Program-made: the position numbers and the translations under genes
Source of the DNA: Salipiger pallidus
Lineage (GTDB): Bacteria; Pseudomonadota; Alphaproteobacteria; Rhodobacterales; Rhodobacteraceae
DNA length: 64,000 bases
Direction of reading: 5' to 3'
NCBI RefSeq assembly: GCF_014643635.1
Contig: NZ_BMJV01000006.1
Location: 333,463-397,462, forward strand
Notes under the pieces: generated by a model
Seen by the model: only the letters and a program-made list of their open reading frames with translations
Told to the model about the DNA's origin: nothing
Databases searched by the model: none
Shown here: positions 1 to 64,000 of the stretch, piece after piece
How positions within the stretch are numbered: the stretch's first letter is position 1
Layout: each line of letters opens with the position of its first letter

Positions 1-255
1 AAGGAGAAATTCCGCGACCGCGTGCGGGTGTCCTTCGGCTGGGGGACGTTGCTCACCAACGACTTCCGCGGCCTCACGCAGGACGACCGGCTGTCACCGT
101 TCAGCCTTGTCTGCAAGGCGGTCAGCGCCGATGGCAACCCAACGGTCAAGCTGTCGGACAACCCCAACAAGGCGATGGGCCCCGCGGACGAGATCGAGCG
201 CTACAAGCGCGTCTTCAACGTCGGCGAACAGCAGCGCCACGAGGTCGTCGTCTGA
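1..255 (+). CDS. pncB: Nicotinate phosphoribosyltransferase, C-terminal fragment
   Basis: The reading frame is open from base 1 and ends at TGA 253-255, so only about the last 84 residues are present. The stretch [12 protein letters not shown] followed by LVCKAV and [10 protein letters not shown] is the C-terminal phosphate-binding region of nicotinate phosphoribosyltransferase, the NAD-salvage enzyme that joins nicotinate and PRPP. The GTG/ATG codons inside the fragment are not starts; the true start lies outside the window. The next gene begins 94 bp downstream on the same strand and has an unrelated role, so co-transcription is not implied. Confidence 0.85.
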
Positions 256-349
256 GAGTGCAGGCAATCGCGGCAGCGGGTCCGCTTGGGCTGGCCTTGC
301 CGCGGTGTGCAAGCTAGAAGGGCGCGGCAAGTTCAGGATAGGTGGCAAC

Positions 350-1435
350 ATGGCTGGCATCGAACCGCAGCCCGGCATCATGGAAATCGCGCTTTACGTC
401 GGTGGCAAATCCACCGTCGACGGGGTCTCCAACGTCATCAAGCTCAGTTCCAACGAGAACCCCTGGGGCCCGCCCCCCATGGCGCAGAAGGCCGTGCGCC
501 GCGTGGTGCATGAGATGCATCGCTATCCCTCCACCGATCACGCCGAGCTGCGTGCCGCGATTGCCGAGGTCAACGGCCTCGACGCCGCGCGGATCGTCTG
601 CGGTGTCGGCTCGGACGAGGTGCTGCAGTTCCTTGCGCAGGCCTACGCGGGCCCGGGCGACGAGGTGATCTACACCGAGCACGGTTTTGCCATGTACAAG
701 ATCCTCGCCCACGCGGTTGGCGCGACCCCCATCGAGGTGGCCGAGACCGAGCGCGTGGTCAGCGTGGACAACATCCTTGCCGCCTGCACCGAGCGTACAA
801 AGCTGGTGTTCATCGCCAATCCCAACAACCCCACGGGAACGATGATCGGCCTCGCCGAGATCGAGCGGCTGGCCATGAACCTTCCGCCGCAGGCCATCCT
901 CGTGCTGGATGGCGCCTACGCCGAGTATGTCGAAGGCTATGATGGCGGCGCACGCCTCGTGGACAGCCGCGATAACGTGGTGATGACGCGCACCTTCTCC
1001 AAGCTGTACGGGCTGGGCGGCATGCGCGTGGGCTGGGGCTATGCCCCGCAGGCGATCATCGACGTGCTGAACCGTGTGCGCCAGCCGTTCAACCTGTCGA
1101 ACATCGCGCTGAAGGCCGCCGAGGCCGCGGTGCGCGACACCGCCTTCGTTCAGAAGTCGCGCGAAGAGAACAGCCGCCTGCGCGCCTGGCTGGCCGAGGC
1201 GCTGGCCGAGCATGGCGTGCCGTCGGATGCCTCCACGGCGAATTTCGTGCTGGCCCGGTTCGGCAGCGCCGACGAGGCGGCGGCCTGCGATGCTTACCTG
1301 CAATCGCAGGGCATCATCGTGCGCCGAGTGTCGGGCTACGGCCTGCCTGCCGCGCTGCGGATCACCGTGGGGGACGAAGCGTCGTGCCGCCGGGTCGCCC
1401 ATTGCATCGGTTTGTTCAAGGCAGGTGCCCGATGA
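350..1435 (+). CDS. hisC: Histidinol-phosphate aminotransferase
   Basis: A 361-residue fold-type I PLP aminotransferase. Visible family features are the N-terminal [13 protein letters not shown] substrate segment, NPNNPTG, and [10 protein letters not shown], in which Lys218 should form the PLP Schiff base, followed by the phosphate-binding MRVGWG. The frame is open further upstream, but ATG 350 gives the family's usual N-terminus ([11 protein letters not shown]) and normal length. The gene overlaps tyrA by ATGA, which implies translational coupling. Next to tyrA, the enzyme may also serve as the aromatic aminotransferase for Tyr/Phe synthesis, as known for HisC homologues placed beside tyrosine genes; that dual role is inference. 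Confidence 0.9.
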
Positions 1436-2343
1436 GCTACCCCAAGGTTGCGCTGATCGGCCTTGGCCTGATCGCGTCGTCCATGTTCTGGGCGATGCGC
1501 CGCGCGGGCATGGACAGCCATGTCACCGGCTATGCCCGCAGCCAAGACACGCGCGATACCGCCCGCCGCATCGGCCTGTGTGATGAGATTGTCGACACCG
1601 CCGAAGACGCGGTCCGCGGCGCGGATCTCGTGGTGCTTGCGGTTCCGGTTGGGGCCATGGGCCGGGTGGCGCAGGCCATCGGCCCGTGCCTGAAGCCCGG
1701 CTGCAGCATCACCGACGTGGGCTCGGTCAAGGCGGCGGTGATCGAGCAGGTGCGCCCGCATCTGCCCGAGGGCGTGAATTTCGTGCCCGCGCACCCCATG
1801 GCCGGGACCGAGCATTCCGGCCCCGAGGCAGGTTTTGCACAGCTCTTCGACAACCGCTGGTGCCTGATCGTGCCCGATGGCGCATCGGATGAGGCGACCG
1901 AACGGCTCGAGGCCTACTGGCAGGCGCTGGGGGCCAACACCGAACGCATGGACGTGGCCCATCACGATCAGGTCTGCGCCGTGGTCAGCCACATTCCCCA
2001 CCTCATCGCCTACACGATGGTAGGTGTCGCGGACGATCTGAGCCGCGTGTCGGACCAGGAGGTGATCAAGTTCTCGGCCGCCGGTTTCCGCGATTTCACC
2101 CGGATCGCCGCGAGCGATCCGACCATGTGGCGCGACGTGTTCATGAACAACAAGGACGCCACGCTCGAGATCCTGGGCCGGTTCACCGAGGAGCTCTTCG
2201 CGTTGCAACGCTGCATCCGCACCGGCGACGGCGACACGCTTCACGATTATTTCACCCGGACACGCGGCATTCGTCGCGGTATTGTCGAGGCGGGGCAGGA
2301 CACCGATGCCCCGGACTTCGGACGCGGCGGCAAGAAGGACTAG
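1432..2343 (+). CDS. tyrA: Prephenate/arogenate dehydrogenase
   Basis: A 303-residue protein with an N-terminal Rossmann fold ([12 protein letters not shown], GxGxxxxS dinucleotide loop near residues 9-16) and the TyrA-family segments [19 protein letters not shown] and an [12 protein letters not shown] helix. It oxidatively decarboxylates prephenate or arogenate on the way to tyrosine. No ACT or chorismate mutase domain is attached, so this is the minimal monofunctional form (called tyrC in some species). The start overlaps the hisC stop by four bases. The residue usually Gly in GLIGSS is Ala here. Cofactor and substrate preference cannot be read from the sequence. Confidence 0.9.
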
Positions 2344-2346
2344 GGC

Positions 2347-3246
2347 ATGACACGGACACGATCGACGGCATTTCTTGCAACGGTTGCGATCCTGTCCCTT
2401 GCCTTGCCCGTGCTGGCCGATGCGCCCGGTGTGTCGCCGAGGCCTCCACTGAAGCAGGTCATCGCGGACGCGCCCAAGCTGGCGCTTCTGCGGCCCGAGG
2501 CCCGTCCGATGGCGCTTCAGCAGTCGTTCGAGGATACGCTCGCGCAGGAGCTTCGCGCCGCCGGGGTGCCTGGCTTCGTCCCTGAAGACGCGGCGCTGGA
2601 TATCGCCAGGGCGCGCGCCTATGCCGCCCGCTCGCCTCAGGCAACGGCGCTGTCGCTGCGTCCGCTGCTACGGCCCAAGGCGATGGTGCAGAAGGCCATG
2701 GCCCGCCAGCGTGAGCGTGCCCGTGGCGCCGTCTGCGGGTCGAGCGACATTCAGGGCGAGGTCATCGGCTACGTGCCGGGCCGCATCAACGGCTGCGGCA
2801 TTGAGGACGCGGTGAAGGTACGCGCGGTGTCCGGTGTGGAGCTCAGCCAGCAGGCCACCATAGACTGCACCACCGCCCGTGCCTTGCGGCAATGGGTGGA
2901 CAAGGGGCTCAAGCCCGCCGTGGGCCGTACCGGCGGTGGCGTCACCGGCTTGCGCGTCGCGGCACATTACGCCTGCCGGGGCCGCAACAACCAGCCCGGC
3001 GCGAAGATCAGCGAACATGGCAAGGGGCGCGCCATCGACATTTCCGGCGTCTTCCTGCGCGACGGGTCCGAGATCAGCGTGCTTGGCGACTGGCACAACG
3101 GACGCCGGGGCAGGGCGCTTCAGCAATCCCACCGCGCCGCCTGCGGGATTTTCGGCACAACGCTTGGGCCGGGGTCGGACGGCTATCACGAAGACCACCT
3201 GCATTTCGACACGGCGCGTTATCGCAGCGGGTCCTACTGCCGCTGA
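2347..3246 (+). CDS. Exported extensin-like domain protein
   Basis: A 299-residue protein that starts three bases after the tyrA stop. Residues 1-26 form a signal peptide (MTRTR, hydrophobic core, LADA cleavage region). The C-terminal half has the extensin-like C-terminal domain common in alphaproteobacteria: a DCTTARALRQWV segment, HGKGRAIDISGV, and the terminal HEDHLHFD histidine/acidic cluster followed by SGSYCR. Paired cysteines suit a periplasmic or secreted location. The HxxGxAIDI and HxDHxHFD patterns resemble metal-dependent cell-wall peptidases, so a murein-related role is possible but unproven. It is probably read through from hisC-tyrA. Confidence 0.8.
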   Translation: MTRTRSTAFLATVAILSLALPVLADAPGVSPRPPLKQVIADAPKLALLRPEARPMALQQSFEDTLAQELRAAGVPGFVPEDAALDIARARAYAARSPQATALSLRPLLRPKAMVQKAMARQRERARGAVCGSSDIQGEVIGYVPGRINGCGIEDAVKVRAVSGVELSQQATIDCTTARALRQWVDKGLKPAVGRTGGGVTGLRVAAHYACRGRNNQPGAKISEHGKGRAIDISGVFLRDGSEISVLGDWHNGRRGRALQQSHRAACGIFGTTLGPGSDGYHEDHLHFDTARYRSGSYCR

Positions 3247-3446
3247 CCTCGCAGATTCGGGCGAAAGTAAGGCGGCCGGCCCCGCTCTATTGATCCGGGC
3301 CTCAAGACAGCCTTGCGCAAGTCTGCGCATTGTTGCTCAAGACGCTGATAGTTCAGGGTAAATGTGGTGAAACTATTGCATTTCGCCCGATTTTGGACAA
3401 ATTTCGATTTCAGCGGTGGGGGCCGCTGAACCGGAGAAACCTGCAC

Positions 3447-3989
3447 ATGCGTGCCCTCGTGACGGCCCTTGTGGCCACCCTGAGTGCCACGCCTCTTTTC
3501 GCAGATATTGCCTGGCAGACCGAGCGCATGGCGCCCGGCTCTCTCATGGTGATGGAAGATGAACGGGGCGGGGTCATCAGCCACGTGGCGCGTGGCGTGC
3601 AGCAGGGGTTTTTCCGCTTCGATACCTATGACGGCAAGGGCAACGTTCCGGTCTACATTGGCAGCTACTACACCAATGACCGGGGCGAGGTGGTGCGGAG
3701 CATATCGGCGGATGGAAAGGTGACCCGCTTCGATCCGCACCGATGCGCCCGGACCGTGGGGGCATGCAGTTACGTCATCATCCATTCCGACGGGTTTCGT
3801 GAGACCCGCAAGCGGGTAACGCAGGAAATCGCGCTGGGGCTGGCGTGGAAGGAATGGGGACTGGACGGGCTGGTAGCCACGGGCGCGCTCGAGCTCGACG
3901 AGCTTGGCGCTGCCAAGACAGGCTGGCGCAAGGACCACCAGAGCGGGCAGAAAACCCGGTCTCGGCGGCTCATGATGGCGCTGCGCTGA
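3447..3989 (+). CDS. Exported hypothetical protein
   Basis: Family not recognised. The protein has 180 residues from ATG 3447, which follows a CGGAGAAAC ribosome site; the same frame is open upstream to 3330 but that part does not look coding. Residues 1-20 form a signal peptide ending in LFADIA. The body contains two cysteines (CARTVGAC) that could form a disulfide, and the C-terminus is strongly basic (several RR/KR pairs). A strong terminator follows 70 bp after the stop, so it closes this transcription unit. Location is probably periplasmic; no function is assigned. Confidence 0.65.
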   Translation: MRALVTALVATLSATPLFADIAWQTERMAPGSLMVMEDERGGVISHVARGVQQGFFRFDTYDGKGNVPVYIGSYYTNDRGEVVRSISADGKVTRFDPHRCARTVGACSYVIIHSDGFRETRKRVTQEIALGLAWKEWGLDGLVATGALELDELGAAKTGWRKDHQSGQKTRSRRLMMALR

Positions 3990-4059
3990 ACGACACCCAT
4001 GGTCAGGCCGGCCCGGACACCCCGGTCGGCGTGCCGGAAAAGGTAGGGTAACAAGTGTG

Positions 4060-4092
4060 CCGGGGCGGGAGAAATCCTGCCCCGGTTTTTTA
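4060..4092 (+). terminator. Rho-independent terminator
   Basis: An 11-bp GC-rich stem starting CCGGGGC and closing GCCCCGG with a GAAA tetraloop (one G-T wobble) is followed directly by TTTTTT. It ends plus-strand transcription before the convergent tlpA gene; the opposite strand lacks a T tract. Confidence 0.9.
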
Positions 4093-4136
4093 TCTCGCCG
4101 GTGTCGGCCAGATGTCAGCTCAGGAGCAGGACCGGC

Positions 4137-4697
4137 CTAGCTGCCCGCGCCAATCAGCGCGCGGATCACCGCCTTGGCATCCTCGGACGCCCATTCCGCA
4201 TCGCCGGTCAGTCGCCCCACTTCCTGCCCCTCGGGGTTCAGGATGACGCTGATGGGCAGGCCAAGCACACCCATCTGACGCGCCAGTTTCGAGCCCGGAT
4301 CGCGGTGCAGCGGCAGGTTGTCCACCTCGATCTCGTCGAAGAACTCTTCCATCGCGGGCGGCGGGTTGCGCCCGGTGGCGATGGTGACGACCTCGAAATC
4401 CTCGCCGCCCAGTTCGGCCTGAAGCTCCGACAGGGCGGGCATCTCGTGGCGGCAGGGGGCGCACCATGTGGCCCAGAAGTTCACAAGCACCCATTTGCCC
4501 TGCCAGTCCGACAGGTTCAGGGGCGCATCCTCGAAGGTCGAGAAATCCGCTGATCCTGCGTCCTTGGGCTCAGAATGGAAGTTCAGCTTCTTCATGTCGC
4601 CGGCCCGCAGGGCCTCGGCCTCGGACACATCCGCAAGGGCCGGATTTGCAAGCGCCGCGGTGGCGGTATAGAGGAGCGCAATCGCCAGTTTTCTCAT
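4137..4697 (-). CDS. tlpA: TlpA-like periplasmic thiol:disulfide oxidoreductase
   Basis: A 186-residue protein with a signal peptide (residues 1-22, ending ALADV) and a thioredoxin fold of the TlpA/ResA type. The active site is FWATWCAPC (Cys79, Cys82), and the cis-proline loop is [12 protein letters not shown]. Members reduce disulfides in the periplasm, typically for cytochrome c or cytochrome oxidase copper-site assembly. The frame is open further upstream, but that part overlaps argH in antisense; ATG at 4697 gives the natural signal peptide. The gene is divergent from argH with only 22 bp between starts, so its promoter must lie inside the argH coding region. Confidence 0.88.
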
Positions 4698-4719
4698 TGT
4701 CCCTCCCGGAGACACGCAC

Positions 4720-6111
4720 ATGTCGGACAAGACCTCGAACCAGATGTGGGGCGGCCGCTTTGCCGCAGGGCCCGATGCCATCATGGAAGCGATCAACGCC
4801 TCCATCGGCTTCGACAAGCGGCTTGCGGCGCAGGATATCGCCGGCTCGAGGGCCCATGCCGCCATGCTGGCTGCCACGGGCATCATCAGTGATAACGACG
4901 CGAAGGTGATCCGGGAAGGCCTCCTCACGGTTCTGTCAGAGATCGAGGCGGGGGAGTTCACCTTCTCGACCGCACTCGAGGACATCCACATGAACGTGGA
5001 AGCGCGCCTCAAGGAGATCGTCGGCGAACCTGCGGGCCGCCTGCACACCGCCCGGTCACGCAACGATCAGGTCGCCACGGACTTCAAGCTCTGGACCCGC
5101 GACCAGTTCGACGCGTTCGAAAGCGGCCTTCTGGCGCTCATCACTGCGCTGGTGGACCAGGCCGACCGCGGCGCCGACTGGGTGATGCCGGGCTTCACCC
5201 ACCTGCAGACCGCGCAGCCGGTGACCTGGGGCCACCACATGATGGCCTACGTGGAGATGTTCGCCCGCGATCTGTCCCGCGTCCGGGATGCCCGCAAGCG
5301 CATGAACGAAAGCCCGCTTGGCGCGGCAGCGCTAGCCGGCACCGGCTTTGCCATCGACCGCCACATGACCGCCGAGGCGCTCGGCTTCGACCGGCCCGCG
5401 GCGAACTCGCTCGACGCGGTGTCGGACCGTGATTTCGCGCTGGAGTTCCTGAGTGTCGCCAGCATCTGTGCCATGCACTTGTCGCGCTTCGCCGAAGAGC
5501 TGGTGATCTGGTCCTCGGCCCAGTTCCGCTTCGTGGTGCTGTCGGACCGCTTCTCCACCGGCTCCTCGATCATGCCGCAGAAGAAGAACCCCGACGCGGC
5601 CGAACTCATCCGGGCCAAGATTGGCCGGATCTTCGGCGCCAACGTGGCGCTGATGACGGTGATGAAAGGTCTGCCGCTGGCATATTCCAAGGACATGCAG
5701 GAAGACAAGGAACAGGTCTTCGACGCCGCTGACAACCTGATGATCGCGCTTGCCGCGATGGAGGGCATGGTCAAGGACATGAACGCCAACGTCCCCGCGC
5801 TCGAAGCAGCGGCCTCGGCGGGCTTCTCCACCGCGACGGACCTTGCGGACTGGCTGGTGCGGGAAACCGGCCTGCCGTTCCGCGAGGCGCACCACGTCAC
5901 CGGCGCGCTGGTCGCCATGGCCGAAAGCAAGGGTTGCGATCTGCCGGACCTGTCGCTCGAGGACATGCAAACGGTCAGCCCCGCGATCACGGCGGGTATC
6001 CATGACGTTCTGGGTGTGCATAACTCGGTGGCGAGCCGCCTGAGCCATGGCGGCACCGCGCCGGTTCGCGTCCGCGAACAGGTCGCCCGCTGGAAGGAGA
6101 TCCTTGCATGA
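4720..6111 (+). CDS. argH: Argininosuccinate lyase
   Basis: A 463-residue member of the fumarase/aspartase superfamily that splits argininosuccinate to arginine and fumarate, the last step of arginine synthesis. The signature [12 protein letters not shown] carries the catalytic serine loop (Ser282/Ser283), and TARSRNDQ and FTHLQ.AQP are the other two conserved regions. Length is normal. It is preceded by CCGGAG at a good distance. The stop overlaps the start of a small lipoprotein gene by ATGA. Confidence 0.95.
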
Positions 6112-6260
6112 GGCACGCCGCTGCTGTCGCCGTCCTTTCACTGCTTGCCGCCTGTGGCGCCGATGGCGATCCCATCGCGCCCGAACGCGACTCTACCGAC
6201 CGCCCGTTCAATATCGAGATAAGCGGCGAGGTCGGCATGGGCATCTCGAGCCGCCGGTGA
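6108..6260 (+). CDS. Small lipoprotein, 50 residues
   Basis: This short gene is fixed by overlaps at both ends: ATG 6108 overlaps the argH stop and TGA 6258-6260 overlaps the next gene's GTG. The product starts [20 protein letters not shown], a short signal sequence with lipobox LAAC and the lipid-accepting Cys near residue 16. The mature part is only about 35 residues, polar, ending SSRR. A tiny lipoprotein between argH and lysA is a recurring arrangement in Rhodobacterales. Function unknown. Confidence 0.7.
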
Positions 6261-6574
6261 CACCGGCGCTGCGCCATCTCTGGCTCTGCATGGCGCTCTG
6301 GGGCGCCGTGCATCCAATGGTACATTTCGGGACGTGGTTCGCGCAGAACGGCGTTTCCCTGACCGGCCTTCTTGCAGCGTGGCATGTCAATCCGGCGACC
6401 ACCGCCCTTACCTGGGATCTCACCATCGCGGCGATCACCCTGACGCTGTGGATCGTCGCCGAGGTTGCCGTGCGCCGCAACTTTCAAGCGCTTCTCGCGA
6501 TCCCTGCCACCTTCCTCATCGGTGTCAGTTGCGGCCTGCCCCTCTACCTGTGGTTCCGCACCCGCCCGGTCTGA
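6257..6574 (+). CDS. DUF2834-type small membrane protein
   Basis: A 105-residue protein starting at GTG 6257, coupled to the preceding lipoprotein by a GTGA overlap. It has three predicted membrane segments: one near the N-terminus (LWLCMALWGAV), one in the middle (ALTWDLTIAAITLTLWIV) and one at the C-terminus (LLAIPATFLIGVSCGLPLYLW). The pattern of H/W residues and the WDL..AA segment match DUF2834. Function unknown. It belongs to the argH-lysA unit. Confidence 0.7.
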   Translation: MTPALRHLWLCMALWGAVHPMVHFGTWFAQNGVSLTGLLAAWHVNPATTALTWDLTIAAITLTLWIVAEVAVRRNFQALLAIPATFLIGVSCGLPLYLWFRTRPV

Positions 6575-6589
6575 CGCGCCGCCCCCATG

Positions 6590-6650
6590 CTTCTTCTCTT
6601 TGAAAATACGCCGGGGGAGTCTCAACAAGAGACGGGGGCAGCGCCCCCCT
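6590..6650. repeat. Intergenic palindromic element between DUF2834 gene and lysA
   Basis: The gap holds TTCTCTTTGAAAATACGCC, then GGGGGAG, then a GGGGGC-AGC-GCCCCC hairpin (6634-6648). This resembles a small dispersed intergenic element known to me from Rhodobacterales chromosomes (CTTTGcAAATAC...GGGGGAG plus a G/C hairpin). Only one copy is in this window, so its repeat status rests on memory rather than on internal evidence. It may reduce read-through into lysA, but no T tract follows. Confidence 0.4.
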
Positions 6651-6765
6651 CTGCTCCTGCCACGGGCGCAGGTGGCGATCGTGACCATCAGGCCCTCCAA
6701 GCCGCCCCCTTCCCGAACCTCCCCGAACACGCTAAGGCACCCCCGATAACTCCCGGAGGCCCCCC

Positions 6766-8040
6766 ATGGACCATTTCCTCTACCGTGACGGTCAGCTTTA
6801 CGCCGAAGACGTGCCCGTGGCCGAGATCGCGGCTGCCGTCGGCTCGCCGGCCTACATCTACTCGACCGCCACGCTGCTGCGCCACTTTACCCTCTTCGAC
6901 GAGGCGCTGTCCTGGGGGCCGCACCTTGTCTGCTACGCCATGAAGGCCGCCTCCAACCAGGCGATCCTGAAAACGCTGGCCGAGGCGGGCGCGGGCATGG
7001 ACGTGGTCTCGGGCGGCGAATACGCGCGTGCCAAGGCGGCGGGCGTGCCCGGTGATCGCATCGTCTTCTCCGGCGTCGGCAAGACGCGCGAGGAAATCCG
7101 CACCGTGCTCGAGGGCGGCATCCGCCAGTTCAACATCGAAAGCGAACCAGAGATGCGCGCCATCTCCGAGATCGCCGCGTCCATGGGCGTGACCGCCCCC
7201 GTGACCATCCGCGTGAACCCGGACGTGGATGCGAAGACCCACGCCAAGATTGCCACTGGCAAGTCCGAGAACAAGTTCGGCATCCCCATCGCCAAGGCCC
7301 GCGAGGTCTATGCCGAAGCTGCTCGCCTACCGGGCCTCAAGGTGGTGGGCATCGACGTGCACATTGGCTCGCAGCTCACCGAGCTCGAGCCCTTCGCCAT
7401 GGCCTACCGCAAGGTGGCCGAACTGACGCAGGAGCTGCGCGAAGACGGGCACGAGATCACCCGCCTCGACCTCGGCGGCGGCCTCGGCATTCCCTACACC
7501 CGCTCCAACGAGGCTCCGCCGCTGCCGGTGGAATACGGCGCCATGATCGAACGAGAGCTGGGCCACCTCGGCTGCGAGATCGAGATCGAGCCGGGCCGCC
7601 TCATCGCCGGCAACGCGGGCATCCTTCTGTCCGAGGTGATCTACCTCAAGGAAGGCGAGGGGCGGAATTTCCTCATCCTCGATGCTGCGATGAACGACCT
7701 CATCCGCCCGGCCATGTATGACGCCCACCACGACATCGTGCCGGTAATCGAACCGCAGGCCGCAACCGAACAGCAACCCTACGACATCGTCGGCCCGGTC
7801 TGCGAAAGCGGTGACACTTTTGCCAAGGGCCGCATGATGCCGCCGCTCGGGCCGGGGGATCTCGTGGCCTTCCGCTCGGCAGGCGCTTACGGCGCGGTAA
7901 TGTCTTCGGAGTACAATTCGCGGGCACTCGTCCCGGAGGTGCTCGTTCACGGAGATCAATTCGCTGTCATACGCCGCAGACCGAGCTTTGAGGAAATGAT
8001 AAACCGCGATAGCCTTCCCGAATGGCTGCAGGCTGACTGA
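6766..8040 (+). CDS. lysA: Diaminopimelate decarboxylase
   Basis: A 424-residue alanine-racemase-fold PLP enzyme that decarboxylates meso-diaminopimelate to lysine. YAMKAASNQ holds the PLP lysine (Lys60), HIGSQ and the glycine-rich GGGLGIPY bind the phosphate, and VGPVCESGDTFA supplies the partner-site cysteine (Cys346). The N-terminus (MDHFLYRDGQLYAEDVPV) is typical. It lies in the argH-lipoprotein-lysA-TIGR02302 order common in Rhodobacterales. Confidence 0.95.
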   Translation: MDHFLYRDGQLYAEDVPVAEIAAAVGSPAYIYSTATLLRHFTLFDEALSWGPHLVCYAMKAASNQAILKTLAEAGAGMDVVSGGEYARAKAAGVPGDRIVFSGVGKTREEIRTVLEGGIRQFNIESEPEMRAISEIAASMGVTAPVTIRVNPDVDAKTHAKIATGKSENKFGIPIAKAREVYAEAARLPGLKVVGIDVHIGSQLTELEPFAMAYRKVAELTQELREDGHEITRLDLGGGLGIPYTRSNEAPPLPVEYGAMIERELGHLGCEIEIEPGRLIAGNAGILLSEVIYLKEGEGRNFLILDAAMNDLIRPAMYDAHHDIVPVIEPQAATEQQPYDIVGPVCESGDTFAKGRMMPPLGPGDLVAFRSAGAYGAVMSSEYNSRALVPEVLVHGDQFAVIRRRPSFEEMINRDSLPEWLQAD

Positions 8041-8093
8041 CGGGACGCTCCCGCGGATCCGCTTGCCATACGCAGACCCCGCAGGAGACGCAC

Positions 8094-10676
8094 ATGCCCA
8101 AGCAGGCGCGCCCCGAACAGGCCAGCCCCACCAGTTCCGGTCCCACCAGTTCCGAGGGTGATATTCTTGCTCCGGTGAAATGGCCCCTGCGCCTGACCCT
8201 GTGGGGTATGACCGCCGAACGCATCACCCGCGCCTTCTGGCCGCTGTGGTCCATCGTCATCGCCGCGCTGGCGGCGCTGATGCTGGGACTTCAGGACCTC
8301 GTCATGGTGGAATGGGTCTGGGGTACCGGTGCCGTGGCGCTGGCGGGGGCCGGCTGGGCCGCGTGGCGCGGCATCAGGATGATGCGCCTGCCGACGCGGG
8401 CGCAGGCGATCTCTCGCCTCGATGGGTCGATGACCGGCAACCCGATCCAGGCCGCGCTGGACGATCAGGCCATCGGTGCCGCCGACATGGGCTCGCAGGC
8501 CGTGTGGGACGCGCACCAATCACGCATGCGCAAGCGGCTTGCGGCGGCGAAAGCCGTCCAGCCCGACCTCAGGGTCGCCCGCGCCGATCCCTTTGCCCTG
8601 CGCTACGTCGCGCTGCTGGCGCTCGCGGCGGCGCTGATCTTCGGCTCGGTCCTGCGGGTGTCGTCGGTCACCGCCATGGGCCCGTCGGGCAGCGATCTGG
8701 CCTCGGGCCCCGCGTGGGAAGGCTGGATGGAGCCGCCGGGCTACACCCGCATGCCGGCCGTCTATCTCAATGACATCACCGCCCCCGGCATCGACGTGCC
8801 CGAGGGCGCGCAGATCACCCTGCGCATGTATGGCGAGGTCGGCGCGCTCAGCGTCGAGGAAACCGTCTCGGGGCGTGATCCGAACCCGGATGTGGCGCAG
8901 GACACGGCGCAGGAATTCGCCATCGCACGGTCCGGAAGGCTTGCCATCGACGGGCCCGGCGGCCGTGCGTGGGACATCTCGGTCACCGCCGACACGCCGC
9001 CCACCATCCGCCGCGAGGGGGAAATCGAATCAAGCTACGAGGGCGATGCCCAGATCCCCTTCGCTGCCACCGACGATTACGGCGTGGTGGCGGGCACCGC
9101 CCGGATCGAGCTGGCGCTTGACGAGGTGAACCGCTCCTACCTTCTGGCGGCTGAGCCCGAGGCGCGCGAGGCGATCGAGGTGCAGCTGCCCATGCCGATC
9201 GCAGGCGACCGTACCGAATTCACCGAAGCGCTGGTCGAGAATTTCTCCCAACATGCGTGGGCCAATCTGCCCGTCACGATCTCCATGCGCGTGGAGGACG
9301 AGGCAGGGCAGGTTGGCGAAACCGCCCCCGAGGTCATCACCCTTCCGGGGCGCAGATTCTTTGATCCTCTGGCCGCTGCGGTGATCGAGCAGCGCCGCGC
9401 CTTGCTCTGGACCCGTGATAACGCGCCCGACGTGGCGCAGATCCTGCGGGCGATCAGCTACCTGCCCGACGATGCCTTCCGCTCGGCGGTGCCTTACCTG
9501 AAGCTGCGCCACATCCTGCGGCAGGTGGAGGGTGACTTCACCACTGAGGCGCGGGACGAGGTGGTTCAGGCCATGTGGGATCTTGCCATCGAGCTGGAAG
9601 AGGGCGATCTGGCCTCCGCTCAGGAAAGGCTGCAACGGGCGCAGGAGCGTCTCGAAGAGGCGATGAAGAATGGCGCCTCCGAACAGGAGATTGCCGAGCT
9701 GATGCAGGAGCTGCGCGAAGCGACGGACGACTACCTCCGCCAGCTGTCGCGGCAGGCCCAGCAGCAGGGCGACCAGAACCCCGAGATGTCGCAGTCTCAG
9801 GACATGGTCGAGATGAGCCAGAACGACCTTCAAGGCATGATGGACCGCATTCAGGAGCTCATGGAGGAAGGCCGCATGGACGAGGCCGCCGAAGCGCTGC
9901 GTCAGCTTCAGGAAATGATGGAGAACATGCAGGTCACCCAGGGCCAGCAGGGCCAGTCGTCCGGCGAGCAGGCCATGGAAGGCCTTGGTGAGACGCTGCG
10001 CGAACAGCAGGGTCTGTCGGACGAGGCGTTCCGCGAGCTGCAGGAGCAGTACAATCCCGGCCAGCAAGGGCAGCAGGGCCAACAGGGTATGCAAGGCCAG
10101 CAAGGTCAGGGTCAGCAGGGCCAACAGCAGGGACAGGGCGAGGATGGTCAGCAGGGTCAGGGGGGGCAACAGTCTCTCGAGGATAGCCTTGCCCAGCGGC
10201 AGCAGCAGCTGCGCAACGAGCTGAACCGCCAGAGCCAGAACCTTCCCGGTGCCGGCACCGAGGCCGGCGAGGCCGCGCGAGATCAGCTTGGCCGCGCCGG
10301 AGAGGCCATGGACGGTGCCGAAGAGGCGCTGCGTGACGGTGATCTTCCCGGTGCCATCGACCGGCAGAGCCAGGCCATGGAAGCGCTTCGCGAGGGCATG
10401 CGGTCTCTTGGCGAGGCGATGGCTCAGCAAGGCCAGCAGCAGGGCGAGGGCCAGCAAGGCCAGATGGAAGGCGGAGATCCGGGCCAGCAGCGCGACCCGC
10501 TGGGCCGCAACGCGGGGGCCAACGGTCAGCTTGGCAGCGATGAGAGCATGGTGCAGGACGAGGACGTCTACCGTCGCGCCCGAGAACTGCTGGACGAGAT
10601 CCGCCGCCGTTCCGGCGACGGCGAACGTCCCCAAGAGGAACTCGACTACCTCGAGCGACTCCTCGAACGGTTCTGA
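8094..10676 (+). CDS. TIGR02302-family membrane protein with Gln/Gly-rich region
   Basis: An 860-residue protein matching the alphaproteobacterial TIGR02302 (DUF4175-like) family. Two hydrophobic segments lie near residues 45-85 and a third near 165-185, followed by an extracytoplasmic beta-rich part. A helical Glu/Gln region (about 490-620) precedes a low-complexity tract near residues 640-690 built from GQQGQ and QGQQ units, and a second Gln-rich patch near 780. Length is normal for the family. It starts 53 bp after lysA behind CAGGAGACGC. Function is not established; anchored periplasmic coiled-coil architecture is inferred. Confidence 0.75.
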   Translation: MPKQARPEQASPTSSGPTSSEGDILAPVKWPLRLTLWGMTAERITRAFWPLWSIVIAALAALMLGLQDLVMVEWVWGTGAVALAGAGWAAWRGIRMMRLPTRAQAISRLDGSMTGNPIQAALDDQAIGAADMGSQAVWDAHQSRMRKRLAAAKAVQPDLRVARADPFALRYVALLALAAALIFGSVLRVSSVTAMGPSGSDLASGPAWEGWMEPPGYTRMPAVYLNDITAPGIDVPEGAQITLRMYGEVGALSVEETVSGRDPNPDVAQDTAQEFAIARSGRLAIDGPGGRAWDISVTADTPPTIRREGEIESSYEGDAQIPFAATDDYGVVAGTARIELALDEVNRSYLLAAEPEAREAIEVQLPMPIAGDRTEFTEALVENFSQHAWANLPVTISMRVEDEAGQVGETAPEVITLPGRRFFDPLAAAVIEQRRALLWTRDNAPDVAQILRAISYLPDDAFRSAVPYLKLRHILRQVEGDFTTEARDEVVQAMWDLAIELEEGDLASAQERLQRAQERLEEAMKNGASEQEIAELMQELREATDDYLRQLSRQAQQQGDQNPEMSQSQDMVEMSQNDLQGMMDRIQELMEEGRMDEAAEALRQLQEMMENMQVTQGQQGQSSGEQAMEGLGETLREQQGLSDEAFRELQEQYNPGQQGQQGQQGMQGQQGQGQQGQQQGQGEDGQQGQGGQQSLEDSLAQRQQQLRNELNRQSQNLPGAGTEAGEAARDQLGRAGEAMDGAEEALRDGDLPGAIDRQSQAMEALREGMRSLGEAMAQQGQQQGEGQQGQMEGGDPGQQRDPLGRNAGANGQLGSDESMVQDEDVYRRARELLDEIRRRSGDGERPQEELDYLERLLERF

Positions 10677-11072
10677 TGCGGCTCCGCATGTGCGGGGCGG
10701 CCCTCAGCAGATGTGGGTCGGGCGGGAAGCTTCAGGCTTTGGCTCCGCATGCGTGGGATGGCCTCGTGCGGCCTGGCCTTGGTTTGCTTCACCTCGCTGA
10801 CTGATGCAAAAGCGGCACGGGCTGACGCCTCTTGGCGTTTTCACGATAAAGGCGCTGGCGAAACGCGGCACCGGTCCGCGTTTTTCCGCTCGGAGCGGAG
10901 GCGTGGTTCGCACTGACGCTCGGAGCCTGGCATATGGCATTTGTCGTCTGACACCATTCGGCGCGTCCACGAGGAAAGCTGGTGCCGTCGTCCTGCGGCG
11001 CTCCGCGTATCGGCTGGTCAGTGTGGGTTCTGAGGTTCGATACCTGCTTGGCAGCTGTGATCTTGCATGTCC

Positions 11073-11272
11073 CGATGTTTCGATGTTTCGATGTTTCGAT
11101 GTTTCGATGTTTCGATGTTTCGATGTTTCGATGTTTCGATGTTTCGATGTTTCGATGTTTCGATGTTTCGATGTTTCGATGTTTCGATGTTTCGATGTTT
11201 CGATGTTTCGATGTTTCGATGTTTCGATGTTTCGATGTTTCGATGTTTCGATGTCTCGATGTCTCGATGTCC
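11073..11272. repeat. 8-bp tandem repeat CGATGTTT, 22 perfect copies plus 3 variants
   Basis: Positions 11073-11248 are 22 uninterrupted copies of CGATGTTT. Two copies of CGATGTCT and one of CGATGTCC follow, ending at 11272; GCATGTCC just before 11073 looks like another decayed unit. The unit is 37.5 percent G+C in a region well above 60 percent. Since 8 is not a multiple of 3, each plus frame reads the same octapeptide cycle (MFRCFDVS) and each minus frame reads HRNIETSK, with no stops. Degenerate units only at the edges suggest recent expansion by slippage in the core. Confidence 0.97.
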
Positions 11273-11344
11273 CAGTGTCCAGCCTCGCGCGGCATCCGTC
11301 CTCCGAATGCGCTCCGGATGCTATGCAGGATCACGGCCCACATC

Positions 11345-11396
11345 TCTGACATGAGTCAGCTATTGCTCTTGGTAGCCCTCTCTGACAAAAGTCAGA
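11345..11396. promoter_or_regulatory. Twin CTGAC-N4-GTCAG dyads, probable operator
   Basis: Two inverted repeats with identical arms, CTGAC-ATGA-GTCAG (11346-11359) and TCTGAC-AAAA-GTCAGA (11381-11396), have centres 36 bp apart. The second ends 20 bp before the start of the MarR-type gene at 11417. MarR regulators commonly bind such dyads and repress their own gene, so autoregulation is the likely role (inference). Confidence 0.6.
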
Positions 11397-11416
11397 AAAA
11401 TTGCGCCGGAGCCGTC

Positions 11417-12316
11417 ATGTCTAACACCTCATCTTCCGACCTGCTTAACAATGCCGTAGCCCGCACACGTCGGTTCCACCGCGCGGTGACCACCGAGGCC
11501 GGGGTGCTCGACGACAGCTTCCTTGGTCGTGGCCGACCGCTGGGACCGGCGCGGGTGCTCAACGCCATCGGACATGGCCGTCGCGACGTGACCGAGATCC
11601 GTGGTTATCTCGGGCTCGATTCCGGGCTGATGAGCCGCCTGCTGCGCGGTCTGGAGGATGAGGGCCTTGTCACCGTCAGCCCCGATCCGCAGGATGCCCG
11701 CCGTCGCCTTGCTGCGCTCACCACGAAAGGGGCGGAAGAGTTCGCCGCCTATGATGCGCTGTCCGACGATCAGGCGGCGCGGATCCTTGCCCGCTATCCC
11801 CGCCCCGAGACGCTTCTGGCAGCCATGGACATCGTTGCCACCGCCCTTGGAATCGAGCGCACCGAGATCATCGAGACCGACCCCCGCGATCCCCGTGCCG
11901 TCGCCTGCCTGAGCGCCTATTACGAAGAGCTGGGACAGCGGCTGAAGACTGGATTCGACGTGTCGCTGTCCGCCGATCCCGAGGCCACGGCCATGATGTC
12001 CCCGCGGGGGGCCTTCCTTGTGGCGATCAGCGACGGCATGCCCATTGGCTGTGTCGGGCTCAAGGGCACCGACAAGGGCTATGCCGAGGTCAAGCGCCTG
12101 TGGACCGCGCCCTCCGCCCGGGGGATGGGGCTGGCAAAGCGGCTGATGGCCGTGCTCGAGGACAGGGCGCGCGATCTTGGCATCGGGCTGCTCCGGCTCG
12201 ACAGCAACAGCGCGCTGCCCGAGGCCATCGCCATGTACCGCAGTGCCGGATGGACAGAAATCGACCGCTTCAACGATGATCCCTACCCGGACCACTTCTT
12301 CGAAAAGGCGCTTTAG
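11417..12316 (+). CDS. MarR-family regulator fused to GNAT acetyltransferase
   Basis: A 299-residue two-domain protein. Residues about 20-140 form a MarR-type winged helix (GPARVLNAIGHG, LGLDSGLMSRLLRGLEDEGLV recognition helix, then DARRRLAALTTKG wing). Residues about 150-299 form a GNAT domain with motif A KRLWTAPSARGMGLAKRLMAVLE and the terminal LRLDSNSALPEAIAMYRSAGW. It may sense a ligand or acetylate a small molecule while controlling transcription; the substrate is unknown. ATG 11417 is chosen because the MarR domain begins there; the frame continues open upstream only through the repeat array. The promoter region has the twin dyads. Confidence 0.85.
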   Translation: MSNTSSSDLLNNAVARTRRFHRAVTTEAGVLDDSFLGRGRPLGPARVLNAIGHGRRDVTEIRGYLGLDSGLMSRLLRGLEDEGLVTVSPDPQDARRRLAALTTKGAEEFAAYDALSDDQAARILARYPRPETLLAAMDIVATALGIERTEIIETDPRDPRAVACLSAYYEELGQRLKTGFDVSLSADPEATAMMSPRGAFLVAISDGMPIGCVGLKGTDKGYAEVKRLWTAPSARGMGLAKRLMAVLEDRARDLGIGLLRLDSNSALPEAIAMYRSAGWTEIDRFNDDPYPDHFFEKAL

Positions 12317-12496
12317 CCGCGATCTCTGCCCAAGGTTCCCGGCCCAGCACTCCCGCCCGACAAATCCGGCCCGGTTGTGTCGCCTTGCAGAGCGCGCAAG
12401 GCTGGGTGCCACGGGGCCGAAACCATCCACAGCCCCCTTTGTTTTTCGCGCCGAATCCTGTATGGGGGGCGCTTCCTCAGCCAAAGGATCGACGCC

Positions 12497-13684
12497 ATGG
12501 CCGCAGATGCGCCCATCACCCAGGACCTGGTGACCATTCCCCGCAAGCTGCCCGATGGCGGCAAGGTGAACCTCGTTGGGCTCACCCGCACCGCCATGCG
12601 CGACGCGCTCATTGCCATGGGCACGCCGGAAAAGCAGGCCAAGATGCGGGTGAACCAGCTGTGGCAGTGGATCTACCACTGGGGCGTGCGCGAGTTCTCG
12701 GCGATGACCAACCTCGCCAAGGACTACCGCGCCAAGCTCGAAGAGCATTTCGAGATCACGCTCCCCGAGATCGTGTCCAAGAACGTCTCGACCGACGGCA
12801 CCCGCAAGTATCTTGTCCGCATCGCCGGCGGCCACGAGGTCGAGGTGGTCTACATCCCTGAGACCGATCGCGGCACCCTGTGCATCTCGAGCCAGGTGGG
12901 CTGCACGCTGACCTGTTCGTTCTGCCACACCGGCACGCAGAAGCTGGTGCGCAACCTGACCGCCGGCGAGATCGTCGGGCAGGTGATGCTGGCGCGCGAT
13001 GACCTTGACGAATGGCCCGCCCCGGGCACCGGCACCGGCGACAAGGGCCCGCGCCTTCTGTCGAACATCGTGCTGATGGGCATGGGCGAGCCGCTCTACA
13101 ACTTCGACAACGTGCGTGATGCCATGAAGATCGTCATGGACGGCGAGGGCATCGCCCTGTCGCGCCGCCGGATCACGCTGTCGACCTCGGGTGTCGTGCC
13201 GGAAATCGCCAAATGTGCCGAGGAAATCGGCTGCCTGATGGCGGTGAGCTTCCACGCCACCACCGACGAGGTGCGCAACAAGCTGGTGCCGATCAACAAG
13301 CGCTGGAACATCGAAGAGCTGCTGAACGCCCTGCGCGAATACCCGCGCCTGTCGAACTCCGAGCGGATCACTTTTGAATATGTGATGCTCAAGGATGTGA
13401 ACGACACCGACGCCGATGCGCGCCGCCTCGTGAACCTAATCAAGGGCATCCCGGCCAAGATCAACCTGATCCCCTTCAATGAATGGCCCGGCGCGCCCTA
13501 CGAGCGGTCGGACTGGGAGCGGATCGAGCGTTTTGCCGACATCGTGCACAAGGCCGGTTACGCCTCGCCCATCCGTACCCCGCGCGGCGAGGACATCATG
13601 GCCGCCTGCGGTCAGCTTAAGTCCGCGACCGAGCGCGCCCGCAAGTCCCGCGCCCAGATCGCGGCGGAAACCGGCACCGCCTGA
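12497..13684 (+). CDS. rlmN: Dual-specificity 23S rRNA/tRNA adenine-C2 methyltransferase
   Basis: A 395-residue radical-SAM methyltransferase that methylates A2503 of 23S rRNA and A37 of some tRNAs. The [4Fe-4S] cluster motif is [12 protein letters not shown] (CxxxCxxC). Further conserved parts are [25 protein letters not shown] and the C-terminal [16 protein letters not shown], which includes the mechanistic cysteine. ATG 12497 is preferred over the open upstream extension because it begins a normal N-terminus. It is a single-gene unit. Confidence 0.93.
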
Positions 13685-13691
13685 TCCGGCC

Positions 13692-13713
13692 TGCCTTCCA
13701 TCAACGGAAGGCA
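13692..13713 (+). terminator. Hairpin after rlmN
   Basis: TGCCTTCC-ATCAAC-GGAAGGCA forms a perfect 8-bp stem eight bases after the rlmN stop. There is no T tract, so it is either a weak terminator or a 3' mRNA stabiliser. Confidence 0.45.
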
Positions 13714-13815
13714 CCGGCGACACCCGCCGCGAGCGGCCTCGCGGCGGCAGGCTGCGCGGGAGCGGGCCACCGAGAGAACACGCCAGAGGCGCCGCGAAAT
13801 CTTCGCCGGCGCCTC

Positions 13816-13846
13816 TTGACCTTACAGTGACTGGAAGCCTTATCTG
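13816..13846 (+). promoter_or_regulatory. CueR-type copper-responsive promoter of copA
   Basis: TTGACC (-35, 13816-13821) and TATCTG (-10, 13841-13846) are separated by 19 bp, the long spacer typical of MerR-controlled promoters. The spacer begins the dyad ACCTT...TGGAAG (13819-13837), which agrees with CueR sites. The cueR gene itself is the second gene of this operon. Confidence 0.75.
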
Positions 13847-13889
13847 ACCTGTCATCCCCCTGATGCGTGGGGTGAACAGGAGAAAGATC

Positions 13890-16363
<2,474 letters not shown>

Positions 16364-16367
<4 letters not shown>

Positions 16368-16762
16368 ACATCGGAGACGTTGCCGCCCGTTCGGGCCTGC
16401 CCGCCAAGACCATCCGCTATTACGAGGACATCGGCCTCGTGACCCCGAAGCGTAGCGAAAACGGCTACCGCGCCTTCGCCGAAGCGGATCTGCACAAGTT
16501 GGCCTTTCTCGCACGGGCGCGGGCGCTGGGGTTCAGCATCGAGGATTGCCGCGCCCTTCTGGGACTTTACGAGGATGACGCCCGCGCCAGCGCCGATGTG
16601 CGCAAGCTGGCGGTGTCGCACCTTGCCGAGATCGAGGACAAGATCGCCCAGCTGCGCGAGATGCAGGCCACGCTGCAGGTGCTGGTCGATGCCTGCCACG
16701 GCGACAACCGCCCTGACTGCCCGATCCTCGCAGGGCTGTCGACGACCCCGCGCGGCGGCTGA
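16364..16762 (+). CDS. cueR: Cu(I)-responsive MerR-family regulator
   Basis: A 132-residue MerR protein: N-terminal MNIGDVAARSGLPAKTIRYYE helix-turn-helix, a central dimerisation helix, and the metal loop with Cys111 and Cys119 separated by seven residues. Ser76 sits where CueR keeps a serine in place of the cysteine found in divalent-metal sensors, indicating selectivity for a monovalent ion, Cu(I) or Ag(I). It overlaps copA by four bases, so sensor and pump are made together. Confidence 0.92.
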
Positions 16763-16962
16763 TGCGGCGATGTCTTGGGGCCGACAAGCCAATCTGCCAA
16801 TACCGGCGATGACCTTGGCACGCTCGCCGTCAGTACCTTGCGATGGGCAAGCCGGCGCTCGCGCAGTGGCCTTCGATCCTTAAGCAAAAGGGGCAGGGGG
16901 TACGCGGGCTGATGAATCGCGAGGCTCGCCGGCACACGGGCGCCCCGAGGGCTCGGCGGCGT

Positions 16963-17718
16963 CTACCGCGCCACCACCACCTTGCGGCCACGATGTTCCA
17001 GTAGCTCGAAGGGCGTGTCGAAGACTTCGCGCAGAGTGGGCTCGGTCAGCAGCTCGTGGCTGGTGTCCTGTGCCACGATCCGCCCGTCCTTCATCGCGAC
17101 GATGTGGTCGGCCCAGCCCGCCGCCGCGTTGATGTCGTGCAGCACGATGACGATGCTGCGCGCCCCGTCCCGCGACAGCCCGTGCAGCCGCGCCATCAGG
17201 TCCCGCGCATGGCGCGGATCGAGTGCGTTCAGAGGTTCGTCCAGCAGCATCCATGGCGTGTCCTGCGCCCATGTCATGGCGATGAACGCCCGCTGGCGTT
17301 GACCGCCCGACAGAGTGGCGATGGTGCGCTCTGCGAGGTCGGTCAGAGAAAAGGCGGTTAGTGCCCGTTCGACCATGTCACGATCTTCGGCCTTTGGGCG
17401 GCCCTGATGATGCGGCCAGCGGCCAAAGCTTACCAGGTCGCGCACGCTCAGGCGGCTGACCAGCACCGGCGATTGCTGCAGCAGGGCGACAACGCGGGCG
17501 CGCTCCTCGGGGCGCACGGCCAGCGGGTCGATGCCGTCAATGCGCACGGACCCGGCAGAGGGCGTCTCCAGCCCCGACAGGCAATGCAGCAGCGTCGACT
17601 TGCCCGCGCCGTTGGGGCCGATGAGGGCGGTGATCCCGCCCTTCTCGATCCGGGTCGAGACATCGTGCAGGATACGGGTGTCGCCCGCAGCGTAGCTCAG
17701 GTTGGACACCTCGATCAT
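16963..17718 (-). CDS. Siderophore ABC transporter ATP-binding protein
   Basis: A 251-residue ABC ATPase of the FecE/YclP type: Walker A GPNGAGKST, Q-loop LLQQSP, signature LSGGQRQRA, Walker B WMLLDEPL and switch HD in VLHDINAA. It energises uptake by the two permeases encoded immediately upstream. Its start overlaps the preceding permease stop by four bases. No gene lies downstream on this strand within 200 bp, so it ends the operon. Confidence 0.9.
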   Translation of the reverse strand: MIEVSNLSYAAGDTRILHDVSTRIEKGGITALIGPNGAGKSTLLHCLSGLETPSAGSVRIDGIDPLAVRPEERARVVALLQQSPVLVSRLSVRDLVSFGRWPHHQGRPKAEDRDMVERALTAFSLTDLAERTIATLSGGQRQRAFIAMTWAQDTPWMLLDEPLNALDPRHARDLMARLHGLSRDGARSIVIVLHDINAAAGWADHIVAMKDGRIVAQDTSHELLTEPTLREVFDTPFELLEHRGRKVVVAR

Positions 17719-18662
17719 CGGCGCGCCTTTTTCTGAAGGACGAGGGCAAGGAACAACAGCCCTCCAAAGAATTCCACGATCACCGCCAGCGCCGATTGCG
17801 CGCCCATCAGCCGCTCGAACACGAACTGCCCGGCAACGAGGATCAGCGCCCCGATCAGCGCGGCGGCGGGCAGCAGCACCGCGTGGCGGTGCGTGTTCGT
17901 CAGGCGGCGGGCAAGGCTTGCGGTCAGCAGGCCAAGGAAGGTGATCGGCCCCACGAGGGCGGTGGACACGGACACCATCGCCGCCATCAAGAGCAGAGCC
18001 ATCATCACCACACGGTCATGGTTCAGACCGAGCCCCCGCGCGGTTTCCCGGCCCAGCCCCGCCACGTCTAGCGCCGGCGCCATGCGCAGCGCCGCGGCGA
18101 GCGAGGCCAGAAGCACCATGGCAGACACCGCAAGCTGGCCGTTGTCCACGTTGCCGAAGCTGGCAAAGATCGCCTGTTGCACCACGGCAAATTCCGACGG
18201 ATCCATCATGCGCTGCACCATCTCGGCCAGCCCGCGCAGCAGCACGCCAAGGATGACGCCGGTGAGAATCATCTTGGTGATGTCCCGGGCATCGCGCCGC
18301 AACAGCAGCCCGAAGAGGGCGGCGGAACAGACCGCAAGCGCCACGAGCTCCATCAGGAAACGCAGGCCCCCGGGAATCTGCGCCGCGCCGACACCGCCAA
18401 GCGCCACCACAAGCAGCGTCTGAAGCAGCACAAAAAGCGCGTCGAACCCCACGAGGCCCGGCGTCAGCAGCCGGTTGCCCGCAACGGTCTGGAACAGCAC
18501 CGTGGCCGCGCCGGTGGCGGCCCCGACGCAGACCAGCGCCCCCAGCTTGGCGGCGCGCAGTTCGAGGATGAAGCCGTAAGGCGCGCGGATCTGCCACGCG
18601 AGGAAGCCCGCGCAGATCATCAGCAGCCCGAGGCCAAGGAAGAGAACACGACGCTCAGCCAT
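17715..18662 (-). CDS. Iron-siderophore ABC transporter permease (second)
   Basis: A 315-residue FecCD-family permease, rich in hydrophobic segments, resembling the VctG/YclO branch. It keeps LTPGLVGFDALFVLLQT near the N-terminal third and PITFLGLLTASLARRL near the C-terminus, the loop contacting the ATPase. ATG 18662 is chosen over an upstream ATG (18683): it gives an eight-base overlap with the preceding permease and a short positive N-terminus (MAERR) before the first helix. Confidence 0.85.
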   Translation of the reverse strand: MAERRVLFLGLGLLMICAGFLAWQIRAPYGFILELRAAKLGALVCVGAATGAATVLFQTVAGNRLLTPGLVGFDALFVLLQTLLVVALGGVGAAQIPGGLRFLMELVALAVCSAALFGLLLRRDARDITKMILTGVILGVLLRGLAEMVQRMMDPSEFAVVQQAIFASFGNVDNGQLAVSAMVLLASLAAALRMAPALDVAGLGRETARGLGLNHDRVVMMALLLMAAMVSVSTALVGPITFLGLLTASLARRLTNTHRHAVLLPAAALIGALILVAGQFVFERLMGAQSALAVIVEFFGGLLFLALVLQKKARR

Positions 18663-19590
18663 GGCGACGCCCCGGCGCGGCATGCAGCAGCCACAGGAAG
18701 ACGGCGGCGCCGAAGACGGCGATGACCGTGGCGGCGGGGATCTCGAAGGGGAAGCGCACGATGCGGCCGATCACGTCTGCGGCCAGCAGCAGCGCACCGC
18801 CGCCCACGGCGATCAACGGCAGATTGGCGCGCAGGTTGTCGCCGCGCCAGCGCGCGACGATGTTGGGGGCGACAAGCCCCACGAAGGGGAAGGCACCCAC
18901 GGTCACCAGCACCAGCGCGGTGATCACCGACACCACCACCAGCCCCAGCATCCGCGTCTGCGCGTAATCGAGGCCAAGGCTGCGCGCCTGCGTCTCGCCA
19001 AGCCCCAGAATGGTGATGCGGTCGGCGATGACATAGAGAAGCCCGGCCAGCGCGGCGATGGCCCAGAGCCATTCGTACCGCCCGATCATCACGCCGGAAA
19101 ACTCGCCAAGCCGCCATGCTCCCAGCGATTGCATGAGGTCCGCGCTCCAGGCGATGTAGACACCCACGGCGCCAAGCACCCCGCCATAGACGATGCCGAC
19201 GATGGGCAGCAGCATCGGGTCTTCACGGGGCAGGCGGGCGGCAAGGGCAAGATAGCCCAGCATCCCCACCATCGCAGCGGCGGCGGCCACCAGCATCTTG
19301 CCGGCGACGGCCATGCCCGGGACCAGCAGCATCACTGCCAGAAGGCCTAGCATCGACGCTTCGGGCGCGCCGGTGAAGGACGGCTCGACCATGCGGTTCT
19401 GAACGACCTGCTGCACCACGACCCCCGCTAGGGCAAGGCCCGCGCCCGCCAGCAGCGCCGCGGCGGTGCGGGGAATGCGGCTGACCACCATGAGCCAGAC
19501 GGGATCGTCCCCCATGGAGGCAACCCCGATAAGCAGACTGGCCACGACAAGCGCGGCCAGCAGGGCAAGTGTGATCAGCCAAGCCTTCAA
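18655..19590 (-). CDS. Iron-siderophore ABC transporter permease (first)
   Basis: A 311-residue FecCD-family permease of the VctD/YclN branch. It has about nine to ten hydrophobic helices, the SRIPRTAAALLAGAGLALAG start of the family domain, NRMVEPSFTG, and the coupling loop GAFPFVGLVAPNIVARW. It pairs with the second permease to form the membrane channel. It begins four bases after the binding-protein stop, in one transcription unit. Confidence 0.87.
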   Translation of the reverse strand: MKAWLITLALLAALVVASLLIGVASMGDDPVWLMVVSRIPRTAAALLAGAGLALAGVVVQQVVQNRMVEPSFTGAPEASMLGLLAVMLLVPGMAVAGKMLVAAAAAMVGMLGYLALAARLPREDPMLLPIVGIVYGGVLGAVGVYIAWSADLMQSLGAWRLGEFSGVMIGRYEWLWAIAALAGLLYVIADRITILGLGETQARSLGLDYAQTRMLGLVVVSVITALVLVTVGAFPFVGLVAPNIVARWRGDNLRANLPLIAVGGGALLLAADVIGRIVRFPFEIPAATVIAVFGAAVFLWLLHAAPGRRHG

Positions 19591-19594
19591 GGTA

Positions 19595-20515
19595 TCAGCT
19601 TTCGCTTGCCGAGGTCTCGAAGGCGGCCAGCACTTCGTCCAGCGTCTGGATCAGCGACGATGCGCCACCGCCCGAAATGTACATGGGGCCGGGGGACAGG
19701 TAGACGATGTGGTCGTTCTGTGCCGCGCGGGTGCTGGCGACGATCTGGTTGTCGAGCGTGGCACGCGCCGCTTCGCCATCGGCCTGAATGGCCGCGCCGC
19801 GGTCGATAACGAAGATCCAGTCGGGGTCGGCCTCGGCGATGAACTCAAAGCTGATGGCCTGGCCGTGACGGTCCGCTTCGAGGCCCGGATGCGCCTCGGG
19901 CATGCCAAGCGCGCCGTGCAGCCAGCCAAAGCGGCTGTCGGCACCGAAGGCCGAGATCTTGCCGCCGTTGGTCAGGATCACCAGCGCGTCACCTTGGGTT
20001 TCGGCGGCGGCGCGCACGGCGGTGACCTTTTCGTCAAGCTCGGCCGCCAGCTCTTCGGCCTCGGCTTCCATGCCGAAGAGGGTGCCGTAGGAGATGACCG
20101 TCTCGCGGGTCTCGGCCACCATGTCGCGGCCTTCGTTGGTCATGTCGATGGTGGTTGCGATGCGGCTCAGGCCGTCCACCACGGCCGAGGACCGGCCACC
20201 GGCGACGATGAGGTCAGGCTGCAGCACGGCAAGCGCCTCGTAATCGGGCTCGAACAGGGTACCGACGGTTTGGGCATCGGGCTGCGCTTCGTCGATGCCC
20301 TCGATGTAGAGCGGTGCGGGCAGGCCGGCGATAGGCTGACCCAGCGCGGTGATGGTGTCGGCGGCAGGCGCGTCGAAAACCACGACCTTTTCGGGGGCGG
20401 CGGTCAGTTCGACCGGGCCGGTGGCGGTGTCGATGGTGACGACCTGGTCGTCCTGGGCAGCCGCCGCAGAGGCGGAGAGACCGGCAACAAGCCCGGCGAT
20501 GAGCAGATGGCGCAT
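19595..20515 (-). CDS. Siderophore ABC transporter substrate-binding protein (FatB/VctP type)
   Basis: A 306-residue periplasmic binding protein. From ATG 20515 there is a clean signal peptide (MRHLLIAGLVAGLSASAAAA, cleavage before QDDQ); the longer frame to 20635 is not signal-like and overlaps the promoter. The class III binding fold is shown by EKVVVFDAPAADTITALG, LQPDLIVAGGRSS and a C-terminal lobe with FVIDRGAAIQ. The pattern fits the catecholate/petrobactin group FatB, VctP and YclQ; the actual ligand cannot be read. It is the first gene of the four-gene importer. No TonB-dependent receptor lies in the window. Confidence 0.88.
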   Translation of the reverse strand: MRHLLIAGLVAGLSASAAAAQDDQVVTIDTATGPVELTAAPEKVVVFDAPAADTITALGQPIAGLPAPLYIEGIDEAQPDAQTVGTLFEPDYEALAVLQPDLIVAGGRSSAVVDGLSRIATTIDMTNEGRDMVAETRETVISYGTLFGMEAEAEELAAELDEKVTAVRAAAETQGDALVILTNGGKISAFGADSRFGWLHGALGMPEAHPGLEADRHGQAISFEFIAEADPDWIFVIDRGAAIQADGEAARATLDNQIVASTRAAQNDHIVYLSPGPMYISGGGASSLIQTLDEVLAAFETSASES

Positions 20516-20619
20516 GATACGGCTCCAGTGATCTGGTTGGGCGCGTGGCGTGGCATCTGCCGGCTTCGCTGGGATGTGATCGTGATGCCAATTGTTCCCG
20601 GCAGCTGCAATGTGTAATC

Positions 20620-20634
20620 TGACATAAATTATCA
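20620..20634. promoter_or_regulatory. TGA-N9-TCA iron-box candidate
   Basis: TGA-CATAAATTA-TCA lies in the 138-bp gap between the divergent importer operon and the DUF2218 gene. This spacing is the core of the iron-responsive (RirA-type/IRO) box described in alphaproteobacteria. It is 19 bp before the DUF2218 start and about 105 bp before the binding-protein start, able to control both. Confidence 0.5.
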
Positions 20635-20653
20635 ACTTTCGGAGTACGCCTTG

Positions 20654-20944
20654 ATGTCAATGAAAGAAACGGGGGTCTTCGAGACTTCGAATGCCTCGAA
20701 ATACCTGCAACAGCTGTGCAAGCACTTCGCGCACAAGGTTGAGGTGGAGTATGACGAGACCTCGGGCCGTGCCGAGTTGTTCTCGGGGCCGGCCATCATG
20801 AGTGCCACGCCCGAGCGGCTGACAGTCACGATCACCGCCGAAGACGAAGATGGTCTTGAAAAGGCGCGCGGCGCGATCGACCGGCACCTTGAGAAGTTCG
20901 CCTTCCGCGAGGACTTCAAGACAATGAGCTGGACTGCTGCCTGA
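20654..20944 (+). CDS. DUF2218 family protein
   Basis: A 96-residue soluble protein matching DUF2218: KYLQQLCKHFAHK, an acidic beta segment, and the C-terminal DRHLEKFAFRE. The family has no established activity, but its genes often sit beside siderophore or heme uptake genes, as here. ATG 20654 follows GGAG (20641-20644) at nine bases; TTG 20651 in the same frame is a less likely start. It is divergent from the siderophore importer and shares its control region. Confidence 0.75.
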   Translation: MSMKETGVFETSNASKYLQQLCKHFAHKVEVEYDETSGRAELFSGPAIMSATPERLTVTITAEDEDGLEKARGAIDRHLEKFAFREDFKTMSWTAA

Positions 20945-20993
20945 CGGGTACTGCCCGATCAGGCGCTTGCAGGGCCTTCGGTGCCCGGTGGAT

Positions 20994-21015
20994 AAGGCCC
21001 CCTTGCGGGGCCTTT
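20994..21015 (+). terminator. Hairpin terminator after DUF2218 gene
   Basis: AAGGCCCC-CTTGC-GGGGCCTT forms an 8-bp stem followed by a short TTGT. It lies 50 bp after the stop. The T tract is weak but the position fits a terminator. Confidence 0.65.
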
Positions 21016-21415
21016 GTCATGCGTGGGTCTTCGAGTGCCGTCCGGGCCGCGAGGGATCGGTGCCGGGGCCGAGTCGCTTTTGGGGCTGCGGTGCTTCGGC
21101 GCGTGACCTTCCGTAACCTATCGGAAACTTTGCCGGTGAAAACTTGCATGGGCCCTGCGGCGTAGGGCGCGCGCAATCGCACATAACCGACATGGCGGTA
21201 GGGCGACCGGAGCGCCTATAGTATCAATTAAAATCAATAGCTTGTGGCCATTCAGAAGCCGGAACTCCATGCGCGGTCCTGCGCCATGGATGCCGCAAAG
21301 CGTCGCGAATGGGTCGCAAACGAAACGCTTGCTATCTGCAGCGGCGCACCCTAAGTGCAGCGGCGGGACACCCTTCCCCAACGAAGGGCATCTATCTGTA
21401 AGGTTAGGCTACATA
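21016..21415 (+). other. 400-nt leader region upstream of serC
   Basis: No gene is seen. The first half has an inverted TTCCG...CGGAA pair (21109-21126), then an A/T-rich stretch (near 21220-21240) suited to a promoter. The last 80 nt before serC contain structured-looking sequence described separately. The frame of serC stays open back to 21242, but this part lacks a ribosome site and coding character. Confidence 0.5.
21337..21388 (+). ncRNA. Candidate serC leader RNA
   Basis: TGCAGCGGCG occurs twice, at 21337-21346 and 21356-21365, followed by a hairpin CCCTTC-CCCAAC-GAAGGG (21371-21388) that ends 27 nt before the serC start. A conserved structured leader named serC has been described upstream of serC in alphaproteobacteria, and the position matches. 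I cannot verify the consensus here; a covariance-model search would decide. Confidence 0.35.
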
Positions 21416-22570
21416 ATGGCTGATAAGCACCCCACCGCACGCCCGGCGAATCCGCGTTTTTCGTCCGGCCCCTGCGCCAAGATCCCCCATTTCACTGTCG
21501 ATATGCTGGCTGATGCCGCGCTCGGTCGGTCGCACCGTGCCAAGATCGGCAAGGAAAAGCTCGCCGCTGCCATTGAAGGCACCCGCGAGATCCTCGGCAT
21601 TCCCGCCGACTACAAGATCGGCATCGTTCCCGCGTCCGACACAGGCGCCGTCGAGATGGCGATGTGGTCGCTGCTGGGCGAACGCAAGGCCACCATGGTT
21701 GCATGGGAAAGCTTCGGCGCAGGCTGGGTCACCGACGTGGTCAAGCAGCTGAAGATCGACGCTGAGGTCAAGACCGCCGATTATGGCGACATCGTCGACC
21801 TTGCCACCGTCGATTTCGACACCGACGTCGTCTTCACCTGGAACGGCACCACCTCGGGCGTGCGCCTCCCGAACGGCGATGCGATCCCCGCGGACCGCGC
21901 TGGCCTGACCATCTGCGACGCCACCTCGGCGGCCTTCGCGCAGGACCTGCCCTGGGACAAGCTCGACGTGACCACCTTCTCCTGGCAGAAGGTGATGGGC
22001 GGCGAAGCGGCCCACGGCATGCTGATCCTGTCGCCCCGTGCGGTCGAGCGTCTCGAGAACTACACCCCTGCATGGCCCTTGCCGAAAATCTTCCGCCTGA
22101 CCAAGGGCGGCAAGCTGATCGAGGGCATCTTCAAGGGTGAGACGATCAACACCCCCTCCATGCTCGCGGTCGAGGATTACCTCGTCGCACTGGACTGGGC
22201 GAAGAAGATCGGCGGCCTGAAGGCGCTGCAGGAACGCGCGGACACCAACGCCAAGGTGCTGTGGGACTTCTGCGACCGCAACGACTGGATCGCGAACCTT
22301 GCCAATGATCCGGCAACCCGGTCGAACACCAGCGTTTGCCTCAAGTTCACCGACGATCGCATCCAGGACGGCCCCGCCTTTGCCAAGGCCGTGGCCAAGA
22401 AACTGGAAGATCACGGCGTTGCGCTGGATGTCGGTGCGTACCGCGATGCTCCGGCTGGCCTGCGCATCTGGTGCGGTGCGACGATCGAGGCATCGGACGT
22501 CGAGGCGCTGACCCTCTGGCTCAAGTGGGCCTTCGAGGAAGCCCTCGAAGCGCAGACCGCCGCCGCCTGA
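21416..22570 (+). CDS. serC: Phosphoserine aminotransferase
   Basis: A 384-residue PLP enzyme converting 3-phosphohydroxypyruvate and glutamate to phosphoserine. It belongs to the alphaproteobacterial SerC type with the start [29 protein letters not shown] holds the PLP lysine (SWQK), and [19 protein letters not shown] precedes it. ATG 21416 gives the family N-terminus. serA follows after 81 bp on the same strand, so the two first committed steps of serine synthesis are co-located. Confidence 0.94.
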
Positions 22571-22651
22571 TCCGCTGACCACACCCAATTGCTGAGCGGT
22601 GGGCCTTTTGGCCCACCGGACACTCCCCGTATATCCGAAGGATACCCGAAA

Positions 22652-24247
22652 ATGCCCAAGGTTCTCGTTTCCGACAAGCTTTCCGAAACCGCCGTCCAGA
22701 TCTTCCGCGATCGCGGCATCGAGGTCGACTACCTGCCCGACGTCGGCAAGGACAAGGAAAAGCTCGCCGAGATCATCGGCCAGTATGATGGCCTCGCCAT
22801 CCGCTCCGCGACCAAGGTGACGCCGTCGCTGCTCGAGCATGCGACCAACCTCAAGGTCGTGGGCCGTGCCGGCATCGGCACCGACAACGTCGACAAGGAA
22901 GCGTCTTCCAAGAAAGGCGTGATCGTGATGAACACGCCCTTCGGCAACATGATCACCACCGCCGAACATGCTATTGCGATGATGTTCTCGGTCGCGCGCC
23001 AGATCCCCGAAGCCGACGCCTCGACCCAGGCGGGCAAATGGGAAAAGTCGAAGTTCATGGGCGTCGAGCTGACCGGCAAGACCCTTGGCGTCATCGGCGC
23101 GGGCAACATCGGCGGTATCGTCTGCGACCGTGCACGCGGCCTCAAGATGAAGGTCGTGGCCTATGACCCCTTCCTCTCCGCCGAGAAGGCCGAGGACATG
23201 CAGGTCGAGAAGGTCGAGCTTGACGAGCTTCTGAAGCGCGCCGATTTCATCACCCTGCACGTGCCGCTGACCGATGGCACCCGCAACATCCTGTCCGCCG
23301 AGAACCTCGCCAAGACCAAGAAGGGCGTGCGGATCATCAACTGTGCCCGTGGCGGCCTCGTGGACGAGGCGGCTCTGGCCGAGCTGCTGAAATCCGGCCA
23401 CGTCGCCGGTGCCGCCTTCGACGTGTTCGCGGAAGAGCCCGCCAAGGACAACGTGCTCTTCGGTCTGCCGAACGTGGTCTGCACCCCGCACCTTGGCGCA
23501 TCGACCACCGAAGCGCAGGAGAACGTGGCCCTTCAGGTGGCCGAGCAGATGTCGGATTACCTGCTGACCGGTGCCGTGACCAACGCGCTCAACATGCCGT
23601 CGGTGACCGCCGAGGAAGCCAAGGTCATGGGCCCCTGGATCAAGACCGCCGGCCATCTGGGCAACTTCATCGGCCAGATGACCGATGACGAGCCGATCAA
23701 GTCGATCAACATCCTCTACGATGGCGAAGCGTCCACGATGAACCTGCAGGCGCTGAACTGCGCGCTGATCGCGGGCATCATGAAGACCGTGAACCCCGAG
23801 GTGAACATGGTCTCCGCCCCGGCGCTGGCCAAGGATCGCGGCATCAAGATCGCCACGACCAATCAGGCGCAGTCGGGCGTGTTCGAAGGCTACATCAAGG
23901 TGACCATCACCACCCCGACCAAGGAGCGTTCGATCGCGGGCACCGTGTTCTCGGATGGCAAGCCGCGCTTCATCCAGATCAAGGGCATCAACATCGACGC
24001 CGAAGTGGGTGAGCACATGCTCTACACCACGAACGAGGACATCCCCGGCATCATCGGCAAGCTCGGCACCATGCTGGGCGAGCACAAGGTGAACCTTGCG
24101 AACTTCACTCTTGGCCGGTCGATCCAGGGCGGCGAGGCCATCGCGATCTCGTACCTCGATGAGGCGATTGCCGAGAGCGCGGTCAAGGCGCTCAAGGACA
24201 CCGGCCTCTTCCGGCAGGTGAAGCCGCTGCAGTTCGACATGAACTGA
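22652..24247 (+). CDS. serA: D-3-phosphoglycerate dehydrogenase
   Basis: A 531-residue NAD-dependent dehydrogenase, the first enzyme of serine synthesis. The substrate domain has GRAGIGTDNVD; the Rossmann loop is LGVIGAGNIGG; RGGLVDEAAL, AFDVFAEEPA and CTPHLGAST carry catalytic Arg/Glu/His parts. Residues about 320-450 are the extra (ASB) domain of long SerA proteins and the last 75 residues are an ACT domain (DIPGIIGKLGTMLGEH), so serine feedback control is plausible. ATG 22652 matches the usual MPKVLVSDKLS start; an upstream in-frame extension is unlikely. Confidence 0.95.
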   Translation: MPKVLVSDKLSETAVQIFRDRGIEVDYLPDVGKDKEKLAEIIGQYDGLAIRSATKVTPSLLEHATNLKVVGRAGIGTDNVDKEASSKKGVIVMNTPFGNMITTAEHAIAMMFSVARQIPEADASTQAGKWEKSKFMGVELTGKTLGVIGAGNIGGIVCDRARGLKMKVVAYDPFLSAEKAEDMQVEKVELDELLKRADFITLHVPLTDGTRNILSAENLAKTKKGVRIINCARGGLVDEAALAELLKSGHVAGAAFDVFAEEPAKDNVLFGLPNVVCTPHLGASTTEAQENVALQVAEQMSDYLLTGAVTNALNMPSVTAEEAKVMGPWIKTAGHLGNFIGQMTDDEPIKSINILYDGEASTMNLQALNCALIAGIMKTVNPEVNMVSAPALAKDRGIKIATTNQAQSGVFEGYIKVTITTPTKERSIAGTVFSDGKPRFIQIKGINIDAEVGEHMLYTTNEDIPGIIGKLGTMLGEHKVNLANFTLGRSIQGGEAIAISYLDEAIAESAVKALKDTGLFRQVKPLQFDMN

Positions 24248-24268
24248 TACTGTCTCTACTAAATTCAG

Positions 24269-24298
24269 AAGGGGCGTCCGGATACGGGCGCCCCTTTT
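24269..24298 (+). terminator. Rho-independent terminator after serA
   Basis: AAGGGGCGTCC-GGATAC-GGGCGCCCCTT forms a stem of about 11 bp with one G-T wobble and ends in TTTT, 22 bp after the serA stop. Confidence 0.9.
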
Positions 24299-24397
24299 GC
24301 GTTCCCGCCCATGATGTCTGGCCCGAAAGGTGGCTTTCGGGCTGTGCAGGCATTAGGTCAGTCGGGGATGGCCTGCCGCCGCCTTGAAGGAGGAGAC

Positions 24398-25027
24398 ATG
24401 GAAGGAGGACACAAGGTCCGCTGCCTGATGCTCGACGTCGATGGCGTGCTGGTACACGGCTGCCCGGAAGGCAACCGTGGCTGGAGCACGCGTCTGCAGG
24501 AGGATCTCGGCCTGTCTCCCGAAGAGCTGGAGCAGGGGGGTTTCGTCCGGGACTGGCCCGAGATCGTCGTGGGCCGCATGGGTCTTCGCCCCGCGCTTGA
24601 ACGGTTCCTGTCGGAGGTCGGATCGTCCGTCAGCGCCGAGGCCCTGCTAAGTTACTGGTTCGCGAAGGACTCCCGCATCGACATGGCGGTTCTGGACGAT
24701 TGCCGCGCGGCACGGGCGGGCGGCCTCGCGGTTTACCTGGCCACCAACCAGGAGCATCTGCGTGCGGCGTATCTCATGCAGGACATGGGGTTGGGCGCGG
24801 AGGTGGAAGGCATCTTTCATTCTGCGCAACTGGGCGCGCGCAAGCCCTCTCCGGAGTTCTACGCAAAAGCCGAACGCCTGAGCGGTCTCCCGGCGCCCGA
24901 GATTTTGCTGGTGGACGACACCGCCGCCAACGTTGACGCCGCGCGCGCGGCGGGTTGGCAGGCGGTGCACTGGGACGGAAGAGAGCCGCTGGCCGAGATC
25001 CTGCGCCGTTGCGGCGCCGTCTGCTAG
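24398..25027 (+). CDS. HAD-superfamily hydrolase
   Basis: A 209-residue haloacid-dehalogenase fold protein: motif I LDVDGVLV (the catalytic aspartate nucleophile), motif II LATNQ, the motif III lysine in RKPSPEFY, and motif IV LLVDDTAANVDAA. A helical cap insertion near residues 20-80 fits subfamily IA. It is probably a phosphatase of unknown substrate. ATG 24398 has a strong AAGGAGGA site; upstream ATGs in the same frame do not. Confidence 0.85.
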   Translation: MEGGHKVRCLMLDVDGVLVHGCPEGNRGWSTRLQEDLGLSPEELEQGGFVRDWPEIVVGRMGLRPALERFLSEVGSSVSAEALLSYWFAKDSRIDMAVLDDCRAARAGGLAVYLATNQEHLRAAYLMQDMGLGAEVEGIFHSAQLGARKPSPEFYAKAERLSGLPAPEILLVDDTAANVDAARAAGWQAVHWDGREPLAEILRRCGAVC

Positions 25028-25105
25028 CGCGAACAATCCGCCCTGCCGGGGTTGCTGCGCGGCGCTTCCGGCGCAAGTAATAGGGCAGGACAAAGGACTT
25101 ATTCC

Positions 25106-25825
25106 ATGCAACCCATTTTCGCCGTGGGCGACATCCACGGCCAGATCGACGAGCTTCACAAGGTTCTGGACCAGATTGACGCGGATGACGCGGCGGGGTC
25201 CACCGTCGTGTTCTGCGGCGACCTCGTGGACCGTGGCCCGGACAGCCGCGCCGTGATCGACACCCTCATGCAGGGGCAGGCGGACGGCAAGCCGTGGGTC
25301 GTGCTCATTGGAAACCACGACCGCTACCTGCTGCGCTATCTCGAGGATGCCGCGTTTCAGGATCCGCAGACCTCGCGTCCGCTCTATTACACCGACCCGC
25401 CCATCGGTGGCGACAAGACGCTGCGCTCCTATGGGGTCGACACCCAACCGAGCCGCTGGCCGGAGGACGTGCAGGCCGACGCCCGCGAGGCGGTGCCGCA
25501 GGCCCATCGCGACTGGCTTGCCGCGCTGCCGCGCATCCACGAGACGGACGATCAGATCTTCGTCCATGCCGGGCTGCGCCCCGGGATCGCGCTCGGGGAT
25601 CAGGTCGAGGACGACCTGCTGTGGATACGCGAACCGTTCCTGAGCGACCGCACCGATTGGGGCCGCCTCGTGGTGCACGGGCACACGGCGCTTGACCGTC
25701 CGCAGCTATATAGCAACCGGCTCAACCTCGATGGTGGGGCGGGCTACGGGCGGCCGCTGGTGCCGGCGCTGCTATTCGGCGACGAGACCTTCGTTCTGGA
25801 GGGGCGCGGTCGCAGCCGTCTTTAG
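25106..25825 (+). CDS. Metallophosphoesterase (PP2A/ApaH-like)
   Basis: A 239-residue calcineurin-like phosphoesterase with all metal motifs: GDIHG (residues 8-12), GDLVDRGPDS, GNHDRYL, the single His in VHAGLRPG, and VHGHT. It resembles bacterial serine/threonine protein phosphatases and symmetrical diadenosine-tetraphosphatases; the substrate is unknown. ATG 25106 starts directly at the fold. The last 54 bp overlap the end of the convergent SulP gene. Confidence 0.87.
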   Translation: MQPIFAVGDIHGQIDELHKVLDQIDADDAAGSTVVFCGDLVDRGPDSRAVIDTLMQGQADGKPWVVLIGNHDRYLLRYLEDAAFQDPQTSRPLYYTDPPIGGDKTLRSYGVDTQPSRWPEDVQADAREAVPQAHRDWLAALPRIHETDDQIFVHAGLRPGIALGDQVEDDLLWIREPFLSDRTDWGRLVVHGHTALDRPQLYSNRLNLDGGAGYGRPLVPALLFGDETFVLEGRGRSRL

Positions 25826-27541
25826 GTCCGCCTGCAGCGCGCACCACGCGTCATACTGCGCAAGGAAGACCTGGCCCGACAGCTCATGCAGGAAATGCGA
25901 GCGCTGCAGCCGGTCCATCACGGGGCCCTTCACCTCGGTAAGGTGCAGCGCGATGCCCAGCTCGGATAGGCGGCGGTTGAGCTCTTCGAGGGTCTCGAGC
26001 GCGCTCATGTCGATTTCGTTTACGGCGGGGCACATCAGCACCACGTGGCGCAGGTTGTCGCATTCCGCGACCCGGCCCAGCACGTGATCCTCGAGAAAGC
26101 GGGCGTTGACGAAGTAGAGGCTTTCGTCGACGCGCAGGGTGAGGACACCAGGAATTGTCTCGACCTTGTGGCGTTTCACGTTGCGGAAATGCTGGGTGCC
26201 GGGGACCAGCCCGACTTCGGCCACGTGGGGTTTCGAGGTCTTGTAGAGGTGCAGGAAGATCGACAGCATCACGCCTGCCGACACACCCACCTCGACCCCC
26301 ACAAGCAAGGTCAGCACGATGGTGGCGGTGACGGCGATGAAATCGACCATGGAATAGGCCCATGTCTTTTTCAGGATCGACAAATCGACGAGGCCCAGCA
26401 CCGCGACGATGATCGTCGCCGCCAGCGTGGCGTTGGGCAGATACGCAAGCAGCGGCGTCAGCACCAGCGTCGCAAGGCCGATGCCGATGGCGGTGAACGC
26501 TCCTGCGGCTGGCGTCGCTGCCCCGGCGTCGAAGTTCACCACCGACCTTGAAAAGCCGCCCGTCACCGGAAAGCCCCCCGACAGCGCCGAGCCGATGTTC
26601 GAGGTGCCAAGGCCGATCAGCTCTTGGTCGGGGTCGATGCGCTGGCGGCGCTTGGCGGCAAGGGTCTGTGCCACCGACACCGATTCCACGAAGCCGATGA
26701 TCGAGATCAGCACCGCCGGTAACAGCAGCGTCTGCCACATGCCAATGTCGAAGGATGGCGCCGACAGCGGTGGCAGGCCGGTCGGGATCTCGCCCACCAG
26801 CCGTACGCCTTGCGCCCCAAGATCGAAGCCCCATGCCAGCAGCGTCGTCACCACCACGGCGGCCACCGGCCCGGCCTTGGCCAGCACATCCGCAAGGTGC
26901 GGGCCAAGGCCGGCGCGCCGCAGCAGCGGCTTCAGCCCCTTGCGGACCCAGAACAGGAAGGCGGTTGCCCCCACGCCGATGGCAAGTGTGATGGGGTTGG
27001 TCTGGTCAATATGTTCGGCGAGCGACAGGCCGAGGCTCACCAGCGTGTGCCCCTCGGCCTTGATGCCGAAGATATGCTTGAGCTGCGAGGCGGCGATCAG
27101 CACGCCCGACGCGGTGATGAACCCCGCGATCACCGGATGGCTGAGGAAGTTGGCCAGAAAGCCCAGCTTCAGCACCCCCAGCAGGGTCAGGAACACCCCC
27201 GAGATGAAGGCCAGCGTCACCGCGGCAAGCGCGATGTCGGCGGCTTCGGTCAGGCCAAGCTGCCCAATGGCCGCCGCCGTCATCAGCGACACGACCGCCA
27301 CCGGCCCCACCGCAAGCGCCCTGCTGGTGCCGAAGATCGCATAGGCCACCAGCGGCACGATCGACGCATAGAGCCCCATCTCCGCCGGAAGCCCCGCAAG
27401 CAGCGCGTAGGCCAGAGACTGCGGGACCAGCATTACCGTCACGATCACCGCCGCCACCGCGTCCTTGGTGGCTGTCTCGCCATCATACTGGCGGGCCCAG
27501 CCGAGGATCGGCAGGTAGCGGGAAAGCGAAGGGCGGGACAT
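25772..27541 (-). CDS. SulP-family anion transporter with STAS domain
   Basis: A 589-residue SLC26/SulP transporter. The membrane part (about residues 20-420) begins with the signature VIVTVMLVPQSLAYALLAGLPAEMG region and contains many hydrophobic helices; the C-terminal 130 residues are a cytoplasmic STAS domain (CPAVNEIDMSALETLEELN). SulP proteins carry sulfate, bicarbonate or dicarboxylates; the ion is not determinable, though sulfate would suit the nearby sulfation genes. ATG 27541 replaces a longer frame whose first 33 residues are not family-like. Its 3' end overlaps the phosphatase gene by 54 bp. Confidence 0.9.
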   Translation of the reverse strand: MSRPSLSRYLPILGWARQYDGETATKDAVAAVIVTVMLVPQSLAYALLAGLPAEMGLYASIVPLVAYAIFGTSRALAVGPVAVVSLMTAAAIGQLGLTEAADIALAAVTLAFISGVFLTLLGVLKLGFLANFLSHPVIAGFITASGVLIAASQLKHIFGIKAEGHTLVSLGLSLAEHIDQTNPITLAIGVGATAFLFWVRKGLKPLLRRAGLGPHLADVLAKAGPVAAVVVTTLLAWGFDLGAQGVRLVGEIPTGLPPLSAPSFDIGMWQTLLLPAVLISIIGFVESVSVAQTLAAKRRQRIDPDQELIGLGTSNIGSALSGGFPVTGGFSRSVVNFDAGAATPAAGAFTAIGIGLATLVLTPLLAYLPNATLAATIIVAVLGLVDLSILKKTWAYSMVDFIAVTATIVLTLLVGVEVGVSAGVMLSIFLHLYKTSKPHVAEVGLVPGTQHFRNVKRHKVETIPGVLTLRVDESLYFVNARFLEDHVLGRVAECDNLRHVVLMCPAVNEIDMSALETLEELNRRLSELGIALHLTEVKGPVMDRLQRSHFLHELSGQVFLAQYDAWCALQADLKTAATAPLQNEGLVAE

Positions 27542-27705
27542 GGCGTCTATCCTGTAAGAGGTCGGGCCGCCGCCGGACCAGGCCCGGTGCCTGCCGTGGC
27601 GGCGAAATGGCAGGAATAGGAGCAGGGATGCCCCGGCCACTGATTATATATATTCAATTTGTGGAATTTTTTAAGTGTCAATCCGAGGCCGTCATGGTCC
27701 CTGCG

Positions 27706-28329
27706 TCATTGCGGCTGCACCGAGCAGCAGCCCCGGTAGGTCCCATCGCGTTTTCCTGTCAGCGTCACGAGCGCCTCGAGGCCAAAGAGCCGGTCCGACA
27801 TGCCGTCCGAGCAGGCCTGAACCGGCTTTATGGCGATTGAGGCTTTCTGCCCGGGGCCGCTGGCATGGGCCACATGGCCTGCGCCGGGCACCGGCTCGGG
27901 CGAACTGGCGGAAAGCTCGAGGTTGTTGCCCTCTATGTCTGACCAGCTGAAGGTACCGCCGGGGGTGTGGATGAGGCTCCAGAACGGCTCGGTGCCGTAG
28001 CAGCTGAAGGCGGCACCCTCACCGATGGTGCTGCCCTGCTGCCGCGCCATGTAGCGCATGTTCACCCACCCCGCCTGTTCGCGAAGGTTTACCCGACCCC
28101 AGCTGCCGTCATCGCTGAGGGCGGTGACCTCGGTCCGGGTCTGGGCAAAGGGCAGCGCGCCGAGGATCTCGGCCCCGGCCTCGGGGGCAGCGCGTACGTT
28201 CAGGACATCGTCCGAGGCAACGTCGGTCACGTCGTAGAGCGCGGGCAGGGGGCTGCCCGAGATCACCGCGGTGGCGCAGGCGCCAAGGGTCATGGCAGTA
28301 ATGGCGGTCAGGATGGTTGGGCGTGGCAT
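27706..28329 (-). CDS. SH3-domain exported protein, probable lipoprotein
   Basis: A 207-residue protein from ATG 28329. The N-terminus (MPRPTILTAITAMTLGACATA) looks like a lipoprotein signal with lipobox LGAC. Residues about 45-105 form a bacterial SH3 domain (DDVLNVRAAPEAGAEILG, WGRVNLREQAGWVNMRYM). The C-terminal part, with CYGTEPFWSL, ACSDGMSD and CC, is a cysteine-containing domain of the type seen in COG3650-like membrane proteins. It is probably on the periplasmic face and possibly cell-wall associated. It precedes the SulP gene on the same strand with a 164-bp gap. Confidence 0.72.
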   Translation of the reverse strand: MPRPTILTAITAMTLGACATAVISGSPLPALYDVTDVASDDVLNVRAAPEAGAEILGALPFAQTRTEVTALSDDGSWGRVNLREQAGWVNMRYMARQQGSTIGEGAAFSCYGTEPFWSLIHTPGGTFSWSDIEGNNLELSASSPEPVPGAGHVAHASGPGQKASIAIKPVQACSDGMSDRLFGLEALVTLTGKRDGTYRGCCSVQPQ

Positions 28330-28411
28330 GGGATCAGGCTCCTTTTGCGGAATGCAGACAGGCACAGCATAGCGCAGCCGGGCCCGTTCGGCGCAGTCCG
28401 GACTCCCAGCC

Positions 28412-29242
28412 TCAGCGCCGTGCGCCCCAGCTCGCCGAGGCGTGCTTACGGGTGTAGAATTCGCCCATCAGCCCGATCATGATCAGCACGATGGACACGT
28501 AAAGCGCATATTCCCAGTCCGAGTTGCGCGGGTTGTAGTCGACGAAGGCGTAGCCGCGCGACTGGTCGATGGCGTGGAAGAGCGGATTCCAGTCGAACAT
28601 CACCAGCATGTAGCTGGGCAGCGTGTTGGCCACGAACATCTTGCCCGAGGCGATCATGTTGGCCCGCTGGTAGACCGTGGACAGGATCTGCACCGGGGTC
28701 GGGAACCACGGCTTGGCCGCAAGGAACACCATGCCGATAGCGGCCCCTGAGAACCACGCCAGCAGGATCATCGCCATGCAGCCGATGGGATCGTGGATTT
28801 CCTGCATGACGAAGGGATTGAACGCCACGTCGTAGATGAACAGGATGAAGATCAGGCTCAGCACCTGGATATAGAGGGTCGACAGCATGGCCGAGGCGAT
28901 GGCGATGGCCGTGTTCATCGGCGCATGCTGCATCATCGGGCTTGCCGGGCCTTCCGAGGAGACCACCGCCCCCAGCGTCTTGGTGTGGGTCATGTAAAGG
29001 AACACGCCGGTCATGATGTAGATCATGAAATCCCCGCGCAGGGCGGTGCTGCGCATCCCGAGGATCTGGAACATGAAGTAGAAGGCCAGCACGAAAATGA
29101 TGGTCTGCAGCATGTTCATGAACAGCGCCATGAAGGCGTTGCCGTGGGTCTTGCGCACCGCCCGCACCGAATTGTGGTAGATCAGTTCGGCGATGTAGAC
29201 CGCAGATCCCAGCCGCGAGCGCGGCTTCGTGGTCTGAAACAT
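28412..29242 (-). CDS. ABC-2 type polysaccharide export permease (KpsM-like)
   Basis: A 276-residue membrane protein with six hydrophobic helices in ABC-2 transporter arrangement; the first helix follows HGNAFMALFMNMLQTIIF. It resembles KpsM/RfbA permeases that export capsule or O-antigen. ATG 29242 is preferred because GGAG stands nine bases before it; in-frame ATGs at 29290 and 29308 lack one. No partner ATPase (KpsT) is in the window. It is divergent from cysQ at the left border of the glycan locus. Confidence 0.78.
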   Translation of the reverse strand: MFQTTKPRSRLGSAVYIAELIYHNSVRAVRKTHGNAFMALFMNMLQTIIFVLAFYFMFQILGMRSTALRGDFMIYIMTGVFLYMTHTKTLGAVVSSEGPASPMMQHAPMNTAIAIASAMLSTLYIQVLSLIFILFIYDVAFNPFVMQEIHDPIGCMAMILLAWFSGAAIGMVFLAAKPWFPTPVQILSTVYQRANMIASGKMFVANTLPSYMLVMFDWNPLFHAIDQSRGYAFVDYNPRNSDWEYALYVSIVLIMIGLMGEFYTRKHASASWGARR

Positions 29243-29364
29243 GGCGTTCTGCTCCGCTGTCCTCGCGAGGATGGGTCTTTTGTTGCCCATCTTGATTACT
29301 GGAAGCATAAGGAATCACAGGTTTCAAATCAACAAATCCGCGAACAGCGGTGGAGGAAACGCTT

Positions 29365-30162
29365 TTGCATTACGAAACGCTTGTCACTGTCATGCGGAAA
29401 CTGGCGCTCGAAGCGGGCGACAAGATCATGGAGATCTACGAGTCTGACGATTTCGAGGTAAAGACCAAGTCCGATGCCAGCCCGGTCACTGAGGCGGACG
29501 AGGCGGCGGACGCACTTATCTCGGCCGGCCTGCGCGGGGCTTTCCCTGACATGCCGCTGGTCACAGAGGAACAATCGGACAGCCACAACCTTGACGCGAT
29601 GACGTTCCTCATTGTCGATCCGTTGGACGGCACCAAGGAATTCGTCAATCGCCGCGGTGATTTCACCGTCAACATCGCGCTCGTCGAAGACGGCGTTCCG
29701 GTGCGCGGCATCGTCTATGCCCCGGCCCGTGGCCGTATGTTCTACACCACCTCGACCGGCACTTCGGTCGAAGAGACTGGTCCGTTCGACAAGGACACCG
29801 TGGGCGAGACGACCCCGATCAAGGTCTCCGAGGCCGATAACTCGGCGCTCATGGTTGTCGCCTCCAAGTCGCACCGGGACGAGGCCACGGACGAGTACAT
29901 CAACAAATACTCCGTCGCCGACAGCACCAGCGCCGGCTCGTCCCTGAAATTCTGCCTCGTGGCGACCGGCGAGGCGGATCTTTATCCGCGCCTTGGCCGC
30001 ACTATGGAGTGGGACACCGCCGCCGGTCATGCGGTGCTGAACGGCGCAGGCGGCAAGGTGGTGCGGTTCGACGATCACACGCCACTGGCCTACGGCAAGC
30101 CCGAGTTCGCCAACCCCTATTTCATCGCCTACGCCCCGGGCGTGGAGCTGAAAGAGGCCTGA
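29365..30162 (+). CDS. cysQ: 3'(2'),5'-bisphosphate nucleotidase
   Basis: A 265-residue member of the inositol-monophosphatase superfamily: KSDASPVTEADEAAD, the metal motif DPLDGTKEFVNRRGDFTVNIAL, and EWDTAAGHAVL. CysQ removes the 3' phosphate of PAP, the by-product of PAPS-dependent sulfation or sulfate reduction. The start is uncertain: GGAGG (29352-29356) lies eight bases before TTG 29365, while GTG 29350 overlaps that site. Its place at the head of a locus ending with a sulfotransferase suggests it supports sulfation. Confidence 0.85.
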   Translation: MHYETLVTVMRKLALEAGDKIMEIYESDDFEVKTKSDASPVTEADEAADALISAGLRGAFPDMPLVTEEQSDSHNLDAMTFLIVDPLDGTKEFVNRRGDFTVNIALVEDGVPVRGIVYAPARGRMFYTTSTGTSVEETGPFDKDTVGETTPIKVSEADNSALMVVASKSHRDEATDEYINKYSVADSTSAGSSLKFCLVATGEADLYPRLGRTMEWDTAAGHAVLNGAGGKVVRFDDHTPLAYGKPEFANPYFIAYAPGVELKEA

Positions 30163-30168
30163 TCGGCC

Positions 30169-31398
30169 ATGGTGGCGCTCCCGGTCAGCGTGGTGATCGT
30201 GAGCCGGGGGCGCCCCGACGCGCTGCGCCTGTGCCTCACCGGCGTGGCGCAGCTTGACCATCCGGCCTTCGAGGTGGTGGTGGTCGCATGCCCCGAGGGC
30301 ATCGCTGCCGCGCATGGGATGCCCCATGCGGACCGGCTGAAACTTGTTCCCTTCGATGAGGCAAACATCTCGGCCGCCCGCAATGCCGGGATCGTGGAGG
30401 CGGCGGGCGAGGTTGTCGCCTTCATTGATGATGACGCGGTGCCCGAACCCACATGGCTGGCGAGGCTTTGTGCGCCGTTCGAGGACCCGTCGGTCATGGC
30501 TTCAGGGGGCTTCGTGCGCGGGCGCAATGGCATCGACTTCCAGTGGCGCGCCCAGACCGTGACATGCCGTGCCGAGGATTCTCCGCTGCACATGGGCGAG
30601 GCGCCTCAGGTCTTCGACCCAGAGCCAGGCCGTGCCATCAAGCTGCAGGGCACCAACATGGCCCATAGGTGGGACGCGCTTCTGCGGATGGGAGGGTTCG
30701 ATCATGCCTTCCGATTCTATCTGGACGAAACGGATCTCGACCTACGGCACGCGGCGCTTGGCCACCGCGTCGCAGTGGTGCCGCTGGCCGAGGTGCATCA
30801 CGGCTATGCCGCAAGCACCCGGCGCGCTGCCGACCGAAGCCCGCGAGATCTGACCGAAATCGGGGCCTCGTTCGTCATCTTCCTGCGCCGCCATTGTCCG
30901 GAAACGGACCACCACGGAGCGCTTGCGCGATTTCGCGCCGAGCAGCGCAATCGCCTTCTGCGGTACATGCGGCGCGGGCCGCTCGGCCCTGATGACGTTC
31001 TGCGGCTCATGCGCGGTTTCGACCGGGGGGTGGCCGAGGCCATGGCCCGCCCGCTTTTGCCACTGGCGCCGCTGACCCCAGCGGGGGCTGGCTTCCATGG
31101 CTTTGCGGGGCGCCCGGGGGCACCGCGCGCGGTGCTGTCGGGACGTGTCTGGCAGCGCAGCGCCATGCGCCGCAGGGCTGCGGCGCTGGTGGCGGAGGGG
31201 CAGATTGTCAGCCTCTTCCGATTTTCCCACACGCTTCTGCGGCATCGGGTGCAGTTTCACCCGGACGGGTTCTGGGAGCAGATCGGCGGCCTCTGGGGAC
31301 GCAGCATCCGCAGTGAAACCGGGCTGCGTGCGCCGTCTCTGCGCGGTCGGTTGCAGGACGAGCGGAACAGAGTGCGCAGGCAACGGGGAGAGGATTGA
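30169..31398 (+). CDS. GT2-family glycosyltransferase
   Basis: A 409-residue protein. Residues 1-230 are a GT-A fold: VSVVIVSRGRPDALRLCL, ISAARNAGIVEAAGEVVAFIDDDAVPEP (the DDD metal/nucleotide motif), and GGFDHAF followed by DETDLDLRHAALGH. The C-terminal 170 residues are basic and lack an obvious domain. It starts six bases after cysQ, so the two are likely co-transcribed. Donor and acceptor sugars are unknown. Confidence 0.82.
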   Translation: MVALPVSVVIVSRGRPDALRLCLTGVAQLDHPAFEVVVVACPEGIAAAHGMPHADRLKLVPFDEANISAARNAGIVEAAGEVVAFIDDDAVPEPTWLARLCAPFEDPSVMASGGFVRGRNGIDFQWRAQTVTCRAEDSPLHMGEAPQVFDPEPGRAIKLQGTNMAHRWDALLRMGGFDHAFRFYLDETDLDLRHAALGHRVAVVPLAEVHHGYAASTRRAADRSPRDLTEIGASFVIFLRRHCPETDHHGALARFRAEQRNRLLRYMRRGPLGPDDVLRLMRGFDRGVAEAMARPLLPLAPLTPAGAGFHGFAGRPGAPRAVLSGRVWQRSAMRRRAAALVAEGQIVSLFRFSHTLLRHRVQFHPDGFWEQIGGLWGRSIRSETGLRAPSLRGRLQDERNRVRRQRGED

Positions 31399-31540
31399 TT
31401 GTTCTGCAACTATGGGGTGTATTCGGGTGGTCGAACCCAAACCACACCGGCAAGGTCTGTTCCCTGCCACGCGGCAACATGCTAGGCCATTCGGAATAGG
31501 GTGCGCGAGCACCATCAAAGTTTTCAAGGAGCTGATAAGA

Positions 31541-32437
31541 ATGGGCAACAAGGTGACGAAGGCCATTTTCCCGGTCGCCGGGCTTGGCACGCGCTTCCTT
31601 CCGGCAACGAAGTCTGTACCGAAGGAAATCATGACCCTCGTGGACCAGCCGCTCGTGCAATACGCGATTGACGAAGCGCGCGCCGCGGGGATCAAGGAAT
31701 TCATCTTCGTGACCTCGCGCGGCAAGGGCGCCCTTGAGGATTACTTCGATCACGCCCCTCACCTGGAGGCGGATCTGGCCAGCAAGGGCAAGGACAAGCT
31801 GCTCGAAGTGCTGAAATCCACCTACATGGACTCGGGCGAAGTCGCCTACATCCGCCAGCACAAGGCGCTTGGCCTCGGCCACGCGGTCTGGTGCGCCCGC
31901 CGCCTGATCGGTGATGAGCCCTTCGCGGTCATCCTGCCTGATGACGTTATCGCCGCCGACAAGCCCTGCCTTCAGCAGATGGTTGAAGCCTACGAGGAAA
32001 CCGGCGGCAACATGGTTGCGGCGATGGAAGTGCCAGCGGACAAGGCGTCGAGCTACGGCATCCTCGACGTGCAGGAAGAAATGGGCAACCTCGTGTCGGT
32101 CAAGGGCATGGTCGAGAAGCCCAAGGAAGGCACTGCGCCGTCCAATCTTGCAGTGATTGGCCGTTACATCCTGTCGCCCAAGATCCTCGAGAACCTCGAG
32201 GACAAGCAGACCGGCGCCGGCGGGGAGATCCAGCTGACCGACGCCATTGCCAAGCAGATCGGCGATGCACAGAACGGCGTTTACGGCTACCGCTTCAACG
32301 GTCAGCGCTACGACTGCGGTTCCAAGGCGGGCTTCCTGCAGGCGACCGTGGCCTTCGGCCTGTCGCGGGATGATCTGCGCGACGACCTCGAGACCTACCT
32401 CCATGAGGTCCTCGCGGCCCGCAAGGCGGCGCAGTAA
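31541..32437 (+). CDS. galU: UTP-glucose-1-phosphate uridylyltransferase
   Basis: A 298-residue nucleotidyltransferase making UDP-glucose. The N-terminal loop AIFPVAGLGTRFLPATKSVPKEI binds UTP; VDQPLVQYAIDEA, ILPDDVI and VEKPKEG are further family motifs. ATG 31541 follows CAAGGAGC. The 142-bp gap upstream, with A/T-poor sequence, may hold its own promoter. galE follows after six bases, so UDP-glucose and UDP-galactose supply are coupled. Confidence 0.93.
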   Translation: MGNKVTKAIFPVAGLGTRFLPATKSVPKEIMTLVDQPLVQYAIDEARAAGIKEFIFVTSRGKGALEDYFDHAPHLEADLASKGKDKLLEVLKSTYMDSGEVAYIRQHKALGLGHAVWCARRLIGDEPFAVILPDDVIAADKPCLQQMVEAYEETGGNMVAAMEVPADKASSYGILDVQEEMGNLVSVKGMVEKPKEGTAPSNLAVIGRYILSPKILENLEDKQTGAGGEIQLTDAIAKQIGDAQNGVYGYRFNGQRYDCGSKAGFLQATVAFGLSRDDLRDDLETYLHEVLAARKAAQ

Positions 32438-32443
32438 GAGCGC

Positions 32444-33430
32444 ATGGCTGATCATGTACTGGTAACCGGGGGGGCGGGCTATATCGGCTCGCACGCCTGC
32501 AAGGCCCTGAAGGCCGCGGGCTTCGTACCCGTGACCTTCGACAATTTCGTCACCGGCTGGCGGGACGCGGTGAAGTTCGGCCCCCTCGAGGAGGGATCGC
32601 TGTCCGACCGGGCGCGGCTGGACGAGGTGTTTGCCACCTACAAGCCGGTGGCGGTGATGCATTTCGCCGCCCTGAGCCAAGTTGGCGAGGCGATGTCCGA
32701 ACCGGGCCGCTATTGGCGCAACAACGTCGAAGGCTCTCTGACCCTGATCGAAGCCGCCTGCGCTGCCGGCTGCCTCGACTTCGTCTTTTCCTCGACCTGT
32801 GCCACCTACGGCGAACATGACAATGTCGTGCTGGACGAACACACCCCGCAGGAGCCACTCAACGCCTATGGCGCCTCCAAGCGCGCGGTCGAGAACATCC
32901 TGCGCGATTTCGGTGCCTCGCATGGGCTGAACTCGGTGATCTTCCGCTACTTCAACGTGGCGGGTGCGGACCCCGAGGGTGAGGTGGGCGAACACCACCG
33001 CCCCGAAACGCACCTCATTCCGGTGATGCTCGAGGCGATCGACGGCACCCGCCCCGCGCTGACGATCCACGGCACCGATTACGACACACCCGACGGCACC
33101 TGCATCCGCGATTACGTGCATGTCTGCGATCTTGTGGATGCGCATGTACTGGGGCTGACATGGCTGCGCGACGGCAAGGGCAGCCGGGTGTTCAACCTGG
33201 GCACTGGCGACGGGTTCTCCGTGCGCGAGGTGATTGACGCATCGCGCGGCGTCACCAATCGTGAGGTGCCGCATTCAGAAGGCCCGCGCCGTGCAGGGGA
33301 TGCGACCAAGCTGGTGTCGGGCTCGACCCGCGCTGCGGCCGAGCTGGGCTGGACCCCGGGCAGGTCGACCATGCCGCAGATGATTGCGGACGCATGGAAC
33401 TGGCACCGCACCGGCCACTACGAAAGCTGA
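32444..33430 (+). CDS. galE: UDP-glucose 4-epimerase
   Basis: A 328-residue short-chain dehydrogenase-like epimerase: NAD loop VTGGAGYIGSHACKAL, catalytic FSSTCATYG and YGASK (Tyr-x3-Lys), then FRYFNVAGADP. It interconverts UDP-glucose and UDP-galactose (or the N-acetyl forms). It starts six bases after galU and ends four bases before the next glycosyltransferase. Confidence 0.93.
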   Translation: MADHVLVTGGAGYIGSHACKALKAAGFVPVTFDNFVTGWRDAVKFGPLEEGSLSDRARLDEVFATYKPVAVMHFAALSQVGEAMSEPGRYWRNNVEGSLTLIEAACAAGCLDFVFSSTCATYGEHDNVVLDEHTPQEPLNAYGASKRAVENILRDFGASHGLNSVIFRYFNVAGADPEGEVGEHHRPETHLIPVMLEAIDGTRPALTIHGTDYDTPDGTCIRDYVHVCDLVDAHVLGLTWLRDGKGSRVFNLGTGDGFSVREVIDASRGVTNREVPHSEGPRRAGDATKLVSGSTRAAAELGWTPGRSTMPQMIADAWNWHRTGHYES

Positions 33431-33434
33431 GGCG

Positions 33435-34610
33435 GTGACCGCCCGGCTGCTCGACCTGACGCGGCTGGTGTCGCGGGCCGGGCGGCCGTTCACCGGGGTC
33501 GACCGGGTCGAATACGCTTACCTGGCCCGCCTTGCGTCCGATGGGCCGTTCTACGGTCTGGTGCGGACCGGGCTCGGGTTCCTGCTGCTCGATGCCGCCG
33601 GCTGCGCTGCGCTGAAGCGGCTGCTGGACAGTGGTGATCTGCCTGCGCCCGACCTCCTGTCGCGGCTTCGGCGCCGCGATGCGGGCCGGGCCGGTGCTGA
33701 ACGGGCACTACGCCGGGTGGCCGTCGGACGCTGCCTGCCGCGCGGCCTTGGGCGGCTATTGGGGCGGCATCTTCCCCAAGGCGCGGTTTACATCAGCGTC
33801 GGGCACACGCGGCTGTCCGACGTGCTGCTGTCGGGGCTGGGGACGCATCGCAAGGTGGTGCTGCTGCATGACACCATCCCGCTAGATCATCCTGAATTCG
33901 CGGGGACCGGCATTACCGAACGGTTCAAGGAATTCCTCGCGCGGACCGAAGCGCATGCGGACGTGGTGATCTGCAACTCTCGCCAGACCGAAGCGGACCT
34001 GCACCGCCACATGGCCGCCGTACCGCGCTGCGTTGTCGCCCCTCTGGGGATCGACGTGCCCAAGCCGGGCCGCGCGCCCGCCGGGCCGTGGGACGGGATG
34101 CCATGGTTTGTCATCCTTGGCACCATCGAGCCGCGCAAGAACCACGCCCTGCTCCTGCGGCTCTGGCGGGAGGGGCTTGTTCCGAATGACGCGCACCTGC
34201 TGATCTGCGGCGCACGAGGGTGGAACAATGCCGCGGTGTTCGACGCGCTCGACCGGGGCATCCCCCACGTGCACGAGCTGCCGGGCCTGCCGGACGGGGC
34301 CATCGCGGCGCTGCTGAAGGGCAGCGCGGGACTGCTGTTCCCGAGCCTTGCCGAAGGTTACGGCCTTCCCCCCGCCGAGGCGGCGGCGCTAGGGGTGCCG
34401 CTCTTGTGCAACGACCTGAAGGTGTTGCGAGAGGTGGTTGGGGATATTCCCGTTTACGCCCCGGCAGCGGATGCGTATCTTTGGGCCAGTGAGATAACAA
34501 GGATGGCCGAGGAGAGCCGGGCAGACCCGGCGCGTGCGGTAACGCGGTCGAACAGCTATGCCCCACCGAACTGGGATGCGCATTTCAAGACCGTCTTAAC
34601 CGAGATCTGA
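33435..34610 (+). CDS. GT4-family glycosyltransferase
   Basis: A 391-residue GT-B glycosyltransferase. The C-terminal domain is clear: WFVILGTIEPRKNHALLLRLW and PSLAEGYGLPPAEAAALGVPLL, with the E-x7-E sugar-nucleotide pattern. The N-terminal half contains VVLLHDTIPLDHPEF, as in mannosyl- or rhamnosyltransferases of surface glycans. GTG 33435, four bases after the galE stop, is chosen; the frame upstream runs through galE. The donor is unknown. Confidence 0.82.
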   Translation: MTARLLDLTRLVSRAGRPFTGVDRVEYAYLARLASDGPFYGLVRTGLGFLLLDAAGCAALKRLLDSGDLPAPDLLSRLRRRDAGRAGAERALRRVAVGRCLPRGLGRLLGRHLPQGAVYISVGHTRLSDVLLSGLGTHRKVVLLHDTIPLDHPEFAGTGITERFKEFLARTEAHADVVICNSRQTEADLHRHMAAVPRCVVAPLGIDVPKPGRAPAGPWDGMPWFVILGTIEPRKNHALLLRLWREGLVPNDAHLLICGARGWNNAAVFDALDRGIPHVHELPGLPDGAIAALLKGSAGLLFPSLAEGYGLPPAEAAALGVPLLCNDLKVLREVVGDIPVYAPAADAYLWASEITRMAEESRADPARAVTRSNSYAPPNWDAHFKTVLTEI

Positions 34611-34661
34611 TAGCCACGGGACAGATCCGGGCCGGGACGCCGGCCCCATTGAGGGCAGGCT

Positions 34662-35672
34662 TTGGGTGCATGGCGGTCATATCGGCTGAGGCTTCAGCGC
34701 AAGCGCTGGCGCGTCAGGGCGCTGCGCAAATCGCGTGAACTGACGCCGGTGTCCGACCGCACGGACCAGTTGCGCCGGTCCGACATCTTCGTCTTCTGCA
34801 CCGCCCGGAACGAAGCGATCCGCTTTCCCTATTTCCTGAAATACTACCGGGACATGGGTGTGAACCACTTCTTCATCGTGGACAACGACAGCACCGACGG
34901 CACGCTGGCCTACCTCGCGCAGCAACCGGACGTATCGGTCTGGAGCACGCGGGGCAGCTACAAGCGGTCGCGGTTCGGGATGGACTGGATCAACTACCTG
35001 CTGCGCAAATATGCCCACGGGCATTGGGCGCTGACAGTCGATCCCGACGAGTTCTTCCTTTACCCATTCTGCGACACGCGGCCCCTGAGGGCGTTGACCG
35101 ACTGGCTCGATGCCTCCTCGATCAAGAGCTTCTCGGCCATGCTGCTCGACATGTACCCCAAGGGGCGCATGGATGCGCAGCCCTACCAGGTGGGGCAGAA
35201 TCCCCTGGAAATCGCCTCGTGGTTCGACAGCGGCAACTACACGATCAGCCGCAACAAGCGTTTTGGCAATCTGTGGATCCAGGGCGGCCCGAGGGCGCGG
35301 GTGTTCTTTGCCGACCGTCCCGAACGGGCGCCCGCGCTCAACAAGGTGCCATTGGTGCGCTGGGACAAGCGCTACACCTATGTCAGTTCCACCCACATGC
35401 TACTGCCGCGCGGGCTCAACCTTGTCTATGACGAGTGGGGCGGGGAAAAGGCGTCGGGGCTTTTGCTGCACACCAAGTTCCTCGATACCTTCTCGGCCAA
35501 GGCCGCCGAAGAGCTGGAGCGCAAGCAGCATTACGCCGGATCGTCCGAATACCTCGCCTACCACGCGGTGGTGAAGGACAACCCGGACCTGTGGTGCAAG
35601 TGGTCCGAAAAATACATCAACTGGCGCCAGCTCGAGATCCTCGGGCTCATGTCCAAGGGCAACTGGGCATGA
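34662..35672 (+). CDS. GT2-like (PF13704-type) glycosyltransferase
   Basis: A 336-residue protein with a GT-A-like core: RRSDIFVFCTARNEAIRFPYFLKYYR, HFFIVDNDSTDGTLAYL and the metal motif TVDPDEFFLYP. This is the Glyco_tranf_2_4 type often placed with GT92-like enzymes. The most probable start is TTG 34662, with GAGG seven bases before it; no ATG or GTG fits better. The N-terminal 35 residues are very basic. The stop overlaps the next gene by ATGA. Confidence 0.78.
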   Translation: MGAWRSYRLRLQRKRWRVRALRKSRELTPVSDRTDQLRRSDIFVFCTARNEAIRFPYFLKYYRDMGVNHFFIVDNDSTDGTLAYLAQQPDVSVWSTRGSYKRSRFGMDWINYLLRKYAHGHWALTVDPDEFFLYPFCDTRPLRALTDWLDASSIKSFSAMLLDMYPKGRMDAQPYQVGQNPLEIASWFDSGNYTISRNKRFGNLWIQGGPRARVFFADRPERAPALNKVPLVRWDKRYTYVSSTHMLLPRGLNLVYDEWGGEKASGLLLHTKFLDTFSAKAAEELERKQHYAGSSEYLAYHAVVKDNPDLWCKWSEKYINWRQLEILGLMSKGNWA

Positions 35673-37369
35673 CTGTCGGGATCATCATGCTGGTCCACAC
35701 CGCCTTCGACCGGGCCGAACAGGTGGCGCGGCACTGGCTGAAAGCCGGCTGCCCGATAGTGATTCACGTGGATCAAAAGGTCAGGGGCAAAGCCTACGAG
35801 CGCTTCGTCATAAACCTGTCCGATGACCCGCTGGTGCGGTTCTCAACGCGGCACCGCTGCGAGTGGGGCAGCTGGGGGCTGGTGGCCGCCAGCCAGGACG
35901 CGGCCGAGCTGATGCTGGCCGAGTTCGAGGGCGTCCGGCATGTATACCTGACCTCCGGCTCCTGCATGCCGCTGCGCCCGGTAGAAGAGCTGATCGCCTA
36001 TCTCGACGAACGCCCGCGCACGGACTTCATCGAAAGCGCCACCACCGCCGATGTGCCTTGGACCGTGGGCGGGCTCGACGGTGAACGGTTCCAGCTGTTC
36101 TTTCCGTTCTCCTGGCGCAAGCAGCGTTATCTCTTCGACCGGTTCGTGGACATCCAGCGCGCCCTTGGCGTCCGCCGCCGCCTGCCGCAGGGCATCGTGC
36201 CGCACATGGGCAGCCAGTGGTGGTGCCTCACCCGCCAGACCCTGTCGGCAATCCTGTCGGACCCGGACCGCCGCGCCTTCGACCGCTATTTCCGCCGGGT
36301 GTGGATCCCGGACGAAAGCTATTTCCAAACACTTGCGCGGCTTTACTCCACCAATATCGAAAGCCGGTCGCTGACCCTGTCGAAGTTCGACTTCCAGGGC
36401 AAACCGCATATTTTCTACGACGATCACCTGCAGCTGCTGCGCCGGTCCGACTGCTTTGTCGCCCGCAAGGTCTGGCCGCACGCGGGCAGGCTTTATGATG
36501 TCTTCCTGTCGGACGCCGCCGCCCAGCAGAACCGGCAGGAGCCGAACCCAGGCAAGATCGACCGCATCTTCGCTCGTGCCGTAGACCGCCGGACCCGGGG
36601 GCGCACCGGTCTCTACATGCAGTCACGCTTTCCCAACTGGGGGTGGGAGAACGGAGTGACGGCGGGCAAGTATTCTGTTTTCCAGGGCTTTTCCGAACTG
36701 TTCCGCGATTTCGAAGGCTGGCTGGCCCGCACCACCGGAACGCAGGTGCATGGCCACCTCTACGGGCCCGACCGGGCGCATTTCGCCGGAGGGCAGACCG
36801 TTCTCAACGGCGCGCTGCCGGACAACGCGGCGCTGCGCGATGCCAACCCGCGTGCCTTCCTTGCCAACCTGCTGTGGAACACGCGCGGCGAAAGGCAGTG
36901 CTTTCAGTACAGCCCGCACGACACGCCCGATGTCATCTGGCACATCGCCCGTGATCCCAACGCGCAGGTCAGCGTGATCTCGGGGGCATGGGCAGTGCCG
37001 CTGTTCCAGTCCAATGCCAACTTTGCCGACCTGCGTGCCGAGGCAGCCCGCCTGCAGAAGATCGAACATGGCATGCTCGACCAGCTCCGCTCGCCAGAGG
37101 CCAAGGCGCGCATCCGGATCTGGACCATGGCCGAGTTCATCGAAACCCCGATGGAGCCGCTTCAGGTGATCATCGACGAGATCGGCCAGCGGTCCCCTCA
37201 GCGCCTTGCCGAGGCGCCGGTGCTGCAGGACCTCAAGGGCTTCGGGCAGTTCCTGCAGAACCTCAAGAACCAGGGGATGCATCCCTATCTCATGGGCGAT
37301 TTCCCGGTGGAGCCCGAACCTAAGGCGGCCAATCAATCGCGCCGCCGCCCGTATCTCGTGAAGAAGTAG
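35669..37369 (+). CDS. Core-2/I-branching (GT14-like) glycosyltransferase with C-terminal extension
   Basis: A 566-residue protein. Residues 1-300 match the beta-1,6-N-acetylglucosaminyltransferase-like (branching) fold: IIMLVHTAFDRAEQVARHW, YLTSGSCMPLRPVEEL, GSQWWCLTR, and IPDESYFQT. The remaining 260 residues (NWGWENGVTAGKYSVFQGFSE onward) resemble the DUF5927 extension that accompanies this enzyme in Rhodobacterales. It probably adds a branch sugar to a surface glycan. Translation is coupled to the preceding gene by ATGA. Confidence 0.8.
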   Translation: MTVGIIMLVHTAFDRAEQVARHWLKAGCPIVIHVDQKVRGKAYERFVINLSDDPLVRFSTRHRCEWGSWGLVAASQDAAELMLAEFEGVRHVYLTSGSCMPLRPVEELIAYLDERPRTDFIESATTADVPWTVGGLDGERFQLFFPFSWRKQRYLFDRFVDIQRALGVRRRLPQGIVPHMGSQWWCLTRQTLSAILSDPDRRAFDRYFRRVWIPDESYFQTLARLYSTNIESRSLTLSKFDFQGKPHIFYDDHLQLLRRSDCFVARKVWPHAGRLYDVFLSDAAAQQNRQEPNPGKIDRIFARAVDRRTRGRTGLYMQSRFPNWGWENGVTAGKYSVFQGFSELFRDFEGWLARTTGTQVHGHLYGPDRAHFAGGQTVLNGALPDNAALRDANPRAFLANLLWNTRGERQCFQYSPHDTPDVIWHIARDPNAQVSVISGAWAVPLFQSNANFADLRAEAARLQKIEHGMLDQLRSPEAKARIRIWTMAEFIETPMEPLQVIIDEIGQRSPQRLAEAPVLQDLKGFGQFLQNLKNQGMHPYLMGDFPVEPEPKAANQSRRRPYLVKK

Positions 37370-37376
37370 GCATCCT

Positions 37377-38807
37377 ATGTCCGACCGTTTCGACAGTTTC
37401 GTTGTCTTCGCCGAGATGCGCACCGGCTCGAATTTCCTCGAGGCGAATATCAATGCCTTTGACGGGCTGACCTGCCATGGCGAGGCGTTCAACCCGCATT
37501 TCATCGGCTATCCCAATTCGACCGACATCCTAGGCCTCACCCAACCCGAGCGCGACTATGACCCCGAGGCGCTGCTGCGGCGCATCCGCGAAGCGACGGC
37601 GGATGGTATCGGCGGCTTCCGGTACTTCCACGACCATGACCCCCGGGTGCTGGGTACCATCCTGAAGGACGACCGCTGCGCCAAGATCATTCTCACCCGC
37701 AACCCGGTGGACAGCTATGTCAGCTGGAAGATCGCGCAAGCCACAGGGCAGTGGAAGCTTACCAACGTGTCGAAACGCAAGGATGCAAAGGCCGAGTTCG
37801 ACGGGCCAGAATTCGAGGCCCATCTCGAGGCGCTGCAATCCTTCCAGGTGCTGCTGATGAATGCGCTTCAGACCTCGGGGCAGACCGCGTTCTACGTCGC
37901 CTACGAGGATCTGCAGGATGTTGCCGTCATGAACGGACTTGCACGCTGGCTGGGCGCGCGCTCGCAGCTTGATAGCCTCAACAGTGCGCTCAAGCGTCAG
38001 AACCCTGAGCCAATCTCGGAAAAGGTCGCGAATTTTTCACAGATGGAGGCAGCGCTGGCCCGGCTCGACCGGTTCAACCTGACCCGTACCCCGAATTTCG
38101 AGCCGCGCCGTGGCCCGGTGGTGCCAACCTACGTGGGCGGGGCAAGGACGCCGCTGCTTTACATGCCGGTCCGTTCCGGCCCCGAGGATGCGGTGACCCG
38201 CTGGCTGGCGACGCTCGACGGGGTGGGACAGTGGGCGCTGGTGCGCGATTTCAGCCAGAAGAGCCTGCGCCAGTGGAAGCGCGAGCGGCCTGGACATCGC
38301 AGCTTTACCGTGGTGCGCCATCCGCTGGCCCGCGCGCATGACGTGTTTTGCAACCGCATCCTGACGCTGAAGAAGGGCAGTTTCCGCGGCATACGCAAGA
38401 CCCTGCGTCGTGCCCACAATCTGCCCATCCCCGAGGGCGAGCCGGGGGCCGAATACACGCTGGAGCATCACCGTGAGGCCTTCACCGCCTTTCTGTTGTT
38501 CCTAAAGGCCAACCTCGCGGGGCAGACTGCGGTGCGCATCGACGGCCACTGGGCGAGCCAGGCGCAGGTGATACAGGGCATGTCGGAGCTGACGCTGCCC
38601 GACATGATCGTGCGCGAGGATGAGATGGCCAGCTACCTTCCCGCGCTGGCCATGCAAGTGGGGCACGAAGGTCCGCCGGACCCCGAGCCGGTGCCAAGCA
38701 GCGCTCCCTACGGCCTTGCCCAGATCTACGATGACCAGATTGAGACCGCTGCGCGCGAGGCCTATCAGCGCGACTACATCATGTTCGGCTTCGACGACTG
38801 GGCCTAA
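37377..38807 (+). CDS. Two-domain sulfotransferase
   Basis: A 476-residue protein with two sulfotransferase-like halves. The N-terminal half has the 5'-phosphosulfate loop FAEMRTGSNFLEANI and a 3'-phosphate segment IILTRNPVDSYVSWK; it is similar to Stf0-type enzymes. The C-terminal half (from about residue 260) has LLYMPVRSGPEDAVTRWL, a degenerate P-loop, and FTVVRHPLARAHDVFCNRIL with a clear 3'-phosphate signature. It should transfer sulfate from PAPS to a glycan. It begins seven bases after the branching transferase. Whether the second half is active is uncertain. Confidence 0.82.
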   Translation: MSDRFDSFVVFAEMRTGSNFLEANINAFDGLTCHGEAFNPHFIGYPNSTDILGLTQPERDYDPEALLRRIREATADGIGGFRYFHDHDPRVLGTILKDDRCAKIILTRNPVDSYVSWKIAQATGQWKLTNVSKRKDAKAEFDGPEFEAHLEALQSFQVLLMNALQTSGQTAFYVAYEDLQDVAVMNGLARWLGARSQLDSLNSALKRQNPEPISEKVANFSQMEAALARLDRFNLTRTPNFEPRRGPVVPTYVGGARTPLLYMPVRSGPEDAVTRWLATLDGVGQWALVRDFSQKSLRQWKRERPGHRSFTVVRHPLARAHDVFCNRILTLKKGSFRGIRKTLRRAHNLPIPEGEPGAEYTLEHHREAFTAFLLFLKANLAGQTAVRIDGHWASQAQVIQGMSELTLPDMIVREDEMASYLPALAMQVGHEGPPDPEPVPSSAPYGLAQIYDDQIETAAREAYQRDYIMFGFDDWA

Positions 38808-38874
38808 GACCTTGTGGCGCTTGCCGGGTGGCGGTCCCGCGCGTTAGGCTCGGGGCGATCATGCGGGAGGCACC

Positions 38875-39492
38875 ATGCCGGAAGGCTCCATTGGCGCCCG
38901 GCCAGGGCGCAAGTACGATCAGGTGATCGAAGGCGCGCGCGAGGTGTTCCTGCGTGACGGCTTTGAAGGGGCCAGCGTCGATGACATCGCGCGCGCGGCG
39001 GGGGTGTCGAAGGCCACGCTCTACAGCTATTTTCCTGACAAGCGGCAGCTGTTTTCCGAGATGGTCGGCGTGCTCTGCCGTCGGCAGGCGGAGCAGGCCA
39101 ACATGGAGATCGACTTCAGCGCTCCGCCTGCGGCAGTGCTGCCACTGGTAGGGCGGCGTCTGATGCGGTTCATCCTGTCCTCCACGGGCCAGCGCCTCTT
39201 CCGCATCTGTGTGGCCGAGGCCGACCGCTTCCCCGAGCTTGGTGCAGAATACTATCGCTGCGGGCCGCAGATGGTTCAGACGCGACTGCGCGATTACCTC
39301 CTCAAGGCCGCAGCGCGCCGTGAGGTCCGGTTTGATGACGCAAACCTTGCCGCCGCGCAATTCGCCGAGCTCTGCCGGGCCGAGCTTTGGGCGAAGGCGA
39401 TCTTCGGCGTCCAGGCCAGCGTCACCGATGCCGAGGTCGCGCGAACCGTAGATGGCGCGACCTCGATCTTCCTGGCCCGCTACGGCTGCTGA
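38875..39492 (+). CDS. TetR-family transcriptional regulator
   Basis: A 205-residue TetR protein. The helix-turn-helix lies in residues 15-60 (VIEGAREVFLRDGFEGASVDDIARAAGVSKATLYSYFPDKRQLF). The C-terminal domain (LIMRFILSS-like segment to the end) matches the AefR/TetR_C group. The ligand is unknown. It lies 67 bp after the sulfotransferase and could control that locus or an unlinked gene. It ends exactly where the convergent NYN gene ends (39492/39493). Confidence 0.87.
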   Translation: MPEGSIGARPGRKYDQVIEGAREVFLRDGFEGASVDDIARAAGVSKATLYSYFPDKRQLFSEMVGVLCRRQAEQANMEIDFSAPPAAVLPLVGRRLMRFILSSTGQRLFRICVAEADRFPELGAEYYRCGPQMVQTRLRDYLLKAAARREVRFDDANLAAAQFAELCRAELWAKAIFGVQASVTDAEVARTVDGATSIFLARYGC

Positions 39493-40203
39493 TCAGTCGA
39501 GGCGACGCACCAGCAGCTGGTTGCCCGGCCCGCGTTTCGTCTCGAACACCTTCAGCTCGGCCACGAGGTCCGACAGCTTGCGCTTGCCGAAGGTGCGGGT
39601 GTCGAAATCGGGGTTGGCGGCGGTGATGAACTGGCCGAGCTGGCCAAGGGTGTACCAGTCGTCATCCTGCTCGATCGCATCCATGGCGGTGAAGATGAGG
39701 TTGCGTGCCTCTTCCAGGCCCGCCACCGGCTTGGGTGCCTGATTGCCGGGCTTCTGCTCGGGTGCGCCGTCGAGGTTCTCGAGGAAGATGAAGCGTTTGC
39801 ACGCCTTGCGGAAGGCATCGGGGGTTTTCTGCATCCCCATGCCGTAGACATCGAGCCCTTGTTCGCGGATGCGGCTGGCCAGCCGGGTGAAATCGCTGTC
39901 CGAGCTGACCAGCACGAAGCCGTCGAAGCGGCCGGTGTGCATGAGGTCCATGGCGTCAATCACCAGCGCGATGTCCGATGCGTTCTTGCCCACGGTGTTG
40001 GCAGGCGAGTGCAGTGGCACCAGGCCGAACTCGGCCGCGATCTTGGACCAGCCGGCCATCTGCTGGCTGGAGAAGTCGCCATAGAGCCGCCGAACGCTGG
40101 CTTCGCCCAGCGACGCAAGCTCGTCAAAGATGGCGCGGGCATATTTCGGCGACGTGTTGTCGGCGTCGATGAGGACGGCCAGAAGCCGGTTGTCCTGGGT
40201 CAC
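39493..40203 (-). CDS. NYN-domain ribonuclease-like protein with OST-HTH/LOTUS domain
   Basis: A 236-residue protein. Residues 1-140 form a PIN-like NYN domain with conserved acidic residues: LLAVLIDADN, SDIALVIDAMDLM and LVSSDSDFTRLASRIRE. Residues about 165-236 form an OST-HTH/LOTUS RNA-binding domain (WYTLGQLGQFITAANPDFD, FGKRKLSDLVAEL). It is probably an RNA nuclease or RNA-binding protein. GTG 40203 is chosen because GGAG is eight bases upstream and the fold begins there; the longer upstream frame is antisense to the GNAT region. Confidence 0.82.
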   Translation of the reverse strand: MTQDNRLLAVLIDADNTSPKYARAIFDELASLGEASVRRLYGDFSSQQMAGWSKIAAEFGLVPLHSPANTVGKNASDIALVIDAMDLMHTGRFDGFVLVSSDSDFTRLASRIREQGLDVYGMGMQKTPDAFRKACKRFIFLENLDGAPEQKPGNQAPKPVAGLEEARNLIFTAMDAIEQDDDWYTLGQLGQFITAANPDFDTRTFGKRKLSDLVAELKVFETKRGPGNQLLVRRLD

Positions 40204-40219
40204 GTTGGAACTCCGTTGA

Positions 40220-40720
40220 TTAGTCCGCCACCAGCGTCTTGTACATGACAAGCGCGTCCACGTAGCCCGTTTCGGGGTGGTCGAACGCGGCTGGAAGGCG
40301 ACCGACGATCTCGAACCCGGCCTTTTCCCAAAGGCCGACCGCACGTGTGTTGGTCGAGACGACAAAATTGAATTGCATGGCGCGGAACCCGGAGTCCCGC
40401 GCGGTCTGAAGGGCATGGGCCAGCATCGTCCGGGCGATGCCCTTGCCCCGGGTCATGGGATCGGTGACGAAACCGCAGTTGCAGACATGGCTGCCGCCGC
40501 CCTGCTGGTTGCGCACGATGTAGTAGGAGCCGTGCAGCCTGCCGTCCACGATCGCCGAGAACACCCGCCGTTCGCCGCCGGTCCAGTAGGCCAGCGCGTC
40601 CTCGCGGCTGATGTCGCGGTCAATGGTGTAGGTGTCGCCGGCGCGGAACACCTGTTCGAGGATCGCCCCGAGGGCAGCGCCATCGTGCGGTTCGTACGGG
40701 CGGACGTCGGGGGTCGTCAT
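40220..40720 (-). CDS. GNAT-family N-acetyltransferase
   Basis: A 166-residue acetyltransferase. The acetyl-CoA motif A is CGFVTDPMTRGKGIARTMLAHALQTA, and MQFNFVVSTNTRAVGLWEKAGFEIVGR is the C-terminal motif B. It resembles small-molecule or L-amino-acid acetyltransferases; the substrate is unknown. ATG 40720 shares one base with the stop of the upstream ion-channel gene, so translation is probably coupled. A longer upstream frame lies inside the channel gene. Confidence 0.82.
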   Translation of the reverse strand: MTTPDVRPYEPHDGAALGAILEQVFRAGDTYTIDRDISREDALAYWTGGERRVFSAIVDGRLHGSYYIVRNQQGGGSHVCNCGFVTDPMTRGKGIARTMLAHALQTARDSGFRAMQFNFVVSTNTRAVGLWEKAGFEIVGRLPAAFDHPETGYVDALVMYKTLVAD

Positions 40721-41493
40721 CAGGTCTGGCCTTCGGTCTCGATGCGCAGCGTCTTGCCGCAGTGCTTGCAGTGTACCGCATCCTGATCGTGCAGCGACAG
40801 GGCGCATTCGGGGCAGGTGTATCTCACCTTGATGGGCCGGAACAGCACCTGCGCCAGCCGCAGGAACAGCGTCACGCCGGCAATCATCACGATAACCGAG
40901 ATGGTCTTGCCCAGCGGCCCGGTCAGGGTGATGTCGCCGAAGCCCGTCGTGGTCAGCGCGGTGATGGTGAAATAGAGCGCATCGGCGTAGTTGCCGATGT
41001 CCGGGTTGATGCCGTGCTGGGTGGCATAGACCAGGCCGGTCATCACAAAGATGAACACCATCAGGTTTATGGCGGCGACGAAGACGTCCTGATGCTGGCG
41101 AAAGAACGGGAAATCCGCCCTCAGCCGTTTCATCAGCTGGTATGTGTGCAGGAAGCGCAGCGTTCGCAACACCCGCAAAAAGCCCAGTCCCTCGTCCGCC
41201 AGCGGCGCAAGAAACGATGCGATGGAGACGATGTCGGCGATGGTGACCGGACGGATCAGGAACTTCATCCGGTTCGGCTCGATGGCCAGCCGTGCGAGGA
41301 AATCCAGAAGGATGATCGCGCCAAAGGCAAGATCTACGATCTGCACGATGTCATTCATGTCGATGAACGATGTGACAACCACGAAGACGATGGTGATCAC
41401 GTCGAAGCCCAGCAGCCAGTACCGAAAGCGATGCGCGCGGTGGCTGTCGCCTTGGTAAAGCTCGCGCAGAAGGGCGAGGCGGCCTTGGGTCAT
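40720..41493 (-). CDS. Voltage-gated-type potassium channel with C-terminal zinc ribbon
   Basis: A 257-residue six-helix channel of the ion-transporter family. The S4-like segment LRVLRTLRFLHTYQLMKRLR has regularly spaced Arg, and the pore carries TTTGFGD, a K+ filter variant. After S6 a soluble tail has CPEC...CKHC, a four-cysteine zinc ribbon. ATG 41493 (MTQGRLALLREL) is preferred over ATG 41526, which adds 11 residues without a ribosome site. It is coupled to the GNAT gene. Confidence 0.85.
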   Translation of the reverse strand: MTQGRLALLRELYQGDSHRAHRFRYWLLGFDVITIVFVVVTSFIDMNDIVQIVDLAFGAIILLDFLARLAIEPNRMKFLIRPVTIADIVSIASFLAPLADEGLGFLRVLRTLRFLHTYQLMKRLRADFPFFRQHQDVFVAAINLMVFIFVMTGLVYATQHGINPDIGNYADALYFTITALTTTGFGDITLTGPLGKTISVIVMIAGVTLFLRLAQVLFRPIKVRYTCPECALSLHDQDAVHCKHCGKTLRIETEGQT

Positions 41494-41794
41494 GCGTGCG
41501 GATATCCTGCCATAGATCAAAGGCATACCCCGGCATGTCCGCTTCGGGCAAGCAGGAAGGTTGGCTGCCTTGGGGGCGTCCGTCTTCTCAGGTTAAAGCG
41601 ATGCAGCAAGATTGGAACAGGGGGCTCAGAGGCTTGTCGGGCACGGGGATGGTCTGTGACGCGCATTGCCTGCCTTTGGCACCGCACGTAGGCGCGACTG
41701 TTTCCCTCCAGAGTGACTGTGGTGAGGTGACGGAGCGTTCTGGCGTGATGGGAGACTTTGCAGGTATCGGCCGCGATCTCTCCATTGCCTGAGC

Positions 41795-41806
41795 TTTCAC
41801 GTGAAA
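41795..41806. promoter_or_regulatory. TTTCACGTGAAA palindrome, parS-like
   Basis: A perfect 12-bp palindrome. With flanks it reads GCTTTCACGTGAAACT, which agrees with the chromosomal ParB site TGTTTCACGTGAAACA at 13 of 16 positions, with the right half nearly complete. It stands 8 bp before the hexanucleotide repeat in a gene-free interval. Confidence 0.4.
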
Positions 41807-41812
41807 CTATTT

Positions 41813-41870
<58 letters not shown>

Positions 41871-41990
41871 CAGACCTGCACGCGGTTTCGCCTTGGATTT
41901 GCCTTCTGCTGCGCCGCGCCCGCGGTGCCAGCCCCGGGGCTTGGGCGTCTTCCTAAGCCATCAACCGAAGAGCACCTGTCCATAACTGCA

Positions 41991-42017
41991 AGGCCCCCGC
42001 CAATGGGGCAGGGGCCT
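41991..42017 (-). terminator. Terminator-like hairpin downstream of clpA
   Basis: Read on the minus strand, AGGCCCC-T-GCC-CCATT-GGC-G-GGGGCCT pairs over 11 positions with a G-U wobble, 25 bp after the clpA stop, and is followed by TTG. On the plus strand the wobble becomes a C-A mismatch, so it favours clpA transcripts. Confidence 0.65.
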
Positions 42018-42042
42018 GTTCGTTTTCGTCAGAAGGCGGGGA

Positions 42043-44373
42043 TCACTCAGCTGTCAGAAGCGGCGGCTTCTTCGAAGACAGGCGCAGCTTGTCCGGTCCC
42101 TCGATGGTGAGCGACAGCTCGCCATCCTTGACGCCGACCTTGACCACGCCGCCCTTGGTGAGCTTGCCGAACAGGAGCTCTTCGGCCAGAGGCTTCTTGA
42201 GGTTCTCCTGGATCACGCGGCCGAGCGGGCGGGCGCCCATGCGGTCGTCGTAGCCCTTTTCGCCAAGCCATTCTGCCGCGGGGCGAGTCAGCTCGATGGT
42301 GACGTTGCGGTCCATGAGCTGGGCTTCGAGCTGCAGAACGAACTTCTCGACCACCGACAGGATGACCTCCTTGGGCAGCGGCTGGAAGCTGATGACCGCG
42401 TCCAGACGGTTGCGGAATTCCGGCGTGAAGGTCCGCTCGATTGCGGCGGTGTCCTCGCCTGTCCGGCGCTCCCGGCCGAAGCCGATTGCGGCCTTGGCCT
42501 GTTCCGCGGCACCCGCGTTCGAGGTCATGATGAGGATCACGTTGCGGAAATCCACGGTACGCCCGTTGTGGTCGGTGAGCGAGCCATGGTCCATCACCTG
42601 CAGCAGGATGTTGTAGACATCCGGGTGCGCCTTCTCGATCTCGTCGAGCAGCAGCACGCAATGCGGGTGCTGGTCCACGCCATCGGTCAGCTGACCGCCC
42701 TGGTCGAAGCCCACGTAGCCCGGAGGCGCGCCGATCAGACGGCTCACCGCGTGCTTTTCCATGTACTCGGACATGTCGAAGCGCAGCAATTCCACGCCCA
42801 GCGTGCTGGCAAGCTGCTTGGCCACCTCGGTCTTGCCGACGCCGGTGGGGCCGGCAAAGAGGTAGTTGCCGATCGGTTTTTCCGGTTCGCGCAGACCCGC
42901 ACGGGCCAGCTTGATCGCGGAAGACAGCGCCACGATGGCATCGTCCTGTCCGAAGACCACGCGCTTGAGCGACCCTTCGAGATCCTTGAGCACCTCCGCG
43001 TCGTTCTTGGAGACGTTCTTCGGGGGAATGCGGGCGATCTTGGCCACGACATCCTCGATCTCCTTGGTGCCGATGGTCTTGCGACGCTTGGATTCGGCCA
43101 CGAGATGCTGCGCCGCGCCCGCCTCGTCGATCACGTCGATCGCCTTGTCGGGCAGCTTGCGATCATTGATGTAGCGCGCGGACAGCTCCACGGCGGTCTT
43201 GATCGCCTCCGCCGTGTATTTGATCGAATGGTGCTCTTCGAAATAGGGCTTGAGACCCTTGAGGATCTTTACCGTATCTTCGACCGAAGGTTCGGACACG
43301 TCGATCTTCTGGAACCGGCGGCTGAGCGCGCGATCTTTCTCGAAGTGCTGGCGGAATTCCTTGTAGGTGGTCGAGCCCATGGTGCGCAGCTTGCCCCCCT
43401 GAAGTGCGGGCTTCAGCAGGTTCGATGCGTCCATGGCACCGCCCGAGGTGGCGCCGGCGCCGATCACAGTGTGGATCTCGTCAATGAAGAGCACCGCGTC
43501 GGGGTGTTCCTCAAGCTCGGTCACCACGGCCTTCAGGCGTTCCTCGAAATCACCACGGTAGCGGGTGCCCGCCAGCAGTGCGCCCATGTCGAGCGAGTAG
43601 ATCGTGGTCTTGGACAGCACCTTGGGCGTGTCGCCCGACACGATCTTGCGCGCCAGCCCCTCGGCGATGGCGGTCTTGCCCACGCCGGGATCGCCCACCA
43701 GAAGCGGGTTGTTCTTGCGGCGGCGGCACAGCACCTGAATGCAGCGTTCGACCTCGGATTCGCGGCCAATAAGCGGGTCGACATCCCCCTTGCGGGACTT
43801 GGCGTTGAGGTCCACGCAGTACTTCCCGAGCGCCGACTCCTTGTTGTCGGCAGGCGCTTCGGACTGGGTCTGCTTGGTCTCTTCCTCGGCGTCCGAGGCG
43901 CCCTGCACCGGGCGCGCTTCGCCGTAGGCCGGGTTCTTGGCTACGCCGTGGGCGATGAAGTTCACCGCATCGTAACGCGTCATATCCTGCTCCTGCAGGA
44001 AATATGCGGCGTTCGATTCGCGTTCGGCAAAGATCGCGACCAGTGCGTTGGCACCGGTCACTTCCGTGCGGCCAGAGGACTGCACGTGGATCGCTGCGCG
44101 CTGGATGACCCGCTGGAACGCGGCGGTGGGCACCGCCTCTGAACCTTCGATGTCGGTGACGAGGTTGGACAGATCCTCGTCGATGAACTCGACCAGCGTT
44201 GTGCGCAACTCTTCCGTATCCACGGAACAGGCTTTCATCACGCGGGCTGCATCGGGTTCGTCAATGAGAGCGAGCAGGAGATGTTCCAGCGTCGCAAATT
44301 CATGGCTGCGCGAATTCGCGAGAGCCAGGGCTGCGTGAATGGCCTGTTCCAGGGTGTTCGAGAAAGACGGCAC
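42043..44373 (-). CDS. clpA: ATP-dependent Clp protease ATP-binding subunit ClpA
   Basis: A 776-residue Hsp100 unfoldase with an N-domain (residues 1-140), AAA-1 with GDPGVGKT and LFIDEIH, and AAA-2 with GPTGVGKT and [12 protein letters not shown]. There is no long middle coiled coil, which separates it from ClpB. It feeds substrates to ClpP. GTG 44373 has a strong GAGGAG site eight bases upstream and gives the usual [14 protein letters not shown] start; ATG 44427 adds 18 unlikely residues. The adaptor gene clpS is not adjacent here. Confidence 0.92.
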
Positions 44374-44528
44374 GGCGGCGCTCCTCTTGTCTGTGTCGGG
44401 CGTGGTGGACCCAACATTGCCTTCCATAGTTAAAGTTTGGTCAGTACCGGCGTTCCATCAAGAAGTTTCTTTGCCGACTGCGCTCACATTTACCCTATGG
44501 CTGGCAACGTGGCGTGAAAATCAGCGGC

Positions 44529-45284
44529 TCAGAACCGGTCTTTCCTGCCCCTGATCTCGGCAAAGACGGCCGCATCAGAAGCGTCTTCCATGCCGAGAAT
44601 CCTGCGGATTTCCGGGGATGAGGGTCTCAGGAAAGGGTTGGTGGCCAGTTCCTCGGACAGCATGCAGGAGGCGGTCGGTTGCCCCTCTGCCCGGGCTTTG
44701 GCAATGGCGTCTGATCTCAATTTAAGCGCCTCGTTGCCCGGTTCAATGGTCAGGGCGAACTTCGCATTCGAAGATGTGTATTCGTGCCCCGAGCAAACCA
44801 GCGTTTCCGGAGGCAGGTGCGACAGCTTGTGGAGGCTGTCCCACATCTGCGTCGGCGTGCCCTCGAACACCCGCCCACACCCGAGGGCCATGAGGCTGTC
44901 GGCGGTAAACACCGCTTCTGCCTGCGGAAAATGGAACGCCACGTGGCCCAGCGTATGGCCGGGCACGAAGATCACGGTGCAGGAGGTGCCGCCGACCTCG
45001 ATCACGTCGCCGCCTTCGACGGCACGGTCGAGGGACGGCAGCTTGTCCTGTTCGGCGCGCGGGCCGATGACGGTGCAGCCATAGCGGTCGACGAGTTCGG
45101 CGACCCCGCCCACGTGGTCGTGATGATGGTGGGTGATCAGAAGGGTATCAAGGCTCCAGCCGCGGGTCTCGAGCGCATCGATGATGGGGCCGGCCTCGGG
45201 GGCGTCGATCAGCACAATGCCGGACGGGCCCTCGACGAGGTAGGCGTAATTGTCGCTCAGACAGGGGATTGTGACGATCTGCAT
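44529..45284 (-). CDS. gloB: Hydroxyacylglutathione hydrolase (glyoxalase II)
   Basis: A 251-residue metallo-beta-lactamase fold protein. It has the metal motif THHHHDHVGG, VIFVPGHTLGHVAFHF, FTADSLMALGCGRVFEGT, and CSGHEYTSSNAKFAL with the C-terminal helical part of GloB. It hydrolyses S-lactoylglutathione from methylglyoxal detoxification. ATG 45284 follows AAGGAAAAGTCC; the longer frame upstream is antisense to the divergent methyltransferase. Confidence 0.93.
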   Translation of the reverse strand: MQIVTIPCLSDNYAYLVEGPSGIVLIDAPEAGPIIDALETRGWSLDTLLITHHHHDHVGGVAELVDRYGCTVIGPRAEQDKLPSLDRAVEGGDVIEVGGTSCTVIFVPGHTLGHVAFHFPQAEAVFTADSLMALGCGRVFEGTPTQMWDSLHKLSHLPPETLVCSGHEYTSSNAKFALTIEPGNEALKLRSDAIAKARAEGQPTASCMLSEELATNPFLRPSSPEIRRILGMEDASDAAVFAEIRGRKDRF

Positions 45285-45349
45285 GGACTTTTCCTTGCGG
45301 GCTTTGCCAGACTGTCCCCCAAGAGTGACCCAACCGGAAGGCCGCCGCA

Positions 45350-46099
45350 ATGCACCTTGATGTGCACAGCCTGCGCAATTTCTATTACCGCAGCGCCCTG
45401 GGGCGCGCCGCGCAGCGCATAGTGCGTGACCAGGTGCTGCGCTACTGGCCGCATTGCGGGGCACAGACCGTGGCGGGCTACGGCTTTGCGGTGCCGCTGC
45501 TGCGCCCCTATCTGGGCGACGCGCGGCGGGTGGTCGGGCTGATGCCCGCGCCGCAAGGGGTGCTGCACTGGCCGGCGGGGATGCCCAACGTGTCGGTGCT
45601 GTGTGAGGAAACCTTCTGGCCGCTCGAGACCGGCCACGTCGACCGGCTGATCATGATGCACGGGCTGGAAACCTCGGAAAGCCCGTCTGAGCTGCTGGAT
45701 GAATGCTACCGCGTGCTGGGGCCGGGGGGAGAGGCGCTGTTCATCGTGCCCAACCGGTCGGGCCTCTGGGCGCGGTCTGATCGCACGCCTTTTGGCTACG
45801 GGCGGCCCTATTCGTTGAGCCAGCTAGATGCGCAGCTGCGGCGCCATGATTTCATCCGTCAGTCTCATGTGTCGGTGTTGTTCCAGCCGCCGTCATCGCG
45901 GCGGTTCTGGATGCGCACCGGCCCCGTATGGGAGCGGATCGGCCGCGCGATTCCGGCGGTGATGGCGGGCGGGGTGCTGATGGTGCATGCGACCAAGCGC
46001 TACCCGCCGCAGCGCAAGGGCCTGGGAGACAAGGTTCGGGTGCCCAACCCGCTCGAGGTGCTGTCCCCCAAGCCGGCGAAGGAGCCGAAGGCGGTCTGA
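45350..46099 (+). CDS. SAM-dependent methyltransferase domain protein
   Basis: A 249-residue class I methyltransferase-like protein. The fold is suggested by [17 protein letters not shown] in place of motif [48 protein letters not shown], and [12 protein letters not shown]. Motif I lacks the standard GxGxG, so cofactor binding needs testing. It is divergent from gloB with a 65-bp gap, a pair often kept together in Rhodobacterales. The substrate is unknown. Confidence 0.78.
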
Positions 46100-46102
46100 C
46101 CG

Positions 46103-46813
46103 TCAGCCGGTCGCCAGCCTAATGAAGCTGATGCTGGTGTTCGAGGTGATCTCGGGTGGGGGCAGGCGCGTGTCGAAATCATGCAGGGTGTTGCCGGTTG
46201 CCGGGTCGATGGTCTCACCTGCTTCGCCGAGGTCATAATGCCCCAGCACAACGCCTCCAAAATATTCGACGGTCGCCTCGGTGCCGGTGATCCCGGCCTT
46301 CGCGGCCTCATCGAAGTCGAGGCTCACGCCTTCGGGGATGAGCACAACCCAGCGGTCGTATTCCTCGAATTCCGTGCTAGCCGTTGAAACCGCTGCAATT
46401 TCGTCGAGCACGACAACCAACCCCTCGATGTCCTCCGCGATGACGTAATCGACGACATCCACCAGTTCGGCATGGGTGTCCGCCTGGACGGCCTGCGGTG
46501 TCTCGCCGTCCTCGGTAGAGCTCTCGGTCACGTGGATGGTGATGTCTTCGATCGCGTGGCCCGGGTCTTGGGGCAGGGCGTGTTCGATGGGATCGTGATG
46601 GATCGCGTCACTCTGCCATGTGTCGATCGGATCCAGAAGGTCCGGGGTGGGGATGTCAGCGGTGCTCACGTAAGGCATTCTCCCCGGCGCGTCCTCGTCT
46701 TCGGAATGATCCTGATACCCGTCGTCGGCATCGTCATCGGTCGCGCTTGCCTGATTCAGCACGATGGCCGATGCGAGGCCGCAAATGCCGACCAATCCGA
46801 GGATGTGCAGCAT
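46103..46813 (-). CDS. Acidic exported hypothetical protein
   Basis: Family not recognised. It is a 236-residue protein from ATG 46813 with an N-terminal hydrophobic helix (MLHILGLVGICGLASAIVL), which may be a signal or membrane anchor. The following part is extremely acidic (DDDADDGYQDHSEDED). The C-terminal half contains a patterned segment YVIAEDIEGLVVVLDE and EYFGGVVLGHYDLGEAGETIDPATG. The composition could bind Ca2+, but no repeat of an RTX type is present. It is convergent with the methyltransferase gene (3-bp gap). Confidence 0.6.
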   Translation of the reverse strand: MLHILGLVGICGLASAIVLNQASATDDDADDGYQDHSEDEDAPGRMPYVSTADIPTPDLLDPIDTWQSDAIHHDPIEHALPQDPGHAIEDITIHVTESSTEDGETPQAVQADTHAELVDVVDYVIAEDIEGLVVVLDEIAAVSTASTEFEEYDRWVVLIPEGVSLDFDEAAKAGITGTEATVEYFGGVVLGHYDLGEAGETIDPATGNTLHDFDTRLPPPEITSNTSISFIRLATG

Positions 46814-47322
46814 CACACATTGACCTTTTCTTGATTTTTCCTGGCATGTAAGCAACTTTTGCGAGCATTTTCGGCGTGAACCCGGCGGGAATGTGTCAGG
46901 AACTGGGTTTTGAAATCCTGAATATGTGCCACCCCTTACGGTAGAGCGAGGGCTTCCGTCCTGCAGCTGTGGGGCGGTGCGGGCGGCACACTGCAAGAAT
47001 CGCGCGCGAGGGCTTCAAGTTTGCGCCACGCTGCCTCGGGTCCAGGCATGATGATCTGCAATCACGCAAAAATTAAAAAATCGTGAAAAACCGTGTGGTT
47101 TCAAGGAAGTGTCCGGCGTGTTAGCGCAAGATCCCGGGCCCAAGCCCAAAAAACACGGCGGATCAACAGGTTTGAATCGTTGCAAGCGTGTTGCGGGGTC
47201 CGGGATGCTCTGCTACATCCGCGCTGATTTCGACGTCTTGAAATACTTCAAGGCAGGGACAACGCCTCCGGATGCCGGGTCGCCCCCGTGCGTCACGGAG
47301 GTATTACGATGGAAGGGTGGAC
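46814..47322. other. 509-bp gap upstream of the atp operon
   Basis: No gene is seen. An A/T-rich patch (AAAAATTAAAAAATCG near 47078) lies between CACG and CGTG arms. A candidate promoter follows at 47191. A small inverted repeat CTTGAA-ATAC-TTCAAG (47237-47252) would be in the atp mRNA leader. Confidence 0.5.
47191..47219 (+). promoter_or_regulatory. Candidate promoter of atpHAGDC
   Basis: TTGCGG (47191-47196) and TACATC (47214-47219) are separated by 17 bp, a vegetative-type arrangement. The start of transcription would be about 95 nt before atpH. It was chosen by eye; other promoters cannot be excluded. Confidence 0.35.
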
Positions 47323-47883
47323 GTGTCAGAACCAGCTTCGATCTCCGGCGGCATCGCATCGCGCTATGCCAAGGCGATCTTCGAGATCGCCAAAGAGAAC
47401 AACAGCGTCGATACGCTCGAAAGCAACGTCAACGACCTGGCTGCGGCCATCTCGGACAGCCCCGACCTTCGGGACCTGATCGACTCGCCGATCTATTCGC
47501 GCACCTCCATGCGCGCGGCGATCATGGCCGTCGCTGCCAAGATGAACCTCATGCCCGCATTGACCAACGCGCTTGGACTGATGGCCGAAAAGCGCCGTCT
47601 GTTCGTGTTGCCGCAGGTCCTCGACGGGCTGCGTGCGATGATCGCCGAGGACAAGGGCGAGATGACCGCCGACGTGACCAGCGCCACCGCGCTGTCCGAC
47701 GCGCAGGCCGCCAAGCTTGCCGAGACGCTCAAGGCAAGCGTCGGCAAGGAAGTTAAAATCAAGACGACCGTGGATGAGAGCCTGATTGGCGGCCTCGTCG
47801 TCAAGCTGGGCTCGAAGATGATCGACACCTCGGTCGCCTCCAAGCTCGACTCCCTCCAGAATGCAATGAAAGAGGTCGGATAA
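47323..47883 (+). CDS. atpH: ATP synthase F1 subunit delta
   Basis: A 186-residue delta (OSCP-like) subunit forming the peripheral stalk cap. It has [20 protein letters not shown] at the N-terminus and the C-terminal [29 protein letters not shown] 47323 is chosen: GGAAGG lies seven bases before it and the protein then starts SEPASIS as in related bacteria. atpA begins at the base after the stop. Confidence 0.92.
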
Positions 47884-49422
47884 ATGGGTATCCAAGCAGC
47901 CGAGATTTCGGCGATCCTGAAGGAGCAGATCCAGAACTTCGGCGAACAGACCGAAGTTGCTGAGGTTGGCCGCGTGCTGTCCGTCGGTGACGGTATTGCC
48001 CGTGTGTACGGCCTCGACTCGGTGAAAGCCGGCGAGATGGTCGAGTTCCCCGGTGGCATCATGGGCATGGCGCTGAACCTCGAATCCGACAACGTCGGCG
48101 TCGTGATCTTCGGCTCCGACCGTGACATCAAGGAAGGCGACACCGTCAAGCGCACGAACTCCATCGTGGACGTGCCCGCCGGTGAAGCCATGCTCGGCCG
48201 CGTGGTCGACGGCCTCGGCAACCCGCTGGACGGCAAGGGCCCCATCGCCACCTCCGAGCGTCGCATCGCCGACGTGAAGGCACCGGGCATCATCCCGCGC
48301 AAATCCGTGCACGAGCCCATGGCAACCGGCCTCAAGGCCGTTGACGCGATGATCCCGATCGGCCGTGGCCAGCGCGAGCTGATCATTGGCGACCGTCAGA
48401 CCGGCAAGACCGCGATCGCGCTCGACTCGATCCTGAACCAGAAGTCGTACAACGACGCTGCAGGCGACGACGACAGCAAGAAGCTCTACTGCATCTACGT
48501 CGCCATCGGCCAGAAGCGTTCGACCGTGGCGCAGCTGGTGAAGCGTCTCGAGGCAACCGGCGCCATCGACTACTCGATCGTCGTCGCAGCGACCGCGTCG
48601 GACCCCGCGCCGATGCAGTACCTCGCGCCCTACACCGCGACCGCCATGGCGGAGTACTTCCGCGACAACGGCAAGCACGCCCTCATCATCTACGATGACC
48701 TCTCCAAGCAGGCCGTGGCCTACCGCCAGATGTCCCTGCTGCTGCGCCGTCCGCCGGGCCGCGAAGCCTACCCGGGCGACGTGTTCTACCTCCACTCGCG
48801 CCTGCTCGAGCGTTCGGCAAAGCTGAACGAAGATCACGGTTCGGGTTCGCTGACCGCTCTGCCGATCATCGAAACGCAAGGCGGCGACGTGTCGGCCTTC
48901 ATTCCGACCAACGTGATCTCGATCACCGACGGCCAGATCTTCCTCGAGACGGAACTGTTCTTCCAGGGCATCCGTCCCGCCGTGAACACCGGTCTGTCGG
49001 TTTCGCGTGTGGGTTCGTCCGCTCAGACCAAGGCGATGTCCTCCGTGGCAGGCCCGGTGAAGCTGTCGCTCGCCCAGTACCGCGAGATGGCCGCCTTCGC
49101 GCAGTTCGGTTCCGACCTCGACGCCTCGACCCAGCGCCTGCTGGCCCGTGGTGCCCGTCTGACTGAGCTGATGAAGCAGCCGCAGTACGCTCCGCTGACC
49201 AACGCGGAAATCGTCTGCATCATCTTCGCCGGCACCAACGGCTACCTGGACAACGTCCCGGTCTCCGAGGTCGGCAAGTACGAGGCGGCGCTCCTGGCGT
49301 TCCTGCGCGGTTCGCGCAAGGACATCCTCGACTGGATCGAAGCCGAGGATCCCAAGATCAAAGGTGAACCCGCGGACAAGCTGAAGGCAGCGCTGGACGA
49401 ATTCGCCAAGACCTACGCCTGA
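47884..49422 (+). CDS. atpA: ATP synthase F1 subunit alpha
   Basis: A 512-residue alpha subunit. The nucleotide loop is [11 protein letters not shown], and the family signature [17 protein letters not shown] ends with the arginine finger region. [20 protein letters not shown] is the standard N-terminus. It is the second gene of atpHAGDC; in alphaproteobacteria the F0 genes lie elsewhere, consistent with this window. Confidence 0.97.
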
Positions 49423-49443
49423 GCGCCCTGAAAGGACAGGATC

Positions 49444-50325
49444 ATGCCTAGCCTCAAGGACCTCAAGAACCGGATCTCGTCGGTCAAATCGACCCGCAAG
49501 ATCACGAAGGCCATGCAGATGGTGGCCGCCGCAAAACTGCGGCGGGCACAGGATGCTGCCGAACAGTCGCGGCCCTACTCCGAGCGCTTCAATGCGGTGC
49601 TCGGGGCGCTTGCCGCGTCCGTCGGTGGCAGTGCAACGGCTCCGAAGCTCCTTGCCGGAACCGGCAAGGACGATGTGCACCTGCTGATCGTGATGACCGC
49701 CGAGCGCGGCCTTTGCGGCGGTTTCAACTCGTCCATCGTCAAGAAGGCGCGGACCTCCATTCAGGAGCTCAAGGCAGCTGGCAAGACGGTCAAGATCCTG
49801 ACTGTCGGCAAGAAGGGCCGCGAGCAGCTCAAGCGGGATTACGGCGATCTCTTCGTCGGTCACGTGGACCTGAGCGAGGTGAAGAAGCTCGGCTATGCCG
49901 ACGCCCAGAACATCGCAAAAGATGTGCTGGCTCGCTTCGACGCGGGCGACTTCGACGTGGCGACGATCTTCTACGCGAAGTTCGAATCGGTGATCAGCCA
50001 GAAACCCCAGGCGCAGCAGATCATCCCGGCGGCCTTCGACGCGCCCGAAACCGAAGAGGGTGGCTCCGGCCCGCTCTACGATTACGAGCCCGACGAGGAA
50101 CGCATCCTGGCAGACCTGCTGCCCCGTGGTGTCGCAACCCAGATCTTCTCGGCTCTGCTGGAGAACGCGGCCTCGGAACAGGGTGCCCGGATGAGCGCCA
50201 TGGACAACGCGACGCGCAACGCGGGCGACATGATCGACAAGCTGACGATCGAGTACAACCGTTCGCGTCAGGCTGTCATCACCAACGAACTGATCGAAAT
50301 CATCTCGGGCGCCGAGGCGCTCTAA
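49444..50325 (+). CDS. atpG: ATP synthase F1 subunit gamma
   Basis: A 293-residue central-stalk subunit. It has the N-terminal helix [36 protein letters not shown] and C-terminal [39 protein letters not shown] region, the two parts of the coiled coil in the rotor. It begins 21 bp after atpA behind AAAGGACAGG. Confidence 0.96.
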
Positions 50326-50341
50326 GAACCGGAGACGATAA

Positions 50342-51766
<1,425 letters not shown>

Positions 51767-51775
51767 TGACTGTTG

Positions 51776-51796
51776 GGGGGCTGGTTTCCAGCCCCC
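51776..51796 (+). promoter_or_regulatory. Strong hairpin between atpD and atpC
   Basis: GGGGGCTGG-TTT-CCAGCCCCC is a perfect 9-bp GC-rich stem with a three-base loop, beginning 9 bp after the atpD stop and ending 21 bp before the atpC start. It has no T tract, so partial attenuation or 3' protection of the upstream mRNA is more likely than full termination. Confidence 0.75.
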
Positions 51797-51817
51797 TCGA
51801 ACCAACCGGAGGCCCTA

Positions 51818-52255
51818 ATGGCTGATACGATGCAATTCGACCTCGTGAGCCCCGAGCGCAGGCTGCTGTCCGCACAGGCGTCGCTGGTCGCGATCCCCGG
51901 TTCCGAGGGCGACCTCGCGGTGGGTCCGGGCCACGAGCCCATGATCACCACGCTGCGTCCGGGCATCCTCACGGTCGACACGGACAAGGGCCAGCGCGAA
52001 TTCGTGGTCACCGGCGGTTTCGTCGAGATCGGCGAAAGCGTGTCTGTCCTGGCCGAGAAGGCCGTTCCGCACGAGGACATGGACCAGGCAACCTATGACG
52101 GCCTCGTGGCCGAGGCAGAGGCCCAGTACAAGCAGGCCAAGGAAGCCCAGCCCGAGAACGAGCCCGGCCCCGTGGACGAAGCGGCAAAGCTGCTTCAGGA
52201 CATGGTGGCGATCGGCGGTCACATCGGGCTTGACCCGAAGTCGCCGAACTTCTGA
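51818..52255 (+). CDS. atpC: ATP synthase F1 subunit epsilon
   Basis: A 145-residue epsilon subunit. The beta-sandwich (QFDLVSPERRLLSAQASLVAIPGSEGDLAVGPGHEPMITTLRPG region) is typical; the C-terminal part is short, Glu/Pro-rich (AQPENEPGPVDEA) and differs from the two-helix inhibitory hairpin of E. coli. ATG 51818 follows CCGGAGG. It ends the operon before a strong terminator. Confidence 0.94.
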   Translation: MADTMQFDLVSPERRLLSAQASLVAIPGSEGDLAVGPGHEPMITTLRPGILTVDTDKGQREFVVTGGFVEIGESVSVLAEKAVPHEDMDQATYDGLVAEAEAQYKQAKEAQPENEPGPVDEAAKLLQDMVAIGGHIGLDPKSPNF

Positions 52256-52291
52256 TCCGGCTGGCATCTGCCACCCGCTCACAGGCTTCAG

Positions 52292-52329
52292 ACAGGCCCC
52301 GTGCGATAGCGCGGGGCCTGTTCGCTTTT
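52292..52329 (+). terminator. Rho-independent terminator of the atp operon
   Basis: ACAGGCCCCGTGC-GATA-GCGCGGGGCCTGT pairs over 13 positions (one G-T wobble) with a four-base loop, followed by TCGCTTTT. It begins 36 bp after the atpC stop. Confidence 0.9.
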
Positions 52330-52413
52330 CCCGACCCGCGCCTCCCCGTGCTTGACCTGCCAAGCGTTTTGGGGAAACCCTCCGGTACCGCATTCTGATC
52401 CGGGAGTTTGCCA

Positions 52414-53010
52414 GTGCCCAGCCGTTTCCCTGCCGCCATGATGGCGCTTGTGTCCGCAGCCGTCCTCGGCTGTCCTGCCCTCGCGGATGACGCCCCGCTC
52501 GAAGACCTTTTGCGCCGCGACCGGCTTGACTGGATCGAGGCTGCCAAGGCCGAGGGGCGCAGCGGACTTGCCCGCAAGACGCGGCCCGTGGATGCCCGCC
52601 CGGCTCTGCTGGGCGAGATTGTCGTCACCCGGATAAAGGGGCAGGGGGTCGAGACGCGCTCGACGCCGGCGGTGCAGGGCGACATGGTCGTGCGCAACCG
52701 CTGCTATGCCAGCGGCAACGAGGAGATCCTCGTCAGCGCCGAGAAGTTCCCCGGCCGTTATGGCGATCCGATGGGCCCCGCCGACGAGGTGGGTTACCGC
52801 GAATACCGCCCCTCGGGAACGGAAATGATCTATGCCATCGTCCCCGAAGCCGACGGCAGCTTTGCCATCGAGGCCCCATGGGGCGAGTTGCAGCGTGTCG
52901 TACCCGGCGATGCCATCGTACAGATTCCCGAGGATCCCACCGACACCTACCGCATCGAACGCCGCGCCTTCGACTGCACCTACGAGCTCATCACGCCTGC
53001 GGGTGACTAG
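52414..53010 (+). CDS. Exported hypothetical protein
   Basis: A 198-residue protein with a signal peptide (residues 1-25, ending CPALADD). The mature part is rich in charged residues with CYASGNEEILVSAEKF and a final FDCTYELITPAG. GTG 52414 is seven bases after GGAG; TTG 52408 in the same frame is the alternative. Family not recognised. It stands alone after the atp terminator and before the H-type lectin gene. Confidence 0.62.
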   Translation: MPSRFPAAMMALVSAAVLGCPALADDAPLEDLLRRDRLDWIEAAKAEGRSGLARKTRPVDARPALLGEIVVTRIKGQGVETRSTPAVQGDMVVRNRCYASGNEEILVSAEKFPGRYGDPMGPADEVGYREYRPSGTEMIYAIVPEADGSFAIEAPWGELQRVVPGDAIVQIPEDPTDTYRIERRAFDCTYELITPAGD

Positions 53011-53073
53011 GCCCGGCACCTCCTTTATCGCGGCGGGCAGGCCTGCTCGCCGTAGCACCATCAGGGACCACCC

Positions 53074-53424
53074 ATGCGCAAGATGCTCGCCGCCCGGATC
53101 GGGATCGACCAGGGAAACACCGAGGTGTTCTCGGAGTTCGCCAGTGGCGGCGACATGTGGACCGGGGACGGCACGCGCGAGCGGCGCAAGGCCGTGACCT
53201 TTTCCGAGCGCTACCGAGAGCCGCCCACGGTGCAGGTGGCGCTGTCGCTGTGGGACATGGACCAAGGGGCGAATATACGTGCAGACGTTCAGGCGGAAAA
53301 TGTCACCGCCACTGGCTTCGAGCTTGTGTTCCGGACCTGGTGCGACAGCCGCGTCGCCCGGGCGCGCATGTCCTGGCTCGCCATTGGCGAGCTGCCGAAC
53401 GATGACGACTGGGATCTCTACTGA
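53074..53424 (+). CDS. H-type lectin domain protein
   Basis: A 116-residue protein resembling the H-type lectin domain (known from snail agglutinin, and present in some bacteria): KAVTFSERYREPPTVQVALSLWDMD, NIRADVQAENVTATGFELVFRTW and ARMSWLAIGE. It has no signal peptide, so its location is unclear. Sugar binding is inferred from the family. It starts 63 bp after the preceding gene. Confidence 0.75.
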   Translation: MRKMLAARIGIDQGNTEVFSEFASGGDMWTGDGTRERRKAVTFSERYREPPTVQVALSLWDMDQGANIRADVQAENVTATGFELVFRTWCDSRVARARMSWLAIGELPNDDDWDLY

Positions 53425-53502
53425 TCTTCACCACTTGAGCAGGATCAAGGACGCGCGAGGCCCACGCGGACATTCTGCCCTCACGTGAAGGAGGTCGATG
53501 AC

Positions 53503-53832
53503 ATGGAAGCTCTCAGCATCAGGACGGTGGCTCAGGTGATCTTGCTCGCCCGCGAGCTGGACCGCGGCGAAGGCGAACTGCGCGGCCTCGTCGATCGCAT
53601 GACCGAAGAGGAGCAGGCCGCGCTGGTTGCAATCATGTGGATCGGGCGCGATGCCTTCGACGCGGATGAATGGGACGAGGCCTATGCCACGGCCATGGCC
53701 GAAGCGTCTACGCCGACCGCAGATTACCTCATCGGTACGCCACATGTTGCCGACCACCTGGAGGCCGGCCTCGAGGCGCTTGGCTACGACGTGCAGGACG
53801 AAGAAGACGCGCTGCTGCGCCGGGGTAGCTGA
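53503..53832 (+). CDS. DUF3775 family protein
   Basis: A 109-residue acidic helical protein matching DUF3775: SIRTVAQVILLARELDRGEGEL, EEEQAALVAIMWIGRDAFDADEWDEA and TADYLIGTPHVADHLEAGLEALGYDV. ATG 53503 has AAGGAGG upstream; the GTG at 53485 in the same frame lies before that site. Function unknown. Confidence 0.75.
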   Translation: MEALSIRTVAQVILLARELDRGEGELRGLVDRMTEEEQAALVAIMWIGRDAFDADEWDEAYATAMAEASTPTADYLIGTPHVADHLEAGLEALGYDVQDEEDALLRRGS

Positions 53833-53979
53833 GGCAGGGCAAAGTCAATGTCTCAGGGTCTGCGCAGACAGGGCACCGGTAGCTGTTCTGTCGCCCGGCC
53901 CCGCGCTGAGCTCATGCTTGAAATGTCCGACAGGGGGCCTTCGTCTGGTGCTGCAGGTCCGAGTGCAGGTCGCGCGAAG

Positions 53980-55242
53980 TTAGCGCAGTCCACGCCCCTT
54001 GGTGATCGCATCCGCGCCAAAACGCTGGCGGATCGCATCCGTGGCTCGTTCGGCCCGCGCCCGCCGTGCCGCTTGCGGGTCGAGCAGGTCGCCCAGCCTG
54101 TCAGCCTGATCCGCCGGGACAAGTTCGGATAGCCCTGCACCGATAAGCCGGTAGGGCCCACGCGGGCCGACCTGATCAAACATTTGGCGGGCTTCGCGGT
54201 AGATGCGGTCGGCCATCTGGGTGGCATCGCCCAGCGTGTGGCGCTTGCTCAGCAGTTTGAAATCCGCGCGCTTGAGCTTGAGAGTCACCACCCGCCCCGC
54301 AAGACCCTTGGCCTTGGCGCGGTCAGCGACTTTCTCGCACATGCGCCACAGGTTGCCGTCAAGGATGCCCTCGTCACCGGTGTCCTCGTTGAAGGTGGTC
54401 TCGTTCGAGATCGATTTGACTGGAGCGTTGCGGGTGACGCGCCGCATGTCCTCGCCACGCGCGAGGTGCCAGAGCCGGTCGCCCATGCCGCCGAAGCGAT
54501 GGATGAGGTCGCGCCGCTCCCAGCGCAGCAGGTCCTCAAAGGTCCGGATGCCCGCCCGGTCCAGCTGTTCCTGCGTGGCCTGGCCCACGCCCCAAATCAT
54601 CCGCACCGGTCTGGGGCGCAGAAATGCCTGCGTCTCTGCCTTGCCGATCACCGAAAAGCCGTGCGGCTTGTCGAGATCGGAGGCGATCTTGGCAAGAAAC
54701 TTGTTGTGCGACAGGCCGATCGATCCAGTCAGCCCCAGTTCGTCGCGCATGCGTTTCACTAGTTTCGCCAACATGACCGCCGGGGGGTGGCCATGCAGCC
54801 GCGCCGTCCCGGTAAGATCGAGAAATGCCTCGTCCAGCGACAGCGGCTCGATCGAGGGCGTCAATTCCTCCATGAAGCCGCGAATGGTTTTCGAAACCTC
54901 GGCATAAAGCGCGCCGCGCGGCTTCAGGATCACTGCGTCAGGGCAAAGGTCCAGCGCCTTGAACATGGGCATGGCCGACCGCACACCCCTGATGCGCGCC
55001 ACGTAGCAGGCGGTGGACACCACGCCGCGCCGTCCGCCACCGATGATGACGGGCTTGTCGGCGAGTTCGGGGTTCTCGCGCTTTTCGACACTGGCATAGA
55101 ACGCATCGCAATCCATATGGGCGATGGACAGCTCCCACAACTCATCATGGCGCACGATGCGTGGCCGCCCGCAGGCGGGGCAGCGCGTGCCTTCGTCAAA
55201 GCTGGTCAGGCAATCGCGGCAGAGCGCGGGCATGGCTGGCAA
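53980..55242 (-). CDS. dinB: DNA polymerase IV with N-terminal zinc ribbon
   Basis: A 420-residue Y-family translesion polymerase. Residues 8-24 contain four cysteines (C8, C11, C21, C24), a zinc-ribbon extension. The catalytic palm has HMDCDAFYASVE with Asp44, and Tyr49 at the steric gate, plus SLDEAFLDLT. The helix-hairpin-helix GVGQATQEQLDRAGIRTFEDLL and the little-finger domain follow. It lacks a clear beta-clamp motif at its end. The start at 55242 is behind GGAATTG. It is divergent from the Nudix gene. Confidence 0.9.
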   Translation of the reverse strand: MPAMPALCRDCLTSFDEGTRCPACGRPRIVRHDELWELSIAHMDCDAFYASVEKRENPELADKPVIIGGGRRGVVSTACYVARIRGVRSAMPMFKALDLCPDAVILKPRGALYAEVSKTIRGFMEELTPSIEPLSLDEAFLDLTGTARLHGHPPAVMLAKLVKRMRDELGLTGSIGLSHNKFLAKIASDLDKPHGFSVIGKAETQAFLRPRPVRMIWGVGQATQEQLDRAGIRTFEDLLRWERRDLIHRFGGMGDRLWHLARGEDMRRVTRNAPVKSISNETTFNEDTGDEGILDGNLWRMCEKVADRAKAKGLAGRVVTLKLKRADFKLLSKRHTLGDATQMADRIYREARQMFDQVGPRGPYRLIGAGLSELVPADQADRLGDLLDPQAARRARAERATDAIRQRFGADAITKGRGLR

Positions 55243-55300
55243 TTCCAGTATCGGTGACTATGTGGGCAGTATATATCCCAAGCCGTCCGGGGGCCATCTC

Positions 55301-55714
55301 ATGAGCTACGAAGGTGCGAAACTGATGCTGTTTCTCGGAGACGAATTGCTCGTCATCCGGCGCGATCACACGCCTGGCATTCCTTGGCCCGGCTACCTCG
55401 ACTTTCCCGGGGGCGGCAAGGAAGGCGACGAGGCCCCCGAGGACTGTGCTCTGCGCGAAACGCGCGAGGAGGTGGGGCTGTCGGTGACGGCGGACATGCT
55501 GCAGTGGAAACAGATGCACGGGACGTCATGGTTTTTTGCAGCGAGGCTGCCGGCGGATCGGGCACATGACATCGTGTTCGGGGACGAAGGGTATGGCTGG
55601 ATGACCATAACGCCCGCAGAATATGTCGCGCGGGACGACGCGATACCGCATTTCAAGATGATGCTAGAGGCCTACATCGCGTTCGCCGAGGCTCGCAGGC
55701 GCGCCGATCACTGA
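55301..55714 (+). CDS. Nudix hydrolase
   Basis: A 137-residue Nudix protein. The Nudix box GGKEGDEAPEDCALRETREEVGL fits GX5EX7REUXEEXGU with a threonine at the first hydrophobic position. It hydrolyses a nucleoside diphosphate-linked substrate not identifiable here. ATG 55301 starts at the fold; the upstream frame is antisense to dinB. Proximity to a translesion polymerase suggests nucleotide sanitation, but this is only context. Confidence 0.85.
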   Translation: MSYEGAKLMLFLGDELLVIRRDHTPGIPWPGYLDFPGGGKEGDEAPEDCALRETREEVGLSVTADMLQWKQMHGTSWFFAARLPADRAHDIVFGDEGYGWMTITPAEYVARDDAIPHFKMMLEAYIAFAEARRRADH

Positions 55715-55735
55715 CGGCGCGCCGGTGCAGGGCGC

Positions 55736-56059
55736 TCAGGCGGCCTGCCTTTGCAGCCAGCGCAGCAGGTCCAGCGGTCCACGCGGACGGTTGGGCGGCG
55801 GCATCTGCGGCTCGCGGGTCGCCTCGGGATGCTTTTGGGACAGGGTGCGCGACTGCAGGCCGATGCCGGATTTGCGGGTGCGCATGGCGTCGGCAATAAG
55901 TCCACGCTCTACCGTGGCTTCGTCGGTGTCGAGCGTCGCGGGATAACTGCTTGCGACGCGGAGGCGACCTTCATCGGTGTGGAAGGTCACGAGGGCCTGA
56001 AAGGAATTCTCGGCGGCATTGTAGGTCAGATTGCCGACCTGAGCGCTGCTCTGGATCAT
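55736..56059 (-). CDS. Conserved-type hypothetical protein
   Basis: A 107-residue protein, family not recognised. Its N-terminal 60 residues look like a small beta-sheet domain (NLTYNAAENSFQALVTFHT, RVASSYPATLDTDEATVERGLI), and the C-terminus is basic and proline-rich (PPPNRPRGPLDLLRWLQRQ). Codon use matches the surrounding genes. It is convergent with the Nudix gene (21-bp gap). Confidence 0.6.
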   Translation of the reverse strand: MIQSSAQVGNLTYNAAENSFQALVTFHTDEGRLRVASSYPATLDTDEATVERGLIADAMRTRKSGIGLQSRTLSQKHPEATREPQMPPPNRPRGPLDLLRWLQRQAA

Positions 56060-56254
56060 CGGATGTCTCCTGACTTTGTTTGATCTGCTAACGCGAAAAT
56101 ATCCACAGACGTTCCCGAAACACGTTTTACGGTTTCGTGAGCGGCGGCGTGATCTTGCCGACGCAGTCCCGGTGAGGGCGGCGTTTCAGGGGATGTCTCG
56201 AAGGGAAAAGCGGCGGCAGGACAGGCGCGGCGTTGGCCGGTTTCCTTGCCAGAG

Positions 56255-56279
56255 GGCGCGCGCCCCGTTGGCGCGCGCC
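56255..56279 (-). terminator. GC hairpin downstream of pyrF
   Basis: GGCGCGCGCC-CCGTT-GGCGCGCGCC is a perfect 10-bp stem, 26 bp after the pyrF stop on the minus strand. It lacks a T tract. Confidence 0.5.
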
Positions 56280-56305
56280 GTTCTTCAGAAGGCAGATTTC
56301 AGGCG

Positions 56306-57010
56306 TCAGGCGCCAAGTTCGGCCTGGATCGCGAGCGCGGCATCACGCGGGTTCTGGGCCCGCCAAACCGGGCGACCCACGACGATGTGGTCGGCACCGG
56401 CGCCGATGGCAGCAGCCGGGGTCGCGATACGCTTCTGGTCATCGTCTGCAGCGCCTGCCGGGCGCACGCCGGGAGTGACGATGAGGCGGCCGTCGGCGCT
56501 GCCCAGGGCACGGATGCGCGCGGCCTCGTTCGGCGAGGCGATGATGCCGTCGGCCCCCGCATCGAAGGCCCGGTCGGCGCGCTCGACCACGAGGTCGGCG
56601 ATGTCGCCGCCGCGCATCATGCCGTCATCGAGATCGCTCCGGTCGAGCGAGGTCAGGATGGTCACGGCGAGGATCTTGAGGTCGGTCCCGGCAGCCCCCG
56701 CCTTGGCAGCGCGCACCACATGGGGATCACCGTGAACGGTGAGAAAGTCGAGGTCGAACTGCGCGAGGCCGCGCACTGCGTTCTCGACGGTCTGGCCAAT
56801 GTCGAACAGTTTCATGTCGAGGAAGATCCGCTTGCCGTGCTCCTGCTTGAGCTCGTTGGCAAGGGCAAGGCCGCCGCCGGTAAGCATGCCGAGGCCGATC
56901 TTGTAGAACGACACGGCATCGCCCATCCGCTGAGTCAGGGTCAGCGCTTCGATGGCATTGGGCACGTCGAGGGCGACAATGAGGCGGTCAGTGGTGTTGG
57001 CATCGGACAT
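56306..57010 (-). CDS. pyrF: Orotidine 5'-phosphate decarboxylase
   Basis: A 234-residue TIM-barrel enzyme that makes UMP. The catalytic FLDMKLFDIG (Asp-Lys-x-x-Asp) is present, with LIVALDVPN at the start, LTVHGDP in the middle and VTPGVRPAG near the phosphate site. Length is normal. It is a single gene with a 599-bp gap to clpB on the opposite strand. Confidence 0.94.
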   Translation of the reverse strand: MSDANTTDRLIVALDVPNAIEALTLTQRMGDAVSFYKIGLGMLTGGGLALANELKQEHGKRIFLDMKLFDIGQTVENAVRGLAQFDLDFLTVHGDPHVVRAAKAGAAGTDLKILAVTILTSLDRSDLDDGMMRGGDIADLVVERADRAFDAGADGIIASPNEAARIRALGSADGRLIVTPGVRPAGAADDDQKRIATPAAAIGAGADHIVVGRPVWRAQNPRDAALAIQAELGA

Positions 57011-57134
57011 CGGGACACTCCTGCAGGCTGGCTTGGCCCGTCATGGGGCGCGTGTCCTCCGGCGTCAAGCACCAGCCGAGCCGCGCGGCAAATCCCTTGC
57101 CAAGGGATTTGGGGGGGTGGCCCCGAAGCGGGGA

Positions 57135-57323
57135 TCAGCCGGTGCGGTCCAGCAGGCGCAATGCGGCGAGAACACCCTCAACGAAAGACAGATCCTGCAC
57201 GCCGGTGCAGTATTTGGGTACGCACCTCAGTTTTTCGATCGCGCAGGCAGGGATGCGACGGCGCATCGCGACTTTCTTCAGGGACACCCGGGGTGGGGCG
57301 ACCAGCAATCTCTCGATCAGCAA
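57135..57323 (-). CDS. Doubtful small protein, 62 residues
   Basis: A basic frame beginning MLIERLLVAPPRVSLKK and ending FVEGVLAALRLLDRTG, with four cysteines near the centre. The second half uses GC-ending codons as real genes do, but no ribosome site or family was recognised. It could be a gene remnant. Confidence 0.25.
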   Translation of the reverse strand: MLIERLLVAPPRVSLKKVAMRRRIPACAIEKLRCVPKYCTGVQDLSFVEGVLAALRLLDRTG

Positions 57324-57498
57324 GGCCGGAACTCAATGACGCGATCTCCGCTTTCGCCCCTTCAGGTTCCGGCCCGTCGAGTCCGCCGCGCCTGGCCTCG
57401 GCAGTATGCTTTCCGCGGTCATCCCTCTTCCCGTTGTGAGAAGATACATACCGGGAACATTCGCAACATTCGGTGCCCACGTTTGCGTGATCACAGGT

Positions 57499-57527
57499 CT
57501 TGAACAGCTGCGTCAGCTCACCCATCT
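57499..57527 (+). promoter_or_regulatory. Heat-shock sigma (RpoH) type promoter of clpB
   Basis: CTTGAA (57499-57504), a 16-bp spacer and CCCATCT (57521-57527) match the sigma-32 promoter pattern. Transcription would start about 75 nt before clpB, which is a classic heat-shock gene. Confidence 0.7.
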
Positions 57528-57608
57528 TAGAACCGAGGCCCGAACCCTCCACGTGCCGCCTCGCGGGCGTGGGACTTTCATCCGGGCGCTTATTCGAAGG
57601 AGAATACC

Positions 57609-60224
<2,616 letters not shown>

Positions 60225-60321
60225 GAGAGCGCAAAGGTCGTGCACTGAGCGCGCACCAGCGTCGAGCACTGCCTCGCGCTTCAAGCGCTTTGAGACAGGT
60301 TCCAAGCGCGACTGACACAGG

Positions 60322-60352
60322 AAAGGCCCGCCCCATGGCGGGCCTTTTTCTT
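60322..60352 (+). terminator. Rho-independent terminator of clpB
   Basis: AAAGGCCCGCC-CCAT-GGCGGGCCTTT is a perfect 11-bp stem followed by TTCTTT, 98 bp after the clpB stop. Between them GTGCACTGAG occurs twice (near 60216 and 60240), a small duplication around the stop codon. Confidence 0.9.
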
Positions 60353-60656
60353 TGCGAGCGGTGCCGCGATCAGTCGGTGAAACTGCCGCCTGCACTTGTT
60401 GTGACATGGCCCCGGTCAGGGGGCATAATGGGGCAGGTCTGTGGCAACGACGGTGTCCGCTGGGGCTGCATGCTGCCAAAGGCCGCGGCGTGGCCCTGGT
60501 CGGGGGATGCCGGCAGGTCGGGCATGGCGGCGAAGGGCCTCGCATGGCGGACCTGCAACGTTTGCCCATTGCTCGCAACCGGATCGCTGTTAAGGATCTC
60601 TCAAACGCCGCGCCAAGCCGCGCGCATCACACGGGATCCGCTGGAGCCGCCACCCC
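60353..60656. other. Gap upstream of the glutamate-synthase-like gene
   Basis: About 300 bp without a supported gene; short frames on both strands lack ribosome sites and family likeness. It probably contains the promoter for the next gene, but none stands out. Confidence 0.4.
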
Positions 60657-62138
60657 ATGTACGCCCTGCAGTTCGTCGCCCTTCTGTTCATCTTCATCAT
60701 CGGCGCTGCCGTGTTGGCGGTGCTGGGGCTTTACATCATCGACAAGACGCAAGCCGGTGACGCCATCCGCCGCAACTACCCGGTCATCGGACGCTTCCGC
60801 GGTCTGTTCACCAAGCTCGGGGAATTCTTTCGCCAGTACTTCTTTGCCATGGACCGTGAGGAAATGCCCTTCAACCGGGCGCAGCGCGACTGGGTCTACC
60901 ATGCCACCAAGGGCAAGGATAACACCGTCGCCTTCGGGTCCACCCGCAATCTCAACATTCCCGGCACGCCGATTTTCGTGAACGCGATCTTCCCGCCGCT
61001 GGATGATGAATTCGCCTCGACCGAGCCCATGGTGATTGGCCCGCATGCGCGGACGCCGTATGTTGCGAAGTCGATCTTCCACATCTCGGGCATGAGCTAT
61101 GGCGCGATCTCGAAGCCCGCGGTCGAGGCGCTGAGCAAGGGCGCGGCGAAGGCGGGGATCTGGCTCAACACCGGGGAAGGGGGGCTGTCGCCCTATCACG
61201 AGGTGGCCGATTGCGATCTCGTCTTCCAGATCGGCACCGCCAAGTTCGGCTTGAGGGACGAAAACGGGCGGATTGACGATGACAAGCTGCGCAACGTTGC
61301 CGCCAAGCCAAACGTCAAGATGTTCGAGCTGAAGATGGCCCAGGGGGCCAAACCCGGCAAGGGCGGCATCCTGCCTGGCGAGAAGGTCAACGAAGAGGTG
61401 GCGCTGATCCGGGGGCTTCGGGTTGGGCAGCCGGGCATTTCGCCCAACCGCCACCCCGAAATCGACACCTTCGGAGAGCTGCTCGACATGGTCGGGCATA
61501 TCCGCGAGGTCTCGGGCAAGCCGGTGGGCTTCAAGACGGTGATCGGCTCGTCCGATGCATGGGAAGAGCTGTTCCAGCTGATCGTGGAGCGCGGCCCCCA
61601 AAGCGCACCGGATTTCATCACCATCGACGGCGGCGAAGGCGGCACCGGCGCCGCGCCCATGCCGCTGATCGACCTCGTGGGCATGCCGATCCGCGAGGCG
61701 CTGCCGCGCATGGTCGACCTGCGCGACCGCTATGGTCTCAAGGATCGCATCCGCATCGTCGCTTCGGCCAAGCTGGTGAACCCCGCCGACGTGGCATGGG
61801 CAATCTGCCTTGGGGCGGATTTCGTGACCTCGGCGCGGGGCTTCATGTTCTCGATGGGCTGCATCCAGGCGCTGAAGTGCAACCGCAACACCTGTCCTAC
61901 CGGCATCACCACTCACAATCCGCGCCTTCAGAAGGGCCTGGTGGTCGAGGACAAGTATATCAAGGTCGCCAACTACGCCAAGGCGGTGATCAAGGAGGTC
62001 GAGACCATCGCCCATTCCGTCGGCGTGTCCGAACCGCGCCAGATGCGGCGGCGCCATGTGCGCATCGTTCAGCCCGACGGCGCGTCAATCCCGTTCAACA
62101 AGATCCGGCCAAGTTACAGTCCCAACACCTCAAAGTGA
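60657..62138 (+). CDS. FMN-binding glutamate synthase-family membrane protein
   Basis: A 493-residue protein. Residues 1-30 are a membrane helix ([22 protein letters not shown]). The rest is the synthase domain of glutamate synthase: [43 protein letters not shown] (FMN barrel) and [17 protein letters not shown], with three cysteines for an Fe-S cluster. It lacks the amidotransferase domain of true GltB, so the real substrate is unknown. It stands 75 bp before msrP. Confidence 0.85.
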
Positions 62139-62212
62139 GGCGAGTTTCCTTTGGGTGTAACGTTTTCCCGCTTACCTTCTCGGATACGGGCAGGACGCGA
62201 CAGGAGGACGCA

Positions 62213-63115
62213 ATGGCATTCAGATGGACACCGGATCTCACGGAAAAAGACGTCACGGACGAGGCCGCCTGGCTGAACCGCCGGCAGATCATGGCGGGCC
62301 TTGGCGGCCTTGCCGCTGCCGGTTTCGCCGGTGGCGCCCACGCTGCCGAAGGGCTCGAGCCCAACAGCTGGGAAGAGATCACCAGCTACAACAACTACTA
62401 CGAGTTCGGCACCGGCAAGGATGACCCTGCCCGTTATGCCGGTGACCTGACCATCGCGCCATGGACGGTGAAGATCGACGGGCTGGTGGACCGCCCCGGC
62501 AATTACACCTTCGAGGACATCATGTCGAAGATGACCCTCGAAGAGCGCATCTACCGGTTCCGCTGTGTCGAGGCATGGTCGATGGTCGTGCCCTGGACCG
62601 GGTTTGAACTGGCGGATCTTCTGGGCCTTGCGGGTGTGCAATCGGGGGCGAGGTATGTCGCTTTCGAAACCGTGCTGCGCCCCGAAGAGATGCCCGGCGT
62701 CTCGCGCCGCGTGCTCGACTGGCCCTATGTCGAGGGCCTGCGCCTCGATGAAGCAATGAACCCGCTCACCATCATGGCCACTGGTATCTATGGCCGGGAT
62801 ATCCCGCGCCAGAACGGCGCGCCTCTGCGGCTGGTGGTGCCGTGGAAATACGGCTTCAAGTCGATCAAGTCGGTGGTCCGGATCTCTGTGGTGGACAGTG
62901 AGCCACCGACCGCATGGAACAAGTCGAACCCCAGCGAATACGGCTTTTATTCCAACGTGAATCCGCAGGTGGATCACCCGCGCTGGAGCCAGGCCACGGA
63001 GCGCGAGATCGGCGGCGGGCTCTTTGCTTCGCGCAAGCCGACGCTCATGTTCAACGGCTACGAAGACGAGGTCGCCGGTCTCTACGAGGGCATGGATCTT
63101 TCGCGCAACTTCTGA
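62213..63115 (+). CDS. msrP: Protein-methionine-sulfoxide reductase, molybdenum subunit
   Basis: A 300-residue molybdopterin enzyme that repairs oxidised methionines in periplasmic proteins. A twin-arginine signal ([20 protein letters not shown]) precedes the sulfite-oxidase fold; [15 protein letters not shown] carries the Mo-ligand cysteine, and [12 protein letters not shown] the cofactor contact. ATG 62213 follows CAGGAGG. msrQ follows after 39 bp. Confidence 0.94.
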
Positions 63116-63154
63116 CCCGCGGTGGCGATGCCACGCCGATCGAAGGACGATTAC

Positions 63155-63808
63155 ATGAACGACGGTGTTTCCGGCGCTTCCGCGCCGCGGCTCGTGCGGA
63201 TGCGCGACGGCCTCAACGGCGGCCTACGGCGGGTGCCCGCCTGGGCGCTCTATTTCCTCGCGCCACTGCCAGCGCTTTATCTCTTGTGGCAGGGCTCCAC
63301 TGGCGGGCTCGGGGTCGAACCGATCTCGGCGCTCGAACACGCGCTGGGGGAGCTGGCTCTGCAACTCCTGATCGCGGGGCTGTACATCACGCCGCTGCGC
63401 CGTTTCCTGGGGATCAACCTGATGCGGTTCCGCAGGGCGGTGGGGCTGATCGCGTTCTTCTATGTCTTCCTTCACCTGCTCACATGGCTGGTCCTCGACG
63501 TGCAGGTGCCGGCGCTGATCTGGCAGGATATCGTCAAGCGGCCTTATATCACCGTGGGCATGGGGGCCTTTGCCCTGCTGGTCCCGCTGGCGTTGACCTC
63601 CAACAACCTCTCCATCCGCCGTCTTGGTGGCAAACGCTGGCGGCAGCTGCACCGGCTGGTCTACGGTGCGGCCCTGTTGGGCGGGCTCCACTTTGTGATG
63701 CTGGTGAAGGGCTTCCAGATCGAGCCACTGCTTTACATGGGGGCGATCATCGTTCTGCTTGTGCTGCGGTTGCCGTCACCGCAACGCTTGTTCGCCCGAT
63801 CGGCCTGA
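63155..63808 (+). CDS. msrQ: MsrQ heme-binding membrane subunit
   Basis: A 217-residue ferric-reductase-like membrane protein with six hydrophobic helices that passes electrons to MsrP. Histidines for heme occur in FYVFLHLLTWLVL and in the WRQLHRLVYGAALLGGLHF segment. ATG 63155 is behind GAAGGACG; a GTG at 63122 is an alternative that adds 11 residues. Confidence 0.92.
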   Translation: MNDGVSGASAPRLVRMRDGLNGGLRRVPAWALYFLAPLPALYLLWQGSTGGLGVEPISALEHALGELALQLLIAGLYITPLRRFLGINLMRFRRAVGLIAFFYVFLHLLTWLVLDVQVPALIWQDIVKRPYITVGMGAFALLVPLALTSNNLSIRRLGGKRWRQLHRLVYGAALLGGLHFVMLVKGFQIEPLLYMGAIIVLLVLRLPSPQRLFARSA

Positions 63809-63910
63809 CCTCAGAACAGCTATCGGGGCGTATCAGCCGATCGGAACTGCCGGAAAGCTGAGCATGACAGAGAAATTTGGAAGAAAAATGACAAGTCTTG
63901 AAAAAAGGGG

Positions 63911-63939
63911 TTGCGAGTCGGTTGGTGTAACCGTAGAAG
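63911..63939 (+). promoter_or_regulatory. Candidate rRNA operon promoter
   Basis: TTGCGA (63911-63916) and TAGAAG (63934-63939) are separated by 17 bp, and the surrounding GGGGTTGCGAGTC...CCGTAGAAGCCCC and the G/C-rich leader that follows resemble the region upstream of 16S rRNA genes in Rhodobacterales. No coding frame crosses it. The window ends 61 bp later, before any 16S sequence. Confidence 0.5.
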
Positions 63940-64000
63940 CCCCTTCACCGGCGGCGCTGAGGTGCTGACGGGACGCTGGATGGGCCGCTGAGACGGACCT

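What the first reader, a model, noticed from the sequence alone, without database searches (positions are those of the whole stretch)
11073..11272. 22-copy perfect 8-bp tandem repeat, open in all six frames, upstream of a regulator gene
CGATGTTT is repeated 22 times without a mismatch, with decayed units only at the ends. Such non-triplet arrays change length by replication slippage. Each copy gained or lost shifts the reading frame and moves upstream elements by 8 bp relative to the MarR-GNAT promoter, 145 bp downstream. The frame of the MarR-GNAT gene is open from GTG 10982 straight through the array, so an alternative fusion translation is possible in one of three lengths. A phase-variable switch for a regulator would be new to this group as far as I know.
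Basis: partly seen in the sequence, partly recalled or inferred. Interest (0 to 1): 0.7.

Follow-up and report, generated by a model that had tools for sequence, protein, structure and literature searches.

The report
One of many species-specific slippage arrays
A bacterium of the Salipiger group carries 22 exact copies of an eight-letter DNA word in the gap before a regulator gene; it is one of eleven long exact repeat arrays seen in the 28% of the genome that was sampled, against none in samples of four sister species, so it likely grew by copying slips and is probably not a dedicated on/off switch for that gene.

Summary
The array is real: CGATGTTT x22 exactly (11073-11248), then three decayed units to 11272, open in all frames. 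The switch model for the MarR-GNAT gene is not supported. (1) The gene's predicted operator, CTGACN4GTCAG, lies between array and gene; the palindrome stands before 69 of 83 homologs (0 of 325 control windows), none with an array of 28 bp or more in the 400 bp upstream. (2) Three congeners keep the gene order, but their gap before the gene is 58-67 bp instead of 740 bp; the array sits in about 670 bp not found there. (3) At each copy number tested (16-28) start codons inside the array stay in frame with the gene, so slippage cannot close that frame. (4) The array is not alone: 1.264 Mb of this genome (28%) holds 11 perfect arrays of 5-9-bp units of 40 bp or more, up to (TTGGAGCC)66.6, with different motifs, 10 of 11 called intergenic; 1.195 Mb from four congeners holds none. 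MutS and PolA are full length. Best reading: a species-specific crop of long simple repeats of the known 5-11-nt class, made by replication slippage. An effect on expression stays possible, with precedent in Haemophilus hmw, but is untested.

The parts
11073..11248 (.). 22 perfect copies of CGATGTTT
11249..11272 (.). three decayed edge units CGATGTCT, CGATGTCT, CGATGTCC
10677..11345 (.). about 670 bp of DNA absent from the gap between the same two genes in three congeners; holds the array. Its left part (10674-11072) is single copy and without plasmid or phage match; its 73-bp right part was not searched on its own
11346..11359 (.). distal predicted MarR-GNAT operator CTGACATGAGTCAG
11382..11395 (.). 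proximal predicted MarR-GNAT operator CTGACAAAAGTCAG
11417..12316 (+). MarR-GNAT gene (Pfam MarR_2, MarR, Acetyltransf_1)
10982..11416 (+). open N-terminal extension of the MarR-GNAT frame through the array; judged an accident of the stop-free unit
8094..10676 (+). upstream gene, DUF4175 family
12497..13684 (+). downstream gene, rlmN-type radical SAM methyltransferase
41813..41870 (.). second long intergenic array of the window, (GCCTGA)x9.67

Best explanation
This is a 22-copy perfect CGATGTTT array in a roughly 670-bp intergenic stretch not found in the congeners examined, one of eleven perfect 5-9-bp arrays of at least 40 bp in the sampled 28% of this genome (none in samples of four congeners), and it likely arose, and likely still changes length, by replication slippage without being a dedicated switch of the MarR-GNAT gene. 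Shown: the array, its absence from the three congeners that have the gene, the crop of arrays in the sample, the position of the conserved palindrome between array and gene, and full-length MutS and PolA. Inferred: short tandem seeds are no commoner here than in congeners, but in this lineage some seeds expanded far, mostly where no gene is broken; slippage homogenised the core and left variant units at the edge; MarR-GNAT likely controls itself from the downstream palindromes. Why this species expands arrays is not known.
For: Array perfect in the core with decayed edge units. Among sampled genomes the motif in tandem is in this one alone: 1 of 394 family genomes (three copies), 1 of 20 genus genomes (two copies), 1 of 398 phylum genomes (21 bases; the sets overlap). 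Three congeners with the gene in the same order have a gap of 58, 67 and 65 bp and no array. 11 arrays of 40 bp or more in 1.264 Mb of own genome versus 0 in 1.195 Mb of four congeners and 0 in 0.818 Mb from 78 loci of other genera; without the window 9 versus 0 in congeners, p = 0.002; at 28 bp or more 16 versus 0, p = 1.6e-5. Rates of 2-copy and 3-copy tandems no higher than in congeners; arrays of 4 or more copies, units 4-12: own 15, of which 11 have 6 or more, congeners 0. 10 of 11 called intergenic; neighbours include rplT, purK, an M17 aminopeptidase, a Clp ATPase, a Trypsin/PDZ protease, queC and a DEAD-box helicase. rplT locus: array of 28 bp or more in own, in 0 of 19 congeners. Palindrome in 69 of 83 homologs versus 0 of 325 control windows. 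Extended frame present at 13 of 13 copy numbers. MutS and PolA full length in own.
Against: No second genome of the species, so slippage or length change was not observed. The own sample covers three of 23 contigs and was not drawn at random; gene calls are heuristic (the caller missed MarR-GNAT itself; the L261 array had no coding-like ORF nearer than 2 kb on one side and the end of the stretch on the other). Long perfect arrays are not wholly confined to this genome: L134 of another genus of the family has (GCCGCAT)x4.57, 32 bp, and L046 a 31-bp 12-mer array. At rplT the gene downstream of the array differs in all 19 congeners, so only one side of that locus compares. The origin of the non-array part of the 670 bp is unexplained. 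An effect on expression cannot be excluded: arrays of 7 and 8 bp at 69-213 bp upstream of hmw genes in Haemophilus influenzae are reported or proposed to modulate expression (PMC2651432, passages).
Confidence: 0.75

Rival explanations
1. Transcriptional contingency locus: array length tunes MarR-GNAT transcription, for example by changing read-through from upstream or the spacing or AT content upstream of the promoter, and slippage makes the population heterogeneous.
For: 73 bases separate the array from the first predicted operator; array region AT-rich (GC 0.395) in a GC-rich genome (0.646 in the sample); both strands fold better than shuffles, z -2.8 and -5.1; heptamer and octamer arrays upstream of hmw genes are a precedent (PMC2651432, passages).
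Against: Gene, palindrome and gene order are kept without any array in three congeners, one of them with one mismatch in the palindrome. Other arrays in the genome lie on either side of varied, mostly housekeeping-type genes. No promoter was recognised.
Confidence: 0.15
2. Translational phase variation: array length decides whether a longer MarR-GNAT protein with an N-terminal octapeptide-repeat domain is made.
For: GTG 10982 is in frame through the array and has a weak AGGA.
Against: Start codons inside the array are in frame at every length from 16 to 28. The conserved protein begins at or near ATG 11417, with GGAG upstream. No such fused protein among 4 hits from 701 candidates. Median upstream open extension in 83 homologs is 3 codons; 3 of 83 have 60 or more. 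Third-position GC of the 90-bp extension before the array is lower than in neighbouring genes.
Confidence: 0.03
3. Assembly artefact: the copy number or the array itself is wrong.
For: The genome is a 23-contig draft and no reads were available.
Against: The contig continues through it with decayed edge units; arrays of very different motif and length up to 533 bp are assembled elsewhere in the genome, which short reads would hardly give (inference). Copy number may still be off by some units.
Confidence: 0.04

Closest known systems
Long simple sequence repeats (LSSR) of the 5-11-nt class (Mrazek et al. 2007, not seen itself; known here through the introductions of PMC4692102 and PMC4679880)
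   Same: Units of 5-9 bp, heptamers commonest, mostly intergenic, large GC-rich genome, scattered occurrence between relatives, slippage proposed.
   Different: The ten richest genomes as retold there include no alphaproteobacterium; here arrays are absent from samples of four members of the same genus; motifs differ from locus to locus.
Brucella HOOF-Print octamers (PMC1183211, passages)
   Same: Alphaproteobacterium, 8-bp unit, tandem arrays whose length can be read by PCR.
   Different: There one octamer recurs at at least eight loci and serves to tell strains apart; here this octamer array occurs once and variation is untested.
Haemophilus influenzae hmw1A/hmw2A upstream heptamer and octamer arrays (PMC2651432, passages)
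   Same: Array 69-213 bp upstream of a gene; units of 7 or 8 bp; copy numbers 12-38.
   Different: There strains differ in copy number, and modulation of expression was reported for the heptamers; here the gene is a regulator and neither was shown.
Single-motif intergenic heptamers: GGGAATC in Xanthomonas and GGGGA(C/T)T in Nostoc (PMC4692102, introduction and passages), TAACTGA in Beggiatoaceae (PMC4679880, introduction and passages)
   Same: Many intergenic short tandem arrays in one genome.
   Different: One motif at many loci there; a different motif at each sampled locus here.

Membership tests
LSSR-rich genome, 5-11-nt class | Many perfect arrays with units of 5-11 nt, longer than expected | tested here: met
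   11 arrays of 40 bp or more in 1.264 Mb, 0 in 1.195 Mb of congeners; the original random-model cut-off was not applied
LSSR-rich genome, 5-11-nt class | Heptamers the commonest unit | tested here: met
   5 of 11 arrays of 40 bp or more; 6 of 18 of 28 bp or more
LSSR-rich genome, 5-11-nt class | Non-triplet units mostly outside coding sequence | tested here: met
   10 of 11 called intergenic by a codon-score heuristic; the eleventh, L266:5647, lies at the start of a called ORF without a Pfam hit
LSSR-rich genome, 5-11-nt class | Genome over 4 Mb and over 60% GC (a tendency, not a rule) | tested here: met
   4.44 Mb; 64.6% GC in the sample
SSR phase-variable (contingency) locus | Length change breaks or restores a reading frame | tested here: not met
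SSR phase-variable (contingency) locus | Array lies in a promoter so that length alters transcription | tested here: inconclusive
   Array is upstream of the predicted operators; no promoter recognised
SSR phase-variable (contingency) locus | Copy number differs between cells or strains | not testable with these tools
   No second genome of the species was held
HOOF-Print-like octamer family | The same octamer array at several loci | tested here: not met
   One locus in the whole genome
MarR-family self-regulated gene | Conserved palindrome just upstream of the gene | tested here: met
   69 of 83 homologs, 0 of 325 control windows
MarR-family self-regulated gene | Protein binds the palindrome | not testable with these tools
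   Needs a binding assay

The most novel reading that the evidence does not exclude
This species has recently acquired a genome-wide change in DNA replication or repair that lets almost any 5-9-bp tandem seed run away into a long perfect array (an estimated 39 arrays of 40 bp or more, 95% interval 19-69), with MutS and PolA intact, while sister species have few or none: a natural, unit-size-specific expansion mutator.
Probability: 0.3. Interest if true: 0.65.

Novelty: new member of a known kind. Interest (0 to 1): 0.4.

Why it matters
A set of long repeats present in one species and absent from samples of its sisters is a clean natural comparison for a standing question: what makes 5-9-bp repeats expand in some bacterial genomes and not in others. 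If they vary, the arrays would also be ready-made strain markers. For the regulator, the conserved palindrome gives a testable operator for a widespread MarR-GNAT family.

Tried and rejected
Octamer as a recurring element: CGATGTTT x3 in viral contigs 0, reversed control 1; its octapeptide turns up in unrelated proteins (4 and 19 hits), such as a ComF-like protein, a dephospho-CoA kinase end and Plasmodium vivax proteins, without flanks shared with this locus as read by eye. Insert as a mobile element: left part single copy, no plasmid or phage match; a 12-bp inverted pair, 11 of 12, near its ends, no flanking duplication seen by eye, left as chance. RNA element: only one match, a microRNA family far below its gathering score. 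Shared core CCTGA in 4 of 11 array units: random-draw p = 0.04, too weak; CCTGA and CCTGAG are not markedly overrepresented in the sample. Structure: repeated 4-bp hairpins, -22.9 and -29.4 kcal/mol, 0 of 200 shuffles as good on either strand; it may help slippage, but was not pursued. Literature searches: repeat letters 0 papers; Salipiger with tandem repeat 0; Rhodobacteraceae with repeats and phase variation, 61 papers of which the ten listed hold no occurrence of Rhodobacteraceae; MarR-GNAT search gave nothing used (listing); two searches gave nothing further used (listings; PMC11868660 passages). First operator count (67 of 83) had two loci in the wrong orientation and was redone; rows for whole-genome loci on the minus strand are not used. 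Dropped rows: L011 and L012 (same records as L041 and L042), L015, L016, L027 (partial or distant matches); five N runs of G019. Below the 28-bp cut the congener samples hold five arrays of 20-27 bp. Imperfect arrays with units of 18-30 bp occur in own and congeners alike.

Full report
Observation. CGATGTTT is repeated 22 times without mismatch at 11073-11248, followed by CGATGTCT, CGATGTCT and CGATGTCC. It is the strongest tandem array of the window, and three copies in a row occur nowhere else in the genome. The array has no stop in any frame.

Where it lies. Upstream is a DUF4175 gene ending at 10676; downstream are a MarR-GNAT gene (11417-12316) and rlmN. The MarR-GNAT gene is in 4 of 20 genus genomes at E 1e-60. 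In the three others it sits between the same neighbours, but the gap after DUF4175 is 58, 67 and 65 bp to the start codon, not 740 bp. The extra 670 bp or so, array included, has no counterpart there; its left part (399 bp searched) is single copy in own genome and matches three congeners over about 27 bp only, and 396 bp of it match no plasmid or phage record. The 73-bp right part was not searched on its own.

The regulator does not need the array. Just upstream of close MarR-GNAT homologs stands the palindrome CTGACN4GTCAG: exact in 69 of 83 homologs, with one mismatch in 5 more, and exact in 0 of 325 control windows of the same loci, of which 5 come within one mismatch. The homologs come from many alphaproteobacterial genera. 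The window has two copies, 11346-11359 and 11382-11395, both between array and gene, 57 and 21 nt before the ATG. None of the 83 homologs has a perfect array of 28 bp or more in the 400 bp upstream. That the palindrome is the protein's own operator is inference from position and conservation. Two further exact matches of the palindrome lie elsewhere in the sampled part of the genome (L217, L274) and were not followed.

No translational switch. For 16 to 28 copies the MarR-GNAT frame stays open into the array, and 6 to 10 ATG codons inside it are in frame at each of the 13 lengths. Gain or loss of a unit only changes which upstream start joins. The median open extension upstream of the aligned start of the 83 homologs is 3 codons, with 3 of 83 at 60 or more. 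No fused protein was among the 4 hits of a database search with the extension.

The array is one of many. I read 1.264 Mb of this genome (28%; window plus 60 stretches of 20 kb on three contigs) and 1.195 Mb of four congeners (G017, G005, G019, G018) without N. Own: 18 perfect arrays of 28 bp or more and 11 of 40 bp or more: (CGATGTTT)22.75, (GCCTGA)9.67, (TCAGG)9, (GGCTTGC)16.3, (CTGGTCT)12.1, (CCCTGAG)15.4, (CAGCCTCAC)20.1, (TTGGAGCC)66.6, (CCGAGCTG)7.6, (GCGCTTG)6, (ACCTGAG)12. Congeners: none of either length, five of 20-27 bp. Leaving out the window, 9 versus 0 at 40 bp (p = 0.002) and 16 versus 0 at 28 bp (p = 1.6e-5). 78 loci of other genera, 0.818 Mb, hold 1 of 28 bp or more and none of 40; one 16-kb locus of another genus of the family (L134) holds a 32-bp heptamer array. 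Extrapolated to the whole genome: 39 arrays of 40 bp or more, 95% interval 19-69, if the sampled contigs are typical. Rates of 2- and 3-copy tandems are no higher in own than in congeners; arrays of 4 or more copies number 15 in own, 11 of them with 6 or more, and 0 in congeners. So births look ordinary and expansion looks special.

Position of the crop. Ten of the eleven lie outside ORFs called by a codon-score heuristic. Neighbours: rplT and a LolA-like gene; purK and an SseB-like gene (array 3 bp after its stop); an M17 aminopeptidase and a carbonic anhydrase; a Clp-type ATPase and an ion channel; a Trypsin/PDZ protease; a zinc-binding dehydrogenase and queC; a DEAD-box helicase and a TOBE-domain gene; a GATase-like gene and a chemoreceptor; an rpsI gene 2 kb away. 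This is not the list of surface genes usual for contingency loci (general knowledge). At rplT an array of 28 bp or more is in own and in 0 of 19 congeners, but the gene downstream differs in all 19, so only one side of that locus compares.

Cause. MutS and PolA match their families over the whole model without stops in this genome; so their loss is not the cause. Small changes in them or in other factors were not tested.

Known kinds. Two papers, seen in their introductions and in passages, describe the class: long simple repeats with 5-11-nt units, more frequent in large GC-rich genomes, heptamers commonest, scattered between relatives, slippage proposed (PMC4692102; PMC4679880). This genome fits. 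Brucella HOOF-Prints use one octamer at at least eight loci (PMC1183211, passages), which this is not. Haemophilus hmw genes show that arrays of 7 bp, and perhaps 8 bp, some 70-210 bp upstream can matter for expression (PMC2651432, passages), so an effect in cis is possible here, but nothing in the sequence asks for one.

Verdict. The array is likely a slippage product and one of a species-specific crop of long repeats, which is the more interesting fact.

Noticed in passing
window 41813-41870: Second long perfect array, (GCCTGA)x9.67, intergenic between an ion-channel-like gene and a Clp-type ATPase gene.
   Followed up: partly
L266:1793-2325: (TTGGAGCC)x66.6, a 533-bp perfect octamer array 16 bp after a zinc-binding dehydrogenase ORF, in the same genome.
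   Followed up: partly
L210:12522-12643: Two different heptamer arrays, (CTGGTCT)x12.1 and (CTTCTCC)x4.9, stand three bases apart downstream of rplT; no array of 28 bp or more near rplT in 19 congeners, whose downstream gene differs.
   Followed up: partly
window 11346-11395 and upstream of homologs in L041-L120: Conserved CTGACN4GTCAG palindrome before MarR-GNAT genes across Alphaproteobacteria, a predicted operator (69 of 83).
   Followed up: yes
gap before MarR-GNAT in G017 and S. aestuarii (L131, L132): There the palindrome sits in the centre of a longer inverted repeat, seen by eye, that could also act as a terminator of the upstream gene.
   Followed up: no
window 41813, L184:5645-5689, L211:6833-6940, L273:17835-17918: Four arrays of unit length 5, 6 or 7 share the core CCTGA; random-draw p = 0.04.
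   Followed up: partly
L217:6404 and L274:14125: Two more exact CTGACN4GTCAG palindromes in the sampled part of the genome, possible further targets or chance.
   Followed up: no
G007:C3:278271-280885: The mutS1 match in this congener comes in two pieces with different open frames, unlike the single match in the other 19 genomes.
   Followed up: no
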